Of a DNA stretch of 35,093 nt, positions 1 to 35,093 are shown one piece after another. The position numbers and the translations under genes were made by a program. The notes beneath the pieces were generated by a model. It did not search any database, was not told the origin of the DNA, and saw only the letters and a program-made list of their open reading frames with translations. Origin of the DNA: Planctomycetota bacterium (GTDB taxonomy: Bacteria; Planctomycetota; Planctomycetia; Pirellulales; UBA1268); NCBI GenBank assembly GCA_018970605.1, contig JAGWWA010000017.1:1-35093 (forward strand), in the 5' to 3' direction. Numbering within the stretch: position 1 is the stretch's first letter; each line of letters starts with the position of its first letter.

Positions 1-19
1 CGGTTCGACGCGGCGCCGC

Positions 20-1462
20 CTACGCGAGGATCGGCTTGACGACCTTCGCCGGCTCGACGCCCGTCAGCTTCGCATCGAGCCCCATGAAGGGGAACGTGAA
101 CCGCATGTGGTCGATGCCGAGCAGATGGAGCATCGTGGCGTGCAGGTCGCGGACATGCACGGGATCGGCGACCGCGAAGTAGCCAAAGTCGTCGGTGGCG
201 CCGTGGGTCACGCCCCCTTTGATGCCGCCGCCGGCGAGCACCATGCTGAAGCCCTTGATGTGGTGGTCGCGGCCGATCGATTTGCCCTCGCCCTGTCCCA
301 TCGGCGTCCGCCCGAACTCGCCGCCGATCACCACCAGCGTTTCGTCGAGCATGCCGCGGCGGGCGAGGTCGGAGAGGAGGCCGGCCGCGGCGGTGTCGGT
401 GGGCGGGCAGATCTCCTGCATGAAGCCGTCGATGCCGCTGTGGTGATCCCAGTCGCTGGCGTAGACGTGCACGAACCGCACGCCCCGCTCCACCAGCCGC
501 CGAGCCATGAGGCAGTTGGTGCCCACCGTCGCCTTGCCCGGCTCGGCGCCGTAGAGGGCAAGCGTCTCGGGCGTCTCATCGGACAGGTCCGCGAGCGTGG
601 GCACGCTCGTCTGCATTCGGAAGGCGAGTTCGTACTGCTTGATCCGCGTGGCGACGTCGGGGTCGTGAACCGAGGCGAGCCGGTGCCGCTCGAGCGCCGC
701 GACGGTGTCGATCAGGTCCCGCTGATGGGCCGCCGATACGCCCGGCGGATTCGCGACGTAGTGCACCGGCGCACCACTGGTGGCGAACTCGACGCCCTGG
801 AACTGGCCCGGAAGGAAGCCGGAGTGCCACTGCCGGGCGGCGATCGGCTGTGGGTTGCGGCCGAGCTTGCTCGTCATCACCACGAAGCCCGGAAGGTCGT
901 CGGCCTCGCTGCCGAGGCCGTAGGTGACCCAGGCCCCCATGCTCGGCCGGCCGGAGAGGGCTGTGCCGCAGTTCATGAAGGTGTGCGCGGGATCGTGGTT
1001 GATCTGGTCCGTCACCATGCTTCGCACGATGGCGTACGAATCGGCCAAGGCACCGAGTTTCGGAAAATAGTCGCTCACCTCCGCGCCGCTGGTCCCGTAG
1101 CGGGAGAACGTCGTGCGGGGCCCGAGGCAGATCAGCTTCTTGCCCTGCAGCTGCGCGATCGGCTGACCGGCCGTCACGCTCTCGGGCATCTCCTGGCCAT
1201 CGAGTTCGGCGAGCTTCGGCTTCGGATCGAATGTTTCGAGGTGGCTCGGACCACCGGCGAGGCACAGGAAGATCACCGCCTTCGCCTTGGGCGGATGGTG
1301 CCGCGGGACGACGGCGCCTTGATAGCGGTCGCTGGAGTGCGGCGCCGGTGCGGGCACGGTGGCCAGGCCATCGCGGGCGAGCAGCCCCGACAGCGCGGCG
1401 CCGCCGAGCGACAGGCCGGAGCGGGCCAGAAACGTGCGGCGGTGGATCGAAAAGTCGTGCAT
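20..1462 (-). CDS. DUF1501 domain-containing exported protein
   Basis: This is a sulfatase-fold-like DUF1501 protein, a family abundant in planctomycetes and usually encoded beside DUF1549/DUF1553 proteins. The exact reaction is unknown. The N-terminus looks like a Tat signal (IHRRTFLARSGLSLGGAALSG), which implies folded export to the periplasm. Family signatures are visible: LAGGPSHLETFDPKP near residue 70, DQINHDPAHTF around 155, and the C-terminal stretch GGEFGRTP, GRDHH and DLHATMLHLLGID. The length of 480 aa is normal for the family. I chose the ATG at 1462; a TTG codon at 1468 would add two residues and overlap the stop of the upstream gene. The stop of the DUF1549/DUF1553 gene lies 3 nt before this ATG, so the two are almost certainly co-transcribed and translationally coupled. 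Confidence 0.93.
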   Translation of the reverse strand: MHDFSIHRRTFLARSGLSLGGAALSGLLARDGLATVPAPAPHSSDRYQGAVVPRHHPPKAKAVIFLCLAGGPSHLETFDPKPKLAELDGQEMPESVTAGQPIAQLQGKKLICLGPRTTFSRYGTSGAEVSDYFPKLGALADSYAIVRSMVTDQINHDPAHTFMNCGTALSGRPSMGAWVTYGLGSEADDLPGFVVMTSKLGRNPQPIAARQWHSGFLPGQFQGVEFATSGAPVHYVANPPGVSAAHQRDLIDTVAALERHRLASVHDPDVATRIKQYELAFRMQTSVPTLADLSDETPETLALYGAEPGKATVGTNCLMARRLVERGVRFVHVYASDWDHHSGIDGFMQEICPPTDTAAAGLLSDLARRGMLDETLVVIGGEFGRTPMGQGEGKSIGRDHHIKGFSMVLAGGGIKGGVTHGATDDFGYFAVADPVHVRDLHATMLHLLGIDHMRFTFPFMGLDAKLTGVEPAKVVKPILA

Positions 1463-1464
1463 GC

Positions 1465-3933
1465 TCAATACCGCGCGATGGCTTCATGGAGGTTGAGGAC
1501 GGCGCGAGACGTGGCGGTCCAGGCGGCGAGCTCACGCTCGTCCAGATTCGCGTCCCGAGGGGCGATGCCGACGGCGAGCAGTTCCGCAGCGGCCCGAGGG
1601 TCTGCTGAGTAGTCGGCACGGCGGCGTGCAAGGAGGCCCCTGGCGAGGGCGAGTTCTTCGGTGTCGGGCATCCGCGAGAGCGTCCGCTTCCAGAGAAGGG
1701 CGAGCTTGTCATCGTCGCTGCCGCCGCTCTTGAGGGCGAGTTCGGCGAGCTTCCGGGCGGCCTCGACGAATGTCGGATCGTTGAGGAGCACGAGCGCTGC
1801 CTTGGGGGTGTTCGACCGCATCCGCACCGCGGTGCACTCCTCGCGGGTCGGGGCATCGAAGGCGAGCAGCTGCGGATGCAGAAACATCCGCTGCCAGTGG
1901 ACGTAGAGCCCGCGCCGCCACTGGCGGTCGTCATCGTCCTGCTTGTAGTCCCGCTGCGGAAAGTTGAGGTGCCCGTAGTAGCCGGCCGGCTGATAGGGAT
2001 GCACGCTCGCGCCGCCGAGCCGCTCCACGAGCAGGCCGCTCGCGGCGAGCGCCGTGTCGCGAACGCTCTCCGCCGGCAGCCGCCAACGGCCCTGCCGGGC
2101 CAGGAGCCGGTTGTCGGGGTCACGAGCGAGCAGTTCCTCTGGTGCTTCCGACGACATCCGGTAGGCCCGGCTCGTCACAATCGTGCGGACGAGGTCGCGG
2201 ACGCTCCAGCCGTGAGCCATGAACTCCAGAGCCAGATCGTCGAGAAGCTCCGGATGGTCGGGCAGTTCGCCCTGGCCACCGAAGTCGCCGAGGCTTCTGC
2301 AGAGGCCGGCGCCGAAGAAAATCGCCCAGAGTCGGTTGGCGGTGACACGGGCGGTGAACTCGCCGATGCCGCTGTCCTGCGCCGGGTTCACGAGCCACTG
2401 GGCGAGGTCGGCCCGCGTGGCTCGGCCCTTCGCGGGGATCGAGCCGAGGAATGTCGGGATCGCCGGCTCGACCACGTCGCCCGAGTCGTCCATCCAGTTG
2501 CCGCGGGGCAGGATGCGGACCGTTCGGGGCTCTTCGAGCGCCTTGGTGACCATCAGCGTGCGTTCGAGCGCACTCCGCTCCTTCTGCAGCTTCGCGAGCC
2601 GCTTGCGGTCGGCCACGATGGAGTCTGATTCCGGCTCGGGAGGCTGGGCCCGTGGCGGCAGGACAAGCGGCGGCAGCCGGCTCTCGAGGGAGTGGATCGT
2701 GGCGTCGAGTTCCTCCGCCCGCGCACGATCAAACGGGCCGACGATCCGAATTTCGGGTGAGCGGATCGTCGGCAAGGTGTTGAGGTTCTGCTTGCCGAGG
2801 CCGGCCTTGTCGAGATGCCGCTCGTCGTCGATGTCGGCGAAGAAGGCCCCGAGGCGATAGAAGTCGGCGGCCGTGTAGGGGTCATACTTGTGGTCGTGGC
2901 ACTGGGCGCAGCCCACCGTCGCGCCCATCCACGCGCCCGACACGTTGCGGATCCGGTCGGCCTGATAGATCGCGCGGTATTCCTTGGCCTGCAGTCCTCC
3001 TTCGTGCGTCGTCTGGAGCAGTCGGTTGTAGCTGCTTGCCAGCACCGGGTCGTCGGGGTGCTCGCCGTCACGCGGACCGACGAGGTCGCCGGCCAGTTGA
3101 AGCTCCGTGAAGCGATCGAAGGGAACGTCTTCGAGAAACGCCTTGATCACCCAGTCGCGGTACGGCGAGATGTTGTGCGGTTGGTCGCCGTGGTAGCCCA
3201 CCGTGTCGGCGTAGCGGACGAGATCGAGCCACCAGGCTGCCAGCCGCTCGGCATGTCGCGGCGAGGCGAGAAGGTGGTCGACCAGCCGTTCGTAGCGGTC
3301 GGGGCGGGTGTCGGCGAGATAGGCGTCGACTTCTTCAGGCGATGGCGGCAGCCCCGTCAGGTCGAAGGTGATCCGTCGCAGGAGGGTGAGCGCATCGGCG
3401 TCGGCAGCCGGGGCGAGGCCTTCCGCCTCCAGCCTCGCGAGCACGAAGCGGTCAATCCAGTTTGTCGGCCACGATTCATCCCGCACCGCCGGCGGACCAT
3501 GCCGCCGCGGTGCCACATAGGCCCAATGCGGCGCGTACGGCGCACCGGCGGCGATCCACCGTGCGAGGAGTTCCTTCTGAGCGGCCGTGAGCACGTGGTT
3601 GCTCTCCGGCGGTGGCATCACCATGTCGGGGTCGGTCTCGTGGAGGCGGGCCACGAGTTCGCTCTCCTCGGGATGGCCCGGCACGATCGCCCGGCTGCCG
3701 CTGTCGAGTTCCGCGACCGCCGCGTCGCGGTCGTCGAGCCGCAGGCCGCCGCGACGGTCGTGCTCGTCGGGCCCGTGGCAGGCGAAGCAGTTGTGCGACA
3801 GGATCGGCCGGATGTCGCGGTTGAAGTCGGGCGGACGGGCGGCGGCGGCGAGCGGGTTGGCGGCGACGGCCCAGACGGTGGCCGCGTGGACCGCAGGCCG
3901 GCCCCACCGCACGAAGACCAGCAGAGATCGCAT
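1465..3933 (-). CDS. Planctomycete cytochrome c / DUF1549 / DUF1553 protein
   Basis: A large exported protein of 822 aa. Visible parts in order: an N-terminal signal-like hydrophobic stretch (1-32); a planctomycete-type cytochrome c domain with heme motif CFACH at 49-53; a DUF1549 domain about 155-365 with LTGLPPSPEEVDAYL and a second CxxCH motif (CAQCH, 342-346); and DUF1553 about 540-800 with TARVTANRLW, GDFGGQGELPDHPELLDDLA and LVRTIVTSRAYRMSS. The family always travels with DUF1501 partners, as here. It is proposed to serve periplasmic oxidation or breakdown of complex substrates, but its biochemistry is not established. The frame stays open to 3993, but the ATG at 3933 is preceded by GAGG six bases upstream and by a sensible signal sequence, so I start there. 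Confidence 0.93.
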   Translation of the reverse strand: MRSLLVFVRWGRPAVHAATVWAVAANPLAAAARPPDFNRDIRPILSHNCFACHGPDEHDRRGGLRLDDRDAAVAELDSGSRAIVPGHPEESELVARLHETDPDMVMPPPESNHVLTAAQKELLARWIAAGAPYAPHWAYVAPRRHGPPAVRDESWPTNWIDRFVLARLEAEGLAPAADADALTLLRRITFDLTGLPPSPEEVDAYLADTRPDRYERLVDHLLASPRHAERLAAWWLDLVRYADTVGYHGDQPHNISPYRDWVIKAFLEDVPFDRFTELQLAGDLVGPRDGEHPDDPVLASSYNRLLQTTHEGGLQAKEYRAIYQADRIRNVSGAWMGATVGCAQCHDHKYDPYTAADFYRLGAFFADIDDERHLDKAGLGKQNLNTLPTIRSPEIRIVGPFDRARAEELDATIHSLESRLPPLVLPPRAQPPEPESDSIVADRKRLAKLQKERSALERTLMVTKALEEPRTVRILPRGNWMDDSGDVVEPAIPTFLGSIPAKGRATRADLAQWLVNPAQDSGIGEFTARVTANRLWAIFFGAGLCRSLGDFGGQGELPDHPELLDDLALEFMAHGWSVRDLVRTIVTSRAYRMSSEAPEELLARDPDNRLLARQGRWRLPAESVRDTALAASGLLVERLGGASVHPYQPAGYYGHLNFPQRDYKQDDDDRQWRRGLYVHWQRMFLHPQLLAFDAPTREECTAVRMRSNTPKAALVLLNDPTFVEAARKLAELALKSGGSDDDKLALLWKRTLSRMPDTEELALARGLLARRRADYSADPRAAAELLAVGIAPRDANLDERELAAWTATSRAVLNLHEAIARY

Positions 3934-3998
3934 GAAACGCCTCGAGACCGTTGATTTTAGCGTGGCGGGGCCGCATCGGCACCGCGGGGGCACGCTCG

Positions 3999-4027
3999 TT
4001 GACGGTCACCGACCCCGAACGTAGATT
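3999..4027 (+). promoter_or_regulatory. Sigma-70-type promoter for ppdK
   Basis: TTGACG at 3999-4004 and TAGATT at 4022-4027 are separated by exactly 17 bases, a good match to a housekeeping promoter. The predicted transcription start near 4034 would give a 5' leader of about 60 nt before the ppdK ATG at 4097. The site lies in the gap between divergently transcribed genes. It was read by eye and is not experimentally supported. Confidence 0.5.
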
Positions 4028-4096
4028 CGGTCGGCTTTTCCGGAGAAAAACCGCCGGTTTTTCCCCATCCACACCACGAAAGGGATCGTCCTGCCC

Positions 4097-6883
4097 ATGG
4101 CCACGTCGACCAAGAAGTCCGCCGCCAAGAAGTCTGCCAAGAAGTCGGGAGCCAGCGGTGGCAAGGCGGGCAAGATGACCTACTACTTCGGGGCCAAGAA
4201 GTGTGACGGCGATGGCACCATGAAGGCCCTGCTCGGCGGCAAGGGCGCCAACCTCGCGCAGATGACGAAGATCGGGCTGCCCGTTCCTCCCGGTTTCACG
4301 ATCACGACCCAGGTCTGCATCGACTACTACAAGCACGGCAAGAAGTTCCCCAAGGGCCTCGAGGATGAGGTCGCCGCCGCCATGCGGCTCATGGAGAAGG
4401 AGACGGGGAAGAAGTTCGGCGACATGAAGAACGCGCTGCTCGTCAGCGTTCGTTCCGGCGCCCGCGACAGCATGCCGGGCATGATGGACACGATCCTCAA
4501 CCTCGGCCTCAACGACGAGACGGTGAAGGGCCTCGCCGAGGCCACCGGCAATCCCCGCTTTGCCTACGACTCCTACCGTCGCTTCATCCAGATGTATGGC
4601 GACGTCGTGATGGGCGTGCAGAAGCGGCACGAGAACGAGCACGACCCCTTTGAGGAGGCGATGGAGGGGCTGAAGCACCAGCTCGGCATCCACGACGACA
4701 CCGACCTCACCGAGTCGCACCTCCGGGAGCTGATCAGCCGCTACCTGCGGCTCATCAAGGATCGGACCGGCAAGGGCTTTCCGCAGGATCCGTTCGACCA
4801 GCTGATGGGTGCCGTGGGCGCCGTGTTCGGCAGTTGGATGAACGAGCGGGCGATCATCTACCGCCGCAAGTACAAGATCCCCGACGAGTGGGGCACCGCC
4901 GTCAACGTGCAGAGCATGGTGTTCGGCAACATGGGCGACGACTGCGCCACGGGCGTGGCCTTCACCCGCGACCCGGCCACCGGCGAGGACGTCTTCTACG
5001 GCGAGTATCTCGTCAACGCCCAGGGCGAGGACGTGGTGGCCGGCGTGCGGACGCCGAAGCCCGTCGCCGAGATGAAGCACGAGGCGATGTTCGCCGGCAC
5101 CTACAAGGAACTGGAGAAGGTCCGGCAGACGCTCGAGAAGAAGTTCGGCGACGTCCAGGACTTCGAGTTCACCGTCGAGAAGAAGAAGCTCTACATGCTG
5201 CAGACGCGGCACGGCAAGCGGACGGCGCTGGCCTACGTAAAGATCGCCCACGACATGGTGAAGCAGAAGCTCATGACGGCCGAGCACGCCATCCAGTCGG
5301 CCGACCCCGACGCCCTTTCGCAGCTGCTCGCCCCGATCTTCGACCGCCACGACTACGAGGCGGCCAAGAAGGGCGGCCGACTGCTCACGACGGGCCTGCC
5401 CGCCGGCCCGGGGGCGGCCACCGGCCAGCTCGTGTTCACGGCGGCCAAGGCCGAGGAGCTGGCCCACAAGGGCGAGAAGGTCGTGCTCGCCCGCGTCGAG
5501 ACGAGCCCCGAAGACCTCCGCGGCATGATCGCCGCCGAGGGCATCCTCACCAGTCGCGGCGGCGTGTCGAGCCATGCGGCTCTCGTGGCCCGGCAGATGG
5601 GCAAGGTCTGCGTGGCCGGTGCCGGTGCGATCCAGATCGACTATGCCGCGGGCACGCTGAAGTGCGCCGGCAAGACGCTCAAGGAGGGCGACGCGATCTC
5701 GATCAACGGCTCGACGGGTGAGGTGTTCGCCGGCGGGATCAAGACCGCCGACAGCGAGCTGAAGCAGGTGCTGATCGCCAAGACCATGAAGCCCGCCGAC
5801 TCGGAGGTCTTCCAGTACTACGACTTCATCATGAAGCTCGCCGACAAGCATCGGAAGCTCGGGATCCGCACGAATGCCGACACCCCGGAGCAGGTTCGGC
5901 ACGCGATCGCGTTTGGCGCCGAGGGTATCGGCCTGACCCGGACCGAGCACATGTTCTTCGAGGGTGACCGCATCGACGCGATGCGGGAGATGATCCTCGC
6001 CGAGTCCGAGGAGGCCCGCCGGGCCGCCCTCGGCAAACTCCTGCCCTACCAGCGGGACGACTTCGAGGGCATCTTCAAGGCGCTCGACGGCCGTCCGGCC
6101 ACGATCCGCTTCCTCGACCCCCCGCTGCACGAGTTCGTGCCGCACGACGAGAAGGCCCAGGCCGACCTGGCCAAGAAACTCAAGCTCCCGCTCGAGACCG
6201 TGAAGGCCCGCGTCGCGGCGCTGCACGAGTTCAACCCGATGCTTGGCCACCGCGGCTGCCGCCTCGGCATCAGCTATCCGGAAATCTCCGAGATGCAGGC
6301 CCGGGCCGTGTTCGAGGCCGCTGCCAAGGTGCAGAAGGCCGGCATCAAGGTGAAGCCGGAGATCATGATTCCGCTCGTCGGCTTCAAGAAGGAGCTCGAC
6401 AACCAGGTGGAGATCGTCCACGCCGTCGCCGAAAAGGTGCAGGCGGAGACGGGCCAGAAGATCAAGTATCTCGTCGGCACGATGATCGAGATCCCGCGCG
6501 GCGCGCTGACGGCTGACGAGATCGCCGAGACGGCCGAGTTCTTCTCGTTCGGCACCAACGATCTCACGCAGACGTGCCTCGGCATGAGCCGCGACGACAT
6601 GGGCTCGTTCCTCGGAAAGTACACCGACGAGGGTATTTTCAAGGCCAACCCGTTCGCGTCGATCGACGCTTCCGGTGTGGGTCAGTTGATGAAGATCGCC
6701 GTCGAGAAGGGGCAGAAGACCCGCAAGGACATCAAGCTCGGCATCTGCGGCGAGCATGGTGGCGATCCCCACTCGGTGTTGTTCTGTCACCACATCGGGC
6801 TCGACTACGTGAGCTGCTCGCCGTTCCGCCTGCCGGTGGCACGTCTGGCGGCGGCCCAGGCGGCCCTCGGGAAGACGTACTGA
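4097..6883 (+). CDS. ppdK: Pyruvate, phosphate dikinase
   Basis: Cytosolic enzyme interconverting pyruvate, ATP and phosphate with phosphoenolpyruvate, AMP and pyrophosphate, linking glycolysis and gluconeogenesis. The 928 aa chain shows the ATP-grasp nucleotide domain ([30 protein letters not shown]), the swivelling phosphohistidine domain ([17 protein letters not shown], His493) and the PEP/pyruvate barrel ([34 protein letters not shown] with catalytic Cys884). The enzyme is usually about 870-890 aa; the excess is mostly a 26-residue Lys/Ala/Ser-rich N-terminal tail ([13 protein letters not shown]) before the conserved [12 protein letters not shown] start. The purine-rich AAAGGGA lies about 11 nt before the ATG. 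It is a single-gene unit with its own promoter and a downstream hairpin. Confidence 0.97.
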
Positions 6884-6890
6884 ATACATG

Positions 6891-6919
6891 CCCGCCGGGC
6901 CATCCATGGCCCCGGCGGG
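6891..6919 (+). terminator. Hairpin after ppdK
   Basis: A perfect 9 bp stem, CCCGCCGGG (6891-6899) with CCCGGCGGG (6911-6919), closes an 11 nt loop starting 8 nt after the ppdK stop codon. No U-tract follows, so it could end transcription only weakly or mainly protect the 3' end. A second hairpin, GCCGGCC-N5-GGCCGGC, follows at 6931-6949. Confidence 0.5.
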
Positions 6920-6980
6920 CTGGTTCGGTGGCCGGCCGTCCAGGCCGGCAGGCGATCGAGTTGCTCGTCGGGCAGCCTTG

Positions 6981-7018
6981 GGCCGTCGCGGGTGCAGCCA
7001 AGGTGCACCCGGACGGCC
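6981..7018. repeat. Long hairpin in the ppdK-transporter gap
   Basis: GGCCGTC (6981-6987) and GGGTGCA (6990-6996) pair with TGCACCC (7004-7010) and GACGGCC (7012-7018). This gives 14 base pairs with a small 2x1 internal loop and a 7 nt apical loop. It is the third hairpin in the 410 bp gene-free stretch 6884-7293, upstream of the MITE-like element. No coding capacity is evident here. It may be a decayed palindromic repeat or a structured RNA; its function is unknown. Confidence 0.45.
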
Positions 7019-7102
7019 AGACGGTCGCAGCTCCGGGTGACCTTTGGCCGCCCATCTCTCACACGGTTGGGCTTCCTCAACGCGTCCAGTTGTGGCGAGC
7101 GA

Positions 7103-7232
7103 GGGGCTGCCTGTGCCCGGGAGCCGGGCTATGGAAGCAAGCGCAGCCAGGATGGCGAAGCGCAGCGGACATGCAGAGAGCGGATGCCACGATGGCATCC
7201 GCGAACGTCCGGCGACGGGCATGGGCAGCCCT
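7103..7232 (+). mobile_element. MITE-like element, copy 1
   Basis: A 130 bp element bounded by imperfect terminal inverted repeats, GGGGCTGCCTGTGCC on the left and GGCATGGGCAGCCC on the right. Its interior (AGCCAGGATGGCGAAGCGCA, AGAGAGCGGATGC, GCGAACGTCCGGCGA) matches, in opposite orientation, the element at 16735-16865. It has no coding capacity of its own, sits in an intergenic region 62 bp before a transporter start, and shows no clear target-site duplication. It is best described as a non-autonomous, transposon-derived or REP-like repeat. Its termini are more diverged than those of copy 2, so it may be the older insertion. Confidence 0.7.
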
Positions 7233-7293
7233 GAGCGGCTCGGCTCCGGAGGTTGAAAACCTACGGCCACAGGAGGGCGGCTACACTCGCCGC

Positions 7294-8706
7294 ATGGACC
7301 TCTCGCCCGAAGCGCTGCGGCTGGCGTTCATCGTCGCGACGGTGATCGTCCTCTGGTTCACCGAGGCGCTGCCGCTGGCGGTCACCGCGCTGCTCGGGGC
7401 CGTCGCCTGCGTCGTTGCGGGCGTGGCGCCGGCGAAGGAGGTCTTCCGGCCGTTCGCCGACCCGCTGATCTTCCTGTTCATCGGGTCGTTTCTGCTCGCC
7501 GAAGCGATCCGCCAGCATCGCCTCGACCGCCGGCTCGCCTATGCCGTGCTGTCGTTGCCTGCGGTCGGTGAACGCCCCGTGGGCATCCTCGCCGCGGTGG
7601 TGGCGGTGTCGGTGCTGATCAGCGCCTTCATCTCCAACACCGTCACCGCGGCGATGATGATGGCCATCGTCACCGGCATCCTCACGGCCATCGAGGAGTC
7701 GGCGGCCGTGTCGGGTGTTCGGCCGGCGGCCAGGTTCGCGACGGGCCTGTTTCTCTCGATCGCGTTCGCCGCCTCGATCGGCGGACTGGCCACGCCCATC
7801 GGCACACCCACCAACCTCATCGGCCTGGGGTTCATCCGCAACCAGCTGGGCGTGAGCATCTCGTTTCCTGGCTGGTGTGCGATCAGCCTACCGGTGGTCG
7901 TGATCCTGGCGACGATCCTCGTGACGGTCATGGCGCGGCTGTTCCCGGCGGGCGTTCACCGGCTCGAGGGCGTGCAGGCGTTCGTCCGTGGCGAGCGTGC
8001 ACGGCTCGGCCCCTGGACCACGGGCCAGAAGTCGACCGCACTCGCGTTTGGGGTCACGGTGGCGATGTGGGTGGTGCCGGGCATCCTCCTGGTGGCGCTC
8101 GGGGCGGAGCATCCGGCAAGCGTCTGGTGCCGCGATCGCCTGCCCGAGGGCGTGGCTGCGCTGATCGGGGCGATCCTGCTCTTCCTGCTGCCCGGGGATC
8201 GCGGGGAGGATGGCCGCGTGCGGCGGGTGATGTCGTGGAGCGGCGCCCGCATCGACTGGGACATCGTCCTCCTCTACGGCGGCGGCCTCGCGCTCGGCGA
8301 ACTCTGCTTCTCCACGGGGCTGGCGGCGGCGGTCGGTCGGCAGATCACTGGGTGGATTCCCCACGGCGCTGGAGCGGCCGCCGCGCTCGTGGCGGTGGCG
8401 GCGCTCGTCGCCGTCGTGACGAGCGAGTTCACCAGCAACGTGGCCAGCGCCACGATGGTGGTGCCGATCGTGATTGCCATGGGTCAGGCCGTCGGCGTCG
8501 AGCCCGTGGCGGCGGCGCTCGCGGCCACGATGGCGGCGAGTCTCGGCTTCATGATGCCCGTGAGCAGTCCGTGCAATGCGATCGTCTACGGCTCGGGGCG
8601 GATTCCACTCCGGGCGATGATGCTCTCGGGTGCGGTTCTCGACCTGATCGGCTGGGGCGTGATCACCGCCGCGCTGCTTGTCGCCTCTCGGACGATCGTC
8701 TGCTGA
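7294..8706 (+). CDS. DASS/SLC13-family anion:sodium symporter
   Basis: Inner-membrane transporter of the divalent-anion:Na+ symporter (SLC13/CitT) family, which moves dicarboxylates, citrate, sulfate or phosphate. The substrate cannot be read from sequence. The 470 aa chain is almost entirely hydrophobic, with about 11-12 membrane segments. It carries the paired SNT-type motifs (SNTVTAAMMM near 110 and TSNVASATMVVPIV near 385), each followed by a Pro-rich reentrant loop (ATPIGTPTNLIGLG and MPVSSPCNAIVYGSG). The ATG at 7294 is favoured by the onset of hydrophobic sequence. AGGAGGG lies 16 nt upstream, too far for an ordinary Shine-Dalgarno, while TACACT sits 6 nt before the ATG, so the transcript may be leaderless. 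The gene converges on the Cys-rich gene across a strong hairpin. Confidence 0.9.
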   Translation: MDLSPEALRLAFIVATVIVLWFTEALPLAVTALLGAVACVVAGVAPAKEVFRPFADPLIFLFIGSFLLAEAIRQHRLDRRLAYAVLSLPAVGERPVGILAAVVAVSVLISAFISNTVTAAMMMAIVTGILTAIEESAAVSGVRPAARFATGLFLSIAFAASIGGLATPIGTPTNLIGLGFIRNQLGVSISFPGWCAISLPVVVILATILVTVMARLFPAGVHRLEGVQAFVRGERARLGPWTTGQKSTALAFGVTVAMWVVPGILLVALGAEHPASVWCRDRLPEGVAALIGAILLFLLPGDRGEDGRVRRVMSWSGARIDWDIVLLYGGGLALGELCFSTGLAAAVGRQITGWIPHGAGAAAALVAVAALVAVVTSEFTSNVASATMVVPIVIAMGQAVGVEPVAAALAATMAASLGFMMPVSSPCNAIVYGSGRIPLRAMMLSGAVLDLIGWGVITAALLVASRTIVC

Positions 8707-8726
8707 ACCAAGCCTAAAACGACGCC

Positions 8727-8761
8727 GCGGCCCGGCCGGGGGCACATGCCGGCCGGACCGC
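8727..8761. terminator. Bidirectional hairpin between convergent genes
   Basis: GCGGCCCGGCCGG (8727-8739) pairs with CCGGCCGGACCGC (8749-8761), 13 positions with a single mismatch, around a 9 nt loop. It lies 20 nt after the transporter stop and 60 nt beyond the stop of the convergent Cys-rich gene, where both transcripts should end. Four A residues precede it on the plus strand, which would read as a U-run for minus-strand transcription. Confidence 0.6.
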
Positions 8762-8821
8762 GTCAGAGGGTGTCGTCGTCCGTTGCCGCCGGATCAGGCG
8801 TCGCGTCGCGGGGGGCTGAGC

Positions 8822-9232
8822 TCAAAAGCCTCCCTCGATGACCGCGCCACACTGATGGCAACGGGGCAGGGCCAGCGGCTTGGGCGTGGGCATGTAGCCC
8901 TCCGCGCACAAGGTGTGGAGCCGCGGGAAACACGGCGGCAGCGTGACGCAGCCATGACGGTGGATGTCATGCTTCGCCCGAAGTTGGCCGCAGGGATCCG
9001 CGTGAAACACGCCGCAATGATGGCAGGACGGTCCGCACGCGGGGCCGCTCACGCTGCCATGCCAAGGGGGCTGCTGCACGTTCCGGCACCCGCAGGCGTT
9101 CCCCGACCCATCCGTGGACATCATCGCGGAGTCGTCCGTGACCGTCGTCTCTTGGGCTGTTGCCAGGCCGATCGCGAACAGCGATGGCAGGGCGACGACG
9201 ACGGCGGCGATGATGCGGTAGGGTGAACGCAC
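8822..9232 (-). CDS. Small Cys/His-rich exported protein
   Basis: A 136 aa protein of unknown function. The first 27 residues form a clear Sec signal peptide (RIIAAVVVALPSLFAIGLATAQ) with likely cleavage after ATA. The mature part is rich in Cys and His (CGCRN, CGPSCHHCG, HADPCG, HDIHRHGC, PPCF, HTLC, RCHQCG), which suggests disulfides or bound metal outside the cytoplasm. It ends in a CxxC-type motif, CHQCGAVIEGGF. The start is GTG at 9232, chosen because GGGAG lies about 8 nt upstream and the signal peptide begins immediately. A 12 bp palindrome (9285-9296) lies upstream and could be an operator. I do not recognise a named family; small Cys-rich secreted proteins of this sort recur in planctomycetes. 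Confidence 0.75.
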   Translation of the reverse strand: MRSPYRIIAAVVVALPSLFAIGLATAQETTVTDDSAMMSTDGSGNACGCRNVQQPPWHGSVSGPACGPSCHHCGVFHADPCGQLRAKHDIHRHGCVTLPPCFPRLHTLCAEGYMPTPKPLALPRCHQCGAVIEGGF

Positions 9233-9284
9233 GATGGGATCTCCCGGTAACGTGGTGCAGGCCTCACTGGCCACGCCGCGTTCT

Positions 9285-9296
9285 TCGACCGGTCGA
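9285..9296. promoter_or_regulatory. Palindrome upstream of the Cys-rich gene
   Basis: TCGACCGGTCGA is a perfect 12 bp palindrome about 53 bp upstream of the GTG start at 9232. It lies in the 126 bp gap between two minus-strand genes, a position suited to an operator. Chance occurrence in GC-rich DNA cannot be excluded and no regulator is encoded nearby. Confidence 0.25.
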
Positions 9297-9358
9297 GCCT
9301 GCCGGGATGAACGGCCGCACCGCAAGGACCGGTCGTGACGGTCGGGGCGACCCTGACG

Positions 9359-11764
9359 TCAGTCGAGGGCCACGTCGGTGACGAAGAAGGCCTCCAGGCC
9401 TTCGCGGGTTGCCAGCACGACGTGCCCCCGCTGGCCGTACCGATACCCGCCGATGCCCACCAGCGGCTTGCCGTGCTGGTAGCGGTCAACGACCCTGCCG
9501 TCGGCCCAGGCGACGGTGACGGATCCGTCGGGGGCGGCGATCAGCCACTGCCGCCGCGGCGTGCCGAGCAGGTCGGCCCAGGCCACGGGTTCGATGGGCC
9601 CGTCGCGGTGCACGCCGTCGCCAAGGGGCAACTGCCATGACCGTGCGACGGTGGATGGATCGATGCCAACCGCCTGCTGACGGCCGTTTCGCTCGGAGGC
9701 GATGCCGAGAATGGCCCAGCCACCGGCGTCGGCGACCGGACCAGACGCGACCGCCACGATCGGCGGCTCCGACGTCGGGGCGGAGGCGGCCTGGGTGGCG
9801 GGCTCGGCGACGACTCGCACGATTCGGCCGTTCTCCGTGAAGGCCAGCACCTCGCGGGATGTCGCTCCGGCCAGCGGGGCTCCCATGGCGATGCCAAGCA
9901 CTGGTGTGGCCACACGGTCGTGCCACAGCCGGCGGCCGGTGATCGCGGCCGCCTCGACGCCCGCGGTACCCGTGTAGCCCACCACGATCTCGGGTGCGCC
10001 ATCGCCGTCGAGATCGCCAAGTTCTGCGTCGCTGATCCCATCGTGCGCTGGGCCGCCCGATGCAGGGTAGGTCGTATGCAGTCGCCACGCGTCGTCGAAC
10101 ACGAACACGTGCTGCCCGCCGCGGCGGCCCGCGAGCCACCACCGGCTGCCGTCGTGCCCCAGCGCGGTGCGCAGGAATCCGACGCCCGCATCGGCCGGCA
10201 GGTCGAGCTCGTGTCGGCTGCGTTCCACGCCCTTCGCGTCGAGTTCGACGACCGTTCGCCACCCGTCCAGGGCCACGATCCGTGGCTCAGCCGCGCCATG
10301 GGCCTCGTCGAGACAGACCACATTGCCTGGCAGCGCCACGCCGGCTGCCCGCCAGGCATGCTCCAGCTTGAACCTCACAGGCTGCCGCCGCGGTGCGATC
10401 ACCTGTTCGGGCAACCGCCGTCCGCCGCCGGCGGCGCGGTCGAGGTCGCGGCGATACTCGCGGAGCCGCCGCTCGTGCCGCGCCCGAACGAGGGGTTTCG
10501 TGTCGGTGTCGCGCTCCACGGCGGCGAGCGTCTCGATGATGTCGGCCCTGATCCGAGAGTGGTCACCCACGATCACGTCGGCGATCCGGCCGTCGCGGGC
10601 GACGATCACGGTGGCCGGAAACGACTCCAGGCCGAGCGCCTGGGGCGACACGCCCTGGGGGTCGCGGGCGAGTGTTCCCACGCCGCCGAACTCCGCCAGC
10701 TTCTTGCGGATGTCCGGCAGCGGTTCGTCGTCTGGATCGAGGCTCACCGCGACGTGTCTGACGGCGGGCTGGGCGCCGCGGTGAGTGCGGGCGTAGTCGG
10801 CGACGAAGTCGGCGATGCCTGCGGCGACCTGCGGCAGCGACCTCGCAGCGGGGCCGCACCCCTCGAAAAAGAAGTCGAGGACGAGCGTGGCATCGCCGAT
10901 CGACTCGCGGGTGAGCGGTTCGCCGTCCACCGTCGCCAGCGTGGGCAGGTCGGCCTTCGTGCCGACCCGGGGATGCAGTGGCTGTGGCCGGTCGAGGGGT
11001 TCGAGCCGCGTGACCATCGCCGCCGCGGCCGGCACCTCGAACGCAAACGCCTCAGCCGGTACCTCGGCCTCGAAGGAGGCGTCGGTGAACTCGACCTCGA
11101 CTGCGATCCCCACCGGGGCCCCTGCTTCCCGTGACAGTCCGTCGGCATACGCGGCCGTCGGCACCCGCATTCTCCGCAGGAGTTTTGACGTGCGATCGAT
11201 CCACAGCCCCAGCACGCCGTCGGGCTTCGTGATCTCGAGGTGGGTGCAGTCGTGGCCGTCTACCTGTTCCTTGCCGACGATCCGCGGCGGCGCATCGGAC
11301 TCCGCGACAATCAGTGCGAGCGTGTCGTCGGCGAGCAGGAGCGGCAACTGGGTCGGGCAGCCGGCCTCCCCTTCGGTGAGCGTCGATCGCAGAGCGTCGT
11401 CGCTGAAAATCTGATCGAGTGTGAGTGGCGTCACCACCGGCTCGGAGAGCACCTGCCCGGGCACGGTGCCCACGGCGGCGTAGAGCGTCGTGCCGTCGGT
11501 GACGACACGGGCATCGTAGGCCTCGACGCGAATCCTGTCGGGACGCACGAACGCGACGCGGTACGGATAGGTCTGTTCGGTGGAGGATTCGCCTTGCGTC
11601 TGCCGCACGGTGACGCGGGCGTCGTCGGAATAGCGGTCGGCGGCCCGGTAGGCCTGCCCCATCTCGTCGAGGATCTGCTGGGGATCGTCGCCGCATCCGG
11701 CCAGCAGGAGCGTCACCATGGCGAGCAGGGCGTGTGGCGGCCGGAGCCGATCGAGGCGTTTCAT
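9359..11764 (-). CDS. Lipoprotein: LolA-like, thioredoxin-like and propeller-like regions
   Basis: An 801 aa envelope protein. A lipoprotein signal with lipobox LLAGC (Cys24) anchors it to a membrane. Residues about 25-250 resemble the LolA/DUF2092 lipoprotein-carrier fold (YPYRVAFVRPDRIRVEAY, HDCTHLEITKPDG, LGLWIDRTSKLLRRMRV). Residues about 265-425 form a TlpA/AhpC-type thioredoxin fold with the conserved cis-Pro loop (FPATVIVARDGRI). Its active site reads CGPA (Cys303-Ala306), so the resolving Cys is missing. The remaining 370 residues look like a beta-propeller or FG-GAP region (LGDLDGDGAPEIVVGYTG, Ca-binding DxDGD). The protein may couple redox or lipid handling to an extracellular scaffold, but this is inference. 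The ATG at 11764 is set by the lipoprotein signal; the frame stays open upstream as a shadow of the divergent gene. Confidence 0.85.
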   Translation of the reverse strand: MKRLDRLRPPHALLAMVTLLLAGCGDDPQQILDEMGQAYRAADRYSDDARVTVRQTQGESSTEQTYPYRVAFVRPDRIRVEAYDARVVTDGTTLYAAVGTVPGQVLSEPVVTPLTLDQIFSDDALRSTLTEGEAGCPTQLPLLLADDTLALIVAESDAPPRIVGKEQVDGHDCTHLEITKPDGVLGLWIDRTSKLLRRMRVPTAAYADGLSREAGAPVGIAVEVEFTDASFEAEVPAEAFAFEVPAAAAMVTRLEPLDRPQPLHPRVGTKADLPTLATVDGEPLTRESIGDATLVLDFFFEGCGPAARSLPQVAAGIADFVADYARTHRGAQPAVRHVAVSLDPDDEPLPDIRKKLAEFGGVGTLARDPQGVSPQALGLESFPATVIVARDGRIADVIVGDHSRIRADIIETLAAVERDTDTKPLVRARHERRLREYRRDLDRAAGGGRRLPEQVIAPRRQPVRFKLEHAWRAAGVALPGNVVCLDEAHGAAEPRIVALDGWRTVVELDAKGVERSRHELDLPADAGVGFLRTALGHDGSRWWLAGRRGGQHVFVFDDAWRLHTTYPASGGPAHDGISDAELGDLDGDGAPEIVVGYTGTAGVEAAAITGRRLWHDRVATPVLGIAMGAPLAGATSREVLAFTENGRIVRVVAEPATQAASAPTSEPPIVAVASGPVADAGGWAILGIASERNGRQQAVGIDPSTVARSWQLPLGDGVHRDGPIEPVAWADLLGTPRRQWLIAAPDGSVTVAWADGRVVDRYQHGKPLVGIGGYRYGQRGHVVLATREGLEAFFVTDVALD

Positions 11765-11807
11765 GACGGCATCTTGCGCCAAACCCCGCGTTGCGGGCCA
11801 GATCATT

Positions 11808-11821
11808 CTCCGGCGCCGGAG
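11808..11821. promoter_or_regulatory. 14 bp palindrome in a divergent promoter region
   Basis: CTCCGGCGCCGGAG is a perfect palindrome in the 117 bp gap between the divergent lipoprotein and LarA-like genes. It could be an operator serving both. GC-rich palindromes arise often by chance, so support is weak. No convincing -35/-10 pair was found in this gap. Confidence 0.25.
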
Positions 11822-11881
11822 CAGCGATAAGATGTCGGTTTTCCGCCCCGCCCTCACTCGTCCCCGCCCGCCCCGCCGCCC

Positions 11882-13093
11882 GTGGAAACCATCTCCCTCG
11901 AGTACGGTGCCGACGAGCCGCTCGTGCTCGAATCGCTCGATGGCGGCGCGATGGCGTTCGCCGCGCCCGCAGGCGTCGTCGGTGCCGAGGCGCGAAGCCT
12001 CGTCCTCGAGGCCGTCACGGCACCGCTCCACGGTCCGCCGCTCGCCGCCCACGTGGTGCCCGGCGACCGGGTCGTGATCGCGGTCGCCGGCGATGTCGCG
12101 CAGGCTCCGGCCGCGGTGGATGCCATCCTGGAATGCCTCGTCTCCGCAGGTGTGGCCGAGTCGGACGCGACCGTGCTCGAAGGGCCGGCGCTCGGCTTCA
12201 TGGCGTCGGGCCGGGCGGTCGCGCGGCGGTCGGTTGCCAACGCGGAGGCCTTCGATCCTGCCGTCGATGCGGCCACCTCCTACCTGGCTGCCGACGCGGC
12301 GGGCCGGCCGCTTCATCTCGCCCGCGCGCTCGTCGATGCCGACGTCGTCGTCGCGGTCGGCGAATGGGGCTTCAGCCCCGCGCTCGGTGGCCGGTCGATC
12401 GAGGGTGAGCTCTGGCCGACGTTCGCACGGGCGGAGTGTCGCAGCGACCTGCTCGTGGCCCTCGCCAGGCGGGGTCGGGGCGCCCTGGCCGACTGGAAGA
12501 GCGGCATGCAGGAGATCGCCTGGCAACTTGGCGTGTGTGCGAATCTGCGGCTCGTGCGTGGAGCGAACGCATCGCTCGCCGCGGCCCGGTTTGGCCTTCC
12601 CGACGAGGCGTCGCGTCAGGCCCGCGAGGCCGCGGCGTCCTGGTGTCCTGCGATCGACCCCATCGCCGACCTCGCGGTGGCTTCGCTCTCCGATCCCGAC
12701 GGTGGCTTCGGGGCGATCGCGGCCGCGGCTGCCGCGGCGGCACGGGTCACGAGACCGGGGGGCACGATCTGCATCGCGTGCCGCGACATCGAGCCGGCCG
12801 GCGTCATCTTGACCCGCTGGCGGCAGGGTGCGCCGCTCGAGGGGCTCTTGCACGAGGCGGTCGCGACGCACGATCCGGTGTTGATTGCCGATGCCCTGCT
12901 CACGCGGCTCTTCGCCCGGGCGATCGACGACCGTCGGCTGGTTCTCCTCTCGAACCTCAGCGAGGAGGTGGTTGAGGAACTCGAGTTCGGGTACGCGGCG
13001 AGTCCCGAGGTTGTGGAGCGGCTGGCCCACCGGGCGGAGCGGCTCGCGGTGCTCGCCGAGGCCGATCGCTGCTTCCCAAAGACGACCGACTGA
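11882..13093 (+). CDS. Degenerate LarA/DUF2088-like protein
   Basis: A 403 aa protein resembling the lactate racemase LarA (DUF2088) family. The similarity is in the N-terminal Rossmann-like segment (PGDRVVIAVAGDVAQAP, then AVDAILECLVSAGV) and in the segment DVVVAVGEWGFSPALGGRS, where LarA has its GFSGGxK signature. The family's GTHR-type motif and the His residues that serve the nickel-pincer cofactor are not visible: the first place reads EGPALGF, and the GFS segment has no neighbouring His or Lys. Racemase activity is therefore unlikely and the role is unknown. The start is GTG at 11882 with no Shine-Dalgarno; an earlier ATG at 11833 is out of frame. It is followed by a convergent intergenic hairpin repeat. 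Confidence 0.65.
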   Translation: METISLEYGADEPLVLESLDGGAMAFAAPAGVVGAEARSLVLEAVTAPLHGPPLAAHVVPGDRVVIAVAGDVAQAPAAVDAILECLVSAGVAESDATVLEGPALGFMASGRAVARRSVANAEAFDPAVDAATSYLAADAAGRPLHLARALVDADVVVAVGEWGFSPALGGRSIEGELWPTFARAECRSDLLVALARRGRGALADWKSGMQEIAWQLGVCANLRLVRGANASLAAARFGLPDEASRQAREAAASWCPAIDPIADLAVASLSDPDGGFGAIAAAAAAAARVTRPGGTICIACRDIEPAGVILTRWRQGAPLEGLLHEAVATHDPVLIADALLTRLFARAIDDRRLVLLSNLSEEVVEELEFGYAASPEVVERLAHRAERLAVLAEADRCFPKTTD

Positions 13094-13133
13094 TCCGGGT
13101 GTTGGTTTTGGGGAGCGGAGTCACTCCGCCAGG

Positions 13134-13241
13134 AAGCCCCGAGCGTGAGCGAGGGGATGGATGGTGGCGGTGGCAAGCGGCGGTTTCTGAGCCGTTTCTG
13201 AGCAGTGGCGCCCATCCCCTCGCTGGCGCTCGGGGCTTTTT
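13134..13241. repeat. Long-arm hairpin repeat, copy A
   Basis: AAGCCCCGAGCGTGAGCGAG continuing through GGGATGG (13134-13160) pairs with 13212-13238 at 25 of 27 positions. The roughly 50 nt between the arms contains a short direct repeat (TTTCTGAGC/GTTTCTGAGC). A T-run (13237-13241) ends the right arm, as in an intrinsic terminator for the LarA-like gene. It lies in the 226 bp gap (13094-13319) between convergent genes. Just before it is a second small palindrome, GCGGAGT-C-ACTCCGC (13115-13129 region). Related copies lie at 24231-24325 and 34594-34685. Confidence 0.75.
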
Positions 13242-13319
13242 GGACGTTTTGGGAAGCATGCCGCCGGCTGGGTGCGGATGCCGCGACGATGCGTGAGGAT
13301 CACGTGCGGCTCGTATGAA

Positions 13320-14264
13320 TCACCGTTGCGGGGTCACCCGGTGCCGCAGCGCATGCCTCGACCGTGGTCCCCAAACGCGCGAATCGACGCTGCCGGTCGG
13401 GAAGTCGCCGAGCACGAGGAATGAGTCTGCGTCGAGCTGCCAGCTGGTGGGCTCGTCAGACCTCGGGCGATAGTGGATGTCGCGCCAGGCGTCGATTCGT
13501 TCCACGTTTCCTCCCGCGTTCACGCTCGCCGAGCAGCCGGCCTCCGTGGGCCCAGCGACGCCCGGTGGCCATGGGACCGCGACCGTCCATGCCGCCGGCG
13601 TGCGCATGGGCAGGACGCTGCGGCGGTCGTGTGCGAGCGGTGGTTCGCGAACGAACCAGGCGACCGCGACGAGCCGGCCATCAAGGTGGCCAGCGATCAG
13701 CTGGCAGTGACCTCCTGCGGGGAGCTCCCACGCGAGCCGGGCATCCCCTACCGCAATCTGGGCTCGCGAGCCGTCTGGGCCGGCGGTGATGACAGCCGCG
13801 ATTCCCACATCGCGAACGGACTCGAGCGAGCGGTTCACCTCGGTGGCAAACGTGGCGTCGTCGAGCACCTCGGCGGGCGGCATCCGCGCGTGGCCCTCAT
13901 GGTGCTCGATCGGCACGGCGACAGGCAGCGCCACCTCCGCGAGCACCGCCGGGCTCTTCAGCACGACGTCACCCGCCACGAGCAGGTCGCCGTCGCGGAT
14001 CGCCACGTCCTCGCCGGGCAGACCGACCACGCGCTTGATCGTGGCCGCGCCATCGCCGGCGTCGACGATCCACCGCTCGTACCGTCGCGGCGTGCGGCCG
14101 CGATCGATGAGCGGGAGCCAGCCCGTGGCCACGACGTCTCCCGGCATCAGGCCCGGCGCCATCGAGACCCCGTCGATCTCGTATCGAGCTGGAGCGGCGA
14201 CAACGATCACCACTGCCGCCACGAGGGCGACCATCGCGACCACGACGCCCCGGCGGACGCTCAC
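13320..14264 (-). CDS. Signal peptidase I-like membrane protease (S26)
   Basis: A 314 aa protein with one N-terminal membrane anchor (residues 6-24) followed by a periplasmic S26 fold. The catalytic Ser is in GVSMAPGLMPGDVV (Ser34), the general-base Lys in IKRVVGLPGEDV (Lys77), and box E reads LVLGDFPTGSVDSRVWG near 285-300. The usual Asn after GD in box E is replaced by Phe, and a long insert of about 180 residues separates the Lys from box E, so this is a divergent paralogue rather than the housekeeping enzyme. Start is GTG at 14264, 4 nt after the stop of the oxidoreductase gene, so it is co-transcribed with it. No functional link to sugar metabolism is evident. Its substrate may be a subset of exported proteins. 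Confidence 0.8.
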   Translation of the reverse strand: MSVRRGVVVAMVALVAAVVIVVAAPARYEIDGVSMAPGLMPGDVVATGWLPLIDRGRTPRRYERWIVDAGDGAATIKRVVGLPGEDVAIRDGDLLVAGDVVLKSPAVLAEVALPVAVPIEHHEGHARMPPAEVLDDATFATEVNRSLESVRDVGIAAVITAGPDGSRAQIAVGDARLAWELPAGGHCQLIAGHLDGRLVAVAWFVREPPLAHDRRSVLPMRTPAAWTVAVPWPPGVAGPTEAGCSASVNAGGNVERIDAWRDIHYRPRSDEPTSWQLDADSFLVLGDFPTGSVDSRVWGPRSRHALRHRVTPQR

Positions 14265-14268
14265 GGTA

Positions 14269-15405
14269 TCAGGAAACCTTCGCCCACTGATGGCTCTGGG
14301 CGCTGGCGAGCACGGCGTCGCAGACCTTCTGGGTCTCGAGTGCGTCGCGGAACGTCGGCGGGCAGGGCTGCTTCTTCGCGTAGGCCTCGAGGAAGTCGGC
14401 CACCTGATGCACGAACGAGTGTTCGTAGCCGATCGCCAGGCCTGGCACCCACCACTTGTCCATGTAGGGATGGTCGCCGTCGGTCACGTGCACGCTTTTC
14501 CAGCCGCGCATCGGGCCGGCGTCCTTGTAATCGAACACCTGCAGGCGGTGCAGGTCGTGGAGATCCCACTTGAGGCTCATGTTCTCGCCGTTGATCTCGA
14601 ACGTGTAGAGCGCCTTGTGGCCGCGGGCATACCGAGTGCTCTCGAAGAGCCCGAGCGAGCCGTTCCTGAAGTGGCAGAGGAACGAGCAGGCGTCGTCGAT
14701 CTTCACCGGCTCGACCTTGCCGGTGAGATTGTGCTTCCGCTCCTTCACGAACGTCTCGGTCATCGCCGTGACGTCGGCCACCTGGCCATTGAGCCAGATC
14801 GCCGTGTCGATGCAGTGGGCGAGCAGATCGCCCGTCACGCCGCTGCCGGCCGCTGCCGCGTCGAGCCGCCAGAGGGCGGCCCCGCCCTGCGGCAGGTCGG
14901 CGTTGATGGTCCAGTCCTGGAGAAACTCGGCGCGGTAATGAAACACCCGGCCGAGGGCTCCCGAGTCGATGATCCGCTTGGCGAACGTCACCGCCGGGAT
15001 GCGGCGATAGTTGTACCAGACGGTGTTGGGCACGCCGGCCTTCTCGACCGCCGCGCACATCCGCTCCCCCTCGGCGACGTCCATCGACAGCGGCTTCTCG
15101 CAGAGGATCGCCTTGCCGTGCTTCGCCGCCTCGATGGCGATCTCGGCGTGGAGGTTGTTGGGCGTGCAGATGTCGATCGCATCGATGTCGTCGGCCGCCA
15201 CGAGCTTCCGCCAGTCGGTCTCGACCCGCTTGTAGCCCCAGCGGTCGGCGAACGCCCCGGCTTTGTCGGCGTCACGCGCCGCAACGGCCTGCAGCACCGG
15301 CAGGTATTCGAGGTCGAAGAAGTCTTTGACGCGGTTGTAGCCATTGGAGTGGGCGCGGCCCATGAAGCCGTAGCCGATCATGCCGATGCGGAGTTGCTTA
15401 GCCAT
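14269..15405 (-). CDS. Gfo/Idh/MocA-family oxidoreductase
   Basis: NAD(P)-dependent sugar or inositol dehydrogenase-like enzyme, 378 aa, cytosolic. The N-terminal Rossmann fold has the dinucleotide motif [12 protein letters not shown]. The family signature [15 protein letters not shown] supplies the catalytic Lys of EKP, followed by the C-terminal beta-sheet substrate domain ([32 protein letters not shown]). Substrate specificity cannot be read. The ATG at 15405 is preceded by GAGG at 8 nt spacing. The gene lies downstream of a TIM-barrel sugar isomerase and a cupin isomerase-like gene, which suggests a shared route for an uncommon sugar or polyol. A 239 bp gap separates it from the isomerase gene. 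Confidence 0.92.
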
Positions 15406-15548
15406 GGTGGGATCCTCGAGTGTTCAGGGTTATGCGAAGGAATCCGGCTCGGGAACGGCAAAAGTCTCGTCGCCGGGGCGAGGATACGCCCAAGGCTCCT
15501 CGAGCGTTTGCCGATTCCCTCGCCTCGTCCAACGATGTGCTCCTCAAC

Positions 15549-15574
15549 CAGGAGCAGGATGCAGGAGCAGGATG
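15549..15574. repeat. 13 bp perfect tandem duplication
   Basis: CAGGAGCAGGATG occurs twice head to tail in the 239 bp gap (15406-15644) between two minus-strand genes. The unit itself contains GGAGCAGGA, so the array is internally repetitive. It is probably a replication-slippage product. Nothing else was recognised in this gap. Confidence 0.6.
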
Positions 15575-15644
15575 GATCAAGCGAAGGACGATTCTCTGCG
15601 ATGTGCTTCGATTCAGAGGAAAAGAAAGTGGAAAGAGTTGTCGG

Positions 15645-16676
15645 TCACCCCCAGCCATGGGCGTCGCGGACGGCGATCATGGTCGTGAGGATGGTGTTCC
15701 AGGTGTTCGGGCTCTCGAGCGTGGCGTTGGGGAACATGCAGCCGTCCCAGCAGATGTGCCGGATGCCCCGGTCGGCGGCCCCCTCGAGCCAGTAGCCCGA
15801 GCACTTCACGATGTCGAGCTTGCCGTTGGGGTCATCTGCCGGACAGTGCTTGCCCGTCTTGTCGTGCGACCCCGCACCGTGCACCTGGCCGTCGTTTTGG
15901 GCCACATGGAAGTCATACGTCCACGGGCGAAGCTTCTCGACCATCGCCGCGTAGGCGGGCCAGAACTCGGCCTCGGTATAGCCCGGCTTCACGAGGGCAT
16001 GCTCCGGGGCGTTGTAGCCGAGAAGATAGAGATACGTGTGGGCGAGGTCAGCCTGGAAGCCGAGCGCCTCGGGCATGCCAACCTCCTCGAGCAGGTCGAG
16101 CATATCCCTCCAGGAGTGCATGCCCGCCCAGCAGATTTCCCCCTCTGCGGCCAGTCGCTGGCCGTTGTCCCTCGCGATCTTCGCCGCCTCGCGAAAAGTC
16201 TCGGCGATCTTCATGGTGTTGGCCTTGGGATTCTCCCGCCACTTCGCCACGCCGAACTCGGCCGAGTCGATCCGGATCACGCCATACTTCCGCACTCCCT
16301 GCCGCTCGAACACCTTCGCGATCCGACAGGCCATCCTCACGGCGGACAGAAACTTCTCCCGGGCCGCGATGTCGCCCATGGCCGAGTCGCCCACCGTGCC
16401 TGGCCAGACCGGGGCCACCAGCGACCCGACCGAGAAGCCGTGGCTCGCGATCGTGTCGGCGATCTGCACGAGTTCCGAGTCGCTCGCCTCGGGGTTGGTG
16501 TGTGGCAGAAAGAGGAAGTAGTCGATGCCGTCGAACTTCTGGCCGTTCACGCTCGCGGCCGCCGTGAGTTCGAGCATCCGCTCGAGCGAGATCGGCGGCT
16601 CCTGGCCGGGATCGGTGCCCTTGCCGACAAGACCGGGCCACATGGCGTTGTGGAGCTTGGGAGCGGAGTGGGGCAT
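15645..16676 (-). CDS. TIM-barrel sugar isomerase/epimerase-like protein
   Basis: A 343 aa cytosolic protein of the xylose-isomerase-like TIM-barrel superfamily (sugar phosphate isomerase/epimerase, AP endonuclease 2 fold). Expected metal-site residues are seen along the barrel: [58 protein letters not shown] and [12 protein letters not shown]. Such enzymes act on sugars or polyols with a divalent metal; the substrate is unknown. The ATG at 16676 has GAGG about 12 nt upstream. The stretch between this gene and the upstream cupin gene is filled by MITE-like copy 2. The large number of Trp/His around the presumed active site fits a carbohydrate ligand. Confidence 0.88.
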
Positions 16677-16734
16677 CTGTGTGAGGTCCTCTTTAAGGGC
16701 TTCGTTCAGGTCGCGAGATCACGCGAGACGTGCC

Positions 16735-16865
16735 GGGGCTGCCCGTGCCATCTCGCCGGACGTTCGCTGCGGGCATCCTGCCCTCCGCTCTCTCGATGCT
16801 GGCTGCGCTCCGCCATCCTGGCTTCGCTGGCCAGCAACGCCGGCTCGATTGGCACGGGCAGCCCC
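16735..16865 (-). mobile_element. MITE-like element, copy 2
   Basis: A 131 bp element with perfect 15 bp terminal inverted repeats: GGGGCTGCCCGTGCC (16735-16749) and GGCACGGGCAGCCCC (16851-16865). Its interior, read on the minus strand, shares AGCCAGGATGGCGGAGCGCA, GAGAGAGCGGA and GCGAACGTCCGGCGA with the copy at 7103-7232. It carries no gene and lies between the cupin and isomerase genes of a minus-strand cluster, so it is transcribed with them. No target-site duplication is obvious. Perfect termini suggest a comparatively recent insertion. Confidence 0.78.
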
Positions 16866-16883
16866 TTGCGCGAGTCATCAAGG

Positions 16884-18143
16884 TCATGCCGTTCGTCCGT
16901 TCATGGGCAGGTCGGGGTGGACGTCGGGGCCGAAGTAGCGGAGTGAGACGAGCGGGCCTGGGCCAGTGTTCTTCACCACGTAGCCGGCCGCTGCGGCGTC
17001 GGCCGAGATGAAGAGCTCGTCGGCCGTCATCTGGCCGAAGCGGATCAACGTCGGCGTCGCCACGTCGTGGCCGCCCACCGTGCCCTCGCCCTGCACCGTG
17101 ATCCAGCCGCTGGCACCCGCGTCCTTCACGGTGATGCTCGCGCCCGGCTCGAGCGTGAGTTCCTTGGCGCTGAAGAGCTGCCGGCCGTCCACCCGGCCGT
17201 ACACGATCCAGCGGTCGGTCGCGCCGGGAGCGCTGCGGCTTTCGTCCACGATCGGCTCGAGGTAGTTGCTCTCCTTGAAGTGCGTGTCGACGTTCTTCTC
17301 CCAGTCGAGCTGGCCGATGATGAAGTCGAGGTCGCGGTGCTTCTCCCCCGGCATGTCCTTGACAAGCAGGCTCCACGGCACCGCCCGCCCCTCGACGAGC
17401 GACTGAAACATCGCGAACACGTCGCTGCCCCACTGGGGCTCGTAGGTGAGCAGCGAGCCCGGAGCATGCAACACGCCCGGCGGGATCAGCCAGCCGGTGC
17501 CCCGCTTGAGGCGGTAGGCCTTGGCGAGGTCGATGATCCCGTTGTCGCCGCGGTTCCAGTTCTCCAGGCACTTCCGCACGTCGTCCTTCGTGGTGCCCGG
17601 CTCCAGGCCCATGAAGGTGTAGGGGAAGTTGTTGTCGCAGTTGTTGTACTGCGGCGGGAAGTAGTAGCTCTCGGGCTTGCCTTCCTGGCCGACGAGCTTC
17701 GCGTCGTCGAACGACTGATGCATGTGGTGCGGGATCGGCCCCATGTTGTCGAAAAACTTCGAATACACGGGCCACTTCTTGTAGCGGTCCCAGATCGCCT
17801 TCCCGACGAGCCTCGCGCCCCCCTCGCTCACCGCGTCTCGGAGCAGGAATCGTTCTCCCTCGAACACGCACCACGACAGCCCCTCGTCGGGCACGCGGCC
17901 TTCGTTGGCGGCCTCCGTCGTGCTGGCGAACCACCGTTCGTCGATGCCGCCGCGGTCGAGGCCGTAGGCGTAGTAGTCGTCTGGGTGGAGGCGGACCCGC
18001 TTGCCGGGGTGGAGGAAACTCCGCGGCACCCAGGTGGGCGAGAGTCGGAGGATGCCCCGGCCGGCGTCGAGCGCCCGGCCGAGTGCCGAGCCCACGTTCT
18101 TCGCCTCGGGCAGGATTGCGGACCCCTTCGCAGTCGCCGCCAT
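16884..18143 (-). CDS. Cupin / mannose-6-phosphate isomerase-like protein
   Basis: A 419 aa cytosolic protein with cupin-type metal-binding signatures like class I phosphomannose isomerases. GPIPHHMHQSFDDAK (near 170) supplies HxxH-type ligands and IPPGVLHAPG (near 265) the second motif. A second beta-barrel follows (ELTLEPGASITVKDAGASGWITVQGEG). It may isomerise a sugar or sugar phosphate, or bind one. The ATG at 18143 has GGAGGGG directly upstream at 5 nt spacing, and the open frame further upstream is non-coding. It leads the minus-strand group cupin protein, TIM-barrel isomerase, Gfo/Idh/MocA oxidoreductase, consistent with a catabolic sugar route. Confidence 0.82.
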   Translation of the reverse strand: MAATAKGSAILPEAKNVGSALGRALDAGRGILRLSPTWVPRSFLHPGKRVRLHPDDYYAYGLDRGGIDERWFASTTEAANEGRVPDEGLSWCVFEGERFLLRDAVSEGGARLVGKAIWDRYKKWPVYSKFFDNMGPIPHHMHQSFDDAKLVGQEGKPESYYFPPQYNNCDNNFPYTFMGLEPGTTKDDVRKCLENWNRGDNGIIDLAKAYRLKRGTGWLIPPGVLHAPGSLLTYEPQWGSDVFAMFQSLVEGRAVPWSLLVKDMPGEKHRDLDFIIGQLDWEKNVDTHFKESNYLEPIVDESRSAPGATDRWIVYGRVDGRQLFSAKELTLEPGASITVKDAGASGWITVQGEGTVGGHDVATPTLIRFGQMTADELFISADAAAAGYVVKNTGPGPLVSLRYFGPDVHPDLPMNGRTA

Positions 18144-18270
18144 GCAAACCCCTCCAATGGATTTCCGGAATCTGAACGAACCATCAGGATCGCCACGCGA
18201 CGTTGTTGTACGGCTCGCGCCTGCGGGTCGCAACCGTTCCAGCATCTCCCGGCGGGCCGCCCGTGCTCGT

Positions 18271-18299
18271 TTCCTCCCGTCCGGCTGGCGGCATACACT
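18271..18299 (+). promoter_or_regulatory. Candidate promoter giving a leaderless transcript
   Basis: TTCCTC (18271-18276), 17 bases, then TACACT (18294-18299) lie just upstream of the ATG at 18307. The -10-like box ends 7 nt before the ATG, so transcription would start at or next to the start codon. No Shine-Dalgarno sequence is seen. The -35 match is weak (3 of 6). Confidence 0.35.
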
Positions 18300-18306
18300 C
18301 GCGTGC

Positions 18307-20346
18307 ATGGGAACCGCGACCGCAGCATCTGCCAGATCGCCGATCCTGTGGCTGGCTGTGGTCGGCGTGGTGTGGATCGGCTCGAGTGGGGTACGCGGCG
18401 ACGACCTGCACGCCGTCGCCGACCGGGTGCTCGGATGCACCGTGAGTGTGACGTGCGGGATCGACGGCGGCTCGTTCGCCGGGTCGGGTTTCGTGGTGTC
18501 GCCGGACGGCCATGTCGTCACCGCCGCCAGCGTCGTGCCCGTCGGGGCGACCGACGTCACCGTGCTTCTGCCTGGCTATCGGCGGCGGCCCGCCTCGGTC
18601 GTCGCCGTTGACGAGTCGCTCTCCGTGACGCTGCTGAAGGTGGCGGTCGAGGAGCCGTTGCCGGTCCTGCCACTCACCCGTCTCTGGCCGGCGGTCGGCG
18701 ACGTGGCCTTCACCGCCGGCGACGTGGACGACGTGATGCTCGCCAACGGTCGGGCGTCGTTCAGCCGCGGCGTGGTCAGCGGACTGTATGACGTCGAGAG
18801 GCAGCCCGAGGTGGCCTATGCGGGCCGCGTGATCGAGACCTCCGCGGCGGTGAATCCGGGGTCCGACGGCGGGCCGCTCGTCGATGCGGCGGGCCGCGTC
18901 ATCGGCGTGATCAGCGTCGCGGTGTCGCCGCGGCGGTGGCAGGGAGTGGCCGTGCCCATGGCGACGCTCCTTGAGAAGTTCGCGCCGCTGACGAAAGGCG
19001 ACGTGACGATTTCCGTCGATTCTTCCGATCCGCCGCCGAGCCAGCCGCCGCTTGTCGGCCTGAGGCAGGCCGCGGCGGCGGTCGCTCCGTTTCTCGTGGC
19101 GATCGATGTGGAGCGGACCTGGCCGGCCGAATCGCTGCCGCGGGAATCGTGGGAACAGCATCGCCGTCGCATCACCGGCTGGGAGAAGCTGCCGCTGCCG
19201 GAGAGACGCAAGCGGTTTGCCGCCTTCGCAGCCCGGGCCCGCACGCTCGACGTCAACCAGCTCCTTCGCCGGCCGCCGGGCCCCGCTACGGGGCTCGTCG
19301 TGTCGGCCGACGGGTTCGTGCTCACGAGTTCGTTCAACGTGGGCGACGACACGGCGTTCGTCGCCACGACCACCGGCCAGCCGCGGCGATTCGCTGCCGA
19401 CGAGCCCGGCGAGAAGCTTGTGGCCGATCCCGAGGGAGGATTGGTGCAGAAGCCCAACTCCATCCGTCGTGTCAGCGTGGTGCTTCCCGACGGCAGCCGC
19501 CGTGAGGCGAAGGTGCACGCTCGTCACGAACCGCTGGGGGTGGCGCTCTTGAAGGTCGACGAAACCTCGCTGCCCTGGTTCGATCTCGCCGCCGTGGCCA
19601 CGTCGCCGCAGCTCGGCGATCACGTGGCCGCGATCGGGCTCGTGGCGTCAGCAGCGGGCGACGTGACGCTCAACCCGGGCATCGTCAGTGCCGCGTCGCG
19701 AAGCCGTGGCTACCGTTTCCAGACCGACGCCCTGCTCAACTACGGCAACTCGGGCGGGCCCGTCGTGGATGCGGCCGGCAGTCTCCTTGGCATCGCCACC
19801 GCGCCGATCGAGCCCGACACCGTCATGGGAAAGGTGTTCACGCTCTCGCAGTTGATGCGGTGGAGCCGGGCGCCGAACTCGGGCGTGGGTCTCGTCGCCC
19901 GCGCCGACAGGATTCGCGCCGTGCTCGACGATCTCAAGGGGGGGCGATCGTTCGAGCGGGTTCCGGGGCCGTTTCTCGGCATCCGGCCCGACGAGTCGCG
20001 GGCACTCGGCGACGACGTCGTGATCGGCTTCGTGGCCGAGGAATCGCCCGCGGCAAAGGCGGGCCTCAAGAAGGGAGACGTGATCGTCGCCTATGGCGGC
20101 GTCGAACTGGCGGCCTGGCGGGAGCTGACCGAGCGGATCGCGTCCGGCAAGCCGGGCGAGTCGGTCGTGCTCACGATCCGCCGCAAGCAGAAGGGGCCGC
20201 GGATGGTGATCGCCGGCCGTGACGTCGAGACGCTCGAGGACCTCGAGCGGTTGAAGACGTCGCTCGAGCCGGGGGAGACGTACGAGGCCCGGCTGGTTTC
20301 CGACGGGCTCCGCGAGGTGACGGTCGTGCTCGGGGAGAACAAATGA
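18307..20346 (+). CDS. Tandem HtrA-like pseudoprotease with PDZ domain
   Basis: A 679 aa exported protein (signal-like segment 10-30, cleaved near VRG) with two trypsin-like S1C domains and a PDZ domain. Domain 1 (about 35-225) keeps the HtrA framework (GSGFVVSPDGHVVTAASVV, NPGSDGGPLVDAAGRVIGV). The catalytic His, Asp and Ser positions are occupied by Ser75, Ser106 and Asp187. Domain 2 (about 255-520) has Phe343 and Gly411 in place of His and Asp but keeps the nucleophile in NYGNSGGPV (Ser482). A PDZ domain follows at about 545-640 (FVAEESPAAKAGLKKGDVIVAYGG). Neither domain has a complete triad, so it is probably a substrate-binding or regulatory partner of the HtrA protease whose ATG overlaps its stop codon. 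The start at 18307 fits the signal peptide. Confidence 0.85.
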   Translation: MGTATAASARSPILWLAVVGVVWIGSSGVRGDDLHAVADRVLGCTVSVTCGIDGGSFAGSGFVVSPDGHVVTAASVVPVGATDVTVLLPGYRRRPASVVAVDESLSVTLLKVAVEEPLPVLPLTRLWPAVGDVAFTAGDVDDVMLANGRASFSRGVVSGLYDVERQPEVAYAGRVIETSAAVNPGSDGGPLVDAAGRVIGVISVAVSPRRWQGVAVPMATLLEKFAPLTKGDVTISVDSSDPPPSQPPLVGLRQAAAAVAPFLVAIDVERTWPAESLPRESWEQHRRRITGWEKLPLPERRKRFAAFAARARTLDVNQLLRRPPGPATGLVVSADGFVLTSSFNVGDDTAFVATTTGQPRRFAADEPGEKLVADPEGGLVQKPNSIRRVSVVLPDGSRREAKVHARHEPLGVALLKVDETSLPWFDLAAVATSPQLGDHVAAIGLVASAAGDVTLNPGIVSAASRSRGYRFQTDALLNYGNSGGPVVDAAGSLLGIATAPIEPDTVMGKVFTLSQLMRWSRAPNSGVGLVARADRIRAVLDDLKGGRSFERVPGPFLGIRPDESRALGDDVVIGFVAEESPAAKAGLKKGDVIVAYGGVELAAWRELTERIASGKPGESVVLTIRRKQKGPRMVIAGRDVETLEDLERLKTSLEPGETYEARLVSDGLREVTVVLGENK

Positions 20347-21590
20347 GGCGTCCTGCCGGTTTGATCATCGCGACCGCGATCCTCGCGTGCTCCGTGATGG
20401 GTGCCGCCGCGACCTCCGTCCGCGCCGAGGTCGATCTCGCGTCGCTCTGCGTGGCGATTCGCCCTGCCTACGTCTTCATCGCCGGCGGCAGCGGCGTGGT
20501 GATCCGGCCCGACGGCCTCATGCTCACCAACGACCACGTGCTCGAGGACCGCCGCGAGTTCGACGTCCGTCTCGGCGACGGCCGCTCGTTCAAGGCGCGG
20601 CTCCTCGGCCGCGACGAGGTGGGCGACCTGGCGGTGCTCAAGATCGACGTCCCGGAGGGGGAGACGCTTCCGCATCTCCCGCTCGGCGACTCCACGGCGG
20701 TCCGCGTCGGTGACGAGGTGGTCGCCGTGGGCAATCCGTTCGCGCTCGGCGTGATCGACCAGTCGCCGACGTTCACGCTCGGCGTCGTGTCGGCCGTACA
20801 CCACACGCAGGGCAACTACACCGAGTGCATTGTCACCGACGCCGAGCTCAACCCCGGCAACTCGGGTGGCCCACTGGTCACGATGGCCGGCGAGGTGGTG
20901 GGCATCAACGGGCAGATCAGCACCCGCTACGGCCTGCGGAGCAACACCGGCCTTGGGTTCGCGATCTCGTCGCGGCAGGTGGCCCTCTGGCTGCCGCTGC
21001 TGGAGAAGGCCGAGGGGGGCGAGGTGAAGCACGCCAGGCTGTCCGGCGTCGAGTTCGCGAGCCGCGATCGCGAGACGCCCGCCAGCGTGGTCGTGAAGGA
21101 CGTGGCCGAGGGCTCGCCGGCGGCGGTGGCTGGATTCCAGTCCGGTGATGCGATCGTCTCCCTGGATGCCGCGGCCGTCGCGAACGGTCACCGGCTTGCG
21201 GGCCTGCTCGGCGTCTATCCGGAGGGGCACGAGGCGAAAGTCGTCGTCCGTCGCGGCACCGACGAGCAGACGCTCAGCGTGATGCTCACGCCGCTGGAGC
21301 GGTGCCGCACGGGCATCGATCTGGAGCGACCTCGCGGCGGTGAACTGCGGCCGGTCGTGGAGTCGGTGAAGCCAGGGTCGCCCGCGGAGGCGGCGGGGCT
21401 GAAGCCAGGCGATGTGATCGTGGCCTTTGCGGGGCGGCGGCTCGAGTTTTCCACCAAGGAGGAGCGGAAGGCGTTCGACCGCCTGCTGCGGACGAGCATC
21501 AACGTGGGCGACATCGTGAGCCTGGCCGTGCGCCGCTCCGACGGCTCCGGCGGCACGGCCGAAGTCGCCCTACGCCTCGTCGCCCGTTGA
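20343..21590 (+). CDS. HtrA/DegP-family serine protease
   Basis: A periplasmic serine protease and chaperone-type protein of 415 aa, with a signal peptide (1-28). The intact catalytic triad is His65 (TNDHVL), Asp95 (GDLAVLKID) and Ser174 (NPGNSGGPL). Two PDZ domains follow: about 240-320 (VKDVAEGSPAAVAGFQSGDAIVSLD) and 330-410 (VESVKPGSPAEAAGLKPGDVIVAFAG). Members degrade or refold damaged envelope proteins and are activated through their PDZ domains. The ATG at 20343 overlaps the upstream stop in an ATGA, with GGGAGA upstream, so its synthesis is coupled to that of the pseudoprotease. Its 3' end overlaps the convergent DUF72 gene by 21 bp. Confidence 0.93.
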   Translation: MRRPAGLIIATAILACSVMGAAATSVRAEVDLASLCVAIRPAYVFIAGGSGVVIRPDGLMLTNDHVLEDRREFDVRLGDGRSFKARLLGRDEVGDLAVLKIDVPEGETLPHLPLGDSTAVRVGDEVVAVGNPFALGVIDQSPTFTLGVVSAVHHTQGNYTECIVTDAELNPGNSGGPLVTMAGEVVGINGQISTRYGLRSNTGLGFAISSRQVALWLPLLEKAEGGEVKHARLSGVEFASRDRETPASVVVKDVAEGSPAAVAGFQSGDAIVSLDAAAVANGHRLAGLLGVYPEGHEAKVVVRRGTDEQTLSVMLTPLERCRTGIDLERPRGGELRPVVESVKPGSPAEAAGLKPGDVIVAFAGRRLEFSTKEERKAFDRLLRTSINVGDIVSLAVRRSDGSGGTAEVALRLVAR

Positions 21591-22583
21591 GACGACCGCG
21601 ATCGCGGCTGCGAGTTTCTCGACGGAACACGGCGCCGATCCCTCCGCCTTGTTGTTGATCGTGATGAACACGTCGCGGCCCCTCGCTGCGGCGCGGGCAG
21701 CCAGGCTCGCGAGCGCTTCCCGCGTGGCCACGTCTTCCTCGACGAGCCTGTCAAACGGAAAGTAGGCCTGTTTCGCCTCCTCATACCGGTGCCCTGCGTG
21801 GAGATTCCATCGGGCCACGAGGGGGATCGGGCTGTCGGCGCGATCGAGTCCGAATGCCGTGGCCTGCTCGACGACCGGTGGCATGCGGGCGTGCACGGCG
21901 AGGCAGGGAGCCGCGCCGGAGTCGCGAAGCCCCGCAGCGAACGCCGCGCAGGCGAGTTCCGGGTCACGGATCTCGACGGCGAGGATGATCGACCGCGGCG
22001 TCCGGCTGCGGAGTACGGCCATGAACGCGGCGATCCGCGCCGTGATCCGCGGCACGTCGGCGGTGATCCGCCGGCCGAGCGGTGGAAACTGAAACACGAG
22101 CGGCCCGGCCTTGGCGCCGAGGCCGGCGACCGCCGGATCGACGAACGTGGCCGCGGCGGCAGCGGCGTCGAGAAACGAGGCGTTGTCGCGGGCCGCCTCG
22201 CCGCTTCCGGGCTTCCGCAGCACGGGATCGGTGAACGCGGCCGGCGCCTTGACGACGAAGCGGAAGCGATCGGGCACCTGGGCCGCGTAGGTTGCGAACT
22301 CGCCCTTGGTGAGCGGCGCGTAGAACGTGCGGTCGAGGCTCACCGTCCGCAGGAGCGGATGGGCCGCGTAGGCCGGCAGGCCGTGGCGGGCGAGCGCCTG
22401 CTCGGAAGCCGGTTTGCCGTTTCGTGGAGCGAACACGAGGCCAGTCCATCCCGGGAACGACCAGCTCGACGTGCCGAGATGGACTGCGGCAGGAAGGGTA
22501 CGGCCGAGCCGAACAACCTCCTCGGTCACCTCGGCCGGATCGATCGCGTCGGCATCACCGAAGAGGGAGAGTTGTGTGGTCAT
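21570..22583 (-). CDS. DUF72 domain-containing protein
   Basis: A 337 aa cytosolic protein of the DUF72 (YecE-like) TIM-barrel family, whose activity is unknown. Typical features are HLGTSSWSFPGWTGLVF at the N-terminus, SLDRTFYAPLTKGEFATYAAQVPDRFRFVVKAP, the stretch GPLVFQFPP and the C-terminal YFPFDRLVEEDVATREAL and DVFITINNKAEGSAP. The ATG at 22583 is the first plausible start, since upstream codons in the same frame are non-coding in character. No Shine-Dalgarno is visible. It converges on the HtrA gene with a 21 bp overlap of coding ends and diverges from the uracil-DNA glycosylase gene. Confidence 0.9.
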   Translation of the reverse strand: MTTQLSLFGDADAIDPAEVTEEVVRLGRTLPAAVHLGTSSWSFPGWTGLVFAPRNGKPASEQALARHGLPAYAAHPLLRTVSLDRTFYAPLTKGEFATYAAQVPDRFRFVVKAPAAFTDPVLRKPGSGEAARDNASFLDAAAAAATFVDPAVAGLGAKAGPLVFQFPPLGRRITADVPRITARIAAFMAVLRSRTPRSIILAVEIRDPELACAAFAAGLRDSGAAPCLAVHARMPPVVEQATAFGLDRADSPIPLVARWNLHAGHRYEEAKQAYFPFDRLVEEDVATREALASLAARAAARGRDVFITINNKAEGSAPCSVEKLAAAIAVVSTGDEA

Positions 22584-22650
22584 GGCTGCGGCTTGCAGGT
22601 GTCGCACGGGACTGGTTTCGGTCACCGCCGCGTGCCTGGGCACCGTAGCC

Positions 22651-22679
22651 TTCTCAGTGAACGATGCAAGGGCGATAAT
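22651..22679 (+). promoter_or_regulatory. Candidate promoter and palindrome before the SMUG1-like gene
   Basis: TTCTCA (22651-22656), 17 bases and GATAAT (22674-22679, 5 of 6 to consensus) predict a start near 22686-22688, at the ATG itself (22688), so the mRNA would be leaderless. The -10 box is embedded in the perfect 15 nt palindrome GGGCGATAATCGCCC (22670-22684). A repressor bound there would block the promoter. No Shine-Dalgarno is present. Confidence 0.45.
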
Positions 22680-22687
22680 CGCCCGCC

Positions 22688-23434
22688 ATGCACCCGATCG
22701 CGATTTCTCGCTGGCTGGCCAAGCAGGTCGACGGCCTCCGCTTCGGCCGCCCGACCCATTGCGTCTACGATCCGCTCGTCTATGCCCGCCGGTCGCACGA
22801 AGCCTACCTCCGTCGCTACGCGACGCAGGGAGTCGAGGCGATCCTCGTGGGCATGAATCCGGGGCCCTGGGGCATGGCCCAGACGGGCGTGCCGTTCGGC
22901 GAAGTTGGGATGGTGCGAGACTTCCTCGCCATCGACGAGCGGGTCGATCGGCCTCCCGTCGAGCACCCCAAGCGGCCGGTCGAGGGCTTCGGCTGCACGC
23001 GGAGCGAGGTGAGCGGCCGGCGATTCTGGGGATGGGCACGGGATCGCTACCGGACCCCGCGTCGCTTCAGCAAGACGTTCCTCGTCTCGAACTACTGCCC
23101 ACTCGTCTTCATGGAGGAGTCCGGCCGCAATCGCACCCCAGACAAGCTTCCGGCTCATGAGCGCGAGCCGCTGTTTGCGGCGTGCGACGAGGCGTTGCGT
23201 CGGCTCGTTGCGTGGTGCGGCCCCAGGCAGGTGATCGGGGTCGGGGCGTTCGCCGCGGGGCGGGCCAGCGCGGCCCTCGGCGACCTGGGGCTGCCCGTCG
23301 GCACCATCCTTCATCCGAGTCCGGCGAGTCCCTTGGCGAATCGGGGCTGGGCCGAGCGGGCGGAGAAGCAGTTGGCCGCCCTCGGGATCAGGATGCCCGC
23401 GGCCGGCCGTGTCACCGGTTCCCGCCGGCCGTGA
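22688..23434 (+). CDS. SMUG1-type uracil-DNA glycosylase
   Basis: Single-strand-selective monofunctional uracil-DNA glycosylase (family 3), which excises uracil and oxidised pyrimidines from DNA to start base-excision repair. The 248 aa chain has both active-site motifs: [19 protein letters not shown] (55-73) and [13 protein letters not shown] (209-221) with catalytic His209. It also has [11 protein letters not shown], a characteristic strand before the intercalation loop. The GMNPGP motif, as opposed to GQDPYH of family 1 or GEAPG of family 4, identifies the SMUG1 branch. The ATG at 22688 immediately follows a -10-like box inside a palindrome. Thymidine kinase follows 52 bp downstream on the same strand, so the two may be co-transcribed as nucleotide and repair functions. 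Confidence 0.93.
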
Positions 23435-23486
23435 CTTCGGCCACAATCACGACCCGTCCACGTGCCGGCATCAAGCGGAACACACC

Positions 23487-24083
23487 ATGGCTCAACTGTA
23501 CTTCTATTACTCGGCGATGAACGCGGGCAAGAGCACCACGCTGCTGCAGTCCGCGCACAACTACGAGGAGCGGGGCATGCAGACGCTTCTCTACACGCCG
23601 GTCATCGACAACCGGGCGGGGAAACCCACGATCCATTCCCGGATCGGAATTGCTTCCGACGCGATCGCGTTTGGCGGCGACTACGACTTCTTCGAGGCAA
23701 TTCGGCAGAGGCAGCAAGCCGGTCCCGTGCACTGCGTGCTGATCGACGAGGCGCAGTTTCTCACGCCGGTTCAGGTCCTCCAACTCACGCTCGTCTGCGA
23801 CCGGCTTTCGATCCCGGTCTTGTGCTACGGCATCCGGACCGATTTTCAGGGCGAGCCCTTCGAGGGGAGCAAGTACCTGCTCGCCTGGGCCGACAATCTC
23901 GTCGAGATCAAGACCATCTGCCGCAGTGGCAAGAAGGCGACCATGAATGCCCGTCTCGACGAGCACGGGAATCAAGTGACCGAGGGCGCACAGATCGACA
24001 TCGGCCTGCACTACGAGGCGATGAGCCGCAAGGAGTTTCGCCTCGACGAAGTGTCGCCGGTGGCCAGAAAGCACCGCGGGTGA
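23487..24083 (+). CDS. tdk: Thymidine kinase
   Basis: Type II thymidine kinase, which phosphorylates thymidine with ATP in the salvage pathway in the cytosol. The 198 aa chain carries the P-loop ([12 protein letters not shown], Lys15), the catalytic Glu88 in LIDEAQFL, and the lasso region [46 protein letters not shown]. This matches the E. coli-like subclass in length and motif order. The usual zinc-site CxxCG reads CRSGK here, so one Cys ligand is absent. The C-terminus, [10 protein letters not shown], also lacks the usual Cys, so structural zinc may be missing. I chose the ATG at 23487 because homology begins there; an in-frame upstream ATG would add 26 atypical residues. No Shine-Dalgarno is evident. 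Confidence 0.93.
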
Positions 24084-24175
24084 GGCGCCGCCCCGGAATC
24101 AGCATGCCCAATCGCGTCAGCGATGTGGGATCGAGTTGAAGGTCAGGCGTGGTGCTGCCGTACGCCTCACGGCGT

Positions 24176-24370
24176 TATACGCGTCACACTTGATCCTGAG
24201 GCGTTCCTGCGGCGGTGTCACTCCGCCAGGAAGCCCCGAGCGGGAGCGAGGGGATCGTGCGTGGCGGCGGCGAGCGACGCGTGCCGATCCGCGGAGCCGT
24301 TCCCGTCGCTTCCGCTCCGGGCTTTGAGGGTTCAGTGGAAAACGCGCGCGGATCAAGTGTGCCGCGTATA
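24176..24370. mobile_element. 195 bp nested inverted-repeat element with repeat copy B
   Basis: TATACGCGTCACACTTGATCC (24176-24196, outer bases included) and its reverse complement at 24350-24370 match at 20 of 21 positions. They bound a 195 bp segment with no coding capacity. Inside lies hairpin-repeat copy B: AAGCCCCGAGCGGGAGCGAG onward (24231-24255) and a decayed partner (24299-24325, CGCTCCGGGCTT). The segment occupies most of the 365 bp gene-free stretch 24084-24448 between convergent tdk and acetyltransferase genes. It looks like a non-autonomous element that carries or was invaded by the hairpin. No target duplication was confirmed. Confidence 0.6.
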
Positions 24371-24409
24371 CCATGCCGTCGCCTGCGCGAGCGACAGCGA
24401 TCGCAGGCG

Positions 24410-24430
24410 GCACAGGTTGAAATCCTGTGC
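24410..24430. repeat. Short CACAGG-type inverted repeat
   Basis: GCACAGG (24410-24416) and CCTGTGC (24424-24430) flank TTGAAAT. Just upstream, CGCCTGCG and CGCAGGCG (24380-24387 and 24402-24409) form a second stem. Short palindromes of the type CACAGG-N7-CCTGTG are, from memory, widely scattered in planctomycete genomes, but this was not checked. They lie just before the stop of the minus-strand acetyltransferase gene and could serve as its terminator. Confidence 0.4.
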
Positions 24431-24448
24431 TACGCGCAAGCCCATGAC

Positions 24449-26143
24449 TCAGGCCGGGAGGTCGTCCCACATCGGGCACCAGAGCGGCGTCCGGGGGAAG
24501 AGTTGCCCGGCGAGCTTCTGGGCCATCTGTGTGGAGGGCTCCATGCGACCGGCGGCCACCGCCTCGACCGGGTCGCACTGGCCGAGCAGCAGCCGCCCGA
24601 GCTCGTCGTCGGAGAGCCTGAGGTAGCTGCGGCCCACACGTCCCGGATGCACCGTCGCTTCCCGAGGCTCCTTGGCATCGATGATGATCGAACCGCGGAA
24701 CGACGGGGCGTCGAGGCCCAGTTCCACCGTCTCCTTGATGTCGGCGGCGACCACGCGGGCCGCCACCGCCGGAGCCTGGGCCGAGAGCAGGTCGAGCGGC
24801 CGGAAGACCTTGGCCACGATCATCCGATCGCCCCCCTGGACGAGGCTCGCACCGCCGGCCACCGCCTCATGAAGCGGATCGGCGGCGCTCGATTCGTAGA
24901 CGATCTCCTGGCGGTCGTTCTCGATCGCCTCGGCACACACCCTGCCGAGAATCTCCCGTTCCAGGCCGGCGAACTCGGGGTCGGCCATGATCTCGAGCAC
25001 CCGGTTGCCCGCCTGGATGCAGTAGCCGACGATCCGGGCGCTCGACTCGTGGAGCTCGTACCGATCCTGGCCGACGAGCGCGACGATGATCGAGTCGAAG
25101 GCGCCGCGGCTCACGAGCCAGCGGCAGTAGTTCTCGCTGCGGTCGATCGGGCCGACGAACCGTGACACGTTCTGCTTGTAGATCCTCAGGATCGCCGGCA
25201 GCTCCACATGCCGCCACTGCCGCATGGTCACACCCTCGCCCGCTCGCTGCGGAGCCTCGAGAAGCCTCGCGAGGATGTCGGTCGGTCGGCCGGGCGTCGC
25301 CGAATCGCGGCCGAGAACGCTCCAACCGAGTTCATGAAACGACGGGGCGATCCGGGTGCGCGAAAAGGCCACCGCCGCCCCTGCCTGCCGGATGCGGTCT
25401 TCGGCCGCGCGGACGAGCCGCTGGCCGTGGCCGGCGCCGCGACACTCGGGCAGCACGGCGACGCGGTCGAGCACCGCGCCGCGGACGACGGCCGAGCCGA
25501 TCATCAGGTCGCGGGGCACGATCTCCACGTGGCCGACGATGCGACCGCCGAGCCGGGCCACGAGCCGATTGGCGGAGTCGTGCTCCGGATGGTCAACCGC
25601 TGCATGAAACTCGGCCCGAGACGGAGGCGTGGGCAGGCCTGCAAGGAGCTGCAGAATCTCGCTCTGGTCGCCTGCCCGAGCAGGAGCCACATGACAATCC
25701 TCGAGCATCCAGGCCGGGGGCTTGAGCGGCAGCACCGGATGATGCGGCACATGGAGGATCGCGGGGCGTTTTGCCACAGGCCGCCGCGAGACGACCGTGC
25801 CCGAGGGGCGGATTTCGACGGTTTCGACGACTGGAGACGGATGCTTCAACCGGGCTGCGGAGGCCTCAGCCTGAGGCTCGCGATCGGTTCCGGCGGCGAT
25901 TTTCACGGCGGCGGGCTTCGCGGCCGTCTTGCGGGCCGCCGGCCGCGCGGCCGTCTGCGCGGCGGCGCGAATCTTCAGGCGGCTCTTCTTCTTGCCCTGA
26001 CGGGCCGCGGCAGGCACCTCCCGCTCGCGTGCGGCGGGCCTCGATGATCGCCGGGGATGACCGACAACGCCACCCTCCGACGGCACGCCACCACATGCCC
26101 TCGACCCGGGCCGCCTTCTCGGGAAACGATCCACCCGATGCAT
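24449..26143 (-). CDS. Eis-like GNAT acetyltransferase with Lys/Ala-rich N-terminus
   Basis: A 564 aa cytosolic protein with the three-part layout of Eis-type N-acetyltransferases. The N-terminal GNAT domain is at about 150-300 (VLDRVAVLPECRGAGHGQRLVRAAED, the acetyl-CoA loop). A second GNAT-like central domain follows at about 310-450 (GVTMRQWRHVELPAILRIYKQN). The SCP2-like C-terminal domain is at about 460-560 (YLRLSDDELGRLLLGQCDPVEAVAAGRM). Eis enzymes acetylate amino groups of varied substrates; the substrate here is unknown. The first 110 residues are a basic, low-complexity extension (KKKSRLKIRAAAQTAARPAARKTAAKPA) resembling histone H1-like tails. The start at 26143 is fixed by a perfect AAAGGAGG 4 nt upstream. 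It is the last gene of a three-gene minus-strand operon. Confidence 0.78.
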   Translation of the reverse strand: MHRVDRFPRRRPGSRACGGVPSEGGVVGHPRRSSRPAAREREVPAAARQGKKKSRLKIRAAAQTAARPAARKTAAKPAAVKIAAGTDREPQAEASAARLKHPSPVVETVEIRPSGTVVSRRPVAKRPAILHVPHHPVLPLKPPAWMLEDCHVAPARAGDQSEILQLLAGLPTPPSRAEFHAAVDHPEHDSANRLVARLGGRIVGHVEIVPRDLMIGSAVVRGAVLDRVAVLPECRGAGHGQRLVRAAEDRIRQAGAAVAFSRTRIAPSFHELGWSVLGRDSATPGRPTDILARLLEAPQRAGEGVTMRQWRHVELPAILRIYKQNVSRFVGPIDRSENYCRWLVSRGAFDSIIVALVGQDRYELHESSARIVGYCIQAGNRVLEIMADPEFAGLEREILGRVCAEAIENDRQEIVYESSAADPLHEAVAGGASLVQGGDRMIVAKVFRPLDLLSAQAPAVAARVVAADIKETVELGLDAPSFRGSIIIDAKEPREATVHPGRVGRSYLRLSDDELGRLLLGQCDPVEAVAAGRMEPSTQMAQKLAGQLFPRTPLWCPMWDDLPA

Positions 26144-26194
26144 GATGCCTCCTTTCCCTGGAGCCGCAATCGAACCAGTCCGTTGGCGGACAAT

Positions 26195-27880
26195 CTATGC
26201 GGGGCCTGCACCGTTTTCCAGTAGCAGGAAACTTTTCACCACGTTTTCCGGGAAAAAACACCAAGGGACTTCTCGCGATCGCAGCACCGTTCGGGCCTTC
26301 TCGGCAGTGGCGCACCTCGCCATCTGCGCCTCCGTCGCCACCCGCTCTCCCTCGAGCAGCGCGGCGAGCCGCTCGTTGATCGCGCGGATTTCCTGGCACC
26401 TGCGACGGGCGAGCGTGACGGTCGGGTGCGTCTCGATCCAGCGGCGCTTGGCGGCGATGAGTTCGCGGACGCCCTCCGGCTGGGAGGCATGCGGCTCGAG
26501 GTGCCGCTCGGGGTGGTAGCGGAAGTCGCGAAGCGCTGCCCTCGTAGCCAGCAGGCCCGCGGCCGGGTCGGCGGTCTCGAGCGTGGGGAATGCCTCCGCC
26601 AGTGGCAGGCGAAGCGTGCCCGAGACGACGGCATGCCGCGGCGGGTCGGAGCCGACCAGCCTCCGCACCACGTCGTCGGTGATGGCATCGTAGGCGGCGC
26701 CGCCGATGCCGTGCACGAAAACGTCGGCGACCAGGAGCCGCGATACGAGCGTCGTCACGATCGCCCGTGGCCGCAGTCGGATCGAGTGCTCCTCCATCCT
26801 CGAAAGGGCGTCGATCCACTTCGAGGGCGACGTGTCGGGATCGATCGGCAGTTCGATCCGCAGCGTTTCCATGTCGGACAGCGCCAGGACGCCGGGCGTC
26901 GCCGTGTTGGCGAACACGCGGCGGCGGCGGGGATCCTCCCGCGACCACATCCACCACGGCACCTCGATCCACTCGCCTGCTGAATCATGACGCACGGCGA
27001 GGTCGGGCATCGGCCGGCCGTGGCCGCGAACCCGGCGCGTGCGGCGGAAGTCGGCGAGCGACTCGTTGTAGGCCGCATGCAGCTGCCGCGCGTGGGCCAG
27101 GAGCCAGCCCACGAAGACCATCACCGTCGGCAGCCGCATCATCTCGCTCACCGGCAGTTCGAGCGTCTCCATGCCGAACCGCTCCTCGAGCATGTGCCGC
27201 GCCTGCGCGATCCCGAGCCCGAGCCGGTGGCTGGCCTGCGCCCGCTCCACCACCAGCGGCCACCACGGACGGAGGATCGGCCGTGGCACGAGCGGCGCCA
27301 GCAGACGGCAGGCGCGATCCCCGAACGACGCGAAGCACTCCGCATCGATCACGGGCCGCTCCTCCCACGCCGCCTCGACGGTAAACGCGTCGAAGGGCAC
27401 CTCCTCAACGTGGGCCGAGTCGGGCGTGCCCACCGGCACCGCCGCGGTCACGCGGCTGCACCGGTCAGTGTCCACCACCAGATTCAACGCCGTGCCGCCG
27501 ACCTGCCGGGCATAGTCGTCGAGCGCGGCGTTCTTGAGCCAGACACCGGGATGGAAGAGTTCGGGCTGATGGCCGCCCATGATGATCGGTCGGGCGATCC
27601 AATCGGCCACGTCCGCAGGCCGGTCGACGTGGCGATAATGCCCGGTGTATTCCGTGGCCACCATCAGCACCTCGCGGCGGGTCGCGGCCACCAGCTCCCA
27701 GAGCCGCATGTCGCCGATCCGCAGGTCGAGGGCCGCCCGAAGCAGCCGGTTGTTGTCGACGAGGGCCTCGATGGAGCCGGATCCCGGGCCGGGCACGACC
27801 GGCGGGTCGATGAGTCGGGCCCCCGAAGGCTCGGGGGCGGAATAGCGGCGCGAGGGCATGGCCATGGGCGGACGCGTCAC
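26195..27880 (-). CDS. Conserved hypothetical protein, reminiscent of BshC
   Basis: A 561 aa soluble-looking protein that I cannot assign firmly. Near residue 100, GGHQPELFHPGVWLKNAALD followed by NLVVDTDRCSRV resembles the GQQPGLFTGPLYTIYK segment and following strand of BshC, the last enzyme of bacillithiol synthesis. A later VFVHGIGGAAYDAITD is reminiscent of its GGP motif. The rest is rich in Arg and Trp, and the C-terminal 80 residues may form a helical coiled segment (RRRCQEIRAINERLAALLEG). The start is GTG at 27880, chosen because it overlaps the stop of the upstream glycosyltransferase gene in GTGA, implying coupled translation; ATG codons at 27865 and 27859 are alternatives. The function is unknown and the BshC likeness is only suggestive. 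Confidence 0.6.
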   Translation of the reverse strand: MTRPPMAMPSRRYSAPEPSGARLIDPPVVPGPGSGSIEALVDNNRLLRAALDLRIGDMRLWELVAATRREVLMVATEYTGHYRHVDRPADVADWIARPIIMGGHQPELFHPGVWLKNAALDDYARQVGGTALNLVVDTDRCSRVTAAVPVGTPDSAHVEEVPFDAFTVEAAWEERPVIDAECFASFGDRACRLLAPLVPRPILRPWWPLVVERAQASHRLGLGIAQARHMLEERFGMETLELPVSEMMRLPTVMVFVGWLLAHARQLHAAYNESLADFRRTRRVRGHGRPMPDLAVRHDSAGEWIEVPWWMWSREDPRRRRVFANTATPGVLALSDMETLRIELPIDPDTSPSKWIDALSRMEEHSIRLRPRAIVTTLVSRLLVADVFVHGIGGAAYDAITDDVVRRLVGSDPPRHAVVSGTLRLPLAEAFPTLETADPAAGLLATRAALRDFRYHPERHLEPHASQPEGVRELIAAKRRWIETHPTVTLARRRCQEIRAINERLAALLEGERVATEAQMARCATAEKARTVLRSREVPWCFFPENVVKSFLLLENGAGPA

Positions 27881-28626
27881 GCCGAGGCGTCATGGCCTCC
27901 GGCCGCAGCGGCGACGGCCGCCTCAGCCCGATCGAGAACGCGGCGGTAGTAGGCCAGACGGGTCGCCGCATCGTCCAGAGCGCCTCCGAAACTTCTCGCC
28001 AGGTCGAGGTAGACCAGCGGCACGGGAAGTTCCACGATTTCCAGACCCGCCGCCGCTGCCTGCACCCAGACTTCCAGCGGCATCGCGTAACCCGTCTCCG
28101 CCACGTGGAGGGATTCGAGAGCCCGCCGGGAATAGGCCTTGAATCCGCAGAAGGCGTCGGTGATCGCGAGGCCGAGCCGCTCGTTGATCTCCGCGGTGAC
28201 CTCCTCGTTGATCCGCCGTCGGGCCGCAGGGGGCAGGCTGTCGCCGGCGAACCGCCTGAGATAGCGGCTGCCGCTGACGATGTCGGCCGGCGAGGCGGGA
28301 TTGGTCGCCGCCGCGACGAACTCGGGAATCAACCGTGGCTGGTGCTGACCGTCGCAGTCGATCGTGACGAGGCCGTCCCAGGGGCCGGCGAGCGTTTCGC
28401 GGAAAGCGGTGGCGAGCGCGGCGCCATAGCCGACGTTGACGGCGTGCCGCACCACGCGGACGTCGCCGCGACAGGCGACGCGATCAGCCAGCAGGTCGGA
28501 CGTGCCGTCGGTCGAACCATCGTCCACGACGAGCACGTCGGCGGTGTGCTTGAGAACCTCGTCGAGCACGCCCGCGACGTGAGCCGCTTCGTTGAACACC
28601 GGCAGAGCGGTCAGAAAACGTGCCAT
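27877..28626 (-). CDS. GT2-family glycosyltransferase (DPM1-like)
   Basis: A 249 aa GT-A fold glycosyltransferase that would transfer a sugar from a nucleotide donor to a lipid, sugar or protein acceptor. Family motifs: TALPVFNEAAHVAGVL at the N-terminus, VVDDGSTDGTSD (Asp35/Asp36), and the metal-binding region TIDCDGQHQP (Asp90-Asp92). DAFCGFKAYSRRALE is typical of dolichyl-phosphate mannosyltransferase-like enzymes. There is no membrane segment, so it may act at the inner face of the membrane. The ATG at 28626 begins the conserved sequence, although the frame is open to 28758. It heads the operon with the BshC-reminiscent gene (4 bp overlap) and the Eis-like gene 51 bp beyond that. Confidence 0.9.
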   Translation of the reverse strand: MARFLTALPVFNEAAHVAGVLDEVLKHTADVLVVDDGSTDGTSDLLADRVACRGDVRVVRHAVNVGYGAALATAFRETLAGPWDGLVTIDCDGQHQPRLIPEFVAAATNPASPADIVSGSRYLRRFAGDSLPPAARRRINEEVTAEINERLGLAITDAFCGFKAYSRRALESLHVAETGYAMPLEVWVQAAAAGLEIVELPVPLVYLDLARSFGGALDDAATRLAYYRRVLDRAEAAVAAAAGGHDASA

Positions 28627-28770
28627 GCCACCCCACAGGGTTCGGGAAGGTCGCCGGACCGCCGGCAGACGCATCAGCAAGTATTGGCGCGCGACAGCCG
28701 CCGGGCAACGCGCCGGTATGGGCCCCTTTTTTAGCCTCTTCAGGCCCCCAGCCGTCACAACCAGACTACG

Positions 28771-29559
28771 TTACAACCAGCCCAGGGGATCGCGCTCGTC
28801 GCGGCTGGCCCAGCAGGTGAGTCCGGGCACGGCGGCCGCCAACCGCTCCGCCAGCACGTCCATCGAAAACCGTTCGCTCGCATGGTGGCCCACCGCCACC
28901 ACCGCCATGCCGGCCGCCTCGGCCTCGGTCGCCTGGTGAAGCTTGATCTCGCCGGTGAAGAGCGTGTCGCATCTGCCGCGGACCACCTGCTCGACGCAAT
29001 CGCCCCCCGACCCGCAGACGATCCCCACACGGCCGGCCGGCCGACCGGGGTCGCCGGCAATCTGCACGTGATGCACGCCGAGGGCCGCCGCCGCCCGCGC
29101 GGCGAGGTCGGACACGCGACAGCCCTGCTCGGCCGTACCGGCGCGGCCGAAGCCCACGAGCGGCACGTCGGCATCGGGCTCGATCGGGGCCACGTGCGCG
29201 AGACCGAGCCGTTCCGCGAGCTGGTCGTTGATGCCCCCGGCCGCGGAGTCCCACGCCGTGTGGCTGCTCCAGATGCCCGCCCCCGCGCCGATCACGTCGA
29301 GGAGCACCCGCCCCGGCCCGGTGGCCGGCGTGATCCGTGGCACGGGCCGAAACGGCAGCGGGTGGTGCGAGACGACCAGATCGGCCCGCTCGCGAACCGC
29401 CTCGGCCGCAACCTGCGGAGTGAGCGTCAGGCAGGTCATCACGCGCGAGATCGCGTCCCGCCGCGGCGCCACCAGCAAGCCCACCGCGTCCCACGACGCC
29501 GCCAGCCGCAGCGGGGCGAGCTGTTCCAGGGCGGCGATGACTACTTCGAGCGTCGGCAT
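28771..29559 (-). CDS. Nif3-like dinuclear metal centre protein
   Basis: A 262 aa protein of the Nif3/YqfO (DUF34) family, which binds two metal ions and often hydrolyses GTP or related substrates. The physiological reaction is unsettled. Conserved ligand motifs are visible: SHHPLPFRP (64-72), SSHTAWDSAAGGINDQLAE (98-116, Asp104) and, near the C-terminus, TGEIKLHQATEAEAAGMAVVAVGHHASE. The 262 aa length fits the short form, lacking the inserted PII-like domain of longer homologues. The ATG at 29559 follows TAGTAT by 9 nt with no Shine-Dalgarno, so the transcript may have only a minimal leader. It diverges from the TIM-barrel isomerase gene. Confidence 0.9.
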   Translation of the reverse strand: MPTLEVVIAALEQLAPLRLAASWDAVGLLVAPRRDAISRVMTCLTLTPQVAAEAVRERADLVVSHHPLPFRPVPRITPATGPGRVLLDVIGAGAGIWSSHTAWDSAAGGINDQLAERLGLAHVAPIEPDADVPLVGFGRAGTAEQGCRVSDLAARAAAALGVHHVQIAGDPGRPAGRVGIVCGSGGDCVEQVVRGRCDTLFTGEIKLHQATEAEAAGMAVVAVGHHASERFSMDVLAERLAAAVPGLTCWASRDERDPLGWL

Positions 29560-29614
29560 GGCGACAGGATACTATGGTGCCGCACGCATCGCGATCCGAA
29601 CCCCCACGCCGCCC

Positions 29615-30397
29615 ATGGACACATCCCGCATTTCCGTGCCTGCGGTGATGCTCGCCAAAGACCTCCGGCGGGCGCTCCGCCTGGCCCATGATCTGGGCGT
29701 GCAGGGCGTGGAGCTCGACGCGCGTCACGGGCTCGATCCCGCGCAGGTCACACAGACCGGCCTGCGGCAGATTCGCAAGTGGCTCGGCGACGAGGGGGTC
29801 GAAGTCTCGGCGATCTCGTTTCGCACCCGCGGCGGATACGCCGACCCAGACAGGCTCGAAGGGCGGATCGCGGCCACCAAGACCGCGCTCAAACTCGCCC
29901 ATGACCTCGGGGCTGGGCTCGTGCTCAACCACATCGGCGACATTCCCGCCGAGCAGGCCGGCCCCCAGTGGCAGCTGCTCGTCGACGTGCTCAGCGACCT
30001 GGCGAACTTCGGCGAGCACGTCGGCGCCACGCTCTGCGCGGAAGCGGGCCGCGCCGCGCCTGCCGATCTCGCCCGGCTGATCGCCGCGCTGCCGGAAGGG
30101 GGCCTTGTCTGCGATCTCGTCACCGGGGCGCTGGTGGTCCACGGCCACGATCCCGCCGCCGCGGTCGCGACCCTCGGCCATCACGTGGCGAGCGTGCATG
30201 CCACCGACGCAGTGGCCGGAGCGTTCGCGGGGCGCGGCCGGGCCGTGGTGCTCGGCACCGGTCAGGTCGATTTCCCCGCTGTGTTCGCGGCGCTGGAGGA
30301 GCGGGGCTACCGGGGCTGGATCGGCATTGAGCCCGTCGATGAACGGAATGCCAAGGAGGAGCTTTCTGAAGCGATCACCCACCTCGCGACCCTGTAG
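29615..30397 (+). CDS. Sugar phosphate isomerase/epimerase
   Basis: A 260 aa cytosolic TIM-barrel protein of the xylose-isomerase-like family. Barrel signatures include GVELDARHGLD, ALKLAHDLGAGLVLNHIGDIP, ATLCAEAG, HHVASVHATDAVAG and the end strand YRGWIGIEPVDERNA, which carries acidic metal-site residues. Such enzymes isomerise or epimerise sugars or sugar phosphates, and the substrate is not identifiable. It is distinct from the isomerase at 15645-16676, which has a different N-terminal arrangement. The ATG at 29615 starts the conserved region. The gene diverges from the Nif3-like gene, and a -10-like TACTAT (29570-29575) lies in the short gap, overlapping a similar box for the opposite strand. 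Confidence 0.85.
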   Translation: MDTSRISVPAVMLAKDLRRALRLAHDLGVQGVELDARHGLDPAQVTQTGLRQIRKWLGDEGVEVSAISFRTRGGYADPDRLEGRIAATKTALKLAHDLGAGLVLNHIGDIPAEQAGPQWQLLVDVLSDLANFGEHVGATLCAEAGRAAPADLARLIAALPEGGLVCDLVTGALVVHGHDPAAAVATLGHHVASVHATDAVAGAFAGRGRAVVLGTGQVDFPAVFAALEERGYRGWIGIEPVDERNAKEELSEAITHLATL

Positions 30398-30429
30398 TCG
30401 CCCGAACGGCAGTCGCCTGGATCTGACGT

Positions 30430-30458
30430 TTGACCCACCCGTGCATGGACCCTAGTCT
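30430..30458 (+). promoter_or_regulatory. Promoter for the Cys-rich exported protein
   Basis: TTGACC (30430-30435, 5 of 6 to consensus), 17 bases, and TAGTCT (30453-30458, T-A---T core) precede the ATG at 30466 by 7 nt. Transcription would start at the ATG itself, giving a leaderless mRNA, and no Shine-Dalgarno is present. This is the best -35 among the leaderless candidates in the window. Confidence 0.5.
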
Positions 30459-30465
30459 CTGCTCC

Positions 30466-31182
30466 ATGGCACGCGGCAGTTCGGCATCTCGGACGGTCAC
30501 CTGGCTCATGCTCGCGGCTTACGCGGCCGTCGTCTCGGGTGTGCCGCTGCCCATCGCCGGTTCGCCGCCAGCGGCCGGCTCCCCCACCGCCAAGCGGCTG
30601 GCCGACAAAGATCGCTCGCGGCCTTTTCCCTGCATGGACAAGCCCTGTGGCTGCGCCACGGCCGAGCAATGTTTTTCCACCTGCTGCTGCAACTCGCCGG
30701 CCGAACTGCTGGCCTGGGCCGAGACCAACCACCTTGACCCAGCCACGCTGCTCGCCCTCCGACGACGAGTGGCCACGGCAGCTCCGGCTTCCGACCGGTC
30801 ATCGTGCTGCTCGTCGACCGCAGCATCGACATCGTGCTGCGACAGCGTGACTGAGGCGCCGGCGCCGGATGACTGCCGCGCCTGCCAATCTCTTGCCGCG
30901 GCTCCGTCATGCTCCGCGACCGCGGAACCCGACCCGATCGATCAGCCGGCTCCCGTCGAAGACGGCACCTCAGCCCCCATGCCGTCGAAGGTGATCTCGC
31001 TGAAGGCGATGCTCGCCTGCGGAGGCGTCCTCGCCGGCTGGACCGCAGCAGTGACCTCGCTTCCCCCGCCCGCCACCCTGCGCTGCGAGTCATGCATGCG
31101 GCTCGTCGGCATGATTTCCATCACCGACGAGATCGGCCGCTCAGTCGATCCGCTCCGCGACGCGCCCCCTCCTCGGGCCTGA
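30466..31182 (+). CDS. Cys-rich exported protein of unknown function
   Basis: A 238 aa protein with an N-terminal signal peptide (TWLMLAAYAAVVSGVPLPIAG) and many Cys residues. The conserved-looking block is PFPCMDKPCGCATAEQCFSTCCCNSPAELLAWAETNHLDP (residues about 53-92). Clusters CCSSTAASTSCCDS and CRACQSL and a C-terminal hydrophobic segment (MLACGGVLAGWTAAVTSL) follow, so it may be membrane-anchored. The C..CGC...QC...CCC spacing suggests a metal site or disulfides. From memory, this block occurs in uncharacterised exported proteins of several phyla, but this was not checked. I start at the ATG 30466 because of the promoter spacing; ATG 30445 and TTG 30430 are in frame but would lie inside that promoter. 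It precedes the PEP-CTERM cluster. Confidence 0.7.
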   Translation: MARGSSASRTVTWLMLAAYAAVVSGVPLPIAGSPPAAGSPTAKRLADKDRSRPFPCMDKPCGCATAEQCFSTCCCNSPAELLAWAETNHLDPATLLALRRRVATAAPASDRSSCCSSTAASTSCCDSVTEAPAPDDCRACQSLAAAPSCSATAEPDPIDQPAPVEDGTSAPMPSKVISLKAMLACGGVLAGWTAAVTSLPPPATLRCESCMRLVGMISITDEIGRSVDPLRDAPPPRA

Positions 31183-31216
31183 ACGCCTCGTGTGACGCTT
31201 CGTTCAGGTCGCCGCC

Positions 31217-31251
31217 CCGCCCGGTGCGAATCCGCATTCGCCGCCGGGCGG
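31217..31251 (+). terminator. Two-part hairpin between the Cys-rich and PEP-CTERM genes
   Basis: CCGCCCGG (31217-31224) pairs with CCGGGCGG (31244-31251), and inside it GCGAAT pairs with ATTCGC around a CCGC loop, giving a 14 bp stem with a small internal loop. A second weak stem (CCCC-N7-GGGG, 31259-31273) follows and ends in CTTTC. It could terminate the upstream gene or structure the leader of the PEP-CTERM gene; no known riboswitch was recognised. Confidence 0.45.
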
Positions 31252-31318
31252 TGGCTCACCCCTCACCGCGGGGCTTTCGTATGCCCGCGCTCGGGGACCA
31301 TCGCCCAAGGAGGTTTTC

Positions 31319-32278
31319 ATGCGCTCATGCTTGCGTCTCCTGCCCTTGCGCGCCGCCGCCGCGGCATGCCTGCTCGTGCCCGCCGCTGCGTCCGTCTCGT
31401 GCGGCCACGGCGTGGAGTACCAGCTCACCTTTGATCCTGTCAGTGGCAAGATCCAGACGCGGCAGATCGTCTCCACGGAGAGGCGTCCCGTGACGCTCAC
31501 GGCACTCACGCGCATCTACGTCATCCCCTTCGAGGTCGCCGACGGCACCACGCCGCCGCTGCACCCGGCAGCCCAAGCCGCCTGGTACTCCAAGCCCGAC
31601 ATCACCGACTATCCGTCGGGTAACGGCCTCTGCTACCAGTGGGACACGGCGTCGCCCACCGGTGGCCAGCTCGCCGGCACGAACTGGTCGTGGAAGGATT
31701 CGTCGTCACTGCCCAATCTCGCCGGGACGGTATTCGCCTACCGGTTCACCGACCGCGTGCTGAAGTGGGACGGCACGCAGTTCACCGCGGCGGCGGCGGG
31801 AGCGACGCAACTCCAGGCCTTCCGCGGCGACGCCACCACGGTGCCGACCGTGTTCATGACGACGGCCAGCGGTTCGTCGCTGGCCTTCACGGCGGTCGGA
31901 TCGTCGACGCAGAACACAAACCCTCACACGAACGCCGGCTTCCGGCTGCTGGGCGACGGCACGAGCTTCGCCCCATCTGCGGCCGGGCCCGGCACCGACG
32001 GCATCTACCTCCAGGGCATGCAGGTGACGACGAGTGCGACGACACCGGCTGGTGTGGCCGTGGGGGCGTCGGAACCGGCCTACATGGTGTTCTCCAAGAA
32101 CACGTCGCATGCCGACGCCTATGCCGTGGCGGCAGCGTTTGCGACGACGCAGGGCATCCCGCTCAACCAGATCCAATCGGTGCCCGAACCAACGACATCG
32201 GTCCTCGTCGCCGGCGCGGCCGTGGCCGCGGTCGTCGAGTGGCGGCGGCGGGCGACTCGTCGAGGATGCCGCACATGA
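31319..32278 (+). CDS. PEP-CTERM surface protein with His-Gly mature N-terminus
   Basis: A 319 aa exported protein. After a signal peptide (1-28, ending SVSCG) the chain continues [16 protein letters not shown]. The C-terminus is a PEP-CTERM sorting signal: VPEP at about 288-291, hydrophobic helix [16 protein letters not shown], then the basic tail [11 protein letters not shown]. In systems with an exosortase, the tail is removed and the protein retained or attached to surface polysaccharide. The function of the body is unknown. Translation starts at ATG 31319 after a perfect AAGGAGG at 5 nt spacing. The stop overlaps the ATG of the pseudopilin gene (ATGA). Its N-terminal region resembles that of the downstream PEP-CTERM protein. 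Confidence 0.85.
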
Positions 32279-33045
32279 AGAGCCGCGGGCTTACCCTCGT
32301 CGAGCTTCTCGTCGTGATCGCGATCATCGCGACGCTCGTGGGGCTCCTGCTGCCGGCCGTGCAGGCCTCCCGCGAGGCGGGCCGACGCACGCAGTGCGCG
32401 AGCAACCTCCGACAGGTGGGCCTCGGCTGGCTCGGCCACACCGAGGCCCATCGCGGCCTCTTTCCCCGCACCGACCACGAGAAAGACGCGCAGGGCCGCT
32501 CGCAGTCGTGGATCTTCACGATGGCGCCGTGGATCGAGAGCTGCGACGCGATCCGCATCTGCCCCTCCGACAGCCGCGCCGAGGAACGGCGGGCGGCGCT
32601 GGCGACGAGCTACCTGCTCAACTCCTTCGTCTCGATGGCGATCCCGAACGCGGTCGATCGGATGTCGAAGCTCGCGGCCTCGTCGCGGACGCTCGTCACG
32701 TTCGAGATCTCGCCGCGAATGACGCCGAAGGCCGCCAACGACCACGCCCATCCCAACGACTGGTTCTCTGCCGGCACCATCGCCCAGGAAACCCGCTATC
32801 CGGGCTGGATCTGGTATGCGTCGCAAGGGGAGGCCAACTTCGGCGACTGCGCCGTGCCCGCCACCAACGGTGGCACCGCCCGTACCGACCGGCTGCACGT
32901 CGGCCAGGCCAACTATCTCTTCGCCGACGGCCACGTGGAGGCGATTTCAGCGGTCTCCATCGCCGACTGGGTCGCCGCCGCCGTCGCCGCTCCCGACCAG
33001 CCCACGTTCGCCATGCCCGACGCCATGCCCCGTGATCGCCGCTGA
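32275..33045 (+). CDS. DUF1559-type pseudopilin
   Basis: A 256 aa protein with a type IV pilin/pseudopilin N-terminus. A short positive leader ends in RG before [13 protein letters not shown], with the fifth-position Glu of pilins, followed by [22 protein letters not shown] and the C-terminal box [19 protein letters not shown]. Planctomycetes carry many such proteins, thought to be processed by prepilin peptidase and to assemble or support secretion at the envelope. The length is shorter than the usual 300-350 aa of the family. The ATG at 32275 overlaps the preceding stop codon, with GAGG upstream; ATG 32266 is in frame and would add three residues. It lies between two PEP-CTERM genes on the same strand. 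Confidence 0.88.
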
Positions 33046-33092
33046 GCCACCGCACGCACCACACGAAACCTCTCCCACGCTCGAGAACCGCC

Positions 33093-34583
33093 ATGACGAG
33101 GCCCGCCACCATGACGACCCCCGCAACCCCTTCCGCTGCGGTCACCCACCGTCGCGCGATTCTCGCCGCGTGCCTTGCCGCCGGCTTCGTGCCTTGGCTC
33201 GCTCAGCGTGCGAGCGGCCACGGCGATCCGTTCGTCGTCACCTACGCCGCCGCGACCAACCAGCTGACCGTGAGCCCCGTCGTCTACGACGTCTTCAACG
33301 TCGATGAAAACCTCGCCACGCCCGGCTTCGGGTTCCCGATCGCGACGATCTATCCCGGCTTCGGCCGGGCTGACTCACTGCCGGCCAACACGGCGGTAAG
33401 CCTGCGGTTCACGTCGCCACTGGCGTACTGGAACCCCGCGACGAGCCCGCTCGATCCGCTTCCCGTCGCGTCGGGCACGATCAGCGTGTGCAATCGTGGT
33501 GCGGCGACGGCGACGATCGCGGCGACCGGAATCGCCGGCACGAATCCGCTTTTCGTCGATACGTTCGTCGGCTATCCCGGCGAGCATCATCACTTCACCG
33601 CCTACGAACTCACGAACCCCGATGCACCCGGCCTCTACGGGCTCTGGGCCGAGGCCACGGCGACCGGGCCAAGCTATCCGGCGGGTACGACGTCGCCGAG
33701 CGCGCCGTTTTTGATCGTGCTCAACTGGGGACTCGAAGACGAGCAGCAGTATCAGGACGGGGTCACGCGGCTGGCCGCCCTGCCCGGCCCCGTGATCACG
33801 ATCACGGTCTCGAGCGGCACGCAGACGCAAAGCCAGGCCGGATATCCACTCCTCTCGGGCGCACCACCGGTCGTGAAGGCGGGGGCCGGCACGCTCATCG
33901 TCGATCACGCCAACACGCTCACCGGCTCAACGACGATCCAGCAGGGCACGCTGCGGCTGTCCAATCCGTCGGCACTCGCCACGAGCACCATCGTGCCGCT
34001 CGCCAGCGGCACGCTCGCGGTCACGCCCTTCCTGCAGACGACCGTCGGCGGCTTGGCCGCGAACGCCGGCGGCATGATCGATGTCGGCAGCGGCATGATC
34101 ACCGTCGCTCGAGGCCTCGCCCCCGCCGACCTGATGGCCGCGATCCTCGCCGGCCTCGGCGACGGCTCGTGGAATGGCGGGAGCGGGATCACGTCGAGCG
34201 GCGCGGCGGCCGATCTGGCGGCGAGCATCCCGCGGGCGGTCGGCTGGCTCGACCATGGCGACGGTTCGGTGGCCTTCGCCTACGCAGCACCGGGCGACAC
34301 GAACCTCGACTGGCAGGTGGACATTCTCGACGCGGCCAACTTCCTCGCCGGCGGCCGATTCGACTCAGGGCTGCCCGCGAGTTGGAACGAGGGCGACTTC
34401 ACCTACGACGGCGTCGCCGACATCCTCGACGCGGCGGGCTTTCTCTCGACGGGGCTGTTCGACGCGGGGGGCTACAACCCGCCAGCAGGGGCCGGCGCAG
34501 TCGCTGCCGTTCCGGAGCCGTCCACGGGACTCGTCATCGCCGCCGCGGCAATCATCGCCTGCTGCCTCAATCGACGGTTTTGA
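33093..34583 (+). CDS. PEP-CTERM protein with autotransporter-type and dockerin-like repeats
   Basis: A 496 aa exported protein. The N-terminus (HRRAILAACLAAGFVPWLA) is Tat- or Sec-signal-like, and after the predicted cleavage site the chain continues HGDPFVVTYAAATNQLTVSP, as in the upstream PEP-CTERM protein. Around 265-310, KAGAGTLIVDHANTLTGSTT and QQGTLRLSNPSALATSTI form an autotransporter-associated (PATR) repeat. Around 400-455 two dockerin-like repeats occur (GDTNLDWQVDILDAANFL and GDFTYDGVADILDAAGFL), which bind calcium and could dock to cohesin modules. The end is a PEP-CTERM signal from residue 473, with VPEP, a hydrophobic helix and an RRF tail. The ATG at 33093 is used; ATG 33111 is an in-frame alternative. 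Its function is unknown, probably a surface adhesin or scaffold. Confidence 0.87.
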   Translation: MTRPATMTTPATPSAAVTHRRAILAACLAAGFVPWLAQRASGHGDPFVVTYAAATNQLTVSPVVYDVFNVDENLATPGFGFPIATIYPGFGRADSLPANTAVSLRFTSPLAYWNPATSPLDPLPVASGTISVCNRGAATATIAATGIAGTNPLFVDTFVGYPGEHHHFTAYELTNPDAPGLYGLWAEATATGPSYPAGTTSPSAPFLIVLNWGLEDEQQYQDGVTRLAALPGPVITITVSSGTQTQSQAGYPLLSGAPPVVKAGAGTLIVDHANTLTGSTTIQQGTLRLSNPSALATSTIVPLASGTLAVTPFLQTTVGGLAANAGGMIDVGSGMITVARGLAPADLMAAILAGLGDGSWNGGSGITSSGAAADLAASIPRAVGWLDHGDGSVAFAYAAPGDTNLDWQVDILDAANFLAGGRFDSGLPASWNEGDFTYDGVADILDAAGFLSTGLFDAGGYNPPAGAGAVAAVPEPSTGLVIAAAAIIACCLNRRF

Positions 34584-34593
34584 TGTCCCCAAA

Positions 34594-34685
34594 AACCCCG
34601 AGCGGGAGCGCGGGGATTGAGCGTGGCGATCCACCACGCCCGTTCGTGCAGCCGCCCCAATCCCCTCGCTGGCGCTCTGAGCTTC
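34594..34685. repeat. Long-arm hairpin repeat, copy C
   Basis: AACCCCGAGCGGGAGCGCGG onward (34594-34619) pairs imperfectly with CAATCCCCTCGCTGGCGCTC onward (34658-34685). The core sequences are those of copies A and B. It lies in the 138 bp gap between the convergent PEP-CTERM gene and rsmE, 10 nt past the PEP-CTERM stop, so it may terminate both transcripts. The spacer has its own short stem, GGCGTGG-type (GCGTGGCGATCCACCACGC, 34621-34639). Confidence 0.7.
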
Positions 34686-34721
34686 CTGACGGGCCGACAG
34701 CGTCTGCAATCTCCAGAACCT

Positions 34722-35093
34722 TCATGCGAGCCTGGCCGCCAGCGCGATCGCCGCCGTCTCCACGCGGAGCACATGTGGCCCGAGCGATACCCGCCGTCCC
34801 CCGGCAGCCTCGATCGTCGCGAGTTCCTCCGCGGTAAAGCCCCCTTCGGGGCCAACGAGGGCGACGACCGGCCGGCCTTCCGAGGCGACCGTTTCGAGCG
34901 GCACGCCATCGCGGTCTGCGACGACGAGCGTGTCGCCGCCTGCCGCGTCGCTCGCGATCACGGCGACGCTCTTCGGCCCGCCGATCGTCATGACCGTATC
35001 GCGGCCACACTGCTTGCAGGCCTCGATCACGCCGCGGGAGAGCCGCTCGACGGCCGCCGGCGTGGCCTCCGCGACGCCGCGGGTCGTCGCCAG
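34722..35093 (-). CDS. rsmE: 16S rRNA (uracil(1498)-N3)-methyltransferase, C-terminal part
   Basis: Only the last 123 residues lie in the window; the 5' end is beyond position 35093. RsmE methylates U1498 in 16S rRNA using S-adenosylmethionine and has a SPOUT fold with a trefoil knot. Visible family motifs: VIEACKQCGRDTV, the SAM-binding loop VALVGPEGGFTAEELATIE, and the C-terminal knot residues VSLGPHVLRVETAAIALAARLA. The visible portion fits the usual 240-250 aa protein. It converges on the PEP-CTERM gene across hairpin copy C. Confidence 0.93.
   Translation of the reverse strand: MATTRGVAEATPAAVERLSRGVIEACKQCGRDTVMTIGGPKSVAVIASDAAGGDTLVVADRDGVPLETVASEGRPVVALVGPEGGFTAEELATIEAAGGRRVSLGPHVLRVETAAIALAARLA

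Follow-up and report, generated by a model that had tools for sequence, protein, structure and literature searches.

A thioredoxin (Trx) domain that lacks its second active-site cysteine raises the question of what remains of its function, and whether the domain still matters to the protein that carries it. The case considered here lies in a 35,093-nucleotide stretch of planctomycete DNA (the window), part of an incomplete genome (76%, 164 contigs), where one gene encodes a chain with a Trx domain between a LolA-like domain and a β-propeller (Table 1). The motif in the window's Trx domain is not CxxC. The original prediction, that Cys303 is kept with Ala at the position of the second cysteine and that the cis-Pro loop is intact, was confirmed in the sequence. 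A reading of the same interval on the plus strand was rejected on account of stops in frame. The gene is real and not a chance reading frame, since a second genome (L031) has a 79% identical orthologue and every domain is under purifying selection (dN/dS 0.11-0.34 in 6 of 6 pairs tested). The L031 lipoprotein also shares neighbour genes with the window; the records of L031 and L044 are titled Candidatus Kuenenia stuttgartiensis, and these labels look wrong.

The N-terminus has the signature of a lipoprotein, a signal peptide with the lipobox LLLAGC and the expected Cys24, read by eye rather than with a dedicated predictor. The protein is accordingly predicted to be lipid-anchored at the bacterial envelope; we infer its lipidation and envelope side.

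Table 1. Features of the lipoprotein gene and its surroundings; positions are those of the window, except in the last three rows, where they belong to the locus named.
Feature	Positions	Strand	Basis or remark
Three-domain lipoprotein gene, 801 aa, stop included	9359..11764	-	Complete ORF, ATG to stop
Signal peptide, residues 1-24, lipobox LAGC	11693..11764	-	Sequence; lipobox-type N-termini in many orthologues
Lipobox Cys24	11693-11695	-	LLLAGC read from sequence
LolA-like / DUF2092 domain, residues 29-251	11012..11680	-	Pfam, AF2 model, fold search
Cys136	11357..11359	-	Among 99 rows, window's own family only
Cys173, LolA-like domain	11246..11248	-	Kept in 96/99 unique proteins
ResA/TlpA-like thioredoxin domain, about residues 264-420	10505..10975	-	Profile search, model
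Active-site position Cys303-Gly-Pro-Ala306	10847..10858	-	Sequence, alignment
cis-Pro position Pro383	10616..10618	-	Alignment
Predicted helical linker, residues 423-447	10424..10498	-	AF2 model
Beta-propeller domain, residues 460-800	9365..10387	-	Fold search; weak FG-GAP matches
Cys484, propeller start	10313..10315	-	Window's family and one other row, L133
Small Cys/His-rich protein, likely signal peptide, directly downstream	8822-9325	-	No Pfam match
LarA-like gene, divergent	11882-13093	+	NCBIfam LarAH6 1.7e-5, Pfam Lar_N 0.01, both under cut-off
Signal peptidase I-like gene	13320-14264	-	TIGR02227, 53.8 bits vs cut-off 47, matched at 9-104
Natural deletion form, L044	1201-2286		Signal peptide upstream of 1201
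Natural deletion form, L047	3539-4735		
Natural deletion form, L076	6001-7755		

Predicted structures, searched by fold, and sequence profiles between them supported all three domains and bore out the proposed order of LolA-like domain, Trx and propeller. In the single sequence, Pfam recognized DUF2092 (E 4.3e-11, 43 bits against a cut-off of 21.2), a family also matched by 17 of 18 relatives at E≤0.01; Redoxin (residues 275-403) and FG-GAP (548-599) were sub-threshold. The AF2 model of the whole protein, made from an 18-row alignment, had a mean pLDDT of 84.6 and a pTM of 0.48, so that the single domains are modelled with confidence but their mutual arrangement is not. When the LolA-like domain was modelled separately (AF2, pLDDT 90.8), its best solved match was Bacteroides LolA (Z 15.1, rmsd 3.9, 177 residues aligned), and the expectation that the N-terminal part would fold as LolA held in the model. 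RseB and MucB were matched at a Z of about 12-13, and LprG/LppX at about 10. The sequence profile of this domain had no match in the PDB at E≤1. The relation between DUF2092 and LolA is already in print (PMC4520260). The DUF2092 match and the LolA fold are common to these proteins and the window's domain, but the latter is built into a chain with a lipobox, whereas a carrier of the LolA type is soluble and free.

The Trx region was weak in the single sequence and fell under the Pfam cut-off. The family profile, built from 18 relatives, matched ResA in the PDB (E 8.3e-22) and 258 PDB sequences in all at E≤0.001; SOQ1, DipZ and NHLRC2 were also matched, more weakly than ResA. By profile, the domain belongs with the periplasmic thioredoxins of the ResA/TlpA/DsbE type, with which it has the cis-Pro in common; it differs from them in the replacement of the second active-site cysteine by alanine and in being embedded in a three-domain lipoprotein. 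The best match of the propeller was a chain of the SSU processome (Z 26.4, rmsd 3.0, 306 residues), and named WD-repeat structures (4nsx, 2h13 and 4v0n) gave a Z of 24-25. A Foldseek search with the whole model ranked 7djk first (E 4.7e-13), a designed propeller second and 6gc1 third (E 7.3e-12). The first of these is SOQ1, named as such in the Trx-profile search of the PDB, and 6gc1 is NHLRC2.

The combination had been regarded as unusual, which proved wrong for the order, where 232 of 296 sampled genomes matched the three-domain profile at E≤1e-20, some of them with shorter LolA-Trx matches. The sample is a partial draw from the order, and the long matches were fetched from its list, the two-domain ones being left out. 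Among close genomes, 41 of 60 matched the protein at E≤0.001, some in the Trx region only. The phylum sample gave 10 matches in 294 genomes at E≤1e-30, a threshold that would miss weaker full-length relatives outside the order. Three of the ten were near full profile length; they all belong to the window's order, and the window's genome is among them. The other seven covered the LolA-Trx part, one of these also being of the order. Within the genus, a strong copy (E below 1e-200) was present in 10 of 22 genomes, the window's included, one copy (L009) being cut by a contig end. The other 12 had none or weak partial matches, and 7 of these genomes are listed as at least 90% complete. The lipoprotein family is thus common throughout one order of planctomycetes. 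A one-off fusion or an assembly accident was rejected, because the architecture recurs in many genomes. No description of the architecture was found in the literature searched, which lay mostly outside subscription journals, and nothing in it joined Planctomycetes with DUF2092.

The state of the active site was read in 99 unique proteins. From 134 sources, 29 were removed as repeats, their last 300 residues being found within another row, to give 105 rows, and two propeller-only rows (L044 and L047) and four contig-edge fragments (L050-L053) were then left out; sequences from other phyla with the Trx region only (L054-L060) did not enter the counts. CxxC was found in 59 proteins, the first Cys only in 7, the second Cys only in 12 and neither in 17, while the domain was absent from 4. 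The cis-Pro was kept in 93 of the 95 rows with the domain and in all 7 unique members of the window's clade. Conservation of the loss of the second cysteine, one of the points on which the original prediction was to be judged, depends on the scale: it held in the window's clade, with a lone first Cys in 9 of 10 genus copies (the tenth, L011, has CEPC), and failed order-wide, where homologues mostly have CxxC (59/99, or 59/95 of those with the domain). Family-wide conservation of the loss was rejected, CxxC being the commonest state across the order. Codon 303 was TGC in 10 of 10 genus copies and codon 306 was GCx or TCx in the nine lone-Cys loci; a sequencing error was rejected as the source of the loss of Cys306, since Ala or Ser stands there in nine genus loci.

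On a tree made with FastTree only, from which the Trx columns were excluded (midpoint root for drawing; L170 on a long branch), the first-Cys-only proteins formed a single clade of 7 rows with one change and a support of 86 (100 for a six-row part). The clade holds the window and is surrounded by CxxC relatives, and Cys-x-x-Ala/Ser was found nowhere else among the 99 unique proteins. In the window's genus, Ser or Ala took the place of the second Cys in a single event; across the order the site was eroded many times. The label CxxC or not changed 17 times on the tree, with at least 8 changes forced by the starred branches. The second-Cys-only state, the reverse of the window's case, accounted for 9 changes and went with a faster Trx domain (L068, L079, L116, L129, L139, L142, L145, L148, L150, L153, L156 and L170).

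With Cys306 lost, the domain cannot close a CxxC disulfide of its own and so is no ordinary dithiol reductase; ordinary dithiol chemistry is unlikely, and is excluded chemically unless another cysteine resolves. The reading that we tentatively prefer is that the Trx domain is a natural mixed-disulfide holder, which an external thiol would resolve, in a lipoprotein built around a propeller and with LolA-like and Trx as accessory domains. That lone-Cys TlpA domains can serve as mixed-disulfide holdases or isomerases had been pointed out at the outset. The pattern expected of a natural trap, with the first cysteine kept, the second lost and the state common to close relatives, was found in the genus copies. 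The retention of Cys303 and of the cis-Pro, the single loss and the purifying selection speak for a trap. Against it, the lone-Cys state arose one time only, from which repeatability cannot be judged, many relatives live without an active-site cysteine or without the Trx domain, and more than half of the genus genomes (12/22) have no strong copy.

Nearly as likely is that the Trx domain is a vestige, dead in redox terms and left as a spacer from the LolA-like domain to the propeller. Cys303 would then be a leftover, and the domain would be on its way to the states of other lineages with no Cys or no domain. Several observations agree with this, 1) 29 of the 99 proteins are without the first Cys though the domain is present, 4 have no domain and two more are propeller only, 2) the CxxC label changes often on the tree, and 3) the Trx domain of the lone-Cys clade evolves faster than its LolA-like domain (ratio 1.51). 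Others do not, for the first Cys was kept in 9 of 9 clade loci along with the cis-Pro, dN/dS in the domain was 0.16-0.33, and in other lineages the first Cys is the one more often lost (12 second-only rows versus one first-only clade).

The rate of the Trx domain was compared by per-domain branch lengths on a fixed topology, with 13 and 10 branches and three dN/dS pairs each. The dN/dS values were 0.16, 0.23 and 0.33 for lone-Cys pairs and 0.24, 0.23 and 0.17 for CxxC pairs from within the family. With the mean of the LolA-like domain and the propeller as the yardstick, the Trx rate outside the family was 0.93 for CxxC, 1.29 for second-Cys-only and 1.41 for neither, and inside the family 1.08 for the lone-Cys clade and 1.19 for its CxxC sisters. 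Relative to the propeller, it was 0.84 (0.69-1.13) in the clade and 1.13 (0.98-1.35) in the sisters, so that neither yardstick showed a speed-up over the CxxC sisters, contrary to what a vestigial domain would suggest. Relative to the LolA-like domain, the clade's 1.51 (1.12-1.99) stood against 1.26 (0.83-1.92) in the sisters, with overlapping intervals; the value given for CxxC proteins outside the family was 0.93. The LolA and propeller yardsticks differ, and the answer on decay consequently depends on the yardstick. The clade's Trx domain may be mildly relaxed; in this family the domain runs rather fast even with CxxC. From this small sample we conclude that no further relaxation can be detected after Cys306 was lost, in contrast to the losses in other lineages.

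The Trx domain is not the only part of the chain that can be missing. L044 and L047 have the lipoprotein signal joined straight to the propeller, with neither LolA nor Trx, while L076 has LolA and propeller without Trx; three proteins outside the window's clade (L078, L168 and L169) also lack Trx. The deletion forms come from draft contigs, and each rests on its own assembly. The best explanation is that the propeller is the constant part of the family and that LolA and Trx are dispensable cassettes.

Besides Cys24, four cysteines are left in the mature chain (136, 173, 303 and 484), and Cys303 might be bonded within the chain to one of the others, either as a new resolving cysteine or as an inter-domain lock. 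Such a disulfide seems rather improbable. Its appeal is that, among the 99 rows, Cys136 occurs in the window's family alone and Cys484 in that family and L133, that L041, the sole family row with the Trx domain but no Cys484, has kept CGPC intact, and that L076, which has LolA but no Trx, lacks Cys136. Both cysteines would be older than the loss of Cys306, judging from their presence in the CxxC sisters. However, Cys484 was kept where the Trx domain or its cysteines are missing (L040, L044, L047 and L076), Cys136 was kept in L040, Cys173 was found in 96 of 99 rows irrespective of the Trx state, and the pTM of the model does not fix the arrangement of the domains. None of the three cysteines comes or goes with Cys306 across the 99 rows. 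Cys173 was the one cysteine seen in the LolA-like domain of some relatives (e.g. L014 and L017).

Least probable is a one-Cys redox sensor, in which oxidants would sulfenylate or thiolate Cys303 and the propeller would relay the signal in an RseB-like manner: the LolA-like domain resembles RseB and MucB as well as LolA and Pfam AhpC-TSA was matched by 12 of 18 family members, but those matches may be superfamily-wide, no RseA or sigma-factor gene was recognized among the neighbouring frames scanned (18 against Pfam, 5 against NCBIfam), and a peroxiredoxin-type motif was not noticed near Cys303.

The neighbouring genes were compared in the same loci. Across the order, 62 of 99 loci had a similar divergent LarA-like gene next to that of the lipoprotein, with every Trx state represented, and no dependence on that state was seen. 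The signal peptidase I-like gene was also near the lipoprotein in several loci of the family. A stretch upstream of the start codon (about 11765-11830) is alike in several relatives, with RRMxWP...QDAxM in frame, and is perhaps a promoter or a leader. The downstream Cys-rich protein had the pattern CGCR...PPWH...CFPRLH...PRCHQCGA, whole or in part, in 12 of 16 aligned rows; the remaining four (L042, L044, L051 and L076) were out of register, and the pattern was incomplete in some other rows. Of the 99 loci, 14 had a member of the Cys-rich cluster next to the lipoprotein gene, a count from which short flanks may hide others; the Cys-rich protein was seen in loci of the window's family. No dependence of its presence on the Trx state was seen, one of the 14 loci having no Trx cysteine and another no Trx domain.

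A reductive route exists in the genus, since DsbD_TM was found in 20 of 22 genomes, though not in the window's own incomplete one. The window's genome has five other Trx-profile matches, and the two whose sites were read show CPPC. VKOR was rejected as an oxidase partner, as it was over the cut-off in none of the 22 genus genomes (one sub-threshold match).

If the protein is a mixed-disulfide holder, Cys303 would capture the thiol or disulfide of an exported client next to the propeller, and an outside thiol would release the client; a TlpA-like protein with CPPC that receives its electrons from the genus's DsbD-type transporter could be the source of that thiol. In the family in general, the pocket of the LolA-like domain would accommodate an acyl chain or some other hydrophobic client. 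A fuller version, which we consider unlikely, is a stable covalent trap that arose once, in the window's genus, a bacterial counterpart of ERp44 and TMX5. In it, a client would be bound by its lipid or hydrophobic portion in the LolA-like pocket and by its thiol in the lone-Cys Trx domain, both presented on the propeller, with the downstream Cys-rich protein possibly as the client. Of the lipid- or heme-related role once proposed, nothing in the analysis points to heme, and a lipid-related role would have its basis in the LolA-like fold.

TMX5 and ERp44, the latter also with the motif CRFS, resemble the window's clade in keeping only the N-terminal active-site cysteine; they are eukaryotic ER proteins of the PDI family, whereas the window protein is a predicted lipoprotein with a TlpA-like domain. 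TMX5 is reported to trap its clients as mixed disulfides, with an external thiol presumed to resolve them, a precedent for lone-Cys trapping at a CRFS thioredoxin-type site (PMC11443168).

Human NHLRC2 and plant SOQ1 have, like the window protein, a Trx-like domain directly before a propeller. Theirs is a six-bladed NHL propeller; the best matches of the window protein's propeller include WD-repeat structures. With an rmsd of about 18-20 across Trx domain and propeller together, the two domains are not arranged alike in these structures and in the window model. In the NHLRC2 paper (PMC6107167), the motif is CC(I/V)NC (CCINC), against CGPA here and absent from the family rows inspected; no LolA-like domain is named for NHLRC2, unlike the window protein; NHLRC2 had no activity in an insulin reduction assay; and plastid lipocalin is named as a potential target of SOQ1. 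NHLRC2 shows that a pair of Trx and propeller can be essential without ordinary turnover in that assay. The lipocalin makes a suggestive counterpart of the LolA-like domain fused here, though it is no evidence that the proteins share a role.

The analysis thus brings up a widespread planctomycete lipoprotein whose domains recall the Trx and propeller of NHLRC2 and SOQ1, with a lipid-carrier-like domain fused on. The family is a natural series, in related genomes, at one Trx site, with CxxC, a lone first cysteine, a lone second cysteine, neither cysteine, and the domain gone, and because the series lies in one fixed architecture, it makes testable what remains of a thioredoxin after dithiol catalysis has been lost.

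Follow-up and report, generated by a model that had tools for sequence, protein, structure and literature searches.

Two overlapping genes were analyzed in the window, by which is meant the whole 35,093-nucleotide stretch of DNA under study (contig JAGWWA010000017.1 of a Planctomycetota bacterium, from a Pirellulales metagenome assembly of the freshwater type). The upstream gene, P1 (18307..20346, +), encodes a double pseudoprotease of 679 residues, and the downstream gene, P2 (20343..21590, +), encodes an intact HtrA of 415 residues. Both reading frames are open, and both products begin with a signal peptide. The stop codon of P1 and the start codon of P2 share the 4-nt motif ATGA (20343..20346, +), with GGGGAG located just upstream. 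All features described below for this locus lie on the same (+) strand.

The signal peptide of P1 is followed by two HtrA-like domains, termed d1 and d2, a PDZ domain, and a short tail. Domain d1 occupies residues 34–232 (18406..19002), of which residues 59–201 were matched by Trypsin_2 of Pfam. Domain d2 (residues 249–545; 19051..19941) was delimited using Pfam, alignment, and fold comparison, and it features a helical insert at residues ~271–326 (19117–19284). The PDZ domain spans residues 553–630 (19963..20196; PDZ_2, 1.9e-13), and the remaining residues, 631–679 (20197..20343), appear from their sequence and predicted secondary structure to form a half-PDZ-like tail. In P2, the catalytic domain (20427..21017) precedes PDZ1 (residues 235–314; 21045..21284; PDZ_2) and PDZ2 (residues ~338–410; 21354..21572; PDZ_6 at 338–373). 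Overall, Trypsin_2 was found twice in P1 (7e-42, two stretches) along with PDZ, and once in P2 (1.3e-31) along with two PDZ domains. The HtrA/Deg domain order (a Trypsin_2-type domain, then PDZ) was thus present in both proteins well above the Pfam cut-offs, and their relatives of solved structure are DegP, DegQ, and HtrA.

The positions of the catalytic triad were mapped in all three protease-like domains. In d1, they are occupied by S75 (18529–18531), S106 (18622–18624), and D187 (18865–18867); in d2, by F343 (19333–19335), G411 (19537–19539), and S482 (19750–19752). Because the His-Asp-Ser triad is lacking in both d1 and d2, P1 is considered a pseudoprotease homologue and not a protease. 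P2 has H65 (20535–20537), D95 (20625–20627), and S174 (20862–20864). The first-pass annotation, which was made from the sequence alone, had read the triad positions of d1 and P2, the lone Ser482 of d2, the two PDZ domains of P2, and the 4-nt overlap in the same way, and all of these assignments were reproduced by the mapping and by Pfam.

An AlphaFold2 model of P1 (17 sequences) had a pLDDT of 83.6 and a pTM of 0.74, and the pLDDT was ~90 over most of the length of each dead domain. Residues 23–231 of the model were aligned to HtrA1 (3tjo) with a Z of 21.7, and residues 245–678 were aligned to HhoA (5t69) with a Z of 21.8; DegQ and HtrA were also matched (Z 21–22). Both dead domains are accordingly modelled with an HtrA fold (Z about 21).

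The triad losses of P1 are common to 16 of 16 orthologues (14 complete and 2 cut by contig ends), and the same losses occur in two diverged paralogous pairs, for a total of 18 copies; they can therefore be attributed neither to chance nor to local mutation. Across the P1 copies, the nucleophile position of d1 is Asp (once Glu), not Ser, and in d2 the His and Asp positions are always taken by Phe and Gly, respectively. The H-D-S residues of P2 are invariant (18/18 copies). Of the 18 copies, 14 have a P1/P2 overlap of exactly 4 nt, and the reading frames are intact in every complete copy of P1. Both genes were found in 15 of the 22 genomes of the genus and neither in the other 7, where the best match to P2 falls to the level of an ordinary HtrA. 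The family includes one further genus with orthologues of P1 and P2 (G030). Outside the lineage, a single contig scan returned matches that were just 28–31% identical. The extra, diverged pairs, which are 38–46% identical, are carried by G015 and G030 (L040, 1977–5062, and L041, 1841–4941), and in these the P2 protein is without the second PDZ domain. A homologue of P1 that is 82% identical is found in a public record (L057; CAMBSN010000052.1).

Rates of substitution were compared among close pairs. The dN/dS values were 0.14–0.21 for d1 and 0.12–0.24 for d2 (0.12–0.24 for the dead domains overall), compared to 0.07–0.14 for the catalytic domain of P2 and 0.18–0.38 for its PDZ part. The values for the dead domains are thus at or under those of the PDZ domains of the partner, and it was concluded from them that the dead domains are maintained by purifying selection.

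Profile searches were extended to the phylum (294 genomes) and the class (249 genomes), and 90 loci were read, which fall into two layouts. Type I (40 loci), to which the window belongs, features dead d1, dead d2, and an active member, with d1 and d2 either fused or separate. Type II (50 loci) features active A, dead B, and dead C, and A and B are sometimes fused (L042, L099, L106, and L107). A natural fusion of all three domains was not seen in the module. PDZ is present in every member. In 81 of the 90 Planctomycetota loci (33/40 of type I and 48/50 of type II), a single H-D-S domain is accompanied by exactly two dead ones, although the loci were found using profiles of dead members, such that the deadness of those members was partly selected. 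That selection does not explain the third member, which is always present, single, and intact. The nine exceptions were either cut by a contig end (L024, L077, L083, L085, and L140) or had partner genes elsewhere in the genome (L071–L073 and L129); no locus among the 90 contained two active or three dead domains. The pair in the window, with its single H-D-S domain and its dead domains in the slots B/d1 and C/d2, belongs to this module. The pair described in the first-pass annotation is thus one example of a phylum-wide module that was not visible from the window.

The genome of the window carries both layouts. Its type II operon, A-B-C, is located on another contig (L039, G000:C97; 1101–5835, −) and has ATGA overlaps; A is an active HtrA, and the triad positions read S-E-P in B and F-G-Y in C. 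A model of B had a pLDDT of 79.7. Beyond the module, five complete HtrA genes from this genome were aligned in the tree described below; all five have H-D-S, as does one further single-domain match. A dispersed intergenic repeat with a 37-nt core, AGCCCCGAGCGGGAGCGAGGGGATCRTGCGTGGCGGC, is common to the window (24190–24420, +) and the contig bearing the type II cluster (L039, ~6050–6220, −). The copy in the window folds strongly (−134.7 kcal/mol, z −5.4), and the repeat is possibly a REP-like element or a structured RNA. In the class, the type II C proteins (L045, 5445–7484; L039, 1101–3122) have a C-terminal region of ~200 residues after two PDZ regions; in the L045 protein, this region has a weak match to Abhydrolase_1 (1.6e-5), just under the cut-off. 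In other classes, C proteins are shorter and are possibly without it. Another cluster of one active and two dead domains (L149, G105:C205; SEI, ADV, HDS) was observed in a genome in which the end of a contig also bears a type I protein.

The ancestry of the domains was examined in a maximum-likelihood tree of 107 domains from which the triad columns had been removed (~190 columns, few outgroups). Domains d2 and C formed one clade (support 99/93). B and d1 were each a clean group, and d1 plus B was unresolved as a clade; a single clade of the two was not rejected by the AU test, its lnL being 2.5 higher than that of the free tree. In a second tree, to which DegP, DegQ, and DegS of E. coli were added, d2 and C again formed a clade (98/86), and all domains of the module, active and dead, formed a single clade (96/93) that excluded the other HtrAs of the genome and the E. 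coli Degs. Given the d2/C clade and the module-wide clade, the two layouts most likely derive from one ancestral three-part set that was re-ordered; the evidence from these alignments is moderate.

The members are also retained together where they are not linked. In the class survey (249 genomes), A was found in 197 genomes and B in 194, and a comparison of the lists placed all B genomes within the A set. Twelve genomes were checked for C, which was present in 3/3 of the A-only genomes and absent in 9/9 of those tested without A and B; in G052, all three are absent. In G146, G164, and G458, A, B, and C reside at three distant loci, each as a single strong match. Similarly, G153, G091, and G214 have a P1-like protein without a protease neighbor and a P2-like H-D-S protein elsewhere, with matches (E 1e-99 to 1e-111) well above their own other HtrAs. 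Retention of A/B/C and of P1/P2 despite the loss of linkage is as expected for parts of one machine; it would also fit two or three interacting proteins that are separately trimeric. Homologues with a full triad in any dead domain and orthologues lacking the protease partner were both sought. No homologue was found to have regained the triad, and the genomes of the genus have both proteins (15/22) or neither (7/22), while those with an unlinked P1 still hold the P2-like protease. The proposal of the first-pass annotation that P1 is a dedicated, non-catalytic partner of active P2 is thus well supported.

HtrA proteases are treated as homotrimers in which three identical subunits both sense and cut, and in homotrimeric members such as DegS and DegP, the active site of a subunit is set by loops of the adjacent subunit. 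The working unit of HtrA enzymes is a trimer of protease domains (PMC4877387). Activity has been shown for mixed HTRA1 trimers that include a catalytically dead subunit (PMC11252331), and Deg7 trimerizes via its degenerate domain (PMC4754418). In the module, three domains per set, one of them active, are kept together, and the fusions join single domains; these features argue for a heteromeric trimer. By a small measure, we favor the reading that P1 and P2 form the two chains of a single envelope HtrA whose trimeric core combines one catalytic domain with two domains that are obligatorily dead. P1 would supply two of the protease domains (d1 and d2) and P2 the third, so that the two chains in a 1:1 complex would amount to a pseudo-trimer with only one active site. 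In such a complex, the dead domains would preserve the fold as well as the contacts between subunits, would bear extra PDZ modules and loops that may sense substrates or signals, and might set or restrain the conformation of the sole active site; dead subunits could then serve as dedicated sensors or clamps. The broader form of this reading, which we hold with belief and doubt in equal parts, is that Planctomycetota evolved an obligate heterotrimeric HtrA in which two permanently dead subunits accompany a catalytic one at a fixed 1:1:1 ratio, that it exists in two ancient versions (three genes, or dead subunits fused), and that sensing is split from cutting. The natural d1-d2 and A-B fusions are consistent with equimolar parts.

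Contacts between the putative subunits were considered using residues R274, D174/E177, and F278 at the trimer contacts of HTRA1, placed by a provisional alignment of the HTRA1 numbering. On this mapping, the contact residues show no clear conservation in the dead domains. At the column equivalent to F278 (again by the provisional numbering), Trp predominates in both A and C of type II and Arg predominates in B, a pattern that is suggestive of contacts specific to each slot.

Four other explanations were weighed. The most durable of these, which we nevertheless regard as unlikely, is that P2 is an ordinary homotrimeric HtrA and that P1, as a regulator or adaptor in its own right, activates or restrains this enzyme from outside the protease trimer. 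MamO provides a precedent: it is related to HtrA but dead, and it activates MamE by non-catalytic means, with physical interaction undetected (PMC4794232). The co-retention and coupling of P1 and P2 fit a regulator too. However, such an arrangement leaves unexplained the constant ratio of two dead domains per active domain in two layouts, as well as the full HtrA fold under purifying selection in each dead domain.

A decidedly improbable alternative is that P1 serves as a chaperone or decoy that binds substrates: its dead clefts and PDZ domains would capture unfolded or tagged envelope proteins and pass them to P2. The presence of PDZ in every member is in keeping with such a role, and HtrAs with mutated triads, DegP for instance, can still bind substrate. 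The clefts of the dead domains, however, look filled: a conserved acidic residue (d1) or Tyr (C, 47 of 47) is found at the nucleophile position, and Phe occupies the His position.

The suggestion that the dead domains own a new catalytic or metal-binding activity, centered on Ser482 in d2 or on the conserved Asp in d1, is given very little credence. Ser482 is invariant within the lineage of the window, the nucleophile position of d1 is invariantly acidic across type I (D 35, E 3), and MamO was repurposed for metal binding (PMC4794232). Across the type I loci, however, the equivalent of Ser482 is S in 20, A in 7, L in 6, V in 4, M in 1, and T in 1, and most of the serines come from the window's own lineage, such that distant d2 domains often have another residue. 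The partner His and Asp of Ser482 are replaced by Phe and Gly. No new triad was seen to be conserved in the dead domains. The first-pass annotation had left the lone Ser482 open to another activity; this idea did not find support, and a functional role for the residue was rejected as a general property. Finally, although the triad losses by themselves are compatible with P1 being a decaying duplicate carried as baggage in the operon, this explanation was rejected in light of dN/dS values far below 1, intact frames in the complete copies, phylum-wide retention, and persistence when unlinked.

If the trimer of two dead domains and one active domain is correct, sensing, scaffolding, and catalysis within an HtrA trimer would become separately testable, which is hard to achieve in homotrimers. 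Planctomycetota, with their unusual envelope biology, would gain a conserved envelope protease system, one that existing annotation most likely lists as two or three ordinary proteases. To our knowledge, bacterial pseudoproteases are few, and the module would constitute a broadly conserved set of them. A search of the openly accessible literature located no description of an HtrA module with one active and two dead members.

Comparisons were made to known systems. The canonical HtrA, DegP, DegQ, and DegS proteins (MEROPS S1C) match P2 in fold, domain order, and triad, but they are homotrimers of active subunits without dead partners. Against the Do family (TIGR02037, DegP/DegQ; cut-off 416.2), P2 scored 250.7 bits and P1 176.1 bits, both below the threshold. 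In plants, Deg5 and Deg8 (PMC4877387) are HtrA proteases assembled from different gene products, as is proposed for P1 and P2; their complex, however, is built of homotrimers, and both proteins have the catalytic triad. In mixed HTRA1 trimers (PMC11252331), a dead subunit (S328A background) assembles with other HTRA1 and the mixed trimer cuts, but these were engineered in the laboratory, whereas dedicated dead subunits would have evolved here. Plant Deg7 (PMC4754418, PMC3473262) resembles P1 in its tandem HtrA domains and in having a degenerate domain under functional constraint. However, Deg7 is a homotrimer that combines active and dead domains in one chain (PD-PDZ-PDZ-PDia-PDZ-PDZ), with one dead domain per active domain; P1 holds two degenerate domains, the active domain is encoded by a separate gene, and the pair was thus not assigned to the Deg7 type. 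The MamE/MamO pair of magnetotactic Alphaproteobacteria (PMC4794232) is, as here, an active HtrA paired with a degenerate relative, and the dead partner is required non-catalytically for proteolysis by MamE. Unlike P1, MamO carries a single protease-like domain, to which a TauE transporter domain is fused; it has no second dead domain and is specific to magnetosomes. In P1, Pfam gave just Trypsin and PDZ families, with no C-terminal TauE domain. Against the NCBIfam models of MamO and MamE (cut-off 800), the respective scores were 72.0 and 90.9 for P1 and 55.6 and 137.2 for P2, placing neither protein in these families. MamE/MamO and plant Deg7 are the nearest known systems, and each is distinct from the P1/P2 module.
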